Assembly (NCBI GenBank): GCA_018823125.1
Contig: JAHJIW010000001.1
Location: forward strand, 1 to 64,000
DNA length: 64,000 bases
From: Candidatus Margulisiibacteriota bacterium
GTDB taxonomy: Bacteria > Margulisbacteria > WOR-1 > JAHJIW01
Reading direction: 5' to 3'
The position numbers and the translations under genes are program-made. Under the pieces are notes generated by a model, which was given only the letters and a program-made list of their open reading frames with translations, was not told where the DNA came from and searched no databases. Shown here one piece after another: positions 1 to 64,000 of this stretch; position 1 is the stretch's first letter, and each line of letters opens with the position of its first letter.

Positions 1-31
1 TAAAGCCTCCTCATCGCTGTTTGCACCTAAT

Positions 32-59
32 CTTGTTCTTATTTTAGCAAAGTTATAAT
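32..59 (+). promoter_or_regulatory. possible promoter of the 153 gene
   Basis: A TATAAT box lies at 54-59 with a weak CTTGTT -35-like hexamer at 32-37, 16 bp away. It would give a leader of about 85 nt before the SD AAGGAGG at about 141. The rest of 1-152 shows nothing recognisable; the upstream gene is outside the window. Confidence 0.35.
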
Positions 60-152
60 ATTGGCGTGTAACATGTGTTTAATACGTTAACTTGGGGAGG
101 TGATAGTTAGACGTAATCTTTTTCGGTGTTAAGAGATTAAAAGGAGGAACAA

Positions 153-812
153 ATGAAAGTATTATTAACAGTATTTTTAAGTTTAATGTTATTGGCTTCT
201 GTTGCATCTGCTGAATTGTTAGTTACCGCACTACCTTTAGGCCAAGGAAGTCTTGGGGTTTTAGGTGCTGGGATACAAGATTCTAATTGGGCGGCAAATA
301 ACAGTGGATGGACTTTAACTACCATTGGAGGATACGTAGGTTATGGAGTATTAGATCAGCTTGACCTTTTAGTTACTCTAGGTTCTGCTAATGCCGGTGG
401 CCTGCCAGCTGGTATTTCTGCGAGTGGTACAGCATATGGTGCGTTATTAAAATATACTGTAGTACAAGAAGGAAAAGATTTTCCAGTTTCAGTAGCCGTT
501 GGTGCTGGTTATAAGTTTTTAGCGATGACTTTTGCTGGAACTTCCGCAAATGGAAACCAGGCTGTAGTAGCACTTGGACTCAGTAAGATTTTTGCGCCTT
601 TTGTTCCATATCTTGGAGCCACCTATCGTGGTACTGCATATAATAATGCAGCTTCATCTACTCAATTTGACATAACTGCAGGAAGTGCAATTGCCTGGTC
701 TCAACAAGGAGCAGTTTATGTAGAATACACTTCTCAATCCATCACTCCAAATGGTGGAACTGGATATACCAGTGGCCAAATTGCAGCAGGAGTTGGATAT
801 AAGATAATGTAA
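153..812 (+). CDS. small secreted outer-membrane beta-barrel-like protein
   Basis: Unrecognised exported protein of 219 aa. Residues 1-20 form a clear Sec signal peptide ending ASA. The remainder is Gly/Ala/Ser/Thr-rich with alternating hydrophobic and polar residues and aromatic strand ends, and it closes with a short strand ending in YKIM. This resembles an 8-10-stranded outer-membrane barrel of the opacity-porin type. A strong SD (AAGGAGG) supports the ATG. It is monocistronic: a strong terminator follows immediately. The family is not identified; the barrel call rests on pattern alone. Confidence 0.75.
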   Translation: MKVLLTVFLSLMLLASVASAELLVTALPLGQGSLGVLGAGIQDSNWAANNSGWTLTTIGGYVGYGVLDQLDLLVTLGSANAGGLPAGISASGTAYGALLKYTVVQEGKDFPVSVAVGAGYKFLAMTFAGTSANGNQAVVALGLSKIFAPFVPYLGATYRGTAYNNAASSTQFDITAGSAIAWSQQGAVYVEYTSQSITPNGGTGYTSGQIAAGVGYKIM

Positions 813-840
813 TTTTCCGTTTCTGTAGCTAGATTCAGGG

Positions 841-876
841 GAGCCCTCAAAAAATTTTTGAGGGCTCTTCTTTTTT
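841..876 (+). terminator. rho-independent terminator
   Basis: A near-perfect hairpin with arms GAGCCCTCAAAAA and TTTTTGAGGGCTC (841-868) is followed by a T-rich tract to 876. It ends the 153-812 transcript. Confidence 0.9.
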
Positions 877-902
877 ATATTAAAAATAATTTAATAATTT
901 CC

Positions 903-931
903 GTGACATATTTAATATACTGATTTATAAT
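903..931 (+). promoter_or_regulatory. sigma70-type promoter of pdaD
   Basis: GTGACA (903-908), a 17-bp spacer and TATAAT (926-931). The spacing is ideal and only one -35 base differs from consensus. It lies 44 bp upstream of the decarboxylase start. Confidence 0.7.
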
Positions 932-974
932 AAATTTGAAAATTAAAATTAAAAGTAGAAGGAAGTTAAAATAG

Positions 975-1571
975 ATGTTAGAAAGTTTGGTTCCCAAGAG
1001 AGTATTTTTAACCAAAGGAGTAGGGCGGCATAAAGAAAAGTTAGTTTCTTTTGAGATGGCGCTCCGTGACGCAGGTATCCAGGCCTTAAATTATGTTCAG
1101 GTCAGTTCAATTTTCCCTCCGGGTGCAAAGTTAATTTCAAAGGAAGAAGGACAAAAACTTCTTAAGCCAGGTGAGATTGCTTTTATTGTTATGAGCCGTA
1201 ATGACACCGATGAACCCCACCGTTTGATTTCGGCTTCAGTTGGGCTGGCGCTTCCGGCAGATAAAGATACTTACGGATATTTAAGCGAACATCATGCGCA
1301 TGGTTTAACCGATGAAGAATGTGGTGATTACGCCGAAGATATTGCAGCTCAAATGCTGGCCACAACTTTAGGCGTTTCGTTTGATGAGGATACCAGTTGG
1401 GACGAACGTCAGGAATTTTGGAAACTCTCCGATGAAATTGTTAAAACCAAAAATATTACCCAAAGCGCTATTGGCCAGCGTAATATGTGGACCACGGTAA
1501 TTTCCGCTGGCGTTTTAGTTTTAGATCACGAAATTACCAAGAATGACAATAATAGTATCGGCAACAAATAA
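975..1571 (+). CDS. pdaD: pyruvoyl-dependent arginine decarboxylase
   Basis: Converts arginine to agmatine plus CO2, the first step of an agmatine route to polyamines. At 198 aa it is slightly longer than the archaeal enzymes (about 165 aa). The self-cleavage region reads VQVSSIFPPGAK (about residues 41-52). In this family the chain breaks at the Ser-Ser bond and the second Ser becomes the pyruvoyl group. The conserved acidic segment DEECGDYAEDIA follows at about residue 114. It has its own promoter, and tRNA-Glu starts 7 bp after the stop. No agmatinase or agmatine deiminase gene is in the window. SD is AAGGAAG. Confidence 0.9.
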   Translation: MLESLVPKRVFLTKGVGRHKEKLVSFEMALRDAGIQALNYVQVSSIFPPGAKLISKEEGQKLLKPGEIAFIVMSRNDTDEPHRLISASVGLALPADKDTYGYLSEHHAHGLTDEECGDYAEDIAAQMLATTLGVSFDEDTSWDERQEFWKLSDEIVKTKNITQSAIGQRNMWTTVISAGVLVLDHEITKNDNNSIGNK

Positions 1572-1577
1572 CCTCAC

Positions 1578-1648
1578 GGCCCCATCGTCTAACGGTTAGG
1601 ACACGACCCTCTCAAGGTTGAAATAGGGGTTCGATTCCCCTTGGGGCT
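1578..1648 (+). tRNA. tRNA-Glu (CUC)
   Basis: Cloverleaf read by eye: acceptor GGCCCCA pairs with TGGGGCT (first pair G-U), anticodon loop CTCTCAA gives CUC, and the T-arm is GGGGTTCGATTCCCC. CCA is not encoded. The 3' end GATTCCCCTTGGGG (1633-1646) recurs at 1901-1914 and partly at 2211-2223. Confidence 0.93.
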
Positions 1649-1900
1649 AATATATTTCAAAGTAGTTTGCCACGCAAAACGCTTCTCGCAAATTTCGGTA
1701 TCCCTAAGGAACCCTCCGAAATTTGCTCGTCAAAATCCCCACCGAGGTTTTTCGCTCTTCTCGCGACTTTCGTTTTGCTTCGCATTATTCTATTAGTTAA
1801 GGTATAAACAAAAGATTGCTCGCTCATGAATGTTTGATTAGGCAAACCACTTGAAAAACGACAAGACATCTTAAAGAGCAGGCTGATGTCTGAGAAGTGA
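1649..1900. repeat. palindromic repeat element A after tRNA-Glu
   Basis: A 252-bp stretch between the tRNA 3' end and a second copy of that end. It has imperfect terminal inverted repeats (1661-1671 with 1841-1851, 10 of 11 matching) and a perfect internal 11-bp hairpin, GCAAATTTCGG (1688-1698) with CCGAAATTTGC (1716-1726). Its segment 1758-1823, read on the minus strand, is roughly 80% identical by eye to 49709-49773, which lies after tRNA-Lys. A 70-codon open frame on the minus strand (1657-1869) spans the palindrome and has no SD; I do not regard it as a gene. Confidence 0.7.
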
Positions 1901-1914
1901 GATTCCCCTTGGGG
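1901..1914 (+). repeat. copy of the tRNA-Glu 3' end (att-like)
   Basis: GATTCCCCTTGGGG repeats the T-arm/acceptor end of tRNA-Glu exactly. The following bases also match except for one substitution (TAAT in both). It bounds element A. A third, shorter match at 2211-2223 lies beyond the next gene; because its core CCCCTTGGGG is palindromic, that copy is less secure. Confidence 0.6.
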
Positions 1915-1941
1915 GTAATTTAGAGATTCGAAATTCGAGAA

Positions 1942-2154
1942 TTATATTTTTTCTTCGGTTTCTGTTATTTCAATTGTAATATCTTTATGTATTTTAGAAT
2001 TCCGACCAAAAATATTTAACTCTCCACTTTGTATTTTTTCTAAGCAATTTTGACAAAGCATTTCATTTCTACGCGATTTACCATCTTTAGACTGTAATTC
2101 ACATAACTTTACTTCTTTATTTTCCTTGCCACAATTAAAACATTTGTTACCCAT
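1942..2154 (-). CDS. small zinc-ribbon protein
   Basis: Unrecognised 70-aa protein. It carries a CFNCGK pair near the N-terminus and a CQNC pair around residue 35, which together could bind one zinc, followed by a charged tail. A start at ATG 2154 is preferred over the in-frame GTG at 2163 because GGGAGG lies 8 nt upstream of the ATG and overlaps the GTG. A TATACT box sits at 2189-2194. The gene lies between tRNA-Glu tail repeats in AT-rich DNA and may be acquired. Confidence 0.6.
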   Translation of the reverse strand: MGNKCFNCGKENKEVKLCELQSKDGKSRRNEMLCQNCLEKIQSGELNIFGRNSKIHKDITIEITETEEKI

Positions 2155-2258
2155 ACAAAACACCTCCCGATATTTGCTTTTCCTAAATAGTATACGCCAA
2201 CTTCATGACAATTCCCCTTGGGGATAGTCAATGGAATATTTTCGAACAATATTGAAAT

Positions 2259-2471
2259 CTAGAAAATATTAAATACTGCAAGTAGTTGTCCAATAACACC
2301 AATAATTATTAGAAAATTAGCAAAATAACCTATATATTTGCGAAAATCGTATACCCATTCAGGTTTTCCTGCTAATACTACTGCTCCTTCGTATGGGGGG
2401 ATAAAAATTGCATTAATCAAAACGCCAATGGATAAAATAATAATACTCCATGCTTGCCAAATGCTTATTAT
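2259..2471 (-). CDS. small two-TM membrane protein with an apparent ATA start
   Basis: An open frame of 70 codons encodes two hydrophobic helices (about residues 7-25 and 47-68) separated by a polar loop containing PPYEGA and GKPEWVYDFRKY. No ATG, GTG or TTG is available: an in-frame TGA lies two codons before the first ATA. A strong SD, GGAGG, sits 6 nt upstream of ATA 2471 and a TATAAT box at 2493-2498. The leader closely matches that of the next gene upstream on this strand, where GGAGGTGAAAT precedes ATG. ATA, a second ATA, or ATT three codons on could initiate. Function unknown. Confidence 0.6.
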   Translation of the reverse strand: MISIWQAWSIIILSIGVLINAIFIPPYEGAVVLAGKPEWVYDFRKYIGYFANFLIIIGVIGQLLAVFNIF

Positions 2472-2492
2472 GTTTCACCTCCTTTTCCTTAG

Positions 2493-2498
2493 ATTATA
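2493..2498 (-). promoter_or_regulatory. -10 box of the ATA-start gene
   Basis: TATAAT on the minus strand followed by CTAAGG and the SD. The same order, TATAATCTAA then GGAGGTGAAA, occurs at 2915-2920, so the two leaders look like copies of one cassette. Confidence 0.5.
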
Positions 2499-2547
2499 CG
2501 TCGCAGTATTTAAAAATATTATTAAATTGGAAATTTGGTCAGACAAG

Positions 2548-2895
2548 CTAAATTCCAGGAATATTATATTTACGTCTTGCATTCTCAATTATTTCGTATA
2601 GAGTTCTTAACTCTGCTTTCGAAATCGTTTTCTTCCCGCTCAAGTACTTTATTTCATAAGAATCTTTGTTTGTCGTTAGTCTAATACTGCATATTTTTTC
2701 TTCTTGTTGGATGTTTTCAGCTCTGTCTTTTCCAATAATAGTATCTATTGATCTGGTTTTTAAAAGTTCATCATTTGATTCTGTAGATGGATTAATTATG
2801 TGCTCGTAATCCCCCCAAACTCTTGTCCCGTCATTAAAAATAATTCTAAGTACGTGTCCTTCATTTAGTAGTGTATATGCTTCTTTAATTGCCAT
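2548..2895 (-). CDS. hypothetical cytoplasmic protein, 115 aa
   Basis: Not recognised. It is soluble, with mixed alpha/beta character, no signal peptide and no Cys pairs. Its N-terminus (IKEAYTLLNEGHVLRIIFNDG) suggests a small beta-sheet domain, and it ends in a charged helix. A strong SD GGAGGTGA precedes ATG 2895, and TATAAT lies at 2915-2920. It diverges from the sigma-28-type promoter at 2944-2971, leaving only 87 bp between the start codons. Its leader resembles that of the small membrane gene downstream. Confidence 0.65.
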   Translation of the reverse strand: MAIKEAYTLLNEGHVLRIIFNDGTRVWGDYEHIINPSTESNDELLKTRSIDTIIGKDRAENIQQEEKICSIRLTTNKDSYEIKYLSGKKTISKAELRTLYEIIENARRKYNIPGI

Positions 2896-2914
2896 ATTTC
2901 ACCTCCAATTTTAG

Positions 2915-2920
2915 ATTATA
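2915..2920 (-). promoter_or_regulatory. -10 box of the 2548-2895 gene
   Basis: TATAAT on the minus strand, 19 nt before the ATG, with the SD GGAGGTGA between. A TTTTGG hexamer 16 bp upstream is a weak -35. Confidence 0.5.
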
Positions 2921-2943
2921 CACCTTTCAGCCCCTCCCAAAAC

Positions 2944-2971
2944 TGAAATTTCCCACCCGTTTTGCCGATAA
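2944..2971 (+). promoter_or_regulatory. sigma-28-type promoter
   Basis: TGAAA (2944-2948), exactly 15 bp, then GCCGATAA (2964-2971), which matches the FliA/SigD -10 consensus. The next start codon is 11 nt downstream, so the mRNA would have a leader of only a few nt. Three similar sites occur at 52437, 53307 and 62541. Confidence 0.75.
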
Positions 2972-2982
2972 TTATATAGAAG

Positions 2983-3681
2983 ATGTTTACTATCAAAGGA
3001 AAAACTGCATATAAACGAACTTTTGTGGCATTTGATGCTACTTCGCGCCGCAGGTGTGCACCCTTGATACGGGAAGCCGTTTTTCGATCCCGCGATCTTA
3101 CGGTTCGGGCGCAAAAGAAAATTGATTTAGAGTTTCCGATTGAGCTTACGCCGATTTTGCGAGAGTTCCCGGGGCTAATAACCAATGGTTCACGCGGTAA
3201 GCCGCTTTGGATGTTTCGTTTGCGTGAAGAGCTTCTTTTTGTGTCACCGCCGCAGTTTCATGGAAGCGTGAGTAGACTATTGGCTAGCGTTGTTCCGGGG
3301 GTAACTTGGGTGGATATTAGTAAAATGAGAAGCAATATTAACTATATCGAGGCCATAGATGAAGTATCTGTTTGCCATTATCCAATTGATAATCGTGACC
3401 TTACTTTATGGCAAGCGACCGATCTGATTTCGACGACCCGTGGACGTCAACCGCTATCGTTAACCGTAAAATTTTGTGGTCGACAGATTACCGGGGAGCT
3501 TGATTTTTGGGATGGAGCAAATAAGCATAAAGCATTACTGGGTTTATGCGGTAACAGTGCGCATATTCCTTTGCCAATTAAACCTGAAAATTTTCATCAG
3601 ATGAGGTTTGCTTCACGTGGCGACATCTTTGATAACTTTTATGTTTTAAATCCAGATTTATTGAGGCAGATTAGCCCTTAA
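2983..3681 (+). CDS. unknown protein behind a sigma-28-type promoter
   Basis: Unrecognised 232-aa protein, Arg-rich in its first 45 residues and without a signal peptide or membrane segment. It shows alternating beta/alpha character and several Trp, His and Cys residues (TLWQATDLI, CGRQITGELDFWDG). There is no clear SD, and the ATG lies 11 nt after the GCCGATAA box, consistent with a nearly leaderless message. It converges on the V-ATPase operon; its stop abuts the last base of subunit D (3681/3682). The sigma-28-type promoter links it to the orphan genes at 52585, 53391 and 62623. Confidence 0.7.
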   Translation: MFTIKGKTAYKRTFVAFDATSRRRCAPLIREAVFRSRDLTVRAQKKIDLEFPIELTPILREFPGLITNGSRGKPLWMFRLREELLFVSPPQFHGSVSRLLASVVPGVTWVDISKMRSNINYIEAIDEVSVCHYPIDNRDLTLWQATDLISTTRGRQPLSLTVKFCGRQITGELDFWDGANKHKALLGLCGNSAHIPLPIKPENFHQMRFASRGDIFDNFYVLNPDLLRQISP

Positions 3682-4311
3682 CTACTTCTTCGCTCTTACA
3701 ATATCCTTAATTTTCATCAATGTTACCAGGGTGCTGCGTTCGTGTTCAGCTAATTTCATGCGGATATATTTTGAGGTTGATTCCAGTTCGGGGATTAAAA
3801 TATATTCGAGGGCGTTTACTCTTCTTTTTATTTCAATAATCGCCAGCGCGATTTTCTCAATGGCGTGACCGATGTTGGCAATCTTAATAAATTGGGGCAG
3901 GAATTGATAAAATTCCTGTAAAGCCAAATATAATTCTGCCGGAACGTCGGTATCCGAAAAAGGAAAAGTAAGTTTTTCTTCGAACTTTTCTAATTCGTAA
4001 TCGGTAACTTTTACTCCCATAATGTTGATGCGGTTAGCAACCAGCAGGAGGGGGGTAATATCAAAAGTAGTTATTTTCCCTAAGACACGGGAAGGGGTGA
4101 GGGCCGAAGCGATCACTAATTTGTTAAATAGGGCGTGCATGGTTTTATCGGCTTCGTCTTTTAAGCTGTGGTAGTCTTTAATCAGCTTTAAAAAGCGCTG
4201 AATCAGGCCGTCGAGCTTATCTTTTAAGAGTTTATGGCCGCGTTTAGCCAAAGCCGTGCGCACCTTTAGCTTCATCAATTCCATGCGGGTTGGGCTGACG
4301 TTTAACTTCAT
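3682..4311 (-). CDS. ntpD: V-type ATP synthase subunit D
   Basis: Central rotor stalk subunit, equivalent to F-ATPase gamma, transmitting rotation between the A3B3 head and the membrane ring. At 209 aa it has the usual family length. The N-terminus carries the typical [11 protein letters not shown] segment and the chain is predicted almost entirely helical, with a long C-terminal coiled coil containing [14 protein letters not shown]. It is the last gene of the nine-gene operon and overlaps the end of subunit B by 4 bp. Confidence 0.95.
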
Positions 4312-5687
4312 TTACTTTCCTTTGGCATATATTTATCGATTTCTGATTGTTTTACTCGTTTTAGTTCTTCTCTGGGTAGTTGCGCTAGCAGTTTCCAGCC
4401 TAGATCCAGGGTTTCAAAAACAGTGCGGTTATCGGACACGCCCTGGCGGATGTATTGATCTTCAAATTCGTCGGCAAATCTTAAAAATTGTTTATCGACA
4501 TCGTTTAAGGCGCCTTCGCCTAATACCACCATTAATTCTCTAACGTCGCGGCCGCGGGCATAAGCCGCAAAAAGCTGGTTAGATAAATCGGAATGGTCTT
4601 CGCGGGTCTTATGGGCCCCGATTCCTTTATCTTTAAGACGGGAAAGCGAGGGCATAACGTCCATCGGAGGATAAATTCCTTTGCGATGGAGTTCGCGGGA
4701 TAAAATTAACTGACCTTCGGTAATATATCCGGTTAAGTCGGGAATGGGGTGGGTTTTGTCGTCTTCGGGCATGGTTAAAATTGGGATGGTCGTGATCGAT
4801 CCTTTTTTGCCTTTAATTCTTCCGGCTCTTTCATACAACATTGCCAGATCGGTATATAAATATCCGGGATAACCGCGGCGTCCGGGAACTTCTTTACGGG
4901 CGGCCGAAACTTCGCGTAAACTTTCACAATAATTGGTCATGTCGGTTAAAATAACTAAAACGTGGGTATCTTTTTCAAAAGCTAAAAATTCGGCACAGGT
5001 AAGGGCTACGCGCGGGGTAGCGATACGCTCAATCGCCGGATCGGATGCTAAGTTGATAAATAAAACGGCATTTTCGATGGCGCCGGTTTCCCTGAAGCTT
5101 TCCATAAAAAATTCGGCTTCTTCAAAAGTAATTCCCATGGCGGCAAAAACTACGGCAAAAGATTCACCTTTTTTTAAAACCGTAGCCTGATGGGCGATTT
5201 GAGCGGCCAGTTGCGAGTGCGGTAGTCCCGCGCCGGAAAATATGGGCAATTTTTGTCCACGACTGAGAGTGTTTAAACCGTCAATGGAGGAAATTCCGGT
5301 TTGAATAAAATCATTCGGATAATCTCTGGCGTAGGGGTTAATCGGTTCACCGTTAATATCTAAGCTTTTTTCGGGGAGAATATCCGGAGCGCCGTCGATT
5401 GGTTTTCCTAATCCGTTAAAGACGCGGCCCATCATTTCTTTAGCGACCGGAATCTCTAAGCTTTTACCTTTAAAGCGGATTTTGGTCAGTCCGATGTCTA
5501 AACCTTCGGTTCCTTCAAAAACCTGAATCAGTGCGGTGTCGGTGGATATTTCTAAAACCTTTCCGGAGCGTAATTTTCCGCTGGGCATTTCGATTTCGAC
5601 CAGTTCGTCGTATTTGACCCCTTCTACCTGGTTGACTAAAATCAGCGGCCCGCTGATTTCGGTAACGGATCGATATTCTTTTTGCAT
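4308..5687 (-). CDS. ntpB: V-type ATP synthase subunit B
   Basis: Non-catalytic nucleotide-interface subunit of the A3B3 head, 459 aa. It has the N-terminal beta-barrel (GPLILV), a degenerate P-loop region [11 protein letters not shown] at about 151-161 without the catalytic GKT, and the conserved [10 protein letters not shown] and [10 protein letters not shown] segments. The Arg-containing arm PSLSR contributes to the interface as in the family. It starts 17 bp after the subunit A stop and overlaps subunit D. Confidence 0.97.
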
Positions 5688-5704
5688 GGTTTTACCTCGT
5701 TTCT

Positions 5705-7459
5705 TTATAAACTCTTAAATTCGGATTTAATTTGTTCTTCCAGCTCTTTTATTCTGGCCTCGACTTCGTCTTCGGGAATAAATCTGGCTTTAGCAATCAG
5801 CTGTCGGCTTCGAATTTTTTCGATGGAACTTAATTCTTTGCCTTCGGAGAGCGCCTTTTTGGCCAGACTATGGAAGAATAAAATGGTTTTTAACAGCAGA
5901 TATTGTTTGGATAAAGTTGAATATTGGTCGACCGGATCGAAAGCGCTTTGGTATAAAAAGTCTTCGCGGATTGATTTAGTGGTGAGCATAATTAATTGGT
6001 CGTGCTCAGAAAGTGATTCCAGACCGACCAACCTTACGATTTCTTCCAATTCGGATTCGCGCTGTAAAAGCTGCATGGTTTCAATTCTTAAACCTTCAAA
6101 TTCGGGGGAAACCTTCTCCTTTAAATATTTTTTGATGTTGTTTAAGTACAGTGAATAACTGAGTAACCAGTTAATTGCGGGGAAGTGACGTTTGTGCGCC
6201 AGTTTATAATCGAGGCCCCAAAAAACTTTTACTACGCGCAGGGTGTTTTGTACCACTGGTTCGGATAAGTCACCGCCGGGAGGGGAGACGGATCCGATAA
6301 TTGAAAGCGAACCTTTGCGTTCTTCGCTGGCCTGGCAGAGACCAATGCCGGATCTTTCATAAAATTCAGCGAGTCGGGTACCCAGATAGGCTGGATAGCC
6401 TTCTTCACCGGGCATTTCTTCTAAGCGGCCAGACATTTCACGCAAGGCTTCGGCCCAGCGGGAGGTTGAGTCGGCCATTAACGCTACGTTATAGCCCATA
6501 TCCCGGTAATATTCGGCGATGGTAGCGCCGGTATAAACCGAAGCTTCGCGGGCCGCAATCGGCATGTTTGAGGTGTTAGCAATCATGATGGTGCGTTCCA
6601 TCAATGGCTTTCCGGATTTAGGATCCTTTAATTTTGGAAATTCTAACAGTACGTCGGTCATTTCGTTACCGCGTTCGCCGCAGCCGACAAAAACTACAAT
6701 ATCAACGTTGGCCCATTTTGCTAGCTGATGCTGAACTACAGTTTTTCCGCTACCGAAGGGTCCCGGGATACAAGCGGTACCGCCAATTCCAATCGTAAAT
6801 AAAGTGTCAATGATGCGTTGCCCGGTAATTAATGGTTCACTGACTGCAATTTTGGATTTTAGCGGTCTTCTTTTTCTGACCGGAGATTTTTGGATCATAT
6901 TAATTTTATGCAGTTGTTGAGCTCCCTGAATTTCGGCTACGGTTTCCTCGATGGTAAAATTGCCGGATTTAATATCTGTAATTTCACCCTCAACTTCTTC
7001 GGGAACCATAATTTTATGCACGATCAGGCTGGTTTCCTGAACGGTTCCTAGTATATCTCCGGTTTTAACTTTGTTTCCTTTTTGGGCGGTGGCTTTAAAT
7101 TCCCATTTTTTCTTACGATCGAGGGCGGGAACTTCAATGCCTCTGCCAATAAATGCGCCGGATTCTTTTTCGATGGCGGCTAATGGTCGTTGAATTCCGT
7201 CAAAGATAGTGCCGAGCAGTCCCGGGGCTAGTTCCACCGAGAGGGGCAGACCGGTGGTTTCAACCGGGTCCTCCGGGCCTAATCCGGAAGTTTCTTCGTA
7301 AACCTGGATGGAGGCATCTTTTCCTCTGATTTCGATAATTTCTCCGATTAGTTTTTGCTCTCCAACGCGGACTACGTCAGCCATGCGCGCTCCGGGAATA
7401 TTTTCGGCAATAATCAGCGGGCCGGAAACTTTAGTTATCTTTCCTTTTCCTTTATTCAA
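5705..7459 (-). CDS. ntpA: V-type ATP synthase subunit A (catalytic)
   Basis: Catalytic ATP-hydrolysing or synthesising subunit, 584 aa. The P-loop GPFGSGKT lies at 233-240 after the non-homologous bulge region (about 115-190) that separates V-type A from F-type beta. [11 protein letters not shown] and the SRWAEALRE segment follow. The [12 protein letters not shown] motif is typical of A subunits. The direction of catalysis and the coupling ion cannot be read from this subunit. Confidence 0.97.
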
Positions 7460-7477
7460 AATGATTCCTCCTTAATC

Positions 7478-7795
7478 CTACGTTTCAAAATTAAAGCCAA
7501 TGGCTTGCTTAATCAGGCCGGCGGTAATTTCCCGGCTTAATCCCTTGGCTCCCGCCAGGGTGGGGGTGAGGGAAAGTGTTACATTTTTATCTTTTTGTAG
7601 TCTGGCAAAAGCTTCGGGTGATTCTTTAGCCAGGGTTTCGTCTAAAAAAACAATCCCATAATCACGGCTCTTGGCTATTTTTTCGGCTACCTCGCTAAAT
7701 ACGTGGGGAACTTCAGCTTCGAAGGCTGCCAGCCCTAATATTTTTAATGGTTTTACGATCTCTTTTGATCCGATAATAGCGATTTGGTTATACAT
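7478..7795 (-). CDS. ntpG: V-type ATP synthase subunit F
   Basis: Small central-stalk subunit, 105 aa, that sits with D on the rotor. It begins MYNQIAIIGSKE and has the Rossmann-like pattern of the family, with GIVFLDETLA at about 50. It overlaps subunit C by 8 bp and lies 18 bp before A. NtpG is the Enterococcus name; AtpF is used in archaea. Confidence 0.9.
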   Translation of the reverse strand: MYNQIAIIGSKEIVKPLKILGLAAFEAEVPHVFSEVAEKIAKSRDYGIVFLDETLAKESPEAFARLQKDKNVTLSLTPTLAGAKGLSREITAGLIKQAIGFNFET

Positions 7796-8600
7796 ACATT
7801 TCTCTCACGTGTTGATTGATCTCATGCTTGGGTATTTCATTTTTTTTGCATTTAAGCACCAATACGATATTGTTGGTTTCGTAAAGTTTAGCAAAATAAA
7901 AAGCAATCAAAGGTTCTACGCCAAAGGCAATGTATTTTGCCTTTTTAATTTCTTCCATGATTTGATCTTCGAGGAGCCTTTCGACTTCAAAATTAGGGGA
8001 TTGATCGATTTTAAGTTTGGCAATTTTCAATTTGATTTGCGCGATCTTAATCAAAAGGGTGAGGTGGCTGGTTTGGGCGTATTTTAGTAATTTTTCCAGG
8101 TACCATAAGTCGGCCTGGGCATCAATTTTGGCTGAATCCGGATTTTTTTGTAACAGTTCGATTAATTCGTCGAGGTCTGAATATAATTTTTCCTGAGTTT
8201 TTAGAATGCTGTTTCTAATGTGGTTAGTTTCTTCCGGATAAACGTTGTAGAGCGCCTTTTTTGGCGGCTTGATTTTAGAGCGCTGAGCGTGAATGAATAC
8301 CTTAACGTTATGAATTAAATATTGCATGAAAAGCATTCTGAGGGTTTCGTTTTGGGGAGCCAGCTGGTTTAATAAAGCGATGGTTTTTTCAATTTCAAAA
8401 TGCATCAGCTCGTCCACCTCAAAGGCGGGCTGTAGTTTGGCCAGTGCCGGGCCGTAAATGGTTTCGTTTAAAAGCGAAAAAGCCGATTCAAAAGAAGGGG
8501 CCTCCGCCATGCGGGCAATAATTTCTTGGGGGACCAGGTGTCTTTCTAAGGCCCTGATCCTGCCGGTGGCATATGCAAATTTTGTTTTATCCTGCATCAT
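7788..8600 (-). CDS. ntpC: V-type ATP synthase subunit C
   Basis: Socket subunit (AC39/d family) joining the central stalk to the K ring, 270 aa. It is shorter than many archaeal C subunits (about 330 aa). It is helical, begins FAYATGRIRALERHLVP as expected, and ends HVREMYV. It overlaps E by 4 bp and F by 8 bp. The call relies on the N-terminal pattern and operon position. Confidence 0.88.
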   Translation of the reverse strand: MMQDKTKFAYATGRIRALERHLVPQEIIARMAEAPSFESAFSLLNETIYGPALAKLQPAFEVDELMHFEIEKTIALLNQLAPQNETLRMLFMQYLIHNVKVFIHAQRSKIKPPKKALYNVYPEETNHIRNSILKTQEKLYSDLDELIELLQKNPDSAKIDAQADLWYLEKLLKYAQTSHLTLLIKIAQIKLKIAKLKIDQSPNFEVERLLEDQIMEEIKKAKYIAFGVEPLIAFYFAKLYETNNIVLVLKCKKNEIPKHEINQHVREMYV

Positions 8601-9178
8601 GATTTAAAAAGTAATTTAATGATTTCGTCTTCCAGCGTTTTTCGGATCGTTTTAAAATAAGTGTCAAAAGAATAATCAAAATCAATCAATCCCTGCTTGG
8701 CGATAAATCCTCCGGAAATCGTCGGGGTAGGGTCGCTCCAGGTTATTTCCAGTTTGGCCGATTTCGCAGCTTCTTCGAGCGCTACTTTGGTATCTTTTTC
8801 ATTAGCCTGACAAGGGATAATTTCGACTTTGCCTTTGAGCGGATTAGCCTTTAAGAGTTGTTTAATAATGGTTTTATATTCTTTGCCTGAAGTGGCGGTA
8901 AATTGTTTTTTTGCTTCTTCGTATACCTGGTTAATCAGATTGCGTTTAGTTGAAAGCAGCATGCTTTTGGATTTAAGCTTGGCGGGAATCAGCTCTTTTT
9001 TGATTAAAAGATCCACTTCTTTTCTGCTTTCGGTTTGAAAAGTTTTATCGAGGCCGTTTTTTTTCTGATTAAAAACGGCTGCAATTTCAGCTAAAACCTG
9101 GTTGGCTTCGCTGTTTTGCTTTTCAAGTTGCTGGTTAACTTTTTCTTTTATTTTAGCTTCCAGTTCTTTTATGCCCAT
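8597..9178 (-). CDS. ntpE: V-type ATP synthase subunit E
   Basis: Peripheral-stalk subunit, 193 aa. The first 100 residues form a long charged coiled coil (KIKEKVNQQLEKQNSEANQV), followed by a mixed alpha/beta head with GGFIAKQGLIDFDYSFD, characteristic of the family. It pairs with the H-type coiled coil encoded at the operon start. It begins 4 bp after the K stop. Confidence 0.93.
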   Translation of the reverse strand: MGIKELEAKIKEKVNQQLEKQNSEANQVLAEIAAVFNQKKNGLDKTFQTESRKEVDLLIKKELIPAKLKSKSMLLSTKRNLINQVYEEAKKQFTATSGKEYKTIIKQLLKANPLKGKVEIIPCQANEKDTKVALEEAAKSAKLEITWSDPTPTISGGFIAKQGLIDFDYSFDTYFKTIRKTLEDEIIKLLFKS

Positions 9179-9182
9179 CGGA

Positions 9183-9686
<504 letters not shown>

Positions 9687-9693
9687 TTACTAA

Positions 9694-9735
9694 GCAACTA
9701 AGTAACTAAGTGGAAAAACTTAGTCGCTTAGTCGC
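9694..9735 (-). repeat. tandem-word hairpin between V-ATPase I and K
   Basis: Two 18-nt arms (9694-9711 and 9718-9735) built from repeats of the word ACTAAG and its complement pair at 15 of 18 positions around a 6-nt loop. In the transcribed (minus) strand two of the three mismatches become U-G wobbles. Further CTTAGTCGC-like copies flank it (9741-9750). No U-tract follows, so it is more likely an RNA stability or processing element than a terminator. Confidence 0.6.
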
Positions 9736-9742
9736 AATTCGC

Positions 9743-11692
9743 TTAGTCGCTCAATTTAACATACTGCGTCTCTTTCGTGAAAGGTTTAAATTCCTTTCCA
9801 CCTCCTTCTAAAAACTTTGAAAAGAATTCAACGTATTGCAACCTGGCAGAGTGGATAAAAGCCGACAAAGTGCTAACCGCCAGGTTGAAAGCGTGTCCGA
9901 TAATTAAGATCACGATCATAATCAAAAAGCCGATGATCGGCGCACTGTCTTTGGTCATCAGTGCGATAATATTTACGACCATCGCAATCACCGTAGTGCC
10001 GAGGCCGATCGCGAGCAGCCTGGAATAAGAAAGAATATCCGAAACAAAACCAACCGTGCTGTAAAGACTTAAAAATCCGCCACCGATTTTCATCAGAATG
10101 TTTTTTTGTTTTCGACCTTGGGTAATAATGAGTGCAATCACCGCAGCTAAAGCCAGTTTTGAAGAAAGGCTGGCAGAAATAAAGGTAACTACTCCGGCTT
10201 GCGTTAATCCGAAAAGGATTACGGAAACGATGTAATAGATCCAGAGACCGTGATCTAAAATGCCGTCCATAAACTTTTTATCACGGAACTTCATTAACAT
10301 ACTTATCAATAAACCAAATAAAATTTGTACGACGCCCAGTGCTAAAGCAATGATCAGCATAATGAGCGGATCGCGCCGGGGATCAATCAGCTGGATTTTA
10401 GTCATTGCGTTATGGATGGGCTCCGGGAAAACGTATAATTCGATACCAAAAAATCCGCCCTGCAGGAATCCGATGATTGAAGTGACTACTCCTCCCCAGA
10501 TTAAAAGATTGAGTAGGGAGGGGTTGGTTCCTTTGGGGATTTTTCTTTTTAGCCACAGCGAAACTAAAATTAAAGTGAGACCGTAGCCGGCATCTCCCAG
10601 GCACATCCCGAAAAATAAAATGAAAAAGACGCTCAGTAGTGGGGTGGGGTCCACTTCGGATGATTTAGGCAGTCCGTATATTCTGGTAAGGACCTCAAAA
10701 GGTTTGAGGAACGATGCGTTTTCGATTAAGACCGGTACTTCTTCGTCAGGTTTAATTTCAATTTTATAAATGGCGTGATTGGGACTGGTTTTTGAGATGA
10801 TTTTGTCTAGTTTTGGAATTAAACTTTCTTTTATAAAACCGGTCAAAACAAAAGTATAAGCAGTTTGCATGGCTTTATGTGCAGCAGATACTCTTTCGCG
10901 GTGGCAGTTAACGAAATCGTAAGCGCACATCAACTGAAATTTATGCACGGCCAGTTTTTGGATTTCGGCGACGGCGGCGGCTACTTCGGATTGGGAGAGC
11001 TTAACCTGGCTTTTTAAGCTTTCGATCTCTTTTGAAATTTCTTTTTGGGTGGAAGGCAGCTCAATAAAATCAAAGCCTTCTTTAATCAGGGCTTTTTGAG
11101 TTTCAGCGTGTTCTTCCTTGGGACCGGCTACAATTATAAAATAATCATTTTTGTTTTGATTGACGATTTCAATAGAGAGGCTGGGGGAGATAGCGGCGAG
11201 CGAGCTTTTAAGTTTTTCAAATAAATGTTTGAAGATTTTTCCGGAAAAAAAGAAAAAATATTCGGATTCGTGTAGTTTTTTAGTGGGAAAGGGCAGGCTT
11301 TTCCAGGGTTCCAGTGCTAAAAGGTCGGCCCCAATCTTAGCTTCGGCGGCGGTGGCATGAGCAATATAAGTTTCATGGTTTTTACAGGCCTCGATAATTT
11401 CTCCATAATTAAATTTATGAAATCCGTTCCATAAATCTTCTTCGGTGGCGGGTGATTTAGTAGAAACAAAATTTTCCAGAAAAGATTTTTTAAGGGGAGC
11501 ATAGGCTTCGAGCAGTCGAATGGCCTGTTTGAGTTCGCCGAGCTTGCTTTCGTGTTTGATATCGACCGCTTCTTTTTGAATTTCGGTTTCTTCGATTTGC
11601 AGGACCCCAAACTTCTGCAGGGCCGCCAAGATTTTATCTTTTTCCTCTATTAAGGCAATTAATTTTATTTTTGCGAGTTTGGCTATGGGCAT
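9743..11692 (-). CDS. ntpI: V-type ATP synthase subunit I (a-subunit)
   Basis: Membrane stator subunit forming the ion half-channels, 649 aa. The N-terminal half (about 1-330) is soluble, with coiled coils, and binds the peripheral stalks. The C-terminal half has about seven to eight TM segments, with the conserved FFGMCLGDAGYGL turn and the SYSRLLAIGLG segment bearing the essential Arg. It overlaps the H-type gene by 10 bp at its start. Length and motifs are normal for the family. Confidence 0.95.
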   Translation of the reverse strand: MPIAKLAKIKLIALIEEKDKILAALQKFGVLQIEETEIQKEAVDIKHESKLGELKQAIRLLEAYAPLKKSFLENFVSTKSPATEEDLWNGFHKFNYGEIIEACKNHETYIAHATAAEAKIGADLLALEPWKSLPFPTKKLHESEYFFFFSGKIFKHLFEKLKSSLAAISPSLSIEIVNQNKNDYFIIVAGPKEEHAETQKALIKEGFDFIELPSTQKEISKEIESLKSQVKLSQSEVAAAVAEIQKLAVHKFQLMCAYDFVNCHRERVSAAHKAMQTAYTFVLTGFIKESLIPKLDKIISKTSPNHAIYKIEIKPDEEVPVLIENASFLKPFEVLTRIYGLPKSSEVDPTPLLSVFFILFFGMCLGDAGYGLTLILVSLWLKRKIPKGTNPSLLNLLIWGGVVTSIIGFLQGGFFGIELYVFPEPIHNAMTKIQLIDPRRDPLIMLIIALALGVVQILFGLLISMLMKFRDKKFMDGILDHGLWIYYIVSVILFGLTQAGVVTFISASLSSKLALAAVIALIITQGRKQKNILMKIGGGFLSLYSTVGFVSDILSYSRLLAIGLGTTVIAMVVNIIALMTKDSAPIIGFLIMIVILIIGHAFNLAVSTLSAFIHSARLQYVEFFSKFLEGGGKEFKPFTKETQYVKLSD

Positions 11693-12009
11693 AGAAGTTC
11701 TTTAGCTTTTTGGGAGATTAGCTTTGCTAATTCTTTAACTTTTTGGGCGGATTCGGCTTGTAATTGATTTGCCTCTCGTTCAGCATTGGACAGGATATTT
11801 TGGACCTCTTTTTTATTGATAATGGTTTGCTGCTGAAGGCTTTCCTCTTTTTTGGCGGCGAGCCCGGCTTTGAAACTGGTGAGGTTTTTTTCTACGTCGG
11901 TGCGGGCGTTTTTGATTTTTAAATGGTTTTTGGTCTCATTATGTTTGATTTCGGTTTTGGCTTGATCTTCGGAACTAAGAATTTGAGCTATAAAGTCTTG
12001 ATTTTGCAT
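11683..12009 (-). CDS. ntpF: V-type ATP synthase peripheral-stalk coiled-coil subunit (H/G type)
   Basis: A 108-aa, almost wholly charged helical protein (TEIKHNETKNHLKIKNARTD). It heads the operon and should pair with subunit E to form the peripheral stalk, as AhaH or NtpF do. The sequence is low-complexity, so the identification rests on position, length and coiled-coil character. SD GAGGGG precedes the ATG. The operon promoter should lie in 12010-12060; no clear consensus is visible there. Confidence 0.8.
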   Translation of the reverse strand: MQNQDFIAQILSSEDQAKTEIKHNETKNHLKIKNARTDVEKNLTSFKAGLAAKKEESLQQQTIINKKEVQNILSNAEREANQLQAESAQKVKELAKLISQKAKELLCP

Positions 12010-12126
12010 TTTATCCCCTCAAATTTAATCGATTCAGTTTATCACTTAAGTGAGGCTTTTGGCAAGTTAGTAGCAATCCTAAAAACCCTGTGTTAAAATT
12101 GAAAAAACTTAAGGCAGGTTTACTTA

Positions 12127-13083
12127 GTGCTGGTATTTTTTTTAATCTTTGCAGTGGCTTTACTAACGACCATAGTTTTTACTCCTTTGGCTTCAAAATT
12201 AGCCCACATTTTTGGAGCAATTGATCACCCCAACGAGCGCAAAATCCATGCAAACGATATACCCCGGATGGGTGGTTTTTCAATTTTTATCGGATTTATT
12301 TTTGCCGCGGGGGTTGCCATCGCCTGTAATCTTTTAGGAATCCTGCATTTTGATCTGGTTCTTTTTTCGGCGATCGTGGCAGCGGCGTTTATTATTTTAG
12401 GGCTCGGGATCGCCGATGACATCTGGGATATTCGGCCTGAGGTGAAATTAGTTTGCCAAATAATTGCGGCGTCCCTGGTGATATCTTTCGGAGCTTCGAT
12501 CGACTTCATTTCTAATCCATTTAATGGACTCGTTTATCTTTCGGCGTTTGCTTTTCCGATCACTCTTTTTTGGATTGTGGGGATCACCAATTCAATTAAC
12601 TTACTGGACGGGTTGGACGGACTGGCGGCCGGGGTGGTGGGGATTTCATCGGCGGCCTTGTTTTTTGTTTCATTAATTAAGGGCCAATCCGAAGTGGCGT
12701 CGGTGATCCTTTTAGTTTTGTCCGGAGTTTCCTTTGGATTTTTGTTTTTTAATTTTAATCCGGCTTCGATTTTTCTGGGTGATTCGGGAAGTTATCTGCT
12801 GGGCTTTTTGCTCGCGGTAGCTTCGGTCATCGGCGCCCTCAAAAGCACCTTATTCGTGGTCTTTATTATTCCAATATTAATTTTGGCAGTTCCAATTTTA
12901 GATACGGCGTTAGCCATTCTGCGTCGGATCTTTTTAAGAAAGCATATTTTTCAGGCCGACGGCGAACATATCCATCATCGCCTGCTGGCGGCCGGATTTT
13001 CTCACCGTGGAGCCGTGCTTGCGATATATATTTGTTGTATAATTCTTAGCTTGATAGCGTTAGTTTTGATAACGGTGTTATAG
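12127..13083 (+). CDS. wecA: undecaprenyl-phosphate N-acetylglucosaminyl/hexose 1-phosphate transferase (WecA/TagO family)
   Basis: Polytopic membrane enzyme, 318 aa with about ten TM helices, that transfers a sugar-1-phosphate from a UDP-sugar to undecaprenyl phosphate to start glycan assembly. Seen: DHPNERKIHANDIPRMGG near the N-terminus, the catalytic Asp cluster GIADD, the NSINLLDGLDGLAAG loop, FLGDSGS, and the HIHHRLLAAG His motif of the WecA/TagO subgroup rather than MraY. The start codon is GTG. The neighbouring UDP-GlcNAc 2-epimerase suggests a ManNAc-containing envelope or secondary wall polymer, possibly the SLH ligand. Confidence 0.92.
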   Translation: MLVFFLIFAVALLTTIVFTPLASKLAHIFGAIDHPNERKIHANDIPRMGGFSIFIGFIFAAGVAIACNLLGILHFDLVLFSAIVAAAFIILGLGIADDIWDIRPEVKLVCQIIAASLVISFGASIDFISNPFNGLVYLSAFAFPITLFWIVGITNSINLLDGLDGLAAGVVGISSAALFFVSLIKGQSEVASVILLVLSGVSFGFLFFNFNPASIFLGDSGSYLLGFLLAVASVIGALKSTLFVVFIIPILILAVPILDTALAILRRIFLRKHIFQADGEHIHHRLLAAGFSHRGAVLAIYICCIILSLIALVLITVL

Positions 13084-13101
13084 TTTTAATCAGGAGGAAC
13101 C

Positions 13102-14253
13102 ATGTTTCCGAAACTTAGGATCATGTTTGTTTTTGGAACCCGTCCGGAAGCGGTGAAGATGGCACCCATTATTAAAGAAGTAGAAAAATTTCCGGATATG
13201 TTGGAATCAATTGTAGTGGTTACCGGCCAGCACCGACAGATGCTGGACCAGGTACTCGAAACCTTTGATATTAAGCCGGATTATGATTTATGCATTATGG
13301 AGGAGTCGCAGTCTATTTCGCAGATTGTGGCCCGTTGTTTAAATGGTTTAGAAGGCATAATTTTACGCGAGCATCCCGATATCGTGCTGGTACAGGGCGA
13401 CACCTCTACTGCTTTTTCGGCAGCCCTTTCTGCTTTTTATCATAAAAAAACCTTAGGGCACGTTGAAGCGGGCCTCCGCACCGGCGATAAATTTGAACCG
13501 TATCCCGAAGAAATGAATCGTCGCCTTACTTCTAATCTAACTGATTTGCACTTTGCTCCCACTAAAATGGCCGTACAAAATTTACGCTCCGAAGGCTTTG
13601 CTAAAAATCATATTTATTTAACCGGCAATCCGGTCATTGACGCGATTAAAATGGTGGTAGATAAACCGTATGATCTCAGCAAGATGGTTAAAGGGATTGA
13701 TAAAAATAAAAAAATGATTTTAGTTACTGTTCATCGCCGCGAAAGTTTTGGTGCTCCCATGCGTGATATCTGTGAAGCCATTAAGGAAATTTCCCTTTCG
13801 TATATTGATCAGGTTCAATTTGTGCTTCCCCAGCATAAAAATCCTACCGTACGCGAAACGGTTAGCGAGATTTTAGGGGATTTAAATAATGTTGTACTTT
13901 GCGAACCGCTGGATTATCTGCCATTTGTTAAATTAATGGATGCGGCCTATTTTATCCTAACTGATTCGGGAGGCATCCAGGAAGAAGCGCCGCTGATCGG
14001 CAAACCGGTTTTAGTAATCAGAGAAAAAACGGAAAGGCCCGAAGCCATTATGGCCGGCACCTCAAAATTAGTGGGCGTAAAAAAAGATAACATCATTAAT
14101 GAAATTAAACTTTTATTAGATAAACCAGCGCATTATGAAAAAATGTCAAAAGCATCCAATCCTTATGGCGACGGGAAAGCTTCCGAGCGCATCGTGGGGG
14201 CGGTTATGCATCATTTTGGATTTACCGATAAGCGTCCGGAGGAATTTTCTTGA
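13102..14253 (+). CDS. wecB: UDP-N-acetylglucosamine 2-epimerase (non-hydrolysing)
   Basis: Interconverts UDP-GlcNAc and UDP-ManNAc, 383 aa with a GT-B-like double Rossmann fold. Recognisable: GTRPEAVKMAPII at the N-terminus, VTGQHRQMLDQ, VQGDTSTAF, HVEAGLRTGDKFEPYPEEMNR (shortened here to its core HVEAGLRTG), and LTDSGGIQEEAP near the C-terminus. SD AGGAGG. The stop overlaps the TTG start of murA. With the WecA-like enzyme it would supply ManNAc for surface glycans. Confidence 0.96.
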   Translation: MFPKLRIMFVFGTRPEAVKMAPIIKEVEKFPDMLESIVVVTGQHRQMLDQVLETFDIKPDYDLCIMEESQSISQIVARCLNGLEGIILREHPDIVLVQGDTSTAFSAALSAFYHKKTLGHVEAGLRTGDKFEPYPEEMNRRLTSNLTDLHFAPTKMAVQNLRSEGFAKNHIYLTGNPVIDAIKMVVDKPYDLSKMVKGIDKNKKMILVTVHRRESFGAPMRDICEAIKEISLSYIDQVQFVLPQHKNPTVRETVSEILGDLNNVVLCEPLDYLPFVKLMDAAYFILTDSGGIQEEAPLIGKPVLVIREKTERPEAIMAGTSKLVGVKKDNIINEIKLLLDKPAHYEKMSKASNPYGDGKASERIVGAVMHHFGFTDKRPEEFS

Positions 14254-15533
14254 AGAGATTAGTAATTAAAGGCGGAAAGAAGCTTACCGGAGAAGTAGCC
14301 GTTTCGGGATCAAAAAATGCCGCGCTCCCGATACTCGCGGCTACCATTTTACTTAACGGTGAATCCACCATTTCTAATATTCCGAATTTGTTAGACGTCA
14401 TTACTATTTTGCGGGTTTTAAAAAGTTTAGGGATTCGCGCCGAATATCATGCCGGAGGAAAGGTGAAGATTTGGAATACCGGGTCAGTTAAGCATGTGGC
14501 CCCTTACGAATTAGTAACCAAAATGCGGGCTTCGTTTTTTGTGATTGGACCCATTTTAGCGCGCAAAGGTTTAGCCAAGGTCCCGCTGCCGGGAGGATGT
14601 GCCATTGGATCCCGCCCGGTAAATATACATATTAAAGGATTAGAGCAATTAGGCGCTTCCGTTCGGATGGAACATGGGTTTGTGATTGTTACGGCAAACC
14701 AGCTGCAAGGCAAGCGCATTTATCTTGATTTTCCCAGTGTCGGAGCGACCGAAACCATTATTATGGCGGCTACTTTTGCCAAAGGAAAAACCATTATCGA
14801 AAATGTGGCGCGCGAACCCGAAATTATTGATCTGGCCAACTTTTTAAATAAGGCGGGGGCTAAGGTGAGTGGGGCCGGAACCGAAGTGATTGAAGTTGAA
14901 GGGGTGGAGTCCTTACATGGTATTGACTATGAAATTATACCGGATCGAGTCGAGGCCGGAACGTTAATGATTGCCGCGGCCATTACCGGTGGCGAAGTAA
15001 AAGTAAAAAAAGCCATTCCAAAACACGTTGAAGCGCTGACTAGAAAATTGCAGGATATTGGAGTATCGGTAAAGGTTGATCAAGACAGTATTTTAGTTAA
15101 AGGCAATGGGAAGTTAAAGGCAACCGACGTAAAAACTCTTCCGTATCCTGGCTTTCCCACTGATATTCAACCACAGTTGTCTTCACTGCTGGCGGTCAGT
15201 AAAGGAACCTCGGTGGTTACCGAAACCATTTTTGAAAACCGCTTTATGCACGTGCCGGAGCTAAAACGCATGGGAGCGGATATTAAAATTGAAGGCAAGA
15301 GCATGATTATTCATGGGGTAGAAAAATTATCCGGAGCCCAGGTTAGAGTTTCGGATCTTAGAGCCGGTGCCGCATTAGTTTTGGCAGGTTTAGCGGCCGA
15401 AGGGGAGACCGAAATCGATGATATTGATCGGCACCTGATCCGCGGTTACGAAAATTTAGTTGAAAAGATTCAATCTCTGGGAGGAGATATTTTTGCCCCT
15501 ACCAAAAAACCCGCTTTGCCTAATAATTCTTAA
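14250..15533 (+). CDS. murA: UDP-N-acetylglucosamine 1-carboxyvinyltransferase
   Basis: First committed step of peptidoglycan synthesis: transfers enolpyruvate from PEP to UDP-GlcNAc. At 427 aa it has the two-domain inside-out barrel length. The active-site loop PLPGGCAIGSRP carries the catalytic Cys at residue 117, the fosfomycin target. The start is TTG, overlapping the wecB stop. Other landmarks are GSKNAALPILA and FPTDIQPQ. It confirms a peptidoglycan-producing cell. Confidence 0.97.
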   Translation: MKRLVIKGGKKLTGEVAVSGSKNAALPILAATILLNGESTISNIPNLLDVITILRVLKSLGIRAEYHAGGKVKIWNTGSVKHVAPYELVTKMRASFFVIGPILARKGLAKVPLPGGCAIGSRPVNIHIKGLEQLGASVRMEHGFVIVTANQLQGKRIYLDFPSVGATETIIMAATFAKGKTIIENVAREPEIIDLANFLNKAGAKVSGAGTEVIEVEGVESLHGIDYEIIPDRVEAGTLMIAAAITGGEVKVKKAIPKHVEALTRKLQDIGVSVKVDQDSILVKGNGKLKATDVKTLPYPGFPTDIQPQLSSLLAVSKGTSVVTETIFENRFMHVPELKRMGADIKIEGKSMIIHGVEKLSGAQVRVSDLRAGAALVLAGLAAEGETEIDDIDRHLIRGYENLVEKIQSLGGDIFAPTKKPALPNNS

Positions 15534-15912
15534 GGAAGATTTTTCTTTGCCCGAAAAGATAGCTCAAGCGCTACAGTCTCAAGCGCGCCGACTTTTATCC
15601 AGGGAAAAAGCCAAGGGAAAAATTAACCTGGTTTTTGTGGATAAAAATAAAATGCAGCGCTTAAATCATCAATTCAGGAAAATTAATAAGGTAACCGACG
15701 TTTTATCATTTGAAAGCGATGAAAGAAACTTTTTAGGTGAAATAATTATTTGCGTTGAGCAGGCTCAAAAGCAAGCCCGGCAGTATAAGGTTGCTTTCGG
15801 CAATGAATGTAAGCGCTTATTAACGCACGGTATGCTACATTTAGCGGGGTATGATCACCTCAAGGCTAAAGGTCGCAAGCTGATGCGCCAAAAGGAAGAA
15901 TTTTATGCCTAA
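15493..15912 (+). CDS. ybeY: endoribonuclease YbeY (rRNA maturation factor)
   Basis: Metal-dependent single-strand RNase for 16S rRNA 3'-end maturation and ribosome quality control. The zinc motif LTHGMLHLAGYDH (HGxLHLxGYDH) is intact. A TTG start at 15493 is chosen because GGGAGGAG lies 6-8 nt upstream; it overlaps murA by 41 bp and gives 139 aa. An in-frame TTG at 15460 would add 11 residues without an SD. The gene overlaps dgkA by 8 bp, a common YbeY-DgkA arrangement. Confidence 0.92.
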   Translation: MPLPKNPLCLIILKEDFSLPEKIAQALQSQARRLLSREKAKGKINLVFVDKNKMQRLNHQFRKINKVTDVLSFESDERNFLGEIIICVEQAQKQARQYKVAFGNECKRLLTHGMLHLAGYDHLKAKGRKLMRQKEEFYA

Positions 15913-16267
15913 AAAATTAGCCAAAAGTTTTAGCCACGCTTTTTCGGGAGTGCATTACATGATTACTACCCAGCGCAACATGTGTATTCATATTATTATC
16001 GGAATTATTGTGGCGGCGCTTTCCATTCTTTTGGGATTATCATTAATTGAGTATGCGTTAGTTGTTTTTGCCATTTTTTTGGTTTTGATTGTAGAAATGT
16101 TAAATACTTCCATTGAGGAAGCCATTAACTTACTATATAAAAAGCATAACCTGCATGCTAAGTTGGCCAAGGATATCTCTGCGGCGGCTACCTTATTTGC
16201 CGGGATTTGTGCTATAATTGTCGGCTGTTTGGTGCTAATTCCCAAGCTGATTATATTATTTCGGTAG
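15905..16267 (+). CDS. dgkA: diacylglycerol/undecaprenol kinase (DgkA family)
   Basis: Small three-TM membrane kinase, 120 aa, of the prokaryotic DgkA fold. The signature VEMLNTSIEEAIN (about residues 61-73), with its catalytic Glu residues, is intact. An N-terminal amphipathic segment precedes the first TM. In many bacteria this subgroup phosphorylates undecaprenol, which would feed the lipid carrier used by the WecA-like enzyme and MurA pathway upstream. The substrate cannot be decided from sequence. Confidence 0.92.
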   Translation: MPKKLAKSFSHAFSGVHYMITTQRNMCIHIIIGIIVAALSILLGLSLIEYALVVFAIFLVLIVEMLNTSIEEAINLLYKKHNLHAKLAKDISAAATLFAGICAIIVGCLVLIPKLIILFR

Positions 16268-16272
16268 GTGTT

Positions 16273-17568
16273 ATGAATTTTTCAATAGATTTTTTACTGC
16301 TTGTGGTATTAATATTACTTTCCGGATTCATGTCCGCTTCTGAAACCGCCCTCACCACCGTCTCCCGCATCAAAATCAGAAAATTAGTTGATCAAAAAGT
16401 AAGTGGAGCCAAAGCCATCCAGGTTTTAAGAGAATCCCCTGCTAAAATGTTATCTACCATCTTAATTGCAAATAATCTGGTAAATATTTGGGCTTCTGTT
16501 TTGGCGGCTTCAATTGTAATCAGATATTTCGAGGGAAGAGGCTGGGCAAACCTAAGTTTTGCGGTAGGCATTGCCACGGGGTTCATGACTTTCTTTCTTT
16601 TGGTTTTTGGTGAAATTACTCCTAAAACTATTGCGATTCGCAGAGCACAAAAGGTAGCTTTGTTGGTATCCGGTCCAATCTTGGTGTTGCAGTGGATATT
16701 ACAGCCGGTTGCCTGGTTGTTAACCTCTATTTGCAGGCCGTTGGTTTATAGTTTGGGGGGCAGAGCTCCGGAAAAAGGTCCAATCTTGACCGAAGACGAA
16801 ATAAAAATGATTTTATCGGTTGGGCAAAAAGAAGGGGTGATTGAGGAAGGCGAACGCCGCATGATTAGTTCGATTTTTGAATTTGGCGATACCACGGTCA
16901 GAGAGGTTATGACGCCCAGGCCGGACGTGCACTGCGTAGAAAAAGGTGCCGGAATTGAAAAAGCAATCGAAGTGGTGAAAAAAGAAGGCCATTCCCGGAT
17001 TCCGGTATACGAAGGAAATTTAGATAATGTGGTGGGCTTGATCTTTGCCAAAGATTTGCTGGGAGCAGAAAAAGATCGCGAACTAAAAGATTATATGAGG
17101 CCGGTAATATTTATCCCGGAATCTAAGAAGATTGATGACTTGCTGCATCAGATGCAGGCGGCACGAACCCACATGGCGATTGCGGTAGATGAATTTGGCA
17201 CCACCTCCGGAATCGTGACCCTGGAAGATTTAATCGAAGAAATTGTCGGAGAAATTCATGACGAGTTTGAAAAGGGTGAAAAGGATTACGAAAAACTTGG
17301 TAAATCAATTTATCTGGTTAAGGGATCCACCACTATTTCAGACTTAAATGATTTAATGGGAATTTCCTTGCCGGAAAAAGAAAAAGAATATGATACAATT
17401 GGCGGGTTTGTTTTTGGTGAACTAGGAAAAGTTCCGGCGGTGGGGGATATAGTGCGTTTTGAAGACGTATTAATTAGTGTAGAAAGAGTTCATCGCAGAA
17501 GAATTACTTTGGTAAAGGTAACCAAGGGCGGGGCGGACGCAGATGAATCACGTTACGTGGGAGGCTAG
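16273..17568 (+). CDS. CNNM/CorC-HlyC family transporter
   Basis: Membrane protein of 432 aa implicated in Mg2+ (or Co2+) homeostasis. Domains in order: DUF21/CNNM transmembrane domain with three to four helices (about 1-180), a tandem CBS pair (about 200-320; VMTPRPDVHCV and GHSRIPVYEG), and a C-terminal CorC_HlyC domain (about 340-425). The ATG at 16273 follows GTAGGTG and lies 5 bp after dgkA. Earlier in-frame starts inside dgkA are unlikely. Confidence 0.92.
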   Translation: MNFSIDFLLLVVLILLSGFMSASETALTTVSRIKIRKLVDQKVSGAKAIQVLRESPAKMLSTILIANNLVNIWASVLAASIVIRYFEGRGWANLSFAVGIATGFMTFFLLVFGEITPKTIAIRRAQKVALLVSGPILVLQWILQPVAWLLTSICRPLVYSLGGRAPEKGPILTEDEIKMILSVGQKEGVIEEGERRMISSIFEFGDTTVREVMTPRPDVHCVEKGAGIEKAIEVVKKEGHSRIPVYEGNLDNVVGLIFAKDLLGAEKDRELKDYMRPVIFIPESKKIDDLLHQMQAARTHMAIAVDEFGTTSGIVTLEDLIEEIVGEIHDEFEKGEKDYEKLGKSIYLVKGSTTISDLNDLMGISLPEKEKEYDTIGGFVFGELGKVPAVGDIVRFEDVLISVERVHRRRITLVKVTKGGADADESRYVGG

Positions 17569-17575
17569 AAAATAA

Positions 17576-19225
<1,650 letters not shown>

Positions 19226-19281
19226 GCGGATCACTGCCGCAAATTCTATTCAGAATAGTTAAATCTAGGTTAAAAACTTAA

Positions 19282-19310
19282 TTGAAAACCCGACAGTATT
19301 ATGTTATAAA
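19282..19310 (+). promoter_or_regulatory. sigma70-type promoter of the 19322 gene
   Basis: TTGAAA (19282-19287), a 17-bp spacer and TATAAA (19305-19310). The ATG is 11 nt past the -10 box, implying a leader of about 5 nt. A start-stop pair ATG-TAA lies just before the true ATG. Confidence 0.65.
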
Positions 19311-19321
19311 CTTAGATGTAA

Positions 19322-22300
19322 ATGATCAAGCGAATCAAAGTTATTCTTTTTGTTTTGTTTCTGCTGGGAGTAATGCTGCCTGCTTTTGCCGCTATTAATA
19401 ATTGGACCTTTACCACCGCTTCAAATTACACTTATGATTCAGATAAAATTGAGGTTTCTGGGGGAGCCGCACAATTAAAAAGCGTATTTTTTGATCCAAG
19501 CTGGCAATATAAAAGAGCGATCACGGTTTATAACACCACTAACTATAATGACCTCAGCGAATATCAGATCGAAATTAATATTGATAGCTCGGATACCACT
19601 TTTTGGGCAAACGTAAAGTCAGACGGGGGAGACATAAGATTTACGGATGCAGACGGAACGACTTTGCTGGATTATTATATAGATTCTTTTGATTACGCGG
19701 GGCAAAGCACACGCATTTGGGTAAAAGTACCAACCATTAATGCCGCATCTACTCATGCTATATATATGTTTTATGGCAATGCGGTTGCAACTTCAACTAG
19801 TAGCATTGAAGCTACGTTTAGTTATTCAGATCTAAGAACTGTAGGTTATGTTGTAAGCTCAATTGTAGCGGCCAGTAACCTGGATGTAATAAGTTTAGCG
19901 GATGGCAATCAAATTTATAATGGAACCCAAATATTAAGTTTAAATGATCAGCAAACCGGGGCTTTTCCTGCAAGTCAACTTTCACAAGGAACTGCTATTC
20001 AAGCCCAAAAGCTTTTTTTTGGGGATTGCGACGCAAATACTACCGACACGATTACCCCGATTAGTTTTGCGGGAACCGAATTCTATTACTATTGCTATCG
20101 AAATGCCGATTATTTTCCGATGGTTTCTCCCTTTGGAACGGCAAATGTCACAATATATGAAAATGGGACTCCGGTGTGGAGTGGAACCGTGGATGAATCT
20201 GGAACGGTAGTTAATCAAAATATTACAAATTATGAGACAGTAAGAGTATCTAGCGATATCCCAATTTTGGTCCAACATTACGCAGATACCTATGATGCCG
20301 CATCGTTTTATCCGACTAATGCTGGTTACTTATATGGAGTTCAATCGCGTTATTTGACGGTGGGATCTGGCCCAAACGGAGCCAGTGTGAGCTGGGTGAA
20401 AAGTGATGGCACTACTAGTAGTAGTGTTTTGTCCTCATACGGTGGATTTTATAATCAGGATAGCGGGTCTTCTCAAGGCACCGGAAAAGCCTGGCGCTTC
20501 TCGTCAAATTTCCCAATTGGTGTGCAAAATTTAGCGGATGGGGACGGCGGGGAATCAGTTACTTTTTTACCTTATAAAGAATTGGGAACAGTTTTCGGGT
20601 CAGCTAATCAGGTTGAATATATTGCCATTGCTGCCCCGGAACCAAATACCACTTGTAGTCTTTATGACAATACCGGAGCTTTGGTTTCGCAAGAGGTCGG
20701 GGGATCGAGAGACGACGTCAACAAAATTCTCTTTTCTGGTTTAAGTTTAACTGGGGGATGGAAGCTGGTGTCTGCCCAGCCGATTTTTGCTTATTACGAA
20801 AATCGTTCGAAAAGTGACGAAACTAATTTATGGTCTTATAAGCAAATGCGTCAGTTTACTTATCCGACCCCAACCGTTGAAGTAGGCACCGTAAATATCA
20901 GTTATCCAACCGATAATCCTACGGTTCAACCGATTGGTTCTACTTATCAGAATTTTACTAGTCTAACCACATTTGAAGAAACCGCTACCAAAAATGGGGG
21001 AGAGATTAAATATATTTTATCCAATGATGCTGGATCCAGCTGGCTTTACTGGAACAGTGGTAATGCGGCATGGGAAACCAGTGATGGAACTTATAATCAA
21101 TCAAATACCGCTGCGGTAGCGCATGCTAATATTTTATCTTTTCCGGTAGGGAGTGGTCAGTTTTTATTTAAAGCCTTCTTGCATTCGAATGGATCTCAAT
21201 TAGTGCAATTGGATAATATTTCGTTAGGCTATGGAATTTCGCCTGGGGTCAGCGAAGTTGTACATTTAACTGCGCAGCCCAATGCCGGATCAACTACCGT
21301 ATCGCTCAAAGCTTCTTTTGACGAAGCCTTTCCGGATCAAAATAACTTTTTTGTAGCGCTTAACGGGGGAGAATATGGGTTGGCAACAGTGGGGCAAAGT
21401 AATACTGCTGATCCAGCCACCCAGGAAACCCAGGCGGGAGCTACTTTAGATGGTAATGATTATATAAGCAAGATTAAATGTGTATCTACTAATGATTTTA
21501 GCACGGTGATTACTAACGAAAGTACTTCTCCGCACATTGCTTATAAATACGCAAAACCTTATACTCCAGCGGCGCCAACGATTAGTAGCCCAACTAGCAC
21601 CACGGTTAATATTGCGGTGCAAAAGAATGCAAGTGAAGTATCGGGCTTAGAGTATGCGATTTACGAAGTTTCACAAAATAAATATGTGCAAAGTGATGGT
21701 GCTTTAGGGTTTGTTGCGGCGTGGGCCACACGGGAAGCCTGGGGTACGGTGACGGTCACTGGTTTAGCTCCCCCGGTTACAAATTATGCTTTTAAAACCA
21801 AGTCGCGCAATTCTTCGGACGTTGCAAATCAAGACACTTCACAAAGTGAATTGAGTAACGGCGCAACTGCCGAGGCCGAAGCCGGGGCTCCGCAAATAAC
21901 ATCGCGTTCGCCGTCAGATAAAGCTTCTAACGTTGGAACAGAAGAAGTGATTTCCATTGAGTTTAATCGGGATATGAGTTTTAATTCGGTTGAGAATGCG
22001 TTTTATCTGATAGCTACTTATGATAATTTAGGTAATAGTTTAACGGTAACGACCGAAAGCGGACTGTTATTATGGACTGATAACCGAACGGTTTCGTTTG
22101 AAGGTATTCAGGCTTTTAATCAGGGATATACTTATCAACTGACAATTTCTAAAGAAGCGCAGGATTATGCGGGGACCTCTATGGATGCTTCAGATACCTG
22201 GTCCTTCCGTATCATTTTGAATCATGCCGTTCAAAATGATCTATATAGTTTTGATCGCATGGCCCGGATTGCTCTGCCGGCGTCCGCACTGGCCAGAGAC

Positions 22301-22981
22301 GGATGGATTACTTTTAATCGCGATCCAATTAATAATCCAACCGTGGTAGATCCTAATGCCATACTTTTAGCCAATGGAAAGATAGCGGCCGAAGGTGATC
22401 CCTTTTATTATCCGATAACTACCTCGATAACCGAATTTAATGCATATGACAGTACCGGGGCGCGGGTAACCAGTAATTTCACTGCTCCGATAACCCTTTA
22501 TTTATACTACACGGATGCCGATGATGATGGTACGGTGGACGGTACTTCGCCGGCTTTAAATGAAGATGGAATACAGATTTACCGCTTGGATGAAACCAAT
22601 AGCTTGTGGGTAAGGGTTCCGGGAGCCACGGTTAATACAACTTTAAATTATGTATCCATTCCGGTTGAACATTTATCAGTTTATACCTTAATGGCGGCGC
22701 CGGTTACTAATCTTTCCAATGCCTATGCTTATCCGGTTCCTTTTATCCCAAATGACGGGCATACGCAGATCACATTTACAAACCTGGCCTCACAGTGTAC
22801 CATTAGAATTTTCGATGTCAGTGGAGATTTGGTCGCGGTATTAAATGAAAATGATGGGGATGCGCAGTACAATTGGAACGTTACCAACGCTGCTGGATCA
22901 AATCTGGCATCGGGAGTATATTTTTATCATATCAAAAGTGCGGAGGATGACAAATCCGGAAAGATCATGGTGATCAGATGA
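19322..22981 (+). CDS. large secreted protein with DUF2341, Ig-like and C-terminal FlgD-like sorting domain
   Basis: Exported surface protein of 1219 aa. Signal peptide about 1-24 (ending AFA). A DUF2341 module spans about 55-150 (WQYKRAITVYN, then HAIYMFYGNA). A long region of beta repeats follows. A SbsA/Big_5-type Ig domain sits at about 855-965 (SPSDKASNVGTEEVISIEFN). The C-terminal 85 residues (AYPVPFIPND, then ASGVYFYHI) form a FlgD/T9SS type A-like domain. Such domains act as outer-membrane export tags in Bacteroidota; a similar role here is inference. The stop overlaps the start of a PorV-like barrel gene (ATGA), so the two are translationally coupled. Confidence 0.85.
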   Translation: MIKRIKVILFVLFLLGVMLPAFAAINNWTFTTASNYTYDSDKIEVSGGAAQLKSVFFDPSWQYKRAITVYNTTNYNDLSEYQIEINIDSSDTTFWANVKSDGGDIRFTDADGTTLLDYYIDSFDYAGQSTRIWVKVPTINAASTHAIYMFYGNAVATSTSSIEATFSYSDLRTVGYVVSSIVAASNLDVISLADGNQIYNGTQILSLNDQQTGAFPASQLSQGTAIQAQKLFFGDCDANTTDTITPISFAGTEFYYYCYRNADYFPMVSPFGTANVTIYENGTPVWSGTVDESGTVVNQNITNYETVRVSSDIPILVQHYADTYDAASFYPTNAGYLYGVQSRYLTVGSGPNGASVSWVKSDGTTSSSVLSSYGGFYNQDSGSSQGTGKAWRFSSNFPIGVQNLADGDGGESVTFLPYKELGTVFGSANQVEYIAIAAPEPNTTCSLYDNTGALVSQEVGGSRDDVNKILFSGLSLTGGWKLVSAQPIFAYYENRSKSDETNLWSYKQMRQFTYPTPTVEVGTVNISYPTDNPTVQPIGSTYQNFTSLTTFEETATKNGGEIKYILSNDAGSSWLYWNSGNAAWETSDGTYNQSNTAAVAHANILSFPVGSGQFLFKAFLHSNGSQLVQLDNISLGYGISPGVSEVVHLTAQPNAGSTTVSLKASFDEAFPDQNNFFVALNGGEYGLATVGQSNTADPATQETQAGATLDGNDYISKIKCVSTNDFSTVITNESTSPHIAYKYAKPYTPAAPTISSPTSTTVNIAVQKNASEVSGLEYAIYEVSQNKYVQSDGALGFVAAWATREAWGTVTVTGLAPPVTNYAFKTKSRNSSDVANQDTSQSELSNGATAEAEAGAPQITSRSPSDKASNVGTEEVISIEFNRDMSFNSVENAFYLIATYDNLGNSLTVTTESGLLLWTDNRTVSFEGIQAFNQGYTYQLTISKEAQDYAGTSMDASDTWSFRIILNHAVQNDLYSFDRMARIALPASALARDGWITFNRDPINNPTVVDPNAILLANGKIAAEGDPFYYPITTSITEFNAYDSTGARVTSNFTAPITLYLYYTDADDDGTVDGTSPALNEDGIQIYRLDETNSLWVRVPGATVNTTLNYVSIPVEHLSVYTLMAAPVTNLSNAYAYPVPFIPNDGHTQITFTNLASQCTIRIFDVSGDLVAVLNENDGDAQYNWNVTNAAGSNLASGVYFYHIKSAEDDKSGKIMVIR

Positions 22982-24234
22982 TTAAAAAAATATTGGTTTT
23001 AGTAATTTTGATATTATTTTTAGGGGCCGGTTCTGGGTTTGCAGCTACGGGTACGGTGGCCGGAAGCTTTTTAAAGATTGGGGTAGGCGGTCGTCCGGTA
23101 GCGATGGGAGAGGCCTATACCGCCCTGGCAGATGGAGTTGACGCGCCGTATTGGAATCCAGCGGGAATTGCTAACCAAGAAGTTTTAGAAGTGCTTTCGA
23201 TGCATGCGGACTGGTTTCAGGATACTTCTTTTCAATATATTGGGTTTGTATTTCCTCCGGTAGACTGGGGAGTATTTGGGGTCAGTTACAGCATGCTGAA
23301 CTATGGCGCCATTGCGGGCTACAGTGCCACCGGCAGCCGTGAAGCTGACGTAAATGCCGGAGACGCGGCCTTAAATGTAACCTGGGCTAAAGTTATTAAC
23401 GATAAATTGTCATTAGGACTTAACGCAAAATTTATTTCTGAAACTTTAGCTTCTTACAGTGCTTCCACTTTCGCTTTTGACCTGGGGGCTTTGTACAATT
23501 TAAATCCGGATTTGATCCTGGGCTTAAATTTTCAAAACCAGGGCGGATCTTTAACTTTTATCTCTGAGGCAAATCCGTTACCCAATAAAATTGCACTGGG
23601 AATTGCGGCTAAACGATTTATTTTCAAACCACTAACGGTTACTGCTGATTTTAATTTGCCAAATGACAGTGATATGTATCTTAATGTTGGTAGTGAATAT
23701 ACTTTTAATGACTTTTTAATCCTTCGTTTGGGTTACGCGCGGTCTCGCTACCAGGGCGGGTTAGGGTTTAGAGCAAAATATTTTGCTCTGGATTATGCTT
23801 ACGTTCCACACGAATATTTAGGGGCAACCCACCGCATCAGCTTAGCTTTGCAGTTTGGCATTACTACCGAAGACGAAATTAAAAAGCACTATGAACTGGG
23901 TACCGAATACTATAAAGAACAAAAGTATTTAGATGCGCTTTCTGAGTTTAAAGCCGTGCTGGAGCTGGATCCATTAAATAAAGACAGTCGTGACTATGTA
24001 GACCGCATTGTTGAAGAAATGCGCCAAAAAACCTTACTCGAAAAAGTTAAGGCCCTGCGGGAACAAAAAGCAAAGGCTCGTGAACTTTTAGATGAGGCGG
24101 TAATTGAATTTCAAAAGAAAAATTATGAAAAAGCTAAAGAATTAGTGGACCAATCGTTATATTATGCGCCGGATAATGAAAAGGCGCTGGAATTAAAAGA
24201 ACGCTTGAAAAAAGTGTTAAAAATTGAAAAATAA
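22978..24234 (+). CDS. PorV/PorQ-like outer-membrane barrel with C-terminal TPRs
   Basis: 418-aa exported protein. Signal peptide about 1-22. Residues 23-300 are a UPF0164/PorV-like barrel opening with FLKIGVGGRPVAMGEAYTA and YWNPAGIA, the hallmark of the family. The C-terminal 120 residues carry TPR-like helices (AKELVDQSLYYAPDNEKALEL). In T9SS bacteria PorV shuttles cargo bearing C-terminal sorting domains; coupling by ATGA overlap to a FlgD-tailed cargo gene suggests a similar partnership. The periplasmic TPR tail is an unusual addition. Confidence 0.82.
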   Translation: MIKKILVLVILILFLGAGSGFAATGTVAGSFLKIGVGGRPVAMGEAYTALADGVDAPYWNPAGIANQEVLEVLSMHADWFQDTSFQYIGFVFPPVDWGVFGVSYSMLNYGAIAGYSATGSREADVNAGDAALNVTWAKVINDKLSLGLNAKFISETLASYSASTFAFDLGALYNLNPDLILGLNFQNQGGSLTFISEANPLPNKIALGIAAKRFIFKPLTVTADFNLPNDSDMYLNVGSEYTFNDFLILRLGYARSRYQGGLGFRAKYFALDYAYVPHEYLGATHRISLALQFGITTEDEIKKHYELGTEYYKEQKYLDALSEFKAVLELDPLNKDSRDYVDRIVEEMRQKTLLEKVKALREQKAKARELLDEAVIEFQKKNYEKAKELVDQSLYYAPDNEKALELKERLKKVLKIEK

Positions 24235-24243
24235 AAGAAACGG

Positions 24244-25821
24244 GTGAAATTTATGAAAAGGGCAAACTTTAAAAAACTGATTCTGCTGGCCGGTATGATT
24301 ATGGTTGGAATTGCAATTTTTATGCTTCCGGTTTTTGGATTTACTGCGGATGAGTATTTTGAATTTGCCTCCAGTAAGTATCTTAAAGGTGATATTAAGG
24401 GATCCATCCAGGACGTTAATCAAGCCTTAAAAATTAATCCTAAGCATGCCGGAGCGCTTGAGCTTAAAGCTTTACTTGAAGAAGAAGGAGCCCTGACGAT
24501 CGAAGAAGAAAAACCAAAGGAAGTAACGCCGGCGCCCGCACCCGCACCCACGGTTATCGTAACCCCGGCAGCTCCCGCGCCCAAAAAAGCTGCAGAAGGT
24601 ATCGAAGATGCGCATGCGTATTTTGTGCGCGGAGAAGAATACTTTAAGGCTGGGCTTTACGATAAAGCAGAAGAACATTTCATGAAAGTCTTGTCGATTA
24701 TTCCTGGACATGCGGAAACACAAGACTATTTAAACCAGATTGCGCAGCAAAGAATTGCGGGGCCGGTTAAGATACCTGGTCCGCAAAGAGAACAATATTT
24801 CCGGTTACTGCTAATTATTTTTGTAATTATTGCAGTCTTAGCTTTCTTGGTCTTTGTCGTATTGAAATTTATTAATCGTTTTTGGCACGGGCATCATACT
24901 TATTGTATCGAATGTAAAACCCGCAACTCCAGGGATGCGGAATTTTGTAAAAAGTGCGGATCCCGCCTCCGTTTAGTTGAGATGACGGATGCCCAAAAAG
25001 CCTGGTTTGGTAAGTTTCACTGGCAGAAAAATCCATTCACTTTAAATATTATTCCAGAAACTTTGGCCGGGCATAAAAATGATATTGGGCTTTTAATTGA
25101 AAAACTAAGCACCTTGAGCGGCCACGTTTTAATATTGGGCGAGTTGGGTACCGGAAAAACCACACTATTGCAGTGGCTGGAAAGAAAGCTGAAAAGTCAT
25201 TTCGAAACTATTTATGTTATCCGGCCGCCGCGCCGACCGGATGAATTAATCGATTTGATGTCGGCGACCATTAGCAAAAAGACTTCGCTCACGCGCAAAT
25301 ATTCCATTTATGAATTTCAGGATTTATGTAAAAATTATAAACGCGATATTTTACTGCTTTTGGACGAGGCCCACGAATTTTACGAGGAATTCGAGAAATT
25401 TTTAAGAACCTTGAGTGACTTGCCGAATGTTTATTTGATTTTAGCCGGTCTCCCGCAGTCCAGAGAAAAATTAAAACGCGAACTGCCGGCTCTTTTTGAC
25501 CGGTTAGTAGATACCCTGCTTTTAGGATCCCTGACCCGTGAAGAAACCCAGGAATTAATCGTAAAAAGAATTACGCATGCGGGTGGAACTGGAGCAGGTC
25601 CTTTTACCGTTGCGGCAGTGGACATGGTTTACGAATTAAGCGGTGGCGTTCCGCGTGCAATCTTAAAAATCTGTGACTGGACGGTAACACGGGCGGTACG
25701 CTCCAATGCCGCTATCATTGACGAACCAAACGTTTCAGCTTATGCCGATGAAGTACCCGAACTAAAAGTAAAAGCTAAGGAAGAACCAAAAGAATCATCC
25801 AAACCGGAAACGGCGGGCTAA
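24244..25821 (+). CDS. membrane TPR / zinc-ribbon / ExeA-type AAA ATPase fusion
   Basis: 525-aa protein in an unusual order: an N-terminal hydrophobic segment (about 8-30), TPR helices either side of an Ala-Pro-rich linker (about 80-105), a TM helix (about 184-210), a zinc ribbon CIECKTRNSRDAEFCKKCG (221-239), then an AAA domain of ExeA/GspA type with GELGTGKTT (about 299-307) and LLLLDEAHEF (about 370-379). The TPRs would be periplasmic and the ATPase cytoplasmic. ExeA proteins help insert secretins across peptidoglycan. The start may be GTG 24244 or ATG 24253. The 3' end overlaps convergent larC by 27 bp. Confidence 0.8.
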   Translation: MKFMKRANFKKLILLAGMIMVGIAIFMLPVFGFTADEYFEFASSKYLKGDIKGSIQDVNQALKINPKHAGALELKALLEEEGALTIEEEKPKEVTPAPAPAPTVIVTPAAPAPKKAAEGIEDAHAYFVRGEEYFKAGLYDKAEEHFMKVLSIIPGHAETQDYLNQIAQQRIAGPVKIPGPQREQYFRLLLIIFVIIAVLAFLVFVVLKFINRFWHGHHTYCIECKTRNSRDAEFCKKCGSRLRLVEMTDAQKAWFGKFHWQKNPFTLNIIPETLAGHKNDIGLLIEKLSTLSGHVLILGELGTGKTTLLQWLERKLKSHFETIYVIRPPRRPDELIDLMSATISKKTSLTRKYSIYEFQDLCKNYKRDILLLLDEAHEFYEEFEKFLRTLSDLPNVYLILAGLPQSREKLKRELPALFDRLVDTLLLGSLTREETQELIVKRITHAGGTGAGPFTVAAVDMVYELSGGVPRAILKICDWTVTRAVRSNAAIIDEPNVSAYADEVPELKVKAKEEPKESSKPETAG

Positions 25822-26988
25822 AGTTGATTTTTTAACTGCTTGGTAGGCTTTTTGGATCGGAATGCGGTGCTTTTTAGCGATCTGCTTATAATCTTCATAT
25901 TCGGGAGCAATGGTAGTAAGTTTTTTCCCCAGATATCCCAGCTTTACTTTGGCTTTTCCATATTTGGTTTTAACTTTAACAATTTTTCGAGAAAGTTTTT
26001 CGCGCGGAACTAAGTAGATTCTGACGCCTAAACTCGTGGTTTGCTGAAAAAGTTCCTCCAGGACATTATCGCGATTTTCCGCGGAGCAGAGGATAGTTAA
26101 ACTAGCTGCATATCGGTCTTTTTTCATTCTGATAGGAGTTATATAAGTATCGAGGGCTCCGGCTTTCATGATTTTAGCAATGATTCGGTCATAATTTTCA
26201 GGGTTCATGTCGTCGATATTAGTTTCAATTTGAAGGATGGCGTCTTTTTTAGTGGATAGCTGAGCTTCGCCGATAAAAACTCTGAGCGAATTGGGAAGAT
26301 TGGGAAAAATTTTGGATCCAGCTCCGTAGCCGACCGATTTGGTTTTTAATCGTGGTAGATCACCAAAATCTTTAGCAATAGTAGTAATGATTGCCGCTCC
26401 GGTTGGGGTAACTAACTCCCCTTTAATTTTGGTTCCGTAAGTTGGAATGCCTTTTAAGAGCTCAGCGGTGGCGGGGGCGGGGTTAGAAAGGGTGCCATGG
26501 GCGTGCTTAATGGTTCCTATGCCGTGGGGCAAAGGTGAGGCGTAAACTGCTTCAATCCCTAGCTTTTCAATTGCGATTGCACATCCCACGATATCCAGGA
26601 TGGCATCGGTAGCGCCCACTTCGTGAAAATGAATCTTTTTAATTGATACGCCATGCACTTTGGCTTCTGCGGCCGCTAGTTTCTTAAATATTTTGGAGCT
26701 GAGCGTTTTAACAAATTTGCTGAGCTTGCTTTTATTGATAAGGGATAAAATTTCATTTAAGTGACGATGTTTTTCATGGCCTTTAATTATTACGTCAAAG
26801 TAGGTGCCGTGAATTAATCCTCTTTTTACTTTTTTGATGATCAGGGAGTAATGGTTGAGTTTTAGTTTCTTTAATTCTTTTTTAAGGTAATTCAGATCCA
26901 GGCCGGCATCCAAAAAGGCGCCCAGAATCATATTGCCGGCGATTCCTGAGGAACAATCAAAATAGGCGATTTTATTTTCTTTTTTCAT
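25795..26988 (-). CDS. larC: nickel-pincer cofactor biosynthesis protein LarC
   Basis: CTP-dependent cyclometallase that inserts nickel into the pyridinium dithiocarboxylate pincer cofactor used by lactate racemase and relatives. At 397 aa it is a single uninterrupted fusion of the LarC1 and LarC2 regions, which are joined by frameshifting in lactobacilli. Seen: FDCSSGIAGNMILGA at the N-terminus, HFHEVGATDAILDIVG, and NIDDMNPE. It overlaps larB by 17 bp. LarE and any LarA-type enzyme are not in the window. Confidence 0.93.
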   Translation of the reverse strand: MKKENKIAYFDCSSGIAGNMILGAFLDAGLDLNYLKKELKKLKLNHYSLIIKKVKRGLIHGTYFDVIIKGHEKHRHLNEILSLINKSKLSKFVKTLSSKIFKKLAAAEAKVHGVSIKKIHFHEVGATDAILDIVGCAIAIEKLGIEAVYASPLPHGIGTIKHAHGTLSNPAPATAELLKGIPTYGTKIKGELVTPTGAAIITTIAKDFGDLPRLKTKSVGYGAGSKIFPNLPNSLRVFIGEAQLSTKKDAILQIETNIDDMNPENYDRIIAKIMKAGALDTYITPIRMKKDRYAASLTILCSAENRDNVLEELFQQTTSLGVRIYLVPREKLSRKIVKVKTKYGKAKVKLGYLGKKLTTIAPEYEDYKQIAKKHRIPIQKAYQAVKKSTLARRFRFG

Positions 26989-27673
26989 GAGTAAGATTAA
27001 GTATACTAAAAGCTACACAAGCTGCCCCAAAACCATTATCGATATTTACTACCGAAACACCGGGAGCGCAGCAGTTTAACATTGTCAGTAGGGGAGCAAT
27101 GCCTTTAAAACTTGCCCCGTAACCAACTGAGGTTGGAACGGCAATGATGGGTTTACCCACTAAACCACCGATAACCGAAGCCAGTGCTCCTTCCATTCCA
27201 GCTACCACGATTATTACATCTGCGTCGTGCAGCGCTTTTATATGTTTTAATAATCGATGGATGCCGGCGACGCCTACGTCAAAGAGCTGTTTAACCTTTA
27301 TTCCTAAAAAGTTAGCCGTGATGGCGGCTTCTTCTGCCACCGGAATGTCCGAAGTTCCAGCGGTGACGATTAAAAGATCACCTTTGAGCTTTTTGGGTTT
27401 AGTAGCCTGAATAGTAATGATTTTTGCGGTTTTGTTAAATTTTGCTTTTGCGATTGATTTTTTTACGGCTTTATATACTTTTTCCGAAGCGCGCGTGGCC
27501 AGTACGTTATGTTTCTTTTTTAGCATGCACCGGGCGATTTTTATGATTTGAGGGGCCGTTTTTCCTTCGCAGTAGATAACTTCCGGAAATCCTTTGCGCA
27601 GGTGCCGATGGTGATCGATCTTGGCAAAGCCGAGATCTTCGAAAGGTTGAATTTTTAGGTTTCGTTTAGTCAT
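26972..27673 (-). CDS. larB: nickel-pincer cofactor biosynthesis protein LarB
   Basis: Carboxylates and hydrolyses nicotinic acid adenine dinucleotide to start pincer cofactor synthesis. It is 233 aa with a C-terminal PurE-like domain: VTAGTSDIPVAEEAA, VVAGMEGALASVIGGLV and VPTSVGYGASFKGIA are typical. The N-terminus HHRHLRKGFPEVIYCEGK also fits. A TATAAT box (27685-27690) lies 11 nt before the ATG with no SD, suggesting a very short leader. It precedes larC in a two-gene operon. Confidence 0.93.
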   Translation of the reverse strand: MTKRNLKIQPFEDLGFAKIDHHRHLRKGFPEVIYCEGKTAPQIIKIARCMLKKKHNVLATRASEKVYKAVKKSIAKAKFNKTAKIITIQATKPKKLKGDLLIVTAGTSDIPVAEEAAITANFLGIKVKQLFDVGVAGIHRLLKHIKALHDADVIIVVAGMEGALASVIGGLVGKPIIAVPTSVGYGASFKGIAPLLTMLNCCAPGVSVVNIDNGFGAACVAFSILNLTHEKRK

Positions 27674-27730
27674 AAGTGATAGATATTATAACATGTCATC
27701 CGCTGATGATTACGCTGAATTGCGACAAGA

Positions 27731-29053
27731 CTAGCGAGCTTCTTTAACCCGTTTCGCTAACTCTTCCATGCGGAGCTTAATCTTTTTCTCAAACCCGATA
27801 TCTTTAGGCTCATAGTATTTTCGATTTTGGGAAAGATGTTCCTGAGGAACAAAACCGCCTTCATAATCATGCGCGTATTTATAACCTTTACCTTTGCCCA
27901 TCTTTTCTTCACCTTTGTAAACGGCATTCATCAGGTGTTTGGGAACTTCTAAAGTAGGATTTTCTTTAACATCTTTTAGTGCACGATCAATCCCTACGTA
28001 TGCGGCGTTACTTTTAGGTGCAGTGGCAATATATATGGCAGCTTGGGCGAGGGGGATGCGCGCTTCGGGTAATCCCACAAATTCAGCGACCTGCATAGCA
28101 GAATTGGCCACTACCAATGCCAATGGATCAGCATTGCCTACATCCTCGGCGGCACAGATAACAATGCGACGGGCGATAAAACGAGGATCTTCGCCGGCAT
28201 AGATCATTTTAGCCATATAATATAGTGCGGCATCGGGATCCGATCCGCGCATTGATTTAATGAAAGCAGAGATGGTGTTGTAATGGCCTTCTCCTTTTTT
28301 ATCATAAACTACGGCTTTCTTTTGAATTGATTCTTCTGCCACTTTAAGAGTGAAATGAATTACTCCCTTTTTAGGATGAGTAGAGAGGGCACCTAATTCC
28401 AAGGCCGAAAGTGCACGGCGCGCATCGCCATCGGATAATTTCGCTAAATGTTCCAGGGCATTGTCATCAATTTTTATTTTTTTATTCCCGAGTCCGCGTT
28501 CTTTATCATTTATTGCTCTGATGATTAGATCCTTTAAGTTATCAACAGATAACGGTTTTAATTCAAAGATATTTGAGCGAGATACCAGCGCCGAATTAAC
28601 GTAAAAGAAAGGATTTTCGGTGGTGGCACCAATTAAAATCATATTTCCTTCTTCAACATCAGGGAGCAGGGCATCTTGTTGTAATTTATTAAATCGGTGA
28701 ATTTCGTCTAGGAAAAGAATAGTTTTAGCCTTGTAATGTTTAATACGGTTTTTTGCTTCAAGACTAACTTTGCGGATGTCATCAACTTTAGCGATCGAAG
28801 CATTCATCCATTCAAAATATCCTTTAGTGGAATTAGCAATCACGCGTGCAATTACGGTTTTTCCGGTTCCCGGTGGCCCATACAAGATGACCGAAGATAC
28901 TTTATCGGTTTCAATTAAACGCCTTAAGAGTTTGCCTTTTCCGATAATATCTTCTTGTCCCGCAATCTCATCGATGGTCCGGGGGGCCATGCGGTAGGGA
29001 AGCGGGGCGTTTTGGTCTTGATAGTCTTTTAGATTTGCGTCGAAGAGGTCCAT
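27731..29053 (-). CDS. rarA: replication-associated recombination protein RarA (MgsA/WRNIP1 family)
   Basis: Clamp-loader-like AAA ATPase acting at stalled forks, 440 aa. Seen: AGQEDIIGKGKLLRRLIE, Walker A GPPGTGKT, Walker B ILFLDEIHRF, sensor GATTENPFF, and the C-terminal MgsA tetramerisation region (YKYAHDYEGGFVPQEHL). TATAAT at 29060-29065 lies exactly 6 nt before the ATG and there is no SD, so the message is probably leaderless. Confidence 0.95.
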   Translation of the reverse strand: MDLFDANLKDYQDQNAPLPYRMAPRTIDEIAGQEDIIGKGKLLRRLIETDKVSSVILYGPPGTGKTVIARVIANSTKGYFEWMNASIAKVDDIRKVSLEAKNRIKHYKAKTILFLDEIHRFNKLQQDALLPDVEEGNMILIGATTENPFFYVNSALVSRSNIFELKPLSVDNLKDLIIRAINDKERGLGNKKIKIDDNALEHLAKLSDGDARRALSALELGALSTHPKKGVIHFTLKVAEESIQKKAVVYDKKGEGHYNTISAFIKSMRGSDPDAALYYMAKMIYAGEDPRFIARRIVICAAEDVGNADPLALVVANSAMQVAEFVGLPEARIPLAQAAIYIATAPKSNAAYVGIDRALKDVKENPTLEVPKHLMNAVYKGEEKMGKGKGYKYAHDYEGGFVPQEHLSQNRKYYEPKDIGFEKKIKLRMEELAKRVKEAR

Positions 29054-29059
29054 ATATTA

Positions 29060-29065
29060 ATTATA
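29060..29065 (-). promoter_or_regulatory. -10 box for leaderless rarA
   Basis: TATAAT on the minus strand, separated from ATG 29053 by 6 nt. The usual start about 7 nt past the box falls on the A of ATG. The -35 region is weak. Confidence 0.55.
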
Positions 29066-29095
29066 TCATGTGATGGAACCCAATCGCTTTTTTAC

Positions 29096-29123
29096 TTGAC
29101 AAATATACTCAGAGATTTATGAT
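29096..29123 (+). promoter_or_regulatory. sigma70-type promoter of the 29258 gene
   Basis: TTGACA (29096-29101), 16-bp spacer and TATGAT (29118-29123). It leaves a leader of about 128 nt that contains a GGAGGTG sequence (about 29144) followed at once by a stop; I see no known riboswitch fold. Confidence 0.7.
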
Positions 29124-29257
29124 AGTATCAGCTTGGCAGTTTACGGAGGTGAAATAAAGCATAGTGCTGCTAAGTATATTCTGGAGAGCGTATTAAGGCA
29201 ACAAGGCAACTTATTATGCTTTTTCAAGAAAATTCATTAAACTATGTAAAACAAGCT

Positions 29258-30052
29258 ATGAAAAAAATAATTGCATTAGTTATCATGATGGGTTTAATGC
29301 TGTCTTTAACATCGGCAGTTTTTGCTGATCCGCAAGATCCAACGAATCCTGCTGAAGCAAAGATGAAGATCCCAGCCGTAAAGCAATACATCGCACAAAG
29401 AGAACAACAGTTAGCACAGGAAATGAGAAAACCTCCGGCTAAACGTTCGGCAAAGCGTATTGCAAATTTAAAGCAGATCATTGCACAACAAAAGCTACGA
29501 TTAAAAAGATTAGAAAATATAGCCGCGGAAGGTGTGAAACCGCCGCCGCCGCCCCAGCCACAACCTACACCAGAAGCTGCAAAGCCCATGACGCCAAAAG
29601 AACCGGTGACTAAATTTGGCGGCAATATAAATTATATTGCAGGTGCGATGGGAATTGAAGGCGAATACGTCTTCAAAGTTCCGGCAATGAAAGATATTGT
29701 TGGTTTGGACAATTTCTGGGCAAGTCTAGGCGCTGGATATGGCCAGGGAAATAATAGCTCGGCAACCTCAACCAAAATGATCTATTTATTTGCGGATGGA
29801 GCACTGGATCTAGAAACATCATTGTTCCCGAAATCCAAAACCTATTTTGGCGGTGAGCTTAACTACGTAGTTTATCGAAGTGGTCAAGCAGCTGGCAGTT
29901 TTGCAGGAGCAGCTTTTATAGGAACTGAAGGAAAATTCTTAGATATTGGCGGAGCTCAGTATTTTGAAATAGGCTACGGAATGCTGCGTCCATACAATGG
30001 CGGATCATTTAAAGGAATCATTGCTAAACTTGGATGGCGATTGCCAATGTGA
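29258..30052 (+). CDS. secreted coiled-coil plus beta-barrel protein (paralogue of 37781-38524)
   Basis: 264 aa from ATG 29258, chosen because the signal peptide (ending AVFA) starts there; an upstream ATG at 29216 would add 14 residues. After the signal come a charged helix (about 30-90), a Pro-rich linker (VKPPPPPQPQP) and about 130 residues of beta strands with glycine-aromatic turns, probably an 8-stranded outer-membrane barrel. The helix and linker could span the periplasm or contact peptidoglycan. The same layout recurs in the 37781 protein. Confidence 0.75.
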   Translation: MKKIIALVIMMGLMLSLTSAVFADPQDPTNPAEAKMKIPAVKQYIAQREQQLAQEMRKPPAKRSAKRIANLKQIIAQQKLRLKRLENIAAEGVKPPPPPQPQPTPEAAKPMTPKEPVTKFGGNINYIAGAMGIEGEYVFKVPAMKDIVGLDNFWASLGAGYGQGNNSSATSTKMIYLFADGALDLETSLFPKSKTYFGGELNYVVYRSGQAAGSFAGAAFIGTEGKFLDIGGAQYFEIGYGMLRPYNGGSFKGIIAKLGWRLPM

Positions 30053-30084
30053 CTTAATGACATTGGTAACCATGGTTATATATA

Positions 30085-30119
30085 GAAAACCTCTCTAATT
30101 CTAGAGAGGTTTTCTTTTT
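30085..30119. terminator. rho-independent terminator between convergent genes
   Basis: Arms GAAAACCTCTCTA and TAGAGAGGTTTTC (30085-30114) with a T-rich tail on the plus strand. It ends the 29258 gene and lies just past the stop of the convergent methyltransferase gene. Confidence 0.88.
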
Positions 30120-30127
30120 GAGTAAAT

Positions 30128-31093
30128 TTATCCATTTTGCTTACGCATGATCTTATTTTTGGTGAAATAAAGGTACATTTCGGAACCGTTATCTTGGGTT
30201 TTTAGTTTTTTCCATTCTTGTTCAGCTTTGTAAATGATATATTTATCAGCATAAATAGAGATACGAGATGGAATATAAAGTAATATCTTTATTATACGAT
30301 AATTAAATTTTTCATACATTCTTATTGGTAGACGTGACGCGGAAACTATTAAAAACCTTACTAATAATAAACTGAGTTTTAATTTTGCTTTTATGTTTTT
30401 ACCTTTAAGTGGATTGAATATCTTGAAAATTAAGCCTGGATGTGATCTGGTTATCCACTCTATGGCACCATAATATTGATTGCTATAAAAAGCTTGATTT
30501 AAGGTAAAACCATATTTAGAAAATAATAAGACGCAGGATTCGGTAGTCATTCTTCGAATATGCCCCTCATCTTCAAAGAAGAATCGATTTCCCATGTTTT
30601 TATTAATGCCATCTATCCGTAGATTACACAACTGCCACTCAAAACTTCCGGTGTTTCCGCAAGGAAAAATATGTAGCATCGAGGAACTATCTTTGGTTTT
30701 TTCTGCAATCTGTTTAGCTACATTTTCTATATCAAAAACATGTTCTAATACGTGGTGTGTAATGATAAAATCAAACTTTTTATTTATTAGTGTTGCTTCA
30801 TCATTTGAAATGAATATACAATCATTAGATTTTGCTTTAGCATTATTAATTGCTGTTTCGCTTAGATCACAACCAAAAATTCTCCAATTTGGAAGAGCCT
30901 GTTTTAAGACTCTAGTAAATACGCCATTTCCACACCCAAAATCTAGTCCATCCCCTTTGTTTGGAAGATTTAAATGTTTAATAATTTCATAAACTCTATT
31001 TTTTTTGTTCTCTGGCCACTCCTCCATATAACCTTGTTCATAACGATCTTCGTAAAATATTTTTGAATCCATAATTTTATTTAGGTCTTTCAT
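30128..31093 (-). CDS. class I SAM-dependent methyltransferase
   Basis: 321-aa protein with a Rossmann methyltransferase domain at about 35-160: motif I GLDFGCGNGVFTRVL, an acidic residue after strand 2 (FGCDLSE) and FDFIITHHVLEHV. The C-terminal half (about 200-321) contains hydrophobic segments (LSLLLVRFLIV) and many basic residues. This pattern is common in methyltransferases of surface polysaccharide loci; the substrate is unknown. It is AT-rich compared with its neighbours and isolated between a terminator and a tRNA, which hints at acquisition. Confidence 0.8.
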   Translation of the reverse strand: MKDLNKIMDSKIFYEDRYEQGYMEEWPENKKNRVYEIIKHLNLPNKGDGLDFGCGNGVFTRVLKQALPNWRIFGCDLSETAINNAKAKSNDCIFISNDEATLINKKFDFIITHHVLEHVFDIENVAKQIAEKTKDSSSMLHIFPCGNTGSFEWQLCNLRIDGINKNMGNRFFFEDEGHIRRMTTESCVLLFSKYGFTLNQAFYSNQYYGAIEWITRSHPGLIFKIFNPLKGKNIKAKLKLSLLLVRFLIVSASRLPIRMYEKFNYRIIKILLYIPSRISIYADKYIIYKAEQEWKKLKTQDNGSEMYLYFTKNKIMRKQNG

Positions 31094-31126
31094 ATTGTTT
31101 TTCCCTTGATTAATTCTTCTATATGG

Positions 31127-31215
31127 CGGAGAGGGTGGGATTTGAACCCACGATACCCGTTAAGGTATGCACGCTTTCGAGGCGTGTGCCTTCAACCGGA
31201 CTCGGCCACCTCTCC
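31127..31215 (-). tRNA. tRNA-Ser (CGA)
   Basis: Class II tRNA of 89 nt with a long variable arm. Acceptor GGAGAGG pairs with CCTCTCC, anticodon loop CTCGAAA gives CGA, T-loop TTCAAAT. CCA is not encoded. Confidence 0.93.
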
Positions 31216-31224
31216 ATAGTTAGC

Positions 31225-31797
31225 TTAAGGTATCAACTTAAAACTATTGTAAAATGCTTCGAATTGGTCGTTAATGATTGCGCCATTGTGGATAAGGTAG
31301 AGCTTACCTTTATTTATTATAAAAATTTCAATTAATCTCCAATCGCTATTTGTAGAAGTGGTGGTAGTAGCTTTGGTTGCAGGTAAACCATCGATGGTTA
31401 TTGGTTCAACTTGCTGTTTTTTGTTTTTACCAAATTGGCTTCCAGAGTCTTTCATTGATTCGTTTATACTTATTTTTGAGTCATCATATACAAAAATAAA
31501 CCAGTTTCCATCATAGCCGGGTTTACCAAACTCTCCTGGTTGTCCAAAAGCTATGCGTGGCAGAAACTCTATCGGCGGCAGAACCTCCCAATTTAGAGGA
31601 TATTTTATCTCAAAACCAAGCTTTTCATTGCGGTAGGTTTGCCAATCCGTGGTTCCAACCTCGGATACGGGTGTTTCTGCAATAGGAGCTTCAGCGGATT
31701 TGCGGGTTGTTGTGAAAACTTTATAACTGGCGATCCCAAGCAGAACGATTATTATAACCATTACTACAATGCTAACTACTAATCTTTTTTTATCCAT
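31225..31797 (-). CDS. membrane-anchored hypothetical protein, PsbP-like
   Basis: 190 aa from ATG 31797, chosen for its AAGGAG SD; a longer frame runs through the tRNA and is spurious. Residues 4-25 form an N-terminal membrane anchor, followed by a Thr/Ala/Glu linker and a domain beginning [13 protein letters not shown]. That opening is typical of PsbP/MOG1-like small lipid- or membrane-anchored proteins in bacteria. It lies between two tRNA-Ser genes. Function unknown. Confidence 0.7.
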
Positions 31798-31815
31798 ATT
31801 ACATCTCCTTATTGG

Positions 31816-31902
31816 CGGAGAGGGAGGGATTCGAACCCTCGATACGGTTTCCCGTATACACGCTTTCCAAGCGGGCGCCTTCGGCCACTCGGCCACCTCT
31901 CC
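31816..31902 (-). tRNA. tRNA-Ser (GGA)
   Basis: Class II tRNA of 87 nt. Acceptor GGAGAGG pairs with CCTCTCC, anticodon loop CTTGGAAAG gives GGA, and a long variable arm is visible. CCA is not encoded. Confidence 0.93.
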
Positions 31903-31905
31903 AGA

Positions 31906-32370
31906 TTATTTCTTCTTTTTCCTTAAATTTTTAAAGAACTTTTTGAGTATTATAGCACAATCGTCTTTTAGGATGCCGGCGGTAACTTTGAGCTTTTGAT
32001 TTATTGGATTGATGCTTTTTAGTTTAACTTTTGATTTATGGGCTCCGGCTTTAGGGTCATTAGCTCCGTACACTAATTGTTTTACACGGGCCTGCAGCAG
32101 GGCAGACATACACATTACACAAGGCTCTAGGGTGACGTAAAGGGTTACATTTTCGAGGCGCCAGCTTTTTACTTTTTTTGCAGCGCGCTGTAGACAAAGA
32201 ATCTCAGCATGCGCTACCGGGTTATTATTGCTTTCCCGTAAATTATGGGCGCGAGCGATGATTTTTCCGTCTAAAACGGCTACCGCACCCACCGGAACTT
32301 CATCCAATTTGTACGCTTTTTTCGCCTCAGAAAGAGCGGATTGCATGTATTTTTCAGCCGTTTTTCGCAT
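31906..32370 (-). CDS. tadA: tRNA-specific adenosine deaminase
   Basis: Deaminates A34 to inosine in tRNA-Arg(ACG), whose gene is also in this window (48252-48324). It is 154 aa. The zinc site is complete: HAEILCL (His and catalytic Glu) and PCVMCMSAL (two Cys). A TAGAAT box (32377-32382) lies 6 nt before the ATG without an SD, so translation is probably leaderless. It diverges from the phosphohexomutase gene over 40 bp. Confidence 0.95.
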
Positions 32371-32376
32371 ACTAGA

Positions 32377-32400
32377 ATTCTAATTTAATTATGATATACT
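32377..32400. promoter_or_regulatory. divergent -10 boxes for tadA and the phosphohexomutase
   Basis: TAGAAT on the minus strand (32377-32382), 6 nt before tadA, and TATACT on the plus strand (32395-32400), 10 nt before ATG 32411. Neither gene has an SD, and -35 elements are weak on both sides. Confidence 0.5.
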
Positions 32401-32410
32401 ATCAACCATT

Positions 32411-33814
32411 ATGATTAAGTTTGGAACCGACGGCTGGCGAGCAATTATATCCGATGAATTTACCTTTGATAATGTAGCCAAAGTTGCGCAGGCGATTGCA
32501 ACCTACCTCAAAAGCGATCTAAAAACTAATAAACCGGTAATTATTGGATACGATGCGCGGTTTTTAGCGGATGCTTTTGCGATTTTGTGTGCCAAAGTCC
32601 TCAAAGCCAACGGGATTAACTGTTTGGTAACCGAAAGTGATACTCCGACACCGGTCGTGGCTTTTGAAGTGAAGGATAAAAAAGCGGCCGGGGCCATCAT
32701 GTTAACCGCTTCGCATAACCCGCCTGAATATTGCGGGATAAAATTTATTGCAGATTATGGCGGGCCGGTTTTTGAAGACGTTACCAAAAAGATTGAAAAA
32801 TATATTGCAGAACAGGATGATAAAAAAATTGCGGTAGTAAAAAAATCGACGGGTGAGGTTGAGCGTTTCAATCCTAAACAAAGATATTTAAAATACATTG
32901 AACAATTTATCGATGTGGATTTAATTAAAAAAGCTGGGTTAAAAGTGGTTTACGATCCCATGTTTGGATCGGGGCGGGGATATTTAGATGAACTTTTGGA
33001 TGCCATTGGAGTTAATGTTACTGCCATTAACAATTACCGCGACGTGTTGTTTGGGGGGAGTAATCCGGAGCCGGACGGCAAACGCCTTAAAGATTTAGCG
33101 GTTGAAGTAGTAAAACACAACGCCAATCTGGGGTTAGCTAATGACGGCGACGCCGATCGCTTTGGGGTGGTGGATGAACAGGGCGAGTTTTTAAATGCTA
33201 ATCAGGTAGTATCTTTAGTTGCTTATTATTTATTAAAAGAAAGAAGGATGAAGGGAACGCTAGTGCGTTCCGTAGCTACCACCCACATGCTGGATGCCAT
33301 TGCCGGTAAGTTTAAGACTAAATGCATCGAAACTCCGGTAGGTTTTAAGTACATTGCCAAAGAAATGTTAAAAGGCAAAGTGTTGATTGGAGGGGAGGAA
33401 AGCGGAGGGTTATCCATTTTAGGGCACATTCCCGAAAAAGACGGTATTTTGGCCGGTCTTTTGATGGTGGAGATGGTGGCTAAATTAAAAATGCCTTTAT
33501 CCGAAATTTATCAGAAGATGGTCGAAGAAATTGGTCCATTTTATCAAGATAAAATTAATCTGCATGTCGATGATTCCAAAAAGAATAAAATCGTCAATGC
33601 GTTAAAAGAAAGTCCCCCTAAAGAAGTATGCGGCCAAAATGTGGAAAAAGTTAATACGCTTGACGGAGTAAAAGTTATTTTAAAAGACGGCAGCTGGTTT
33701 TTAATTCGTCCCTCCGGGACCGAACCCCTGATGCGTGTCTATCTTGAAGCTGAAAGTCCGAAAGTTATTGCCCAGCTCAAAGGTTTCGTCGAAAACATTA
33801 TCAAAGCCGCTTAA
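32411..33814 (+). CDS. phosphoglucomutase/phosphomannomutase family protein
   Basis: Alpha-D-phosphohexomutase of 467 aa that moves phosphate between C6 and C1 of a hexose or hexosamine. Four signatures are seen: TASHNPPEYCGIKF (phospho-Ser), NDGDADRFGVVD (metal site), GGEESGG (sugar loop) and RPSGTEPLMRVY (phosphate loop). Sequence alone does not separate GlmM from phosphoglucomutase/phosphomannomutase activity. No glmS is nearby. The start lies 10 nt after a TATACT box with no SD. Confidence 0.93.
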   Translation: MIKFGTDGWRAIISDEFTFDNVAKVAQAIATYLKSDLKTNKPVIIGYDARFLADAFAILCAKVLKANGINCLVTESDTPTPVVAFEVKDKKAAGAIMLTASHNPPEYCGIKFIADYGGPVFEDVTKKIEKYIAEQDDKKIAVVKKSTGEVERFNPKQRYLKYIEQFIDVDLIKKAGLKVVYDPMFGSGRGYLDELLDAIGVNVTAINNYRDVLFGGSNPEPDGKRLKDLAVEVVKHNANLGLANDGDADRFGVVDEQGEFLNANQVVSLVAYYLLKERRMKGTLVRSVATTHMLDAIAGKFKTKCIETPVGFKYIAKEMLKGKVLIGGEESGGLSILGHIPEKDGILAGLLMVEMVAKLKMPLSEIYQKMVEEIGPFYQDKINLHVDDSKKNKIVNALKESPPKEVCGQNVEKVNTLDGVKVILKDGSWFLIRPSGTEPLMRVYLEAESPKVIAQLKGFVENIIKAA

Positions 33815-33859
33815 ATTTGGTATAATTTGACTATATTTGGATAAGGAGATAATACAACC

Positions 33860-34390
33860 ATGACCAGAGAAAAAGTTATTATGAATGATGTTGAAATGAA
33901 TCGCGCTTTGGTAAGGATTGCCCATCAGATTGTTGAAGCTAATAAGGGAGCCGAAAACATTGTTTTGATCGGGATTATTAATCGGGGCGGGGCACTGGCC
34001 AAAAGATTAGCTAAAATTATCAGCCAGCAGGAAGGATTAGAAATCCCAGTCGGGGCCATTGATGTTTCTATGTACCGGGACGATTTATCTAAAAAAGGGC
34101 AGTATATCGAAATTCGAAAACCCGAGATGCCTTTCACCGTGAAAGATAAGGTGGTCGTGTTAGTAGATGATGTGGTTTATGCCGGTCGTACCACGCGGGC
34201 GGCACTGGATGGCTTAAAAGACTATGGTCGCGCCGCTAAGATTCAATTAGCCGCTTTAATTGACCGTGGCAACCGCGAACTTCCGATTGAACCCAATTTT
34301 ACGGGTAAAAAAATTCCTACCGCAAAAACCGAAGAAGTTAAGGTAGAATTATTAGAAGTCGATGGGGTTGACCGGGTAATTTTAAAGTAA
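33860..34390 (+). CDS. pyrR: PyrR: pyrimidine operon regulator / uracil phosphoribosyltransferase
   Basis: 176-aa PRTase-fold protein. The PRPP-binding loop VLVDDVVYAGRTTRAALDGL is intact, and IGIINRGGALAKRLA matches the family N-terminus. PyrR binds UMP and pyrimidine-operon leader RNA. No pyr biosynthesis gene adjoins it; pyrG lies 14 kb away. SD AAGGAG. TATAAT is visible about 33 bp upstream of the ATG. No PyrR-type attenuator is seen in the short leader. Confidence 0.93.
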   Translation: MTREKVIMNDVEMNRALVRIAHQIVEANKGAENIVLIGIINRGGALAKRLAKIISQQEGLEIPVGAIDVSMYRDDLSKKGQYIEIRKPEMPFTVKDKVVVLVDDVVYAGRTTRAALDGLKDYGRAAKIQLAALIDRGNRELPIEPNFTGKKIPTAKTEEVKVELLEVDGVDRVILK

Positions 34391-34408
34391 ACCTTTTGAA
34401 ACGTGGAG

Positions 34409-36544
34409 TTACAGCTTGACCCGACTGACCCCTTGTTCGTCCTCAAATACTTCAATTAGATTTTCAACCTGGTCTTTAATGTCCTCAATGTGTGTAATCA
34501 GGATGATTTGTTGATATTGTTTAGAGAGGGTAGTTAAGGCCTGCATAATGGCATTTTTACGGATTGGATCCTGGCTACCGAAGATCTCATCGAGGATGAT
34601 AAACCCGCCTTCGGAGCCGGCCGCTTTTGAAATTAGCTGTGAAATCGCCAGTCTTAAGCATAAATTAGCTAAATCGGCTTCGCCGCCGGAGAAACGGGAT
34701 AGGGAATACTTGTTGCCGCCTTCGTATATAAACATTTCATAGTTTTCGTCGAGTTCGACGTCGCTGTATTTATTATCGGTCAGTACCGAGAAAAGTTTAC
34801 CAGCCACCTGGCTTAGTTCGGGGCGTATCCGGGAAATCAAATGGGTGCGGTATTGGATCATAATATTGGAAAGTTTACTGATTTGTTCTTGTTGCTTGAT
34901 GATCGTATCGATATTTTTGCGGGTAGCTTGCAGTTCTTTAATTTCGGCCTCAATTTGTTCTAGTTCTTTATTGGATGCTACGCTAGTTAAATTAATTTTA
35001 TTTCTTTCGGCGTATTTTTCATCCAGGATTTCTTTGGTTTGATCATATTCGCTGGTAATTTTTTCGTGTTGTTTTTCATCAAAAGCTAAGGCCTTAATTT
35101 CCTGGGTAACGGCTTTATATTTGGTATCCAGTTCTTTTATTTTTTGTTTGATTTCTTTGAGCGCGGCTTGAATTTTAGGTTGTTTTACCGCGATAGATTT
35201 TATGGTTAGATATTCATCTTTGGCCTTTTCTGCGATCTCGAGCTGTTTGAGGATATCCTGGTAGAGTTTGGGATCGTATTTTAAGGCTGTTTTTGTGGCT
35301 TTTTTATTATCGATTGAATCCAGTAGATTTTGTTTATCTTTTCTTTGCTGATCCACGGTTTCTTTCTTTTGCTTCAGTGTTTCGCCTTCGGTTTTAATTG
35401 CTTTTTGTTCGGTTTCGAGATGTTTAAGAATTTCATCAAAGTCTTTGCCGAGGGGACGCTGACAGGTGGGACAGACGGACTTAGGTCCCTGTTTTTTGAT
35501 AGTTTTTTTGCTTTCTTCCAGCTCTTTAAATTTTTCGCGCAGTAGCTTGAGCTTAGCCTCATACTCGGCGGCTTCGTGTGCCAGTTGATTTAGATCTTTG
35601 TTAAGTTTGTCTTTATCACTTTCCCGCAGCTTTTCTAATTCTTCCTTCTTTGTTTTTAACTCTTCATAGTTTTTAGCTTCTTTTTCTTTAATTTTTAGTT
35701 CTTTGGTATTTTCTAATATAGTTTCCATCTCTTCGGTTAATTCCTGCTCTCGGGTAGATAAACTATTAATTTTTACCTGGATTTTTTCTTTTTCTTTGTC
35801 TAATTGGCTGGATTTTTCAAATTTTTTGCGTTCATCAATGAAGCGGGCGGAAAAATCTTTAAGTTTTTGTTCAATCTTTTTAATTTCTTTTTCTTCGGAA
35901 GTCATTTCTTTTTCGGCAGTTTTAACTTCCTGAGCTTTGGCGATCCGTCGGGCTTCGAGCATGTTTTCGTCTTTCAGCCCTTTTTTGAGGATTTCAGTTT
36001 CGGTTTTCTTTTCGCGGGCGTCTTTTCTGATTTCATCAATCGCTTTATCGATGGCATCAATCCGGAGCATCCGGATGATGACGTCTTTGCGCTGATTAGG
36101 AGAGAGTTCGGTTAAAGCATTGAGTTCTTTTTGTTTGGCAAAAAAGCTGGTATAGAACGATTTATAATCCATGCCTAAAATATGATTAATTTCTTTTTCG
36201 GTTCCCTTGATGGAGTCGGCAATGATTTTTCCTCCGGAAATTATGGAAGCAATGCTAGCTTGCCGGGCCCCTTTAAATCCGCGGGTGATTTGATATTGAT
36301 TGCCGGCCAGCTCAAGGGTGAGGGTGACCATTACATCGGCGGCGGGACTGGCGGTGGAGCGCTTAATCCCTTCTTTGCCGTTGCGGGAGATAATGTTGCC
36401 GTATAAGGCCCAGGCTACCGCTTCGATCAAAGATGATTTTCCGGCGCCGTTTAATCCGGTGATGCCGGTAACCCCATCCGCAAATTCTACTTCGGCATCC
36501 TTAAATTGACGGTAATTTTTTAGTTTTAGTGATAATAGTCTCAT
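34409..36544 (-). CDS. sbcC: exonuclease SbcC / Rad50-type ATPase
   Basis: SMC-like ATPase subunit of the SbcCD nuclease, 711 aa. The N-terminal Walker A GLNGAGKSSLIEA (about 30-42) and C-terminal ABC signature SRFSGGEADL and Walker B FIILDEIFGSQD flank about 450 residues of coiled coil broken by a zinc hook CPTCQRPLG near 360. It is well short of E. coli SbcC (1048 aa) and closer to archaeal Rad50. It overlaps sbcD by 4 bp. Confidence 0.94.
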   Translation of the reverse strand: MRLLSLKLKNYRQFKDAEVEFADGVTGITGLNGAGKSSLIEAVAWALYGNIISRNGKEGIKRSTASPAADVMVTLTLELAGNQYQITRGFKGARQASIASIISGGKIIADSIKGTEKEINHILGMDYKSFYTSFFAKQKELNALTELSPNQRKDVIIRMLRIDAIDKAIDEIRKDAREKKTETEILKKGLKDENMLEARRIAKAQEVKTAEKEMTSEEKEIKKIEQKLKDFSARFIDERKKFEKSSQLDKEKEKIQVKINSLSTREQELTEEMETILENTKELKIKEKEAKNYEELKTKKEELEKLRESDKDKLNKDLNQLAHEAAEYEAKLKLLREKFKELEESKKTIKKQGPKSVCPTCQRPLGKDFDEILKHLETEQKAIKTEGETLKQKKETVDQQRKDKQNLLDSIDNKKATKTALKYDPKLYQDILKQLEIAEKAKDEYLTIKSIAVKQPKIQAALKEIKQKIKELDTKYKAVTQEIKALAFDEKQHEKITSEYDQTKEILDEKYAERNKINLTSVASNKELEQIEAEIKELQATRKNIDTIIKQQEQISKLSNIMIQYRTHLISRIRPELSQVAGKLFSVLTDNKYSDVELDENYEMFIYEGGNKYSLSRFSGGEADLANLCLRLAISQLISKAAGSEGGFIILDEIFGSQDPIRKNAIMQALTTLSKQYQQIILITHIEDIKDQVENLIEVFEDEQGVSRVKL

Positions 36545-37689
36545 AGCGGTTTTTCCGTTTCTTCCAGTGCTTTACCTAAATAGTGCAATCCCTGTTCTTT
36601 AAAAATGCTTTTTTCTTCTTTAGAAAGAGCAGGGGAGGTTTCGATAAAATAAATATATTCTTCGTTTAAACCCCCGATGTTGGTTTTTAGAATTTCAATT
36701 TCCCCTGCTTCAGTAATTTTTTCAAAAATGGGCTCAAAATGGAGCGCGGCTTTGGCGGATTCTCTGATTTTTTTAACGTCCAAAACCGAAAGTACGGCGG
36801 GGCTGATATTTTTAATTTTCATCCGCATGATTTTATCTTTAGGGTTACTTTGCTGAATGTGATTTTCGATTTCTCCGGTCAAAGCGTTGACATCTTTGCC
36901 TTTGGCATTAACCGACGGAATTTCAGCCATGGTGCGTATTTTTAATTCATGGAATTTAGTTTTTAGCTCAGTTTCCAGGGTTACTTCAATAAATCCTTTT
37001 TTAATCCCGGCCTCATTGAAGCTCATGCGCTCAGTCGATCCCGAAAAGAAAGCGCGCTCGGTAATTTTAGTGAAATTATGAAAGTGTCCTAAAGCAATGT
37101 AGTCGAAAGGCATTTTTCTTAATTCTTCATAATCGATGAGGAGCTCGTTAAAGTCGCCGTGGGCGAATTCTTTCATGCCTTTTACTCCGCAATGCGCCAG
37201 GACAATATTTTTAGTGTTGGGGACTGGTTTTAATTTTTTAAGTTCATTATCAAATTCCTCACCGTTGCGGCACTGCGGGATAGCGTGGATGGTTGCATCG
37301 CCGATCGTTAGTGTTTGATATTGCATGTTATAAACGATACGGAGCAGTTCCGGATCAACCGGCAAAGCCTCAATGATTTTAAAGACGTTTCCTATGTATC
37401 TTTGCTTGGGGGTTTCGTGGTTGCCGGAGATGATAACGGTGGGGATTTTTGCGTTTACTAACCGCAGCAATTGTTCAATTGCAAAGTGGATAATGCGGTT
37501 GGTAGGGCGCACGATATCAAAAAGATCGCCGCCGTGCAGCACAAAATCGGGTTTTAACTCAATGATTTTATCAACTGCCTGGCGGAAAGCTTCCAAGGCA
37601 TCTTCTTCCCGTTGATTGTAGCCATTTTCGGATAGTTTGCGATAAGCCGCATAGCCTAAATGGGTATCTGAAATGTGAACGAATTTCAT
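36541..37689 (-). CDS. sbcD: exonuclease SbcD / Mre11-type nuclease
   Basis: Metallophosphoesterase subunit of SbcCD, 382 aa, which opens DNA hairpins and blocked ends. Phosphoesterase motifs are intact: FVHISDTHLGY, HGGDLFD, SGNHETP, LAHCG and ALGHFHNF. TATAAT (37696-37701) lies exactly 6 nt before the ATG with no SD, implying a leaderless message for the sbcDC operon. SbcCD cleaves palindromes, which is relevant to the long inverted repeats in this window. Confidence 0.95.
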   Translation of the reverse strand: MKFVHISDTHLGYAAYRKLSENGYNQREEDALEAFRQAVDKIIELKPDFVLHGGDLFDIVRPTNRIIHFAIEQLLRLVNAKIPTVIISGNHETPKQRYIGNVFKIIEALPVDPELLRIVYNMQYQTLTIGDATIHAIPQCRNGEEFDNELKKLKPVPNTKNIVLAHCGVKGMKEFAHGDFNELLIDYEELRKMPFDYIALGHFHNFTKITERAFFSGSTERMSFNEAGIKKGFIEVTLETELKTKFHELKIRTMAEIPSVNAKGKDVNALTGEIENHIQQSNPKDKIMRMKIKNISPAVLSVLDVKKIRESAKAALHFEPIFEKITEAGEIEILKTNIGGLNEEYIYFIETSPALSKEEKSIFKEQGLHYLGKALEETEKPL

Positions 37690-37695
37690 GAGATA

Positions 37696-37701
37696 ATTAT
37701 A
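37696..37701 (-). promoter_or_regulatory. -10 box for leaderless sbcD
   Basis: TATAAT on the minus strand followed by 6 nt and the ATG, the same geometry as rarA and tadA. Confidence 0.55.
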
Positions 37702-37716
37702 AACTTTGTAGTAAGA

Positions 37717-37745
37717 TTGACAAGGCTTCTTTTATTAACTAGAAT
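37717..37745 (+). promoter_or_regulatory. sigma70-type promoter of the 37781 gene
   Basis: TTGACA (37717-37722), 17-bp spacer, TAGAAT (37740-37745). It is the closest match to consensus in the window, followed by an SD GGAGG at about 37769. Confidence 0.8.
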
Positions 37746-37780
37746 TTGAATAACTTGATTTAATTTATGGAGGCGTCAAG

Positions 37781-38524
37781 ATGAAAAAATTACTAGCTCT
37801 TATAGTATTAGTTTCAATTTTTCTTTCTTTAACATCAGCAGCGTTTGCGGCACGGACTAAGGAGCAGGAACTGGACGCCGTCCGAAACTACACCCGCCAG
37901 CTCGAACTAAAATTAGCTAAGGCTAATGACGTAAATAAAAGACGCCAGCTTGAATCACTGATCCAAAAACAGCGCATCCGCGAAGCAAAATTAATTCGCG
38001 AAATCGAAGGCCCCGGCCCGGAACCCGTGGTTCAGCCGGTTACACCGGTAAAAGAGCCCAAGCTTATTGTAATAACTCCGGAAGAAAAGAGACCAACTTT
38101 AGAAATGGGATTAGGAGTGGGTTTAGTTGCCGGGATGACGGGAGCGATTGGAAATATTAGATTTAATGATCCGATGGATATTAAACGCGGAACGTTAAAG
38201 GTTGGGTTGGGTTACGCACAAGGTGCAGACACTGCCGGCCTTACCAGAAAACATGTAATCCTATTTGTAGATTGGATCTATCGTTTAGTTCCGTTTGGTA
38301 ATCGTGGAATCTGGTCTTATCTGGGCGGAGGATTTAACTACGATGCTTATACTACCGGTCAGGTTTCGGGATCCGCAGGTGGTCAGGCTTATTATGGAAT
38401 TGAAGGTCGCGCCGGCGCCGGAAGCTATTACGCCGAAGCGGGCTACGGATTAGTTAGAACCGGATTTAGCCCTAATTATTCGGGAGTAACGCTGCTGGTA
38501 GGTTATCGCATCGGAGTTAGATAA
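37781..38524 (+). CDS. secreted coiled-coil plus beta-barrel protein (paralogue of 29258-30052)
   Basis: 247-aa exported protein. The signal peptide ends AAFA at 23, with the same LSLTSA core as the 29258 protein. A charged helix (about 27-75) and a short Pro-rich linker (PGPEPVVQPVTPVKEP) lead to about 140 residues of glycine- and tyrosine-rich beta strands ending in YRIGVR, likely an 8-stranded outer-membrane barrel. The strong promoter suggests high expression. The family is not recognised; helix plus barrel suggests OM-to-wall contact. Confidence 0.78.
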   Translation: MKKLLALIVLVSIFLSLTSAAFAARTKEQELDAVRNYTRQLELKLAKANDVNKRRQLESLIQKQRIREAKLIREIEGPGPEPVVQPVTPVKEPKLIVITPEEKRPTLEMGLGVGLVAGMTGAIGNIRFNDPMDIKRGTLKVGLGYAQGADTAGLTRKHVILFVDWIYRLVPFGNRGIWSYLGGGFNYDAYTTGQVSGSAGGQAYYGIEGRAGAGSYYAEAGYGLVRTGFSPNYSGVTLLVGYRIGVR

Positions 38525-38533
38525 CTAATAACC

Positions 38534-39268
38534 TTATAATTCTAACTCGTATGAAAGAGATGAAAGAATGTATATTCCTGCAGTCTCGGTGCGCAGTATG
38601 CGCGGGCCTAAAGTTACCGGGAAAATGTTTTGATTTTTGGCTAATTCAATTTCAGCATGAGAAAAGCCGCCTTCCGGACCAATGTAGACCGCGATATTTT
38701 TAATCTGCGGATATTCTTTTAGGATTTTCTTTAAACTGTTTCGGCCTTCGGTTTCCCAGGGGATGACTTTAAGATCAAAGCTGCCTTGTTTAATGGCTTC
38801 GGCAAAAGAGATTGGTGAAGCAACCGTAGGTAGGGTAGCTCTTCCGGATTGTTCGGCGGCGGATCTCGCAATCTCGTTCCAGCGGGTTACCTTTTTAGCG
38901 GCTTTGTCGGCATCTAGTTTTGGGATACTGCGTTCAGAAACAACCGGGATGATTTGAGTGGCGCCTAATTCAGTGCATTTTTCGATAATAAAGTCCATCT
39001 TTTTGTGTTTAGGAAGGCACTGGAACAGGGTCACTTTAACGGGGAGTTCATTTTTACTTTTTTTCTTTTCGATGAGCTTGCAGGTTACTTTTTCATCTTC
39101 GATTTTGGTAATTTCTGCCTGGTAACAGTTAGCTTGGCTATCAATAATTTCAAGCTTGTCGCCAATCTTTTTGCGCAATACGTGAATCAGGTGATGTGCA
39201 TCTTTTCCGGTGACGATGGCTTTTGCTGGATCCATATTTTCTTTTGCAATGAAAAAACGCGGGACCAT
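38534..39268 (-). CDS. rsmE: 16S rRNA m3U1498 methyltransferase RsmE
   Basis: SPOUT-class methyltransferase, 244 aa, with an N-terminal PUA-like domain and a C-terminal knot. Seen: IIEKCTELGATQIIPV, RWNEIARSAAEQSGR, and the AdoMet loop YIGPEGGFSHAEI with LGPRILRTETA. Its start abuts the dnaJ stop, placing it at the end of the hrcA-grpE-dnaK-dnaJ operon, a common bacterial arrangement. Confidence 0.95.
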   Translation of the reverse strand: MVPRFFIAKENMDPAKAIVTGKDAHHLIHVLRKKIGDKLEIIDSQANCYQAEITKIEDEKVTCKLIEKKKSKNELPVKVTLFQCLPKHKKMDFIIEKCTELGATQIIPVVSERSIPKLDADKAAKKVTRWNEIARSAAEQSGRATLPTVASPISFAEAIKQGSFDLKVIPWETEGRNSLKKILKEYPQIKNIAVYIGPEGGFSHAEIELAKNQNIFPVTLGPRILRTETAGIYILSSLSYELEL

Positions 39269-40392
39269 TATTTTCCCTGCCAGGGTTTGCGCGCTTCACC
39301 GCGAGAAACCGCAAATTCTTTAAGCATTTCTTCTTGTTTTTTGTTTAAATTGGTCGGGACGGCAACATCAATTAATACGTAAAGGTCACCTTTAGAACGG
39401 TTATATACATTGGGCATTCCTTTTTCTTTGAGTCTAAAGGTGGTTTGCGGTTGGGTGCCTTTGGGGATTTTTAATGCTACATAGCTGTCGATGGTTGGAA
39501 CTTCAATTTCGTCACCTAAAGTAGCCTGGATGAAGGAAATATTGGTTTTGTAATATAAATCGGATCCGTCGCGGCGGAAAATCGGGTGTCTTTTTACCCG
39601 GATAAAAGCATACAGGTCTCCGGTTGGGCCGCCTTTGATACCGGCGTCTCCCTTGCCGGTAATTTTTAACTTGTAGCCGTTGTCAATGCCGGCCGGGATT
39701 TGAACTTTAATTTTTGATCTTTCCCGGATGCGTCCTTGTCCACGGCATTCTTCACATGGGGTTGAAATAACTTGTCCGGTTCCTCTGCAGGCCGGGCAGG
39801 TCCCGACCTGGGTAAAACTGCCGAGGATGGTGCGCTGTGATTTGCGGATTTGACCGGAGCCGTTGCACTGCGTACATTTTTTTGGTGTGGTTCCGGGTTT
39901 AGCTCCCGAACCCGTACACTTTGGACATTTAATCAGGTGGGAAATTTCTACTGCATGTTCAATTCCGGAAGCGGCTTCTTCTAAGGTGATGGTTAGTTCT
40001 AAACTTAAATCATTGCCTCTTTCGGGACCAAAGCCGCGTTGTTGCCTCCCTCCGCGTCCGCCAAAAAACATGTCAAATACATCGCCCAGGTCCGAAAATC
40101 CGCCAAAATCTGCGCCAAAAGGACTTCCGCTGCCAAAATCAAATCCTTCAAAACCACCGCCGCCAAAACCGCCCGCGGTTCCAAATTGATCGTACTGGGA
40201 GCGTTTGCGGTCATCACCTAAAACCTGGTAGGCTTCGTTGAGTTCTTTGAATTTTTCTTCGGCGCCGGCTGCTTTATTAACGTCGGGGTGATGCTGGCGG
40301 GCGAGCCGGCGGTAGGCTCTTTTTATTTCATCCCCCGAGGCACTTTTTGAAACCCCGAGAATTTCGTAATAATCTTTATTAGATCTTGCCAT
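39268..40392 (-). CDS. dnaJ: chaperone DnaJ
   Basis: Hsp40 co-chaperone that stimulates DnaK ATPase, 374 aa. Domains: J domain (1-70) with HHPD, a Gly/Phe-rich linker (about 72-110), the zinc domain with all four motifs (CPKCTGSG, CTQCNGSG, CPACRGTG, CEECRGQG), and the C-terminal substrate-binding domain. It follows dnaK by 5 bp. Confidence 0.98.
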   Translation of the reverse strand: MARSNKDYYEILGVSKSASGDEIKRAYRRLARQHHPDVNKAAGAEEKFKELNEAYQVLGDDRKRSQYDQFGTAGGFGGGGFEGFDFGSGSPFGADFGGFSDLGDVFDMFFGGRGGRQQRGFGPERGNDLSLELTITLEEAASGIEHAVEISHLIKCPKCTGSGAKPGTTPKKCTQCNGSGQIRKSQRTILGSFTQVGTCPACRGTGQVISTPCEECRGQGRIRERSKIKVQIPAGIDNGYKLKITGKGDAGIKGGPTGDLYAFIRVKRHPIFRRDGSDLYYKTNISFIQATLGDEIEVPTIDSYVALKIPKGTQPQTTFRLKEKGMPNVYNRSKGDLYVLIDVAVPTNLNKKQEEMLKEFAVSRGEARKPWQGK

Positions 40393-40397
40393 TCAAA

Positions 40398-42314
40398 TTA
40401 TTTTTTCTCTTCAAATTCAGCGTCAACCGTTTTTTCGTCTTTCTTTTGTTCTCCGGTGCTGCCTTCCGTGCCGGGCTGCTGGCTGTCTGGTCCGGGAGCA
40501 CCTTGTCCGGGAGCGCCTTGTTGATAGATTTTAGCTGACATTTCGTAAACTTCTTTTTGCAAAGCTTCGGTTTTTTCTTTGATCTTGGCTTCGTCGTTAT
40601 CGGCCAGCGCTTTTTTTACTTCTTCTTTTGCTTTTTCAACTTTTTCTTTGGTTGCGGCGTCAACCTTATCGCCGGCATCTTTGATGGTTTTTTCGGTTGA
40701 ATAAACCATGGCATCCGCCTGGTTGCGGACTTCGGCGGACTCTTTTTTCTTTTTATCTTCGGATTCGTGGGATTCGGCTTCCTTCTTCATTTTTTCGATA
40801 TCATCTTTATTTAATCCCGAAGAAGCAGTAATGGTGATTTTTTGTTCTTTATTGGTGCCTTTATCTTTAGCGGAAACATGTAAGATTCCGTTGGCATCAA
40901 TGTCAAATTTTACTTCGATTTGCGGGATTCCGCGCGGTGCCGCCGGAATTTCAGCTAAGAAAAATTTTCCCAGGGTGCGGTTGTCAGTTGCCATCGGGCG
41001 TTCACCCTGCAGGATATGAATTTCTACACTGGTTTGTCCGTCTGCAGCAGTAGAGAAAACCTGGGCTTTCGAAGTAGGGATGGTGGTGTTTTTTTCGATT
41101 AGTGGAGTCATCACCCCGCCCAGCGTTTCGATTCCTAAGGTTAGTGGAGTAATATCTAAGAGTACCAGGTTTTTTACGTCTCCGGCTAAAACCCCTCCTT
41201 GAATTGCGGCGCCAATCGCAACTACTTCGTCTGGATTTACGCCTTTGTGTGGTTCTTTGCCAAAAAGAGATTTAACTACTTCCTGAACTTTAGGCATGCG
41301 GGTTTGACCGCCCACTAAAATTACTTCGTCAATGTCGGAAGCGGACAGGCCGGCGTCTTTCAGCGCTACTTCACATGGTTTTTTGGTTCTTTCGATTAAA
41401 TGATCCACTAATTGTTCCAGTTTGGCGCGGGTTAACTTTAAGACTAAATGTTTAGGTCCGCTTTGATCGGCAGTGATAAAAGGAAGATTGATTTCGGTGT
41501 CGGCAGTGGTTGATAATTCGCATTTTGCTTTTTCCGCCGATTCTTTCAGGCGCTGCAGCGCCATTTTGTCTTTCGAAAGATCAATGCCCTGATCTTTTTT
41601 GAATTCGGCAACGATCCATTTAATAATTTCTGAATCAAAATTATCTCCGCCTAAATGGGTATCTCCGTTGGTGGATTTAACTTCAAAAACACCTTCACCG
41701 ATTTCCAGGATAGAAATATCAAAAGTCCCGCCGCCTAAATCGTAGACCGCAATTTTTTCGTTTTTCTTTTTATCTAATCCGTAAGCCAGGGCTGCGGCGG
41801 TCGGTTCGTTGATGATGCGCATGACTTCCAGTCCGGCAATGGTTCCGGCATCTTTGGTGGCCTGGCGCTGTGAATCGTTAAAATAAGCGGGAGTGGTAAT
41901 GACTGCTTTGGAAACCGACTCACCTAAAAAGGCTTCGGCCGAAGCTTTAAGCTTTTGAATGATCAAGGCGGAAATTTCAGGCGGGCTATATTCCTTATTG
42001 TCGATTTTTACCACTGCGGCATCATTTTTTCCTTTCACCACTTTGTACGGAACAATTTTTTCTTCTTCGTGGACTTCGGTTTCACGGCGGCCCATGAAAC
42101 GTTTAATTGAAAAGACGGTATGTTCAGGATTGGTGATCGCTTGTCTTTTGGCTACCTGCCCAACCGATTTACTGCCGTCTTTTTGGAAAGCAACTACCGA
42201 TGGGGTAGTGCGGCCTCCTTCTTCGTTTGGAATGACGGTTGGTTCTCCGCCCATCATTACCGCGACACATGAATTTGTGGTTCCGAGATCGATGCCGATT
42301 ATCTTGTTTCCCAT
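40398..42314 (-). CDS. dnaK: chaperone DnaK (Hsp70)
   Basis: ATP-dependent chaperone of 638 aa. It begins [19 protein letters not shown]; the NBD contains [14 protein letters not shown] and the hydrophobic interdomain linker [15 protein letters not shown]. The C-terminal tail is Gly/Pro/Gln-rich and ends in an acidic stretch with EEKK rather than the classic EEVD-like end. It lies 2 bp after grpE. Confidence 0.98.
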
Positions 42315-42316
42315 TT

Positions 42317-42862
42317 TTATTCCCCCTTCTTTTTACTAATGATCACTACGGCCGGTCGAATTAACCTTCCGTTTAACTTGTAGCCCTTGTGTAGTTGTTC
42401 TAAAACAATATCTTCTTCTCCCTCGCTTTCTTTAGTTGAGATTGCTTCGTGCAGATTCGGATCGTATTTTTTTCCTAGTGCATCAATTTCTTCTGCACCT
42501 TGCTTGTTTAACGCGTCTTTAAATTGTTTAAGCACCAGTTCAATGCCGGATTGAATGTGTTCTACGGTGTCATGTTTTTTGGCGGCATCGATGGCTCTTT
42601 CTAAACCGTCGACGACGGGAAGAAATTCGGTAATGATGTTACTATTGGAAAACTTGGCAATTTCTTCTTTTTCTTTCTTGGCCAGTTTTTTGTAATTTTC
42701 AAGATCGGCCAGCGCTTTTAACATTAACTTGGTAGTATCTTCGATTTGCTGGTCTTCCTGCTTGATGGTTTTATCTAAATTGTTTTCGGGACTGCCTTTT
42801 TGGCTTTCTTTTTGTTTTAGTTCTTCGATGTTTATATCTTTTTTCTCTTTACGATTAGCCAA
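42317..42862 (-). CDS. grpE: nucleotide exchange factor GrpE
   Basis: ADP/ATP exchange factor for DnaK, 181 aa. A charged N-terminal tail and long coiled coil (about 20-100) precede the beta-domain with [12 protein letters not shown] and [24 protein letters not shown], typical of the family. It sits between hrcA and dnaK in the heat-shock operon. Confidence 0.96.
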
Positions 42863-42871
42863 TTGATCCTC

Positions 42872-43624
42872 CTAGAATAAGGAAAGTTGTTCGATTTCCC
42901 GCGAAACTGAGTCAATGACTTGGGTAACTTTACCATAGGTCATACGGGTGGGTCCAATTACTCCGATGCCGCCCAGGATTTGATTTTCGGTCCCGCAGGC
43001 TTTAATTACAATTGAAACATTTTGCATCTCAGAAGATTTATTTTCGTGTCCGATTTTTATAGTAACTTCTCTGTTTTGAATGTATTTGCCTAGGATTTTA
43101 GCTAGAATTTCTTCGTGATCAAGCATTTCTAATAGCGGTCGGATTTGCCGGGTGTTATTAAATTCGGGCAGTTCGAGTAATTTTGATATTCCGGTGGTAA
43201 ACATTTTGATCGCACTTTTATGTGTCGGGGGCATAATGGCGACCGCCGTATATGCGCAAAGCGAAGAAACCAGTTTGGTGGTTTCATGCAGAATTTCCTC
43301 AACGTCGCGATGAAATCTTTTAATATTATGTTTAATTATTTCGGCATCTTTTTTAGGAAGCGGTTTAGCTTTAAGCAGATTATCTACATAGTAGCGATAG
43401 CCTTTGTCAGTAGGGATGCGGCCGGCGGAAGTGTGGGGATGAGAGATGAGCCCTTCTTCTTCCAGATCGGCCATCTCGTTTCTGATGGTAGCCGGCGACA
43501 GATTATGGATATGACTTTTCCAGATGGTGCGTGAACCAACCGGTTCGGCGGTGTTGAGATAGTCTTCAACGATAGCCGCAAATATTTGTTGTTTTCTTTC
43601 GTCTAATACCAAATTCTTAGGCAT
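42872..43624 (-). CDS. hrcA: heat-inducible transcription repressor HrcA
   Basis: Represses class I heat-shock genes by binding CIRCE. It is 250 aa from ATG 43624. An N-terminal winged helix (SPATIRNEMADLEEEGLISHP, shortened here to its core SPATIRNEMADLEEEG) and the dimerisation/inserted domains are recognisable. The in-frame GTG at 43633 lies inside the operator and upstream of the predicted transcription start, so the ATG is preferred. The ATG is about 5 nt after that start and has no SD. Confidence 0.95.
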   Translation of the reverse strand: MPKNLVLDERKQQIFAAIVEDYLNTAEPVGSRTIWKSHIHNLSPATIRNEMADLEEEGLISHPHTSAGRIPTDKGYRYYVDNLLKAKPLPKKDAEIIKHNIKRFHRDVEEILHETTKLVSSLCAYTAVAIMPPTHKSAIKMFTTGISKLLELPEFNNTRQIRPLLEMLDHEEILAKILGKYIQNREVTIKIGHENKSSEMQNVSIVIKACGTENQILGGIGVIGPTRMTYGKVTQVIDSVSREIEQLSLF

Positions 43625-43626
43625 GA

Positions 43627-43653
43627 TTAGCACTCATTATACTGGAGTGCTAA
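43627..43653. promoter_or_regulatory. CIRCE operator
   Basis: A perfect TTAGCACTC-N9-GAGTGCTAA inverted repeat. The minus-strand TATAAT at 43636-43641 lies inside the 9-bp spacer, so HrcA bound here would occlude the promoter. It ends 2 bp before the hrcA ATG. Confidence 0.97.
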
Positions 43654-43664
43654 AGGGGAATCAA
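43636..43664 (-). promoter_or_regulatory. heat-shock operon promoter
   Basis: On the minus strand TTGATT (43659-43664), 17-bp spacer, TATAAT (43636-43641). Transcription should begin about 43629, only a few nt before ATG 43624. Confidence 0.8.
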
Positions 43665-43675
43665 GGTGAGTTTGG

Positions 43676-44743
43676 CTAGATAAATAGCTTAAATACCTCA
43701 TTCGCTAAGAGGAGGCCGCGGTGGGTTAATTTAATTTTATCTTTTTGTTCAAGCAAGCCATCATCAATTAATTCTTTGACCTCTTTTTCATATCCCTTGA
43801 ATTTTTCTTTAGATAAGCCGTCCAAGAGTCTAAGCCCCATAAAGATAGTTTCTTTTTGATCCGGCTGATTTTTGTGCCCAAGCAGATCAACTTTATTTTG
43901 CAACTGCGTAAGTTTAATATATTCTTCAATGGTTTTCGGATTATCAAATCGATTGCCATTGATGTGACTACTAGCCGAAGCGCCGACCCCTAAATAATTT
44001 CCGTTTTCCCAGTAAACGACATTGTGTTTACATTCAAATCCAGGCTGGGCGAAATTTGATATTTCATAATGGTGAAATCCAGCAGTTTTTAAAGTATCGA
44101 TTGCATATTCGAACATGGCGACTTCTTCATCTTCAGTGGGGCGGGGCAGTTTATCGCCGATATTATAAAACTTAGTGCCTTCTTCTACCTGGAGATTATA
44201 AATTGATAGATGTTGGGGCTTTAAAGATAGCGCTTGTTTTAAATCTTCTTTCCAATCATTATGCGTTTGATTTGGAAGCGCAAAAATCAAATCTAAATTT
44301 ATATTCTCAAATCCCGCCGCCTGCGCATCGTCAAAACTTTTAAATATATCTTTCGCATTATGAATGCGGCCTAATATTTCTAAATGTTTATCATTAAATG
44401 ATTGTGCGCCCAGACTTAAACGGTTTACCCCGATATTTTTTAGTTCTTTTAAATAAGATTGATTGATGGTCCCGGGATTGGCCTCTAAGGAAAGCTCAGC
44501 ACCTGGAGCGATACTAAGTAGTTTAAATATTTTTTCGTAATATTTTGGTGCAATTAATGAGGGTGTTCCGCCGCCGATGTATACAGTTGATAAAGCAGTT
44601 GGGCGCAAATGCTTAATCTCATTAATGACGGTGTTAATATATTCCTCAATGAGATTTTCTTTCCCAGCGTATGACGCAAAATCACAGTAATTGCATTTTT
44701 GTTTACAAAATGGGATGTGGATATATAAGCTTAGTGGATTCAT
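43676..44743 (-). CDS. hemW: radical SAM protein HemW (heme chaperone)
   Basis: 355-aa radical SAM protein. The cluster motif [10 protein letters not shown] (residues 13-22) has the extra Cys and the CDF ending of HemW rather than oxygen-independent coproporphyrinogen oxidase Hem[10 protein letters not shown] and the HemN C-terminal domain follow. It overlaps lepA by 4 bp, a pairing common in bacteria. No heme biosynthesis gene is in the window. Confidence 0.93.
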
Positions 44744-46548
44744 TTTTCGATTTGTAATACGGCCAAGAAGGCTTCCTGCGGAACGTCAACTCTCCCGACA
44801 CGTTTCATGCGTTTTTTACCGGCTTTTTGTTTTTGCAGCAGTTTTTTCTTGCGGGAAACGTCGCCGCCGTAACATTTTTGCAAAACGTTTTTCTTCATTG
44901 CGGAAATATCTTCGCGGGCCACTACTTTGGATCCAATTGAGGCCTGAATAGGAACCTGAAACATGTGCCTGGGGATCGTTTTTTTTAATTTTTTAGCTAA
45001 GGCGCGTCCAATATAGTGGGCTTTTTCGCGGTGAATTATACAAGATAGTGCATCCACCGGTTCCGAGTTAATTAAAATGTCTAATTTAACTAAATCAGAT
45101 ACTTGATAACCGATAATTTCATAATCCATCGAAGCGTATCCGCGGGTGGCGGATTTTAAAAGGTCATGAAATTCAATGATTACTTCGGCCAGCGGAAGTT
45201 CGTAAGCCAGCATTACTCTTTTAGGGTCCAGATATTCCATGTTTAAAAAAGTACCGCGTTTGTTTTGGCAGATTTCCATGATGTTGCCGACGTATTCGGC
45301 CGGAGTAAAGATGGTAACTTTCATGCAGGGTTCTTCAATCGAATCATAGTCGGCGGGGCTGGGCATTTTAGTTGGATTATCTACATAAATTTTCTTGCCG
45401 TTTTTCATATTTACTTTATAAATTACGTTAGGGGCGGTGGCGATTAAATCCAGGTTAAATTCGCGTTCCAGTCTTTCCTGAACAATTTCCAGATGCAAAA
45501 GACCCAAAAAGCCGCATCTAAATCCAAAGCCCAATGCGGCTGAGGTTTCGGGTTCGTAAAACAGGGCCGCATCGTTTAATTGCAGTTTTTCGATAGCGTC
45601 TTTTAAAACTTTAAAGTCTTCTCCCTGGACCGGATAAAATCCGCAAAAAACCATCGGTTTGGCAGGTTTATAACCCGGCAGCGGATATTCCGCACGATTA
45701 TTGGCATCGGCAACTGTATCTCCGACACGGGCGTCTTTTACATCTTTTACGCCGGCAATAATGTAGCCGACTTCTCCCGCGGTTAATTTATCGGATGGAA
45801 CTAAATCGATTTTTAATGAACCAACTTCTTGTACTTCAAATTTTTTCCGGGTACCCATGAATTCGATGTTCATTTCGGGTTTGATGGTCCCGTTAAAGAC
45901 GCGAACGTAAACTATTACTCCGCGATAAGCATCAAACCGTGAATCAAAAATCAGAGCTTGTAGTTTATCGTCTGCATTTCCTTTAGGAGGGGGAATTCGT
46001 TTGACGATTGCTTCTAATACTTCACCCATCCCGCGGCCTTCTTTGGCGCTGGTAAAGATGATTTCTTCCTTTTTGATTCCGAGCGTGGTTTCCAGTTCTT
46101 CGGTTACCATTTCGGGTTCGGCGCCCGGCAGATCAATTTTATTAATAATCGGGATAATGGTTAGATTGTGGGCCATGGCCAGGTAAGCGTTAGCCAGGGT
46201 TTGGGCTTCGATGCCCTGGCTGGCATCGACTAAAAGGAGGGCGCCTTCGCAAGCGGCCAGCGACCGGGAAACTTCATAAGTGAAATCAACGTGCCCCGGA
46301 GTATCAATTAAATTCAATTCGTAGTTGTTACCGTCTTGGGCGGCATAGTTCATTTTAATGGCCTGGGATTTAATGGTGATGCCGCGCTCGCGTTCTAAAT
46401 CCATGGTGTCCAAAACCTGCGCCTGCATGTTTCTTTTTTCGATCGTGCCGGTAACTTCGAGCAAACGGTCGGCCAAGGTTGACTTGCCGTGATCAATGTG
46501 GGCTATGATTGAAAAGTTACGTATATTGTTAATTGAATTTTGAGTCAT
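44740..46548 (-). CDS. lepA: elongation factor 4 (LepA)
   Basis: Ribosome back-translocating GTPase, 602 aa from ATG 46548 ([13 protein letters not shown]); a longer upstream frame crosses the divergent gene and lacks homology. G motifs [14 protein letters not shown] and NKIDLP are intact, as is the LepA-specific C-terminal domain ending near [18 protein letters not shown] box (46560-46565) lies 11 nt before the ATG without an SD. Confidence 0.97.
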
Positions 46549-46555
46549 CGCGTGA

Positions 46556-46565
46556 GATAATTTTA
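46556..46565. promoter_or_regulatory. overlapping divergent -10 boxes, lepA and barrel-SLH gene
   Basis: GATAAT on the plus strand (46556-46561) lies 6 nt before ATG 46568, and TAAAAT on the minus strand (46560-46565) lies 11 nt before lepA. The two start codons are only 19 bp apart and the boxes share two base pairs. Confidence 0.45.
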
Positions 46566-46567
46566 AC

Positions 46568-48250
46568 ATGAAAAAAATCTTTTTTGGGTTTTTTCTTTTT
46601 CTGCTGGTTTTTAACTCCGCGGCATTGGCCTCGTCCATCGTTGATATTACCAAAATCGGAGTAGGCGCCCGTCCTTTAGGTCTAGCTAAGGCCCAAACTG
46701 CTTTGGTTTCTGATACCAGCTCAATTTTTATCAATCCGGCAGGGTTATCTGAGTTGGATCGCTTTACACTTTTAACCATGAATTCAAAACTGATGCAGGA
46801 TGTAGACTATTTAACCCTGGCTTTTTCGACTCCGGCGTGGGGCGGGACGGTGGGGTTTGCTTTTGTTTCAGCCGGGGTTTCTTCGATTCCGCTTTCAACC
46901 GTAAGCGCGGGTGGAACTCCAGAGGCTACCGGAGATTTTTCGAGTTTTGGATCTCAAGTTTTTGTTTTATCCTACGGCATCGATTACGGGGAGATTTCCA
47001 GTAATGATTTTTTGAAGCGGATGGAGTTGGGCGCCAGTTTAAAATATTTTATGCAAAATTTTTCCGGCGTCAGCTCTAGCTTATCCGGAGCCAACGGCAC
47101 CGGAATGGATATGGACTTAGGGATTAAGTACTATTTGAGCGATTGGGCCAAGATGGGGCTTACCATTCAAAATGTTTTACCATCTTCTTTGGGGGGGACT
47201 TTTACCTGGGCTGGCAGCGGCTTAAGCGAAGGTATTTCTTCGGTGATCAATACTGGGATCGGCTTTAAATTATGGGGAGAGGATGCCCCGTTTCAGGTTC
47301 AGGCGCAGGAATTGTTTATCGAATTTGATACCGAAATGTATTATTACGAAAAAAAGCAAAGCTTATGGCATGTGGGGATGGAATGGTGGCCGGTTGAAAT
47401 CCTGGCCCTCAGAATTGGCGTTGACCAACAAGAAGATCAGGTCGGCGGTGCGTATGGAGTACGCAATAATTTAACCACCGGAGTAGGGCTCAATTATGCG
47501 GGTTTTACTTTTGATTATGCCTATCATCAATTTGGCGGGGTCGAGGAAAATGCTTCTTACTTTTTCTCGATTGGTTACCTGGGAGAAGACCAGGTTGAAA
47601 TAGTTGAGCGTACTTTAAAGAAAAAAGGCCGCCGCCCCATAATTTTCACTGAAGTTTTACCGGCTCCGGCGGTTAAAACGTTTACCGATGTTCCTAATAA
47701 TTACTGGGCCCGTCCACCGATTGAATATTTGGCTACCTTAAAGATTTTTGATGGATTTCCGGATGGTACTTTTAAACCGAACGATCCGATTAACCGGGCA
47801 GAGATTGCCGTACTTTTAGTAAATGCCAAGGAACTTCCTTTGGTCAGGCCAACCGCCAGTATGTTTTCTGATGTTCCGCCAGGCCACTGGGCCGAAAGAC
47901 AAATTAAAGCCGCCGTGGATCGCGGATATATTTCCGGTTATCCATCAGGCAAATTTGAACCGTATCGGCAGATTACCCGCGCCGAAGGAGTGATCATATT
48001 ATCTAAATTTGCCGGATTAATTATCCCCAAAAAAGTTCCTGAAAAACCTTTTCCGGATATTGGAAGAAATCACTGGGCCGCTAAAGAAATTTACGCGGCA
48101 AAAGTAGGGGGACTGCTGGAGTATCTGGGCGGCAAAAACTTTGAACCGGATAAAAAGCTCACTCGTGCTGAGGTAGCAGAAATCATCTCCAAAACCCGCT
48201 TCGGCAAAGAAAAGATCAAAGAATTTCTGATGTATAAGAAGGAAAGTTAA
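46568..48250 (+). CDS. outer-membrane barrel protein with three C-terminal SLH domains
   Basis: 560-aa exported protein. Signal peptide 1-21. Residues 22-335 are a UPF0164/PorV-like barrel ([30 protein letters not shown]). Three SLH repeats follow at about 370-420, 430-485 and 495-545 ([54 protein letters not shown]). SLH domains bind peptidoglycan-linked polymer, so this protein likely staples the outer membrane to the wall. It is a paralogue of the 60520 gene. No SD is evident; see the overlapping -10 boxes. Confidence 0.88.
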
Positions 48251-48251
48251 T

Positions 48252-48324
48252 TGCGCCAGACAGGAGTCGAACCTGCAACCTTCTGTTCCGTAGACAGATG
48301 CTCTATCCATTGAGCTACTGGCGC
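48252..48324 (-). tRNA. tRNA-Arg (ACG)
   Basis: 73 nt. Acceptor GCGCCAG pairs with CTGGCGC, anticodon loop CTACGGA gives ACG, whose A34 is the TadA substrate. CCA is not encoded. Confidence 0.94.
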
Positions 48325-48333
48325 AATTGAAAA

Positions 48334-48621
48334 TTATTCTTGAATTTCAAGCGTAACTTTATAACCGCCTACTTTGCTAGCAACAAAGTTGTAAAGCCAA
48401 CAACCAATTACAACTAAAATCCCTGCAACAATTGGTACAACAATTACTGCAACTAATAATCCGATTAACCATGCTCCAATTGCATCTGCTGATCCAGTAA
48501 ATAAAGAAATGACTAATCCGATAACTGCTTGAATTAATGCAATAATTGCAATTAATAATGCAGCCGTTTTTCCGCATTGTACTGCGTCCAAACCTTTTAA
48601 TGTGTAGCTACGTGATGCCAT
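48334..48621 (-). CDS. small membrane protein, two long TM segments
   Basis: 95-aa protein with hydrophobic segments at about 19-41 and 47-77 and short polar ends. The N-terminus (YTLKGLDAVQCGK) and C-terminus (GGYKVTLEIQE) suggest a DUF3566-like membrane family, but I cannot assign it. A strong SD GGAGGTG precedes the ATG. It stands alone among tRNA genes. Confidence 0.75.
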   Translation of the reverse strand: MASRSYTLKGLDAVQCGKTAALLIAIIALIQAVIGLVISLFTGSADAIGAWLIGLLVAVIVVPIVAGILVVIGCWLYNFVASKVGGYKVTLEIQE

Positions 48622-48651
48622 TTTTCACCTCCTTTATGGTGAAATATAATT

Positions 48652-48739
48652 CGGAGGAGGGGAGATTCGAACTCCCGCGGCGCTTGCGCACCCTAACGGT
48701 TTAGCAAACCGTCCCCTTGGGCCACTTGGGTACTCCTCC
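48652..48739 (-). tRNA. tRNA-Ser (GCU)
   Basis: Class II tRNA of 88 nt. Acceptor GGAGGAG pairs with CTCCTCC, anticodon loop TTGCTAA gives GCU, and the variable arm is long. Confidence 0.93.
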
Positions 48740-48749
48740 ATGTTTCATA

Positions 48750-48838
48750 CGGAGGGAGAGGGATTCGAACCCCCGATACCCGTTAGGGTATACTAGTTTT
48801 CAAGACTAGCGCCATCAACCGGACTCGGCCATCCCTCC
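48750..48838 (-). tRNA. tRNA-Ser (UGA)
   Basis: Class II tRNA of 89 nt. Acceptor GGAGGGA pairs with TCCCTCC, anticodon loop CTTGAAA gives UGA. With 31127, 31816 and 48652 it completes four serine isoacceptors in one window. Confidence 0.93.
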
Positions 48839-48924
48839 GTGCAATGCTGTTATCTTAGCATATCAATGGTAATTTTTTCCAGAAGATAATTTGGGGTTTG
48901 GATTATGGTATAATTTTGTTCATC

Positions 48925-49455
48925 ATGACGGAAGTAAACCCCCACAATATTGGTTACAGCAAGGTTTTAGTATTAAATGCCACATTTGCCCCCATCAATA
49001 TATGTAGCTGGCGGCGTGCGGTCACTTTGTTATACAAAGACAAAGCTACCCTGGTGGAGGAAAGCGGGAAATTATTAAATAATAAGTATTCTATGCCTTT
49101 TGTAATCAGACTTGTAAACTACGTTTCTATCCCTTATAATAACGTAGTTTTGACAAGAAAAAATATCTATTTAAGAGATAATCACACTTGTCAATACTGT
49201 GGAAAAAGTGGAAATTTAACCATTGATCACGTTATTCCAAAGTCCCGCGGTGGGAATGATACTTGGGAAAATATAGTTACTTGTTGTGTACGGTGCAATA
49301 ACCGGAAAGGTGATAAGAGTTTAGAGGAAATTGGTTTGTCGCTGCGTAAAAGACCTTATCGTCCGCCATCTACTTTGTACCTGCATATGACGCGTTTAAG
49401 CACCATTCCACGCTGTTGGAATGACTACTTTTTCAAACAAGTCAAAGAAAGTTAA
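48925..49455 (+). CDS. HNH endonuclease
   Basis: 176 aa from ATG 48925. The HNH core CQYCGKSGNLTIDHVIPKSR (about 86-105), then NIVTCCVRCNNRKGDK, supplies the His-Asn-His triad and four zinc Cys. The N-terminal 80 residues (VLVLNATFAPINICSWRRAV) match the stand-alone HNH family seen in many bacteria, of uncertain role. TATAAT (48909-48914) lies 10 nt before this ATG and no SD is present. A TTG at 48898 is upstream of that box and unlikely. Confidence 0.88.
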   Translation: MTEVNPHNIGYSKVLVLNATFAPINICSWRRAVTLLYKDKATLVEESGKLLNNKYSMPFVIRLVNYVSIPYNNVVLTRKNIYLRDNHTCQYCGKSGNLTIDHVIPKSRGGNDTWENIVTCCVRCNNRKGDKSLEEIGLSLRKRPYRPPSTLYLHMTRLSTIPRCWNDYFFKQVKES

Positions 49456-49465
49456 TTTAACAAAT

Positions 49466-49516
49466 GGCCCGCTCATTAGTGGGTATTTCATCCGCCTTTT
49501 CGCAGGTGGTCCCGCG
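49466..49516 (+). pseudogene. degenerate partial copy of tRNA-Lys
   Basis: Segments at 49454-49472 (5' flank plus GGCCCGCT) and 49492-49516 (CCGCCTTTT then GCAGGTGGTCCCGCG) match the 5' flank, acceptor and anticodon-arm regions of the intact tRNA-Lys 103 bp downstream. The D-arm is scrambled, the anticodon loop altered and the T-arm missing, so it cannot fold as a tRNA. Confidence 0.65.
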
Positions 49517-49568
49517 ATCCCTGCAAAGGCAGCGGAAATTGAAAATTTAATAGTTGATTTAACAAAAT

Positions 49569-49641
49569 GGCCCGCTAGCTCAGTTGGTAGAGCATCTGCC
49601 TTTTAAGCAGGTGGTCCCGCGTTCGAATCGCGGGCGGGTCA
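49569..49641 (+). tRNA. tRNA-Lys (UUU)
   Basis: 73 nt. Acceptor GGCCCGC pairs with GCGGGTC (one G-U), anticodon loop CTTTTAA gives UUU, T-arm CGCGTTCGAATCGCG. The 3' end from 49621 onward is repeated exactly at 49774-49801. Confidence 0.95.
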
Positions 49642-49773
49642 TTTTTTTTATTGGCAGATGCAGTAGAATCCTTCGCGGGCCATTTTGAGGAAAATTTAAA
49701 GGTGGTCCCCGAGGGATTTTTGTTTTTACATTAATTCATAGAATAATGCGTAAGCAAAACGGAAATCACGAGA
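49642..49773. repeat. repeat element B after tRNA-Lys
   Basis: The stretch between the tRNA-Lys end and its 28-bp copy. Its part 49709-49773 matches element A (1758-1823, opposite strand) at roughly 80%, including TAGAATAATGCG. Its part 49651-49680 is a 30-bp exact match to 50352-50381. I see no gene in it. Confidence 0.7.
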
Positions 49774-49801
49774 GTTCGAATCGCGGGCGGGTCATTTTTT
49801 T
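49774..49801 (+). repeat. 28-bp copy of the tRNA-Lys 3' end (att-like)
   Basis: Exact direct repeat of 49621-49648 (GTTCGAATCGCGGGCGGGTC plus A and a run of T). It covers the T-loop to the discriminator base, the classic target of tRNA-directed integration. Confidence 0.85.
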
Positions 49802-49847
49802 AAAATAATTCCGTGATCCATGCAAGTTTTCTGACTTTTAATACGAA

Positions 49848-49959
49848 TATAATAGCGGGGAGACAAAAGAGTTCTCCCTATTTTTTTGGAAAAAAAAGCA
49901 CGCCAGAGCCTGACTGGAAGCTAATCTAATATAGATTTGTTTCTGGTCAGGCTTTTTTT
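49848..49959 (+). ncRNA. putative small RNA or attenuator leader with two terminator-like hairpins
   Basis: A TATAAT box (49848-49853) is followed by a 6-bp hairpin (49858-49878) with a T-rich tail, then a longer hairpin with arms AGCCTGAC (49907-49914) and GTCAGGCT (49946-49953) and a run of seven T. The transcript would be about 100 nt. The next gene starts at 50046 with its own SD, so this could be a free RNA or that gene's leader. It matches no RNA family I know. Confidence 0.5.
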
Positions 49960-50045
49960 ATTGGCAAACCTCGTTAAAGAATCACTAGATGGTCGATCGG
50001 GGAAAACCAAAAAAGAGCTTTCGATAAGATAACAGGAGGAATAAT

Positions 50046-50303
50046 ATGAAAAAATTAATTGCTTTGATTTTAGTCGCTTTGTTTGTAGTTTCATTATCTA
50101 CCAGTGTATTTGCGATTATGCCTGGTGGAAAAGACTTGGGTGAAAAAGATAAAAGATGTATAGTTGGCGATCCAGGAGGTTGGGATGGTGGGTTTTCTGA
50201 CGACGAAGACGACGATGATGATCAAGAAACTGGTTATCATACCCATCTAAGTAATGAAGTTAACCGACTCTTGCCAGCTCCACCTCCAATGCATTGTTGG
50301 TAG
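50046..50303 (+). CDS. small secreted acidic protein
   Basis: 85 aa. Signal peptide 1-24 (ending VFA). The mature part is short and Gly/Asp-rich, with a run of Asp/Glu (DDEDDDDDQE) and two Cys, one in the tail PPPMHCW, which could form a disulphide or bind metal. SD AGGAGG. A terminator follows at once. Not recognised. Confidence 0.7.
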   Translation: MKKLIALILVALFVVSLSTSVFAIMPGGKDLGEKDKRCIVGDPGGWDGGFSDDEDDDDDQETGYHTHLSNEVNRLLPAPPPMHCW

Positions 50304-50314
50304 GAATTCGCCGG

Positions 50315-50348
50315 AGAAAAAAAGCCCTCGATAACCTCGGGGGCTTTT
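50315..50348 (+). terminator. rho-independent terminator of the 50046 gene
   Basis: AAAGCCC and GGGCTTT arms around TCGATAACCTCGG. Its 3' half (50333-50353) recurs exactly at 50623-50643, bounding element C. Confidence 0.7.
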
Positions 50349-50353
50349 ACTTT

Positions 50354-50622
50354 GGCAGATGCAGTAGAATCCTTCGCGGGCTATTCAAAGTTTTTTCGAA
50401 CACTAAGTATTTTCACCCACAAAAAGCATATGCAGACTAATCGGTATTCAGCAATCCAAATACCCCCTGCGAGCGTAGTCTCATGTTGTTTGAGCCTGTA
50501 GAGTTTATCGCTTAGCTTTGAAAAATTTGTGCGAGTAAATGAGCAAGCGAGCAGGGTCAATGTGTTTGGATTGCAGAACAAGAATAGTGCATATGCTTAG
50601 TGGAGGGAAAAATACGCCAGAC
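50354..50622. repeat. long imperfect palindrome (element C) between two terminator halves
   Basis: The core 50401-50602 is an imperfect inverted repeat: CACTAAG (50401) with CTTAGTG (to 50602), AGCATATGC (50425) with GCATATGCT (50589), GCAATCCAAA (50451) with TTTGGATTGC (50565), and CCCTGC with GCAGGG. A 21-bp direct repeat (50333-50353 and 50623-50643) flanks it. Its left shoulder carries the 30-bp repeat shared with element B. A minus-strand open frame (50381-50581) just follows the palindrome. MITE-like; no transposase. Confidence 0.65.
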
Positions 50623-50636
50623 AACCTCGGGGGCTT

Positions 50637-51125
50637 TTACTTTTTAAACTTCCTCTTCACGTAACTAATCAACCCGTCGGCGTCGATTATTTTTTGCATA
50701 AAGTTGGGGAAGGGTTGGGCTTTGTATATTTTTCCTGAGGATAAGTCTTTAATTTCACCGCTTGTTAGGTCAATACTTACTTCAGAACCTTCTTGAATTT
50801 CTTCTGCAGCTTCACAAGATTCCAAAATTGGCAGTCCAATATTAATTGAATTGCGGTAAAAAATCCGGGCAAATGATTTTGCGATAACCGCTGAAATTCC
50901 GGCGGCCTTGATAGAAATAGGAGCGTGCTCGCGGGATGACCCACAACCAAAATTTTCACCACCGATGATAATGTCGCCTTTATTCATGCGGTTAACAAAA
51001 TCGGGATCGGCGTCTTCCATGCAGTACTTTGCCAGCTCTTCCGGATCGGATGTATTTAGATAGCGTGCCGGAATAATTTGATCGGTGTCAACGTTGTCGC
51101 CAAATTTGTGAACTTTGCCTTTCAT
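50637..51125 (-). CDS. leuD: 3-isopropylmalate dehydratase small subunit
   Basis: Swivel-domain subunit, 162 aa, of the isopropylmalate (or homologous aconitase-like) isomerase. [17 protein letters not shown] and [15 protein letters not shown] are the family signatures. The short form of about 165 aa is the LeuD2/HacB-like group, which includes homoaconitase- and methylmalate-type enzymes. Its start overlaps the leuC stop by 1 bp. No other leu gene is in the window. Confidence 0.93.
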
Positions 51126-52366
51126 TATAATTCCTCCGGATGGCCGATTCTTCCCAGTACGGCGGATGCAGCTGCAACTGCCACGTTGGAAAGATAAACT
51201 TCGGATTTAGGATGACCCATTCTGCCGATGAAGTTGCGGTTGGTAGTAGCCACTGCTTTCTCGCCTTCGGCCAAGACACCCATGTGGCCGCCGAGGCAGG
51301 GGCCACAGGTTGGGGTCGAAACTGCCGCATTGGCATTTAGGAAGATATCAAATAGTCCTTCTTTCATGGCCTGACGATATACTTTTTGCGTAGCCGGAAT
51401 AATGATCAATCTTACGTTTTTATCGGCTTTGTGGCCTTTGAGTACTTTGGCTGCAATGCGCATATCTTCGATGCGGCCATTAGTACAGGACCCAATAACC
51501 ACCTGGTCGATCTTCACATTTTTGGCTTTGCTGACCGGTTTTGTGTTACTGGGCAGGTGTGGAAAGGCTATTTGAGGCTCAATTTTGGATACATCTATCG
51601 TGTATACATTATTATATATAGCGTCCGGATCTGACTTATAGACCTTTGCACCCCTAGATTTAGTGGTTTTGGCGTCGGGTACGAATATGCCATTTTTGGC
51701 ACCGGCTTCAATTGCCATATTAGCCATGGTAAAACGAGCATCCATGGAAAGCTGTTTTAGTGCGTCTCCCGTAAATTCCATGGTTTTGTAAAGAGCGCCA
51801 TCCACGCCAATCAGTCCAATGGTATATAGAATGAGATCTTTGCCTTCGACCCATTTGGGAATTTTGCCGGAATATACAAATTTAATCTGCTCAGGAACTT
51901 TGAGCCATACTTCGCCGGTGGCCATGGCAGCCGCCATATCGGTTGAGCCAACTCCGGTGGAGAAGGCGCCCAGCGCACCGTAAGTACAAGTATGCGAATC
52001 GGCCCCGATAATCAGATCGCCACACTTTACCAACTCGAGTTCAGGCAAAAGGGCATGCTCAATGCCCATACAGCCGATTTCAAAAAAGTTAACGATGCCG
52101 TACTTTTTAGCAAATTCACGCATCATCTTAACTTGTTCAGCGGATTTGATGTCTTTATTGGGAGTAAAATGATCGGGTACCAAAGCGATCTTGTTTTTAT
52201 TGAAAACTTTGGTGGCGCCGATTTTATTGAATTCTTTGATGGCGGGTGGGGTAGTAACGTCGTTGCCGAGTACCATATCAACTTTGGCCTGGATGAGTTC
52301 TCCCGGTTGAACCTCTTTTTTTCCGGCATGTGCGGCTAGTATTTTTTGCGTAATTGTCTGTGGCAT
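51125..52366 (-). CDS. leuC: 3-isopropylmalate dehydratase large subunit
   Basis: [4Fe-4S] aconitase-family subunit, 413 aa, the short LeuC2/HacA form. The cluster ligands lie in GSCTNGR and [30 protein letters not shown] is the substrate/cluster loop. With leuD it isomerises 2- and 3-isopropylmalate or a related acid. SD AAGGAAG, with a TAGAAT-like box near 52393. The exact substrate cannot be read from sequence. Confidence 0.94.
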
Positions 52367-52436
52367 GGCTACTTCCTTTATTGATTTGATATTCTAACAA
52401 AATTGGGTAGTTAAGACAATCAAGATATAAATAAAG

Positions 52437-52464
52437 TGAAATTATTCCTCAAAATAGTCGATAT
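52437..52464 (+). promoter_or_regulatory. sigma-28-type promoter
   Basis: TGAAA (52437-52441), 15 bp, GTCGATAT (52457-52464). Transcription would begin near 52471, just before the long hairpin of the leader. Confidence 0.7.
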
Positions 52465-52480
52465 ATATATAGAAGAAAGA

Positions 52481-52564
52481 AGGTTTAAAGGTGTAAAGGT
52501 TCAAAGGTTTAAAGTGGGGAAGGGTGGGGACTTAAAACCTATAAACCTATGAACCTGAAAACCT
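52481..52564 (+). repeat. tandem-word hairpin in the leader of the 52585 gene
   Basis: A 35-nt left arm made of AAAGGTTT-like words (52481-52515) and a 35-nt right arm of AAACCTAT-like words (52530-52564) form a long imperfect hairpin with a purine-only-like loop. The SD AGGAGG follows 6 nt later. It resembles the V-ATPase hairpin at 9694-9735 in design, but not in sequence. Confidence 0.6.
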
Positions 52565-52584
52565 ACTCTTAGGAGGAAAAAAGA

Positions 52585-53229
52585 GTGACTAGATCATCAA
52601 TTATTACAGCAAAAAGGGTAACTCGATCCCCGCGAAATCCTTTTCGCAGTCTTAAACCACAAACTGCTGCAGAACAAACGCTGGTTTTAGATGCTCATCT
52701 GGTTTACCGTGATTCCCGCCGACAGTTAGGTTTTTGGTGTAAACCCTCGGTTCAAAAAGCAACCAAATGGGGAATAACCGCAGTTAACTCTCTTTTAATT
52801 GGAGCCGTTGTTAAATATGGGATAGCTGGCGATATTGGTGGTTTACTTGCAGGTGCACTGGTTGGCGGAATTTCATTAAAATGGTCCCGAGCAAGAAATT
52901 TTATTTTTTCACAAGCCATCCCAACCGCAATTAATTATTTTGGTTTATGGGCAGCAGGAGAAACTCCGCAGCTATTTATTGCAGAATCCAATCTTTTAGG
53001 ATACGGCGGTTACTTTATGCATCGCCAAGTAACTAAACCAATTAATCCTGATTTTATTGCCCAAACCGGAAGACAAATATCTCAAGCGGTTAGAGGTGAG
53101 TTTAAATTTGGTGAACCCGAAGAAATAATCAGTAGCGGCTTAGCGGTTGAAGTAAATACGATTTTAAATCAATCACAGGCCGGTCGGCACGCACTAAGTC
53201 AAATGGCAATTAGTAATTTAACCGTCTAA
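52585..53229 (+). CDS. unknown protein with hydrophobic core, sigma-28-type promoter
   Basis: 214 aa, GTG start with SD AGGAGG 8 nt upstream. The first 55 residues are Arg/Ser-rich without a Sec signal. Hydrophobic stretches at about 65-95 (AVNSLLIGAVV, GGLLAGALVGG) and 108-125 could be membrane helices. The C-terminal 70 residues are soluble. No family recognised. It is the first of three sigma-28-type units in the surface locus. Confidence 0.65.
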   Translation: MTRSSIITAKRVTRSPRNPFRSLKPQTAAEQTLVLDAHLVYRDSRRQLGFWCKPSVQKATKWGITAVNSLLIGAVVKYGIAGDIGGLLAGALVGGISLKWSRARNFIFSQAIPTAINYFGLWAAGETPQLFIAESNLLGYGGYFMHRQVTKPINPDFIAQTGRQISQAVRGEFKFGEPEEIISSGLAVEVNTILNQSQAGRHALSQMAISNLTV

Positions 53230-53306
53230 TTTAAGTCATAAAAATGCATGCAGAAAAATTTGATTTTTAAAATTAGTGGAGCCCACAAAATAAATCACTT
53301 AAAAAG

Positions 53307-53334
53307 TGAAATTTTTTTTGGGTTTGCACGATAA
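53307..53334 (+). promoter_or_regulatory. sigma-28-type promoter
   Basis: TGAAA (53307-53311), 15 bp, CACGATAA (53327-53334). It gives a leader of about 50 nt to the 53391 gene; the leader shares AGGTTTAAAGT with the hairpin arm at 52505-52515. Confidence 0.7.
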
Positions 53335-53390
53335 CTAAAAGGATAAGTAGGTTTAAAGTAAAATTTGAGTATTTATTTAGGAGGAAAAAA

Positions 53391-55094
53391 ATGGGTAATT
53401 CAGGAATGCCATCTCTTCAAGGAATTAAGAGCGGTGTTGTAAATTTATATAACAATGGAAAACAGGAACTAGAAAATGTGTTTGAGGCCGGAATCGAATT
53501 AGCGGAAAACGTTGGAGAATATTTAGCGCCGGCCGCTCAAGTTTTAGTTGAAGTTGTTAATGATGGTTTTACTCCGGATGGTCCGAAAGCTCATTTGGAT
53601 GGAGTATCCATCGCAGCCGGTTGCGCAGATGAAACTGCAATTTTACCGGAAACCCAAGTTCTTTTTGAAGAAGGGGTTATGATCACCGATAAACTTGAAA
53701 ACACCGGAACTCAAATTATCTTAACCTTAGCAACTAATGAATTTTACTTTTCTGACCCACAAGACCTTTCGATTGTTTTTGGAACTCAGCTTACCGATAT
53801 GAGTGAATTAAATAAAGCAGTAGCTTTAGCCGACTTAGCTGATCAGGCTCCGGGAATCAGCGCCGAAACCTATGCTGATCTGCAAGCAGTTGCGGACGCA
53901 AATGATGGTAATGTAACAGCTTTAGATCTTTTATATATTAAAGCTAACGATGCTATCCCTAAATATTATGATGAATTTTTAGCGGCGCTCGAGAGCGGAG
54001 CATTAGAAGATGCCGAAGGCAATACCATTATTACCGGAACGGATTTATACAAAGCGATTGCTCCGATTTTGGGTAATATATTTACCAAAGAAGATGGTTC
54101 CTTAATGACGCTTGAAGAAATAATGGCGGCATATGGGGCGACTGGAGAAGCATTTGTTGACTTTGTTGAAGTAGAACAAATGGTTAATATTGTGAGCAAT
54201 CTAGTTGATAATGTTTTAGCCGGCGGAATTCCGGTAGCATTAAAACGACATGACGACGAAAGTGTTGAATGGGGTGGTGGACAGTATGTTTTTAGAGTTT
54301 ATGAAAATGATGCTCCGGTTGATCCAGCAGCTTGGGTTGCTCCGCAGCAATTCGAAATTGTAGATAACGTTGGATCGATTGCTCCGGTTTATCAGATTAA
54401 TTATAGTCAATTAGAAGATGCAGTAGCGGCAGATGAAGATCCAGAAAATGATGATCTTTCGGCTTATGCAGACTTTAAGACTGAGGGTGGCAAACTTTAT
54501 TTCATTATTCAGGATGGTTTAGACCCGATTTATTCAGTTGTAAGTACAGAAGGAGAACTTTCTGGATTAACCTTGCCGGTTGAAGCAGTTAATGCAGGAG
54601 TTAACGGATTAGATCCAGTTATGAAGTATGTATCCGTATTGCGCGCCGAAAATGAAACTGAAACGGATGTAACTTATACTTATCTTTATGATTTTGCAGA
54701 TGATGGTACTTTAGCATTTACTAATGTTTCTGTATCAGATCTTCACTTCGTTTCAGATGAAACGGTAACCACGGTTGAAGTAGTAGATGCTTTTGATCCA
54801 TTTGCTGGATTTAGCACTCCATTAACCTTAGTAAACTTTAGCGCTGGTTTTTATTCTGAAATTTATCCAGATGGATCGCAAACTGAAACATTTACTCTTG
54901 GCAGTTCAATTGGCGATTGGGATGCTAATCAAGCTACCATTAATATCGGATCTAAATTTGCCGGATACCCAGTTACTGGAAAAAATGGAACTTTTGCGAT
55001 TCAAGCTAGTTTAGAAAGCACTGAACCAGAAATATTATCGAAAACGTATCTTAGAGCAGAAGCAAATTCGACAGCTCCAGCATCTGATGAATAA
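53391..55094 (+). CDS. large acidic protein without Sec signal, sigma-28-type promoter
   Basis: 567 aa, not recognised. The N-terminal 45 residues are an amphipathic helix (LYNNGKQELENVFEAGIEL), with no signal peptide. The rest is acidic, Ala/Val-rich and beta-prone, resembling an extracellular or structural protein: helix-rich to about 290, then strands (GGGQYVFRVYENDAPVDP). SD AGGAGG. If it reaches the surface it would need a non-Sec route; this is inference. The next gene is 23 bp downstream with its own SD and may be co-transcribed. Confidence 0.7.
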   Translation: MGNSGMPSLQGIKSGVVNLYNNGKQELENVFEAGIELAENVGEYLAPAAQVLVEVVNDGFTPDGPKAHLDGVSIAAGCADETAILPETQVLFEEGVMITDKLENTGTQIILTLATNEFYFSDPQDLSIVFGTQLTDMSELNKAVALADLADQAPGISAETYADLQAVADANDGNVTALDLLYIKANDAIPKYYDEFLAALESGALEDAEGNTIITGTDLYKAIAPILGNIFTKEDGSLMTLEEIMAAYGATGEAFVDFVEVEQMVNIVSNLVDNVLAGGIPVALKRHDDESVEWGGGQYVFRVYENDAPVDPAAWVAPQQFEIVDNVGSIAPVYQINYSQLEDAVAADEDPENDDLSAYADFKTEGGKLYFIIQDGLDPIYSVVSTEGELSGLTLPVEAVNAGVNGLDPVMKYVSVLRAENETETDVTYTYLYDFADDGTLAFTNVSVSDLHFVSDETVTTVEVVDAFDPFAGFSTPLTLVNFSAGFYSEIYPDGSQTETFTLGSSIGDWDANQATINIGSKFAGYPVTGKNGTFAIQASLESTEPEILSKTYLRAEANSTAPASDE

Positions 55095-55117
55095 AAAGTA
55101 TAATCGGAGGGTAAAAA

Positions 55118-57694
55118 ATGATTAATTTTAATAACTTTGTAACTCGGTTGAAGGGGGCGAAAAAAGTAATTGCACTGCTTTTTGCAGGTTTATTGCTAAT
55201 CGCATTTTCAGTCAGCGCCCATGCGACATTAACTATTCCTGCTCAGGCCGCAGTTAGTGCGGACGGAAATAAATTAATCGTTCCTAGTCAGGCGACCGGT
55301 GACTATAAGATTGTGATTTATGATGTATCTAATCCAGCGTTACCTTCTACATTAGCAACCATTAATACTGCGGGTGCAGTATACGGGGTTGCAGTTAATC
55401 CTGCTGGTACTAAAGCTTATATCAGTATTTCTGGTAGTGGAGTAGGGGTTATTAATTTAGCTACTAATACACAAACCAATACCATTTCATTGCCTACTAA
55501 CTTTTTACGCAATATCGCATTTTCGCCGGATGGCGCCTATGCTTTTGTAGTAGATGTATTAGGTAAAGTTTATATCATCAATACAGCAACCGAAACGCTT
55601 GCTGACACCATCACAATTTCAGGTGGTGTTGGGGCTTACGGCGTAGCAGTTAAACCGGATGGAACCCGTTTAGCGGTTTCCAGACGTACTGCTTCGGGTG
55701 CTATTTACATTTATGATATTACCGATATTGCTAACCCGACCTATATAAAATCTATGAACGGGCTAGTTTATCCTACTTATCTTTTCTATGGTGAAGGAAC
55801 ACAGCTTGGTGGCGATCCTACCCACGTGTGGCTTTACGTAAAAAATAGGGAAGAATTAGCTACCGAAGAAGACGTTAAAATTTATGATTCTGCTGACGAT
55901 ACCTATACTCTTTCAGGAACGATTAAATTAGCGGACGAACATGGTTTTGATCGAAACTTTACTAATGATCCGATTAGCGGATACACTGGTTTGGCTTTAA
56001 GTGCCAACCGTCAAATGGCTTACGTAGCGGTATATAACAATACCGCATCAAAATCCCAAGTGTATCGTTTTTCTAGTGCCATTGGTAATGGGATTCTTGC
56101 TACGACTACTAATATCGTTAAAGAAAACTGTTCATATCCGGTTGATTCGATTGCCGGCGTGCCGGATGGCCGAACCATTTGGTTTGGTTATAGCTTAGGG
56201 TCTCATTACAACGGTCACGACGACGTTTATTATGGCAATAATAACTCTGGATTTACCCAAAATGCGCCTACTGCTCCGGAAATTACTGCCCCACAAGTAG
56301 GAGCAACCGATGTTACTGAAATGACCTGGAACGCAGGTTCGGATCAGGAAACCCCGGGGGCAAACTTAACTTATGATGTGGATTACATCTTAGCTGCTGA
56401 TATTAATACCAATAACTGGGTAGATTATAACCCTGGTGTTTCCGGAACCAGTGTTTCACTTGAAAATTTAGATGCTTTAACTTCATATTATTTGCGAATC
56501 AGAACCAGCGACGGTACCGATAACAGTGCTTTCGTCTACGTTGGTCCGTTTACCACCGGAGATACCGGTAGTGGCAGCGGCGAATGCCTGGTTATTGATA
56601 ATTTTGAAGGTGTAAATGTTCAAGATCCAGCTGGATATATTGCTTACAATTTAAACTATACGCTATTTGGAACCATGGTTGATCCGGATGATGCTACCAA
56701 TCGCATTATGCAGGTTGATGGTTATGCAGCTGGTGCAGATGGTTGGTGGTCTGGTGTTTTAGATACCCCAGTTCGTCCGATGGATATTTCAGCTTATGAT
56801 GCCATTGCCTTTGAATTAAAGGGTAATGGTTCAAGTGATATCGTGAAAATTCGTCTATTAGATGAAGACGGTGATATCTTTGAACTACCGGGTGGAGTTG
56901 TGCTAAGTACAGCTACCTGGCAAACCGTAGTCATTTTGATGGAAGGCATGGAAGATGCCCCCGTATATCAGGCCGGAGACGGCGTTTTCAGTGGAAATAT
57001 TCTGGCTTACGGTGTAAAATATGGTAGTAGCGATGCTTCCGGTGGGCCTCACTATTTTGACGACGTTAGAGCAATAAGTTCAACTGCAGAAGCAATACCT
57101 GGACCTACGGTAGATATTACGGTTCTTATGCAAGGTTTTTATGATGAAGGAGCCGGAACTTTGGCCGAAGCATATATTGATCTTGAGTTAAGAGATACCG
57201 ATATGTTAACGGTTTTACAGACGTTTTCAAATATTCCTTTGGATGATCAGGGTAACACGGTTTATAAACTTAATTATTTAGTTGGCGAAGGTCAAAATGA
57301 TGACTTTTATCTGGTGGTTAGACATTCAATTCCGTTAGCAGCATATTATAGTTCTAACCACTCACCGGTAATGATTGCTAACTCGATCAACCTTGAAGAT
57401 GGCGTAACAAAGACAATTAACTTAACTAATGGATCCGAAACCATGTACGGAACCGATGCGCTGGTTCACTCGAATATTACCGGTTTAGATTACATGCGAG
57501 CTGGTAATATCAATGGTGATCAATTTGTTGATATTTCAGACTTCATGCTCTGGGCACTGGCCAATGGTACTGAGCCTGGAAATCCTAACTGGTTAGTAGA
57601 TGCTAACTTAAATGGCGATGGTTTCGTTGATATTAATGACTTTATGTATTGGGCTGGAAATAATGGTACCGAAGTCCAGCTGCCGGAATATTAA
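55118..57694 (+). CDS. secreted beta-propeller / CBM-like / dockerin protein
   Basis: 858 aa. Signal peptide about 1-36 (ending AHA). Domains: a YVTN/WD-like seven-bladed propeller (about 40-385; repeated NPAGTKAYISI-like units), a fibronectin-III-like module (about 395-485), a CBM11/CIA30-like domain (about 490-650, VIDNFEGVNVQ), a beta module (about 660-790), and a C-terminal type I dockerin with two EF-like repeats, GNINGDQFVDISDFMLWA and DANLNGDGFVDINDFMYWA. The downstream gene encodes a cohesin domain, the expected partner. SD CGGAGGG. Confidence 0.85.
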   Translation: MINFNNFVTRLKGAKKVIALLFAGLLLIAFSVSAHATLTIPAQAAVSADGNKLIVPSQATGDYKIVIYDVSNPALPSTLATINTAGAVYGVAVNPAGTKAYISISGSGVGVINLATNTQTNTISLPTNFLRNIAFSPDGAYAFVVDVLGKVYIINTATETLADTITISGGVGAYGVAVKPDGTRLAVSRRTASGAIYIYDITDIANPTYIKSMNGLVYPTYLFYGEGTQLGGDPTHVWLYVKNREELATEEDVKIYDSADDTYTLSGTIKLADEHGFDRNFTNDPISGYTGLALSANRQMAYVAVYNNTASKSQVYRFSSAIGNGILATTTNIVKENCSYPVDSIAGVPDGRTIWFGYSLGSHYNGHDDVYYGNNNSGFTQNAPTAPEITAPQVGATDVTEMTWNAGSDQETPGANLTYDVDYILAADINTNNWVDYNPGVSGTSVSLENLDALTSYYLRIRTSDGTDNSAFVYVGPFTTGDTGSGSGECLVIDNFEGVNVQDPAGYIAYNLNYTLFGTMVDPDDATNRIMQVDGYAAGADGWWSGVLDTPVRPMDISAYDAIAFELKGNGSSDIVKIRLLDEDGDIFELPGGVVLSTATWQTVVILMEGMEDAPVYQAGDGVFSGNILAYGVKYGSSDASGGPHYFDDVRAISSTAEAIPGPTVDITVLMQGFYDEGAGTLAEAYIDLELRDTDMLTVLQTFSNIPLDDQGNTVYKLNYLVGEGQNDDFYLVVRHSIPLAAYYSSNHSPVMIANSINLEDGVTKTINLTNGSETMYGTDALVHSNITGLDYMRAGNINGDQFVDISDFMLWALANGTEPGNPNWLVDANLNGDGFVDINDFMYWAGNNGTEVQLPEY

Positions 57695-57719
57695 ACTTTA
57701 AGGTAAGGAGAGGCAAATT

Positions 57720-60503
57720 ATGATGAATATATTAAAAAGGATATCAAACCAAATTTTAAAGGGAGCAGTAGTGGGGTTACTGATGCTTTCAATTCTGGCT
57801 ATCGGTGCCACTGCCGCCCAGGCAGTCGTAGATGGCTACCTGGAAGTAGATCCTGAATTTGCGATACCGGGTGGGCAGGTCACCGTTATTGTACATCTTG
57901 ATCCGTCTGCATCCACCACACTCTACGGGATTGATGCTTATCTATACTATGATTCATCGGTGGTTGAGGTAGCTAGTATTGATAATACTTTAGATACCCA
58001 AGGACAATGGTTTTTAAATAACGTGGTTGATGATCCATCTAACGACCGCGTATCGTGTTCAAAAGGTGCGATGGCTGCCATGGGATTATATGGTTTAACG
58101 ATAAGTGCAGATTACGAACTGTATGCTGTTACTTTTAACGTATTACCCGGGGCTGCGATGGGACCCAATACAATCTATCTTGGCAGACCAGCTGACGGAG
58201 CTTTCTTTACGCTTTTAAACGAAGTTAACGCTAATGTTACCGGTACTGCTACCGATGGAGAGTTTGATGTAATTGGAGAAATTACCTCACTTGGCGACAA
58301 CGATGGTTATCAAGGTGATTTAGTAACAACTACTATCAATGGTGAAAACTTTACTGGTGCTAATGCGGTTGAATTTAGTGGATCGGGTGTCACTGGCACT
58401 ATTTCTAACGTAACTGCCTCTTCATGCGATGTTAGTATTTTGGTTGCTGGAAATGCTGCTTCCGGAGCTAGAAACGTTACCATTAAACAAGGAAGTACAG
58501 TTTTAGCTTATGGGGCTAGTAAGTTTACGGTCCAAAATGACTCAGTGGTTTTATCTCCCGACAACGGAATCGAGGGTAACACAATTGCGGTTTCTGTTGC
58601 AGGAACTGGGACACACTTTAATAGCAATTTGCCAGATGTAGTTTTTAGCGGATCCGGAGTAACTGTTACTGATAGACAGGCAACTAGCAATACTAGTATG
58701 ACGTTTAATGCGGTGATAGCTAATGGAGCTGCTGCTGGTAACCGTACGGTAACAATTACTGTAAGCGGCGTTCCCGGTGGCGGAACTGAAACTATGACTG
58801 ATACCTTTACTGTTGTCGCAGCTGCTGCCGGAACTGTAACCAATGTTAATCCTGGTTCGGCCTATCAAGGCGATGCTCTTGAAGATGTAGTTATTACCGG
58901 GACCGGATTTACGGGCGCGGTTTCTGTATCAATGGGTAGTGGAATTACAGCTTCTAACGTGACGGTTAACTCAGATACTGAGCTTACGGTTGATCTCGAA
59001 ATCGATGCATCAACTACAGCTGGTAACAAGAGTGTAAGTGTGAGCGACGGTAGTACAACTATCGCCAGCGGATCAAATCAATTTACGGTCAATGCGTCTT
59101 CAATTACGATTGATCCAGTTGAAGGTGATGCCGGTGAAACCGTTTCAGTTACTATTAACGGAACTGGTTCTCACTTTACGGCTAGTACACCTACCATAGA
59201 TGGTGGAACTGATATTACTGTAACTAACGTTTCAGTAACCGACGATGAAACTCTAACTGCTGATTTTGAATTAGATTCAGCAGCGTCTGGAGCGCAAACA
59301 ATCACAGTAACTACTACTGGCGTTCCTGGTGGTGGTGACGAAGAATTAGATGTTACATTTACAATTAACGAAGCTTCTGAAGAAGCTGATCCAGATATTA
59401 TTGTTATCGACGACTTCGAAGGTGGACACGTGACTACTTATACCACTTATGGTGATGGTAATAACGATCCAACCTTTACTCGTCAAGGTACTGAAGTTCA
59501 CGAAGGAAGCAATGCTGCTGAAATTCTGTATAACTTTAATGCTACTTCTATGGGTGACTGGGGCGGTGGAGTAGAAGCTCCGCTAAACGAAGTCATTGAT
59601 TTTGCGCATGCGCAATCCGTTAGCCTCATGGTTAAAGGTGACGGTTCAACCAATAGCGTAAGACTTGACCTGATTGAAGACAGCGCAACCGATGGTGAAA
59701 TTTATTCATCCCCGGCAATACCGTTGTCTGGTACAGATTGGACCGAGGTTTCTTTCAGTGTCGATGAGTTCACGATCAATGAGTATAGTCCGTCTGGAAA
59801 CGGAACTTTTGATCAAATCATTGAAGAGTACCGATTGGTGTACACAACTACTGGTACATCTGCGGCAAATCACTACGTTGATTATATTGTTGCCAGTGTT
59901 GATACGGTAGCCCCAACTAGTGATGCACCGGTTATTGACGCGGTAACTCCGAATGAAGCGGCGATTGCTACCATAATTACGATTAACGGTAGTAATTTCG
60001 GCGCTACGCAAAACGATTCTCAAGTCATATTCGATGATGCAATATCAACCTTGATTGTAGATGAAGCAATCCTCTGGAGTGATACGCTGATTCAAATTGC
60101 AGTTCCGGAAGGCTTAGAATCAAAAGCCTATGCCTTGAAAGTGTACAAACGAGATCTAACCTTAGGTGTGGATGCTTTAAGTAATGCAGTTGCCTTTACG
60201 GTTATTGCGATGGCTGACATAGTAAAAGCTTATCCAAATCCGTTTAACCCGCTAGTAGAATCCACTAGCATTCAAGTTAGCGTAACTTCAACGACTAACG
60301 TTGGCATATATATCTACGATATTACTGCGCGCCTGGTTTACAAAACTGTACAAACCTTGAACGCAGGAACAACCCTTATTCCATGGGACGGTAAGCTCTT
60401 CACCGGCGAATACTGCGGTGACGGTGTTTACCTGGTTCGCGTGGTAAACGAAGACTCAAAGACCCTATTGTCGAAGGGTAAGATTATAGCCATCAAGCGC
60501 TAA
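57720..60503 (+). CDS. secreted cohesin-domain protein with IPT/TIG repeats, CBM-like and FlgD-like domains
   Basis: 927 aa. Signal peptide about 1-36. Residues 38-182 look like a type I/II cohesin: IPGGQVTVIVHLDPS, then GIDAYLYYDSSVVEVASI and LYAVTFNVLPGA. Four IPT/TIG-like modules of about 90 aa follow (about 185-555), then a CBM11/CIA30-like domain (VIDDFEGGHV, about 560-720) similar to that in the upstream dockerin protein, one more IPT/TIG (about 735-830), and a C-terminal FlgD-like sorting domain (AYPNPFNPLV, about 840-927). SD AAGGAG. It could act as a scaffold receiving dockerin proteins. Confidence 0.85.
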   Translation: MMNILKRISNQILKGAVVGLLMLSILAIGATAAQAVVDGYLEVDPEFAIPGGQVTVIVHLDPSASTTLYGIDAYLYYDSSVVEVASIDNTLDTQGQWFLNNVVDDPSNDRVSCSKGAMAAMGLYGLTISADYELYAVTFNVLPGAAMGPNTIYLGRPADGAFFTLLNEVNANVTGTATDGEFDVIGEITSLGDNDGYQGDLVTTTINGENFTGANAVEFSGSGVTGTISNVTASSCDVSILVAGNAASGARNVTIKQGSTVLAYGASKFTVQNDSVVLSPDNGIEGNTIAVSVAGTGTHFNSNLPDVVFSGSGVTVTDRQATSNTSMTFNAVIANGAAAGNRTVTITVSGVPGGGTETMTDTFTVVAAAAGTVTNVNPGSAYQGDALEDVVITGTGFTGAVSVSMGSGITASNVTVNSDTELTVDLEIDASTTAGNKSVSVSDGSTTIASGSNQFTVNASSITIDPVEGDAGETVSVTINGTGSHFTASTPTIDGGTDITVTNVSVTDDETLTADFELDSAASGAQTITVTTTGVPGGGDEELDVTFTINEASEEADPDIIVIDDFEGGHVTTYTTYGDGNNDPTFTRQGTEVHEGSNAAEILYNFNATSMGDWGGGVEAPLNEVIDFAHAQSVSLMVKGDGSTNSVRLDLIEDSATDGEIYSSPAIPLSGTDWTEVSFSVDEFTINEYSPSGNGTFDQIIEEYRLVYTTTGTSAANHYVDYIVASVDTVAPTSDAPVIDAVTPNEAAIATIITINGSNFGATQNDSQVIFDDAISTLIVDEAILWSDTLIQIAVPEGLESKAYALKVYKRDLTLGVDALSNAVAFTVIAMADIVKAYPNPFNPLVESTSIQVSVTSTTNVGIYIYDITARLVYKTVQTLNAGTTLIPWDGKLFTGEYCGDGVYLVRVVNEDSKTLLSKGKIIAIKR

Positions 60504-60519
60504 TTAAGAAAAGGATAAG

Positions 60520-62454
60520 GTGAAAACTATGATAAATAAAAAATTGGTTTCAAAGGTAATTCTGACCCTGATCGTCTTAGTGGCGATGGCTGGTAGTGCA
60601 GTTGCTGATTCAGCAATTGCAGATCCGCTGTCCATTGCCGTAGGAGCCCGACCTTTAGGTATGGGTAAAGCCTACGTTGGAATAGCTGAAGATGCGGAAA
60701 CGCTCTTCATTAACCCGGCTGGTTTAGGAACTATTAAATCCGCCAAGCTAACCAGTATGTACACCTCTCTGATGGGAGACGTAAACTACATGATGGTTGG
60801 CGGTATTTATCCTTTAGAAGACGGCGCGGTTGGTTTAGGCTTAGCTACTGCCGGCGTTGCTGACATTCCATTATATGATAACACTGGAGCCTCTTTAGGC
60901 TCAGGTACCTGGAGCGAAAGTGTATTCTTAGCTTCTTACGGTACCGACATGTCAAAATTTGGCGGCAACGAAGATATTAAAATTGGAGCTTCCTTAAAAT
61001 ATTATTCCAGCGGTGGTACCGGTACTTCAACCGTTGCAGCCGGCGCCGGATCTGGTTTTGATATTGACTTAGGTGTTTTATACCAAGCTAAACCATGGTT
61101 AACCGTGGGGGCGGCTTTACAAAACGTATTTCCGGGTGGAGCCGTAGCCCGTAAAACTGGTCAATCCGATTTAATTGAATCAGTTTACAAAGTCGGAGCC
61201 AAAGTTAATGTTATGGGTAATGCTTCCGAATCACTCAATCCTTCTGATAATAAGTTAATTCTCTCTGCCGATCTTGATCTTAACGGTCAATCTGGCTTAG
61301 GTACTGGTACGCACATTGGTGCCGAATTCTGGCCGGTAGATGCTTTAGCACTGCGTTGCGGTATGGATAGCGATCCATCTGCTGCAGGGGTTAATTCAAA
61401 CATAACTGCTGGGTTAGGTGTTAGATATGGTGGTATGGAGTTTAACTATGCTTATCATCCATACAGTTCAATTGCGGAGGATACTACTCACTTTTTCTCC
61501 ATTGGTTATGTAGGGGAGGAAATTGCAGTAGTAGCTCCTCCAAACGTCACGATTTTAAGCCCGGATGATAAAACGATTACTAACAGCGAAACTATAAAAG
61601 TTGTGGGTATTGTTGAAAACGTATCTCCGAGCGATTTAAAGTTTGTGAGTGTTACCGTTAACGGCGTTAATGCTCCGATGGATGAAACCGGAAAGTTCGA
61701 ATTAAGTTATCAACTTGAAAAACTAGGAAAGAAACTCTTAGTGATCGAAGCTACCGGAGCATCCGGTCCGCTGGCTAGTTCTGATCGAAGAATCTTAAGA
61801 TTAGCATCCTTTGTGGACGTTGGTCGCGGATACTGGGCTAAGAATCCGATTGAAGAAAGTTCAACCGTAGGATTAGTTCAAGGATATCCGGACGGAACCT
61901 TCCGACCTGACAAAGCGTTAACCCGTGCCGAGCTGGCAACCTTGTTAGTTCGTGCGATGGAAGTTGATATGCATGCGGGTTATGGTAAACCGTTTAAGGA
62001 TGTTAAAGAAGACCACTGGGCCGTTGAGTATATCAGTGCCGCAAAACGCGCCGGTTATATGGCTGGTTACCCGGATGGATCTTTCAAACCCAACAAAAAG
62101 ATTACCAAGGTTGAAGGGGTAACGGTTATGGCTCGATTAGACCGTCTGCCGCTGCAAGCCTATTCAGCCGCGCCGTATTCTGATATAGGCAGCAAGCACT
62201 GGGCTGCCCGTTACGTACAAGCGGCCAAAGATGCCGGAATTCTGGATTATGTTAAAGGTTATGAGTTGAAAGCCAAAGATGACTTAACTCGTGCCGAAAC
62301 CATTGAGATGATGGCAAAAACTAAATTCGCCGGAGCTCAAATTCAGGAACTATTATCATGGTTCGTTGGATTTAAAAAAGAAGCTATTCCGGAGCGAAAA
62401 GAAACCACATCTCAAAAGTATAAAATCTTAACTTCTGGAGTTACACTCAACTAG
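60520..62454 (+). CDS. outer-membrane barrel protein with Ig-like and three SLH domains
   Basis: 644 aa. Signal peptide about 1-30. A UPF0164/PorV-like barrel (about 35-345; VGARPLGMGKAYVGIAEDA, LFINPAGLG), an Ig-like spacer (about 348-425; ILSPDDKTITNSETIKVVG), then three SLH repeats (about 430-480, 490-540, 550-600; YWAKNPIEESSTVG, HWAVEYISAAKRAGYMAGYP, HWAARYVQAAKDAG). It parallels the 46568 protein with an added spacer. The start may be GTG 60520 or ATG 60529. Its position after the cohesin gene suggests it anchors the complex or its export. Confidence 0.88.
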   Translation: MKTMINKKLVSKVILTLIVLVAMAGSAVADSAIADPLSIAVGARPLGMGKAYVGIAEDAETLFINPAGLGTIKSAKLTSMYTSLMGDVNYMMVGGIYPLEDGAVGLGLATAGVADIPLYDNTGASLGSGTWSESVFLASYGTDMSKFGGNEDIKIGASLKYYSSGGTGTSTVAAGAGSGFDIDLGVLYQAKPWLTVGAALQNVFPGGAVARKTGQSDLIESVYKVGAKVNVMGNASESLNPSDNKLILSADLDLNGQSGLGTGTHIGAEFWPVDALALRCGMDSDPSAAGVNSNITAGLGVRYGGMEFNYAYHPYSSIAEDTTHFFSIGYVGEEIAVVAPPNVTILSPDDKTITNSETIKVVGIVENVSPSDLKFVSVTVNGVNAPMDETGKFELSYQLEKLGKKLLVIEATGASGPLASSDRRILRLASFVDVGRGYWAKNPIEESSTVGLVQGYPDGTFRPDKALTRAELATLLVRAMEVDMHAGYGKPFKDVKEDHWAVEYISAAKRAGYMAGYPDGSFKPNKKITKVEGVTVMARLDRLPLQAYSAAPYSDIGSKHWAARYVQAAKDAGILDYVKGYELKAKDDLTRAETIEMMAKTKFAGAQIQELLSWFVGFKKEAIPERKETTSQKYKILTSGVTLN

Positions 62455-62480
62455 AAGAAGTTAAAAAGTAAAATTTAAAA

Positions 62481-62508
62481 GGCGGGCATGGATTGTCCGC
62501 CTTTTTTT
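62481..62508 (+). terminator. rho-independent terminator of the surface operon
   Basis: GGCGGGC and GTCCGCC arms (62481-62501, one G-U) followed by seven T. Confidence 0.9.
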
Positions 62509-62540
62509 ATGCAGTTCCCATAAAAAAACCCCTTAAAAAC

Positions 62541-62568
62541 TGAAATTTCCCGGGTTTATTTGCGATAT
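62541..62568 (+). promoter_or_regulatory. sigma-28-type promoter
   Basis: TGAAA (62541-62545), 15 bp, TGCGATAT (62561-62568). It lies directly after the previous terminator. Confidence 0.7.
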
Positions 62569-62576
62569 AAAACTGA

Positions 62577-62608
62577 GAGACACGCGTGATGTTCCGTGTC
62601 TCTTTTTT
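62577..62608 (+). terminator. terminator-like hairpin at the 5' end of the 62623 transcript
   Basis: GAGACACG (62577-62584) pairs with CGTGTCTC (62595-62602), followed by six T, then the SD GGAG and ATG 62623. It begins about where transcription from the sigma-28-type promoter should start, so it may act as a 5' cap hairpin or attenuator rather than a plain terminator. Confidence 0.6.
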
Positions 62609-62622
62609 ATTGGAGAAAAATA

Positions 62623-64000
62623 ATGAGTGTGATTGATAAAGTAAAACTGATGATAAATAATACTGTTTCCAAAGCTGAAAATATTGGAACCAGAGCTAAA
62701 TATGTTATCCGCGAAAGCGCAAAACCTGCTGGTGAGCCAATTGTATTTAATGGTTTTAACTCGTTTATATTTGCATGCACGGAATATAAATTATCTAGTC
62801 TTGCTACCCCTGATGTTACCGTTCGACCCGAAGATGAAAATGATGTGGTTGCCGATTCAATTCAATCCTGTGATCCCGATGATGATTCCGACGTTTCCGG
62901 ATATAAGGTCAGAGAAGAATCCGTCACCCGATTTTTAGGTGAGGTAAGCTGGGGTGGAAAAGTAATTGATGGAACCTGGCAAGTGCATGATCAGGCTGGT
63001 TCCATGCAGGATGAAGCAGTTGCCGATTTTGAAGAATTGAATCCTGATGAAGATAACATGACCCGCAATAGTGAATCAATTTATACTTATCATGCCGGAA
63101 TTCCCGGACAATCAGAAAGAGTAAGTTTATCGGTTACAGTTGAAGGCCGCGGGGAAAAAGGTGCTACCGGTACAGAACAGGGCGAAGGTTTTGCTTGTGT
63201 TTACATTGATAGAAAGCCCGAGATTATCGATTTTTACTCCCCTGAAGAAGGCGAAGTCTTTTACAGCGACCAGGATGTTGATTTTATTGCTGCGGTTGAC
63301 GACCTGGAAGATTATCTGCCGACTTTAGCCATTACCTGGACTCTGGATGGAGAAGTAGTAAATGATGAAGCTCCGGATCTCAACGGCAACACTGCTTTTC
63401 AGTTGACTGATTTAGCTACCGGAGAGCACACGGTTTCGCTATGTGTAACTGACAGTATGGATCAAGAGGTTTGCGAAACCAGAACTTTTGAGTTTGTAAT
63501 TGTTGAAGAATGCAATGGCCTGGATGATGACGGAGACGGCATAATCCCGCAAAATGAAAACGACAATGACGGGGATGGGTGGATGCTGTGTGAGGGTGAT
63601 TGTGATGATAATAATGAAATTACCTTTCCTGGAGCACCTGAAATCTGCGATGGAGAAGATAATGATTGTGATGGCATAATTCCTGAAGATGAATTTGATA
63701 ATGATGGGGATGGATATTTAGCCTGTAACGATTGTAATGATGCCGATCCCGATATTTATCCTGGCGCTCCGGAACTTTGCGATGGAATTGATAATGACTG
63801 TGACGGAATAATTCCTGCGGATGAATTTGATAATGATGGTGATGGGTATTTAGCTTGCAACGAATGCGATGATGGAGATTATTTTATAAATCCTGGGATG
63901 CCGGAAGACTGGTGCAACGGAATTGATGATAACTGTGACGGTATTTATGAAACTGATGCGGACGGAGACGGATATTATGCTGAGTGCGATGATTGTGATG
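62623..64000 (+). CDS. MopE-like Cys/Asp-rich repeat protein (runs off the window)
   Basis: Open for 459 codons with no stop before the window edge. No Sec signal; the first 30 residues form an amphipathic helix (KVKLMINNTVSKAENIG). An Ig-like region follows (about 195-290; PEIIDFYSPEEGEVFYSDQD). From about 295 on, repeats of roughly 40 aa carry paired Cys in Asp/Asn-rich loops (CDGIDNDCDGIIP, DNDGDGYLACN), the putative metal-binding motif of MopE-type proteins, which probably bind calcium. SD GGAG. Confidence 0.82.
   Translation, partial: MSVIDKVKLMINNTVSKAENIGTRAKYVIRESAKPAGEPIVFNGFNSFIFACTEYKLSSLATPDVTVRPEDENDVVADSIQSCDPDDDSDVSGYKVREESVTRFLGEVSWGGKVIDGTWQVHDQAGSMQDEAVADFEELNPDEDNMTRNSESIYTYHAGIPGQSERVSLSVTVEGRGEKGATGTEQGEGFACVYIDRKPEIIDFYSPEEGEVFYSDQDVDFIAAVDDLEDYLPTLAITWTLDGEVVNDEAPDLNGNTAFQLTDLATGEHTVSLCVTDSMDQEVCETRTFEFVIVEECNGLDDDGDGIIPQNENDNDGDGWMLCEGDCDDNNEITFPGAPEICDGEDNDCDGIIPEDEFDNDGDGYLACNDCNDADPDIYPGAPELCDGIDNDCDGIIPADEFDNDGDGYLACNECDDGDYFINPGMPEDWCNGIDDNCDGIYETDADGDGYYAECDDCD

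Follow-up and report, generated by a model that had tools for sequence, protein, structure and literature searches.

Three adjacent genes in the window, i.e. the whole 64,000-nucleotide stretch of DNA that was analysed, encode proteins A, B and C. We found that the conserved core of this cassette is the pair formed by the last two: a gene whose product ends in a type IX secretion system (T9SS) type A-like sorting tail, followed directly by a gene for a PorV-family barrel. In protein C this barrel is fused to S-layer homology (SLH) repeats. On balance, we lean slightly towards regarding A, B and C as one surface assembly, in which B would be held by the wall-tethered barrel C and A would be docked onto B.

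Organization of the locus

A, B and C share one coding strand. A and B are separated by 25 bp and B and C by 16 bp, and all three proteins have Sec-type N-termini. The arrangement is thus operon-like. An earlier note on this DNA had described three adjoining genes with Sec signals and short gaps, and its coordinates agreed with ours. The host genome is 1.73 Mb long and 94% complete. Among named genomes, the closest relatives of protein C came from Candidatus Margulisiibacteriota, Saganbacteria and candidate division WOR-1. Comparisons were made in a class set of 31 genomes (Margulisiibacteriota, Saganbacteria/WOR-1) and a phylum set of 74 genomes.

55118..57694, + strand: protein A, 858 aa, secreted
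57473..57691, + strand: putative dockerin of A, with two Ca-binding loops, GNINGDQFVDISDF and ANLNGDGFVDINDF
57720..60503, + strand: protein B, 927 aa, secreted
57816..58289, + strand: cohesin of B (PF00963; AF2 model)
60222..60500, + strand: sorting tail of B (YPNPFNP ... GKIIAIKR; TIGR04183)
60520..62454, + strand: protein C, 644 aa
61795..62319, + strand: SLH trimer of C, with TRAE/TKVE/TRAE motifs
62596..64000, + strand, continuing beyond the window end: gene D, MopE-type metal-binding repeats

A gene similar to D also sits 3′ of a duplicate cassette in the same genome (L086:5189-6742), and the MopE-type protein downstream of the cassette showed no obvious signal peptide. On the 5′ side of A, the window encodes a 567-aa protein (53391-55094) for which neither Pfam nor NCBIfam gave a significant match.

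Sorting-tail genes are paired with PorV-family genes

From the N- to the C-terminus, protein B comprises a cohesin, IPT/TIG-like domains, CBM_11, TIG and the sorting tail. The tail matched TIGR04183 at residues 838-914 of 927 with 31.5 bits against a cut-off of 23 (37.0 bits in the genome search). It stayed below the cut-off of the Pfam model Por_Secre_tail, PF18962 (15 vs 27). The earlier note had called this tail FlgD-like. A relationship to FlgD_ig was retained, with similar scores in homologues. FlgD as the main label was set aside because TIGR04183 was over its cut-off, and the main label is now a T9SS type A sorting domain. FlgD-like tails are widespread in phyla without a T9SS, so the tail by itself is no proof of a T9SS.

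Protein C is composed of a PorV/PorQ-family outer-membrane barrel, a Glucodextran_B-like Ig domain (PF09136, 34.3 bits) and three SLH repeats. The barrel scored 108.6 bits with the PorV_fam model NF033709 (cut-off 90) and fell short of the cut-off for the T9SS PorV equivalog NF033710 (44.1 vs 250). The three SLH repeats together scored 113.8 bits with PF00395 (cut-off 20.8), which confirmed the barrel with three SLH repeats that had been proposed for checking with this model. The assignments of the barrel to PorV_fam and of the tail to TIGR04183 were both absent from the earlier note. By analogy with OmpM, the SLH repeats of C are expected on the periplasmic side, bound to the wall. CsaB is the enzyme that makes the usual, pyruvylated SLH ligand. 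A CsaB polysaccharide pyruvyl transferase was present in a class relative, G029 (L159:5235-6326; 284.8 bits vs a cut-off of 213.1), where it shares a small contig with a cohesin-like protein.

Among the 11 tails over the cut-off in this genome, six were directly followed on the same strand by a PorV_fam gene. For a genome of 1650 genes, the hypergeometric probability of this adjacency arising by chance is about 6e-10. With a more sensitive local tail profile, 10 of 15 tails were directly followed by a PorV gene, although this set was enriched because the regions had been fetched around PorV hits. The pairing extended to other genomes. A PorV-SLH homologue of C was present in all 31 class genomes. 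We took the 28 best C homologues (E below 1e-140), one of which had no upstream sequence. A tail gene lay directly upstream in 26 of the other 27, a figure read from coordinate lists, with 16 pairs outside this genome confirmed gene by gene; G025 had no tail among the matches listed. The gaps between tail genes and PorV genes were mostly -4 to 61 bp.

The window contains a second pair of this kind.

19322..22981, + strand: second tail-bearing cargo gene (DUF2341, Big_5, sorting tail)
22978..24234, + strand: PorV-family partner of the second cargo, with TPR instead of SLH and a 4-bp overlap with the cargo gene

This partner was the top PorV_fam match of the genome (169.5 bits). Most C-terminal parts of the PorV barrels consisted of SLH repeats; others had SLH plus LysM, LysM alone, TPR or nothing recognised. 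The PorV partner in C12 carried LysM and that in C15 had no recognised domain. One PorV-family barrel, at L094:7060-9675, had both SLH and LysM repeats, a predicted double peptidoglycan anchor. The window also encodes a PorV-like barrel with three SLH repeats (46568-48250) and no tail gene upstream.

It is also conceivable that C is mainly an OmpM-like outer-membrane tether, that B is an adhesin merely sharing its operon, and that its tail forms an Ig-like terminal domain and is no sorting signal. Diderm Terrabacteria do use SLH-porins as outer-membrane tethers (PMC10628300), several PorV-SLH genes here have no upstream tail gene (such as 46568-48250 in the window and C4:236792), and the tail also resembles FlgD_ig. 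However, a tether alone leaves the frequent adjacency of tail genes and PorV genes unexplained. It also leaves unexplained the pairs whose PorV protein has no SLH (TPR in the second pair of the window, LysM in C12, none in C15). We consider this interpretation fairly unlikely.

Cohesin and dockerin of the cassette

The earlier note had proposed a cohesin-like domain at the N-terminus of B. PF00963 scored 26.7 bits there (cut-off 24.1), and the genome-wide count suggested along with this search was one, the cohesin of B itself. An AlphaFold2 model of residues 33-190 was of moderate confidence (pLDDT 66, pTM 0.67). The best 50 PDB matches found for it by Foldseek were all cohesins (best E 7e-7, TM about 0.5-0.65). 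Searching the PDB directly with the B sequence gave no matches, and a single-sequence scan of the genome contigs with B gave no relatives.

Protein A, which has no sorting tail, is predicted to contain a beta-propeller (about residues 37-380), an fn3-like domain (379-475), a CBM11-like module (481-640) and an X-like module with a dockerin (641-858). The propeller, CBM11-like and TIG modules described earlier for these proteins were recovered: CBM_11 and TIG in B were both over their cut-offs, and CBM_11 in A was just under (25.6 vs 27). Models of glycoside hydrolases gave no match in any of the three proteins, again as had been described.

The two Ca-binding loops at the C-terminus of A, read as a dockerin-type pair in the earlier note, are both in dockerin register (N-x-N-x-D-x-x-V-D-x-x-D, twice). 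The module preceding them is X-like or Ig-like. A profile of the dockerin module with this preceding domain (A2, built from three sequences) ranked solved dockerins first in the PDB (2y3n_B, E 8.6e-8) and also matched 5lxv_B, 2b59_B and 3kcp. The Dockerin type I model PF00404 scored 14.3 bits, below its cut-off of 22.9. Thus, the Pfam test that had been suggested for the dockerin would have failed if used alone. Judged by its loops and profile matches, the C-terminus of A appears to be a dockerin in the broad sense.

In the phylum set, the dockerin module (profile with preceding domain) was found in four of the 74 genomes. In all four, the gene directly 3′ of the dockerin gene began with a cohesin or cohesin-like domain. 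PF00963 was over the cut-off in two of the 74 (the window genome and G019) in the genome searches; scanned whole, the G019 protein scored 21.2, just below the cut-off. The cohesin-like domains of G016 and G020 had no Pfam support, and their assignment rests on position and on homology of the remaining protein. In G016, G019 and G020, the dockerin, the cohesin and a separate adjacent tail gene form one orthologous operon, so the four loci represent two independent dockerin/cohesin settings. In the window locus, cohesin and tail are fused in one protein. Cohesin-like relatives fused to a tail were also seen in G007 and G013, and cohesin-like homologues without an adjacent dockerin in G007 (mutS upstream) and in G027 and G029 (purB-like gene upstream).

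In several genomes, propeller protein A is kept 5′ of B. Elsewhere, cassettes have a different kind of tandem repeat at the end of A and a different domain at the start of B. Relative to these, the C-terminus of A and the N-terminus of B seem to have been exchanged together, which is suggestive only and represents one case. Because PorV-SLH proteins were present in 31 of 31 class genomes and the dockerin module in only four genomes of the phylum, the cohesin and dockerin appear, from these distributions, to be a rare add-on that is dispensable to the anchor.

The cohesin and dockerin might also be vestigial or have other partners, with A released or held otherwise. The domains are divergent, PF00404 was below its cut-off, and some cohesin-like homologues have no neighbouring dockerin. 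Yet both Ca loops retain the ligand pattern, and the order of dockerin before cohesin is retained in members of four families. We regard a vestigial pair as unlikely. A classical minimal cellulosome, with B as the scaffoldin and A as a cellulosomal subunit, is very improbable. Cohesin, dockerin and CBM_11 are all present, but there is a single cohesin, A-C contain no glycoside hydrolase, SLH is not on the cohesin protein and Pfam cohesin was found in only two of the 74 phylum genomes. This candidate was rejected as contradicted by the gene content, including the cohesin and dockerin counts of class and phylum.

The cohesin-bearing scaffoldin of Gram-positive cellulosomes itself carries the SLH. 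Here SLH is on the PorV-family barrel, whose conserved partner is the sorting tail and not the cohesin. The cellulosome logic that the earlier note had assigned to the anchor was therefore not upheld. Other parts of its overall reading were retained: a non-cellulolytic, surface-anchored system of an uncultured diderm, in which the pairing of cohesin and dockerin is plausible.

Proposed assembly

From the gene content and domain order, we infer that the single surface assembly favoured above would work as follows. C would be an outer-membrane barrel of the PorV family, with its C-terminal SLH trimer in the periplasm, where it would bind the cell wall. B would pass the outer membrane and be recognised through its C-terminal sorting tail, which would contact the barrel. 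Its cognate barrel C would then keep B on the outer face, possibly in the way that PorV acts with type A tails and SprF-like barrels with type B tails in Bacteroidota. A, having no tail, would use its dockerin to bind the cohesin at the far end of B, and its propeller and CBM11-like module would be displayed via B. A role in adhesion or in glycan/matrix binding is likely, to judge from the domains, because only binding modules were found.

Giant barrels and a possible export pathway

Giant outer-membrane barrels of two families, of about 1000 and 1350 aa, also occur throughout the class (L105:4527-7517, L084:6843-11141 and their homologues). Of the 31 class genomes, 30 had a match to the SprA model. 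These matches were about 100 positions long, lay almost always at model positions about 584-717 and stayed far below the curated threshold, the best at 40.6 vs 200. The family of about 1000 aa was predicted to form a giant barrel. SprA (8gl8) was its third-ranked PDB match (E 1.2e-6, TM about 0.25). The first was SlpA, and BtuB and LptD also matched, with TM again about 0.25. Profiles of the SprA-like families gave no matches in the PDB. In three genomes, a PorV gene was directly 5′ of the gene for the barrel of about 1000 aa. The gene for the larger barrel adjoins fatty-acid synthesis genes and a convergent tail-bearing gene, which encodes a subtilase in this genome.

The resemblance of the giant barrel to SprA is suggestive only. 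An extension of the assembly proposed above is that the class has a genuine divergent T9SS, in which the barrel of about 1000 or 1350 aa is the translocon and many dedicated PorV proteins are shuttles. The SprA-model matches in 30 genomes, the giant barrel with SprA at rank 3 and the adjacent PorV genes are in its favour. However, the model scores are far below the cut-off, the TM value is about 0.25, SlpA ranks first, and BtuB and LptD match as well. We hold such a system to be rather doubtful. A T9SS-like export and sorting pathway in Margulisiibacteriota is possible but tentative. In it, each cargo would have its own PorV-family receptor fused to an SLH or LysM peptidoglycan anchor, and dockerin-cohesin would be an optional outer layer. 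If this pathway were true, cargo display and outer-membrane tethering would be one device.

Comparison with known systems

In the literature, the T9SS is said to be restricted to Bacteroidota (PMC12618676) or to the Fibrobacteres-Bacteroidetes-Chlorobi superphylum (PMC11205867), and SLH-porin tethers are described as a trait of Terrabacteria (PMC10628300). In the literature that we searched, with most subscription journals outside its scope, we found no paper combining PorV, S-layer homology and type IX secretion, and none on Margulisbacteria with type IX secretion. The present cassette combines the two: a T9SS-type receptor barrel and an SLH tether are united in one protein family, whose members are coupled to proteins with sorting tails throughout a class that is related to Cyanobacteria. 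This makes it possible to test how surface display by means of a tail arose and what its minimal form is, and the cohesin-dockerin joint would gain a role outside cellulose degradation.

In the T9SS, the PorV shuttle takes over substrates with type A tails, and those of type B go to an SprF-like barrel whose gene follows immediately. The position of a shuttle-barrel gene immediately 3′ of a substrate gene marks the two as a functional pair in Flavobacterium (PMC12618676). The pairs of type B CTD and PorP/SprF-like proteins in Flavobacterium johnsoniae resemble those described here in having a C-terminal sorting domain and a dedicated barrel encoded directly downstream (PMC12618676, PMC9143113). 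In contrast, the pairs of Margulisiibacteriota have a type A-like tail (TIGR04183) and a PorV-family barrel that is often fused to SLH.

OmpM and the SLH-porins (PMC10628300) likewise fuse an outer-membrane barrel to wall-tethering SLH with TRAE-type motifs. In OmpM, however, SLH is N-terminal and the porin barrel C-terminal. Protein C has the reverse order, as well as a Glucodextran_B-like linker and a tailed cargo partner.

Non-cellulosomal cohesin/dockerin proteins are known, e.g. from ANME archaea (PMC9012536), and Peer et al. 2009 is also cited for such proteins. Like the proteins studied here, they are not involved in cellulose degradation and sometimes carry S-layer domains, whereas the present pair lies within a tail/PorV-SLH cassette of a diderm bacterium. 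Finally, the locus shares cohesin, dockerin, SLH and CBM modules with cellulosomes that have an SLH-anchored scaffoldin, but it has no enzymes and a single cohesin, and its SLH repeats are on a membrane barrel.
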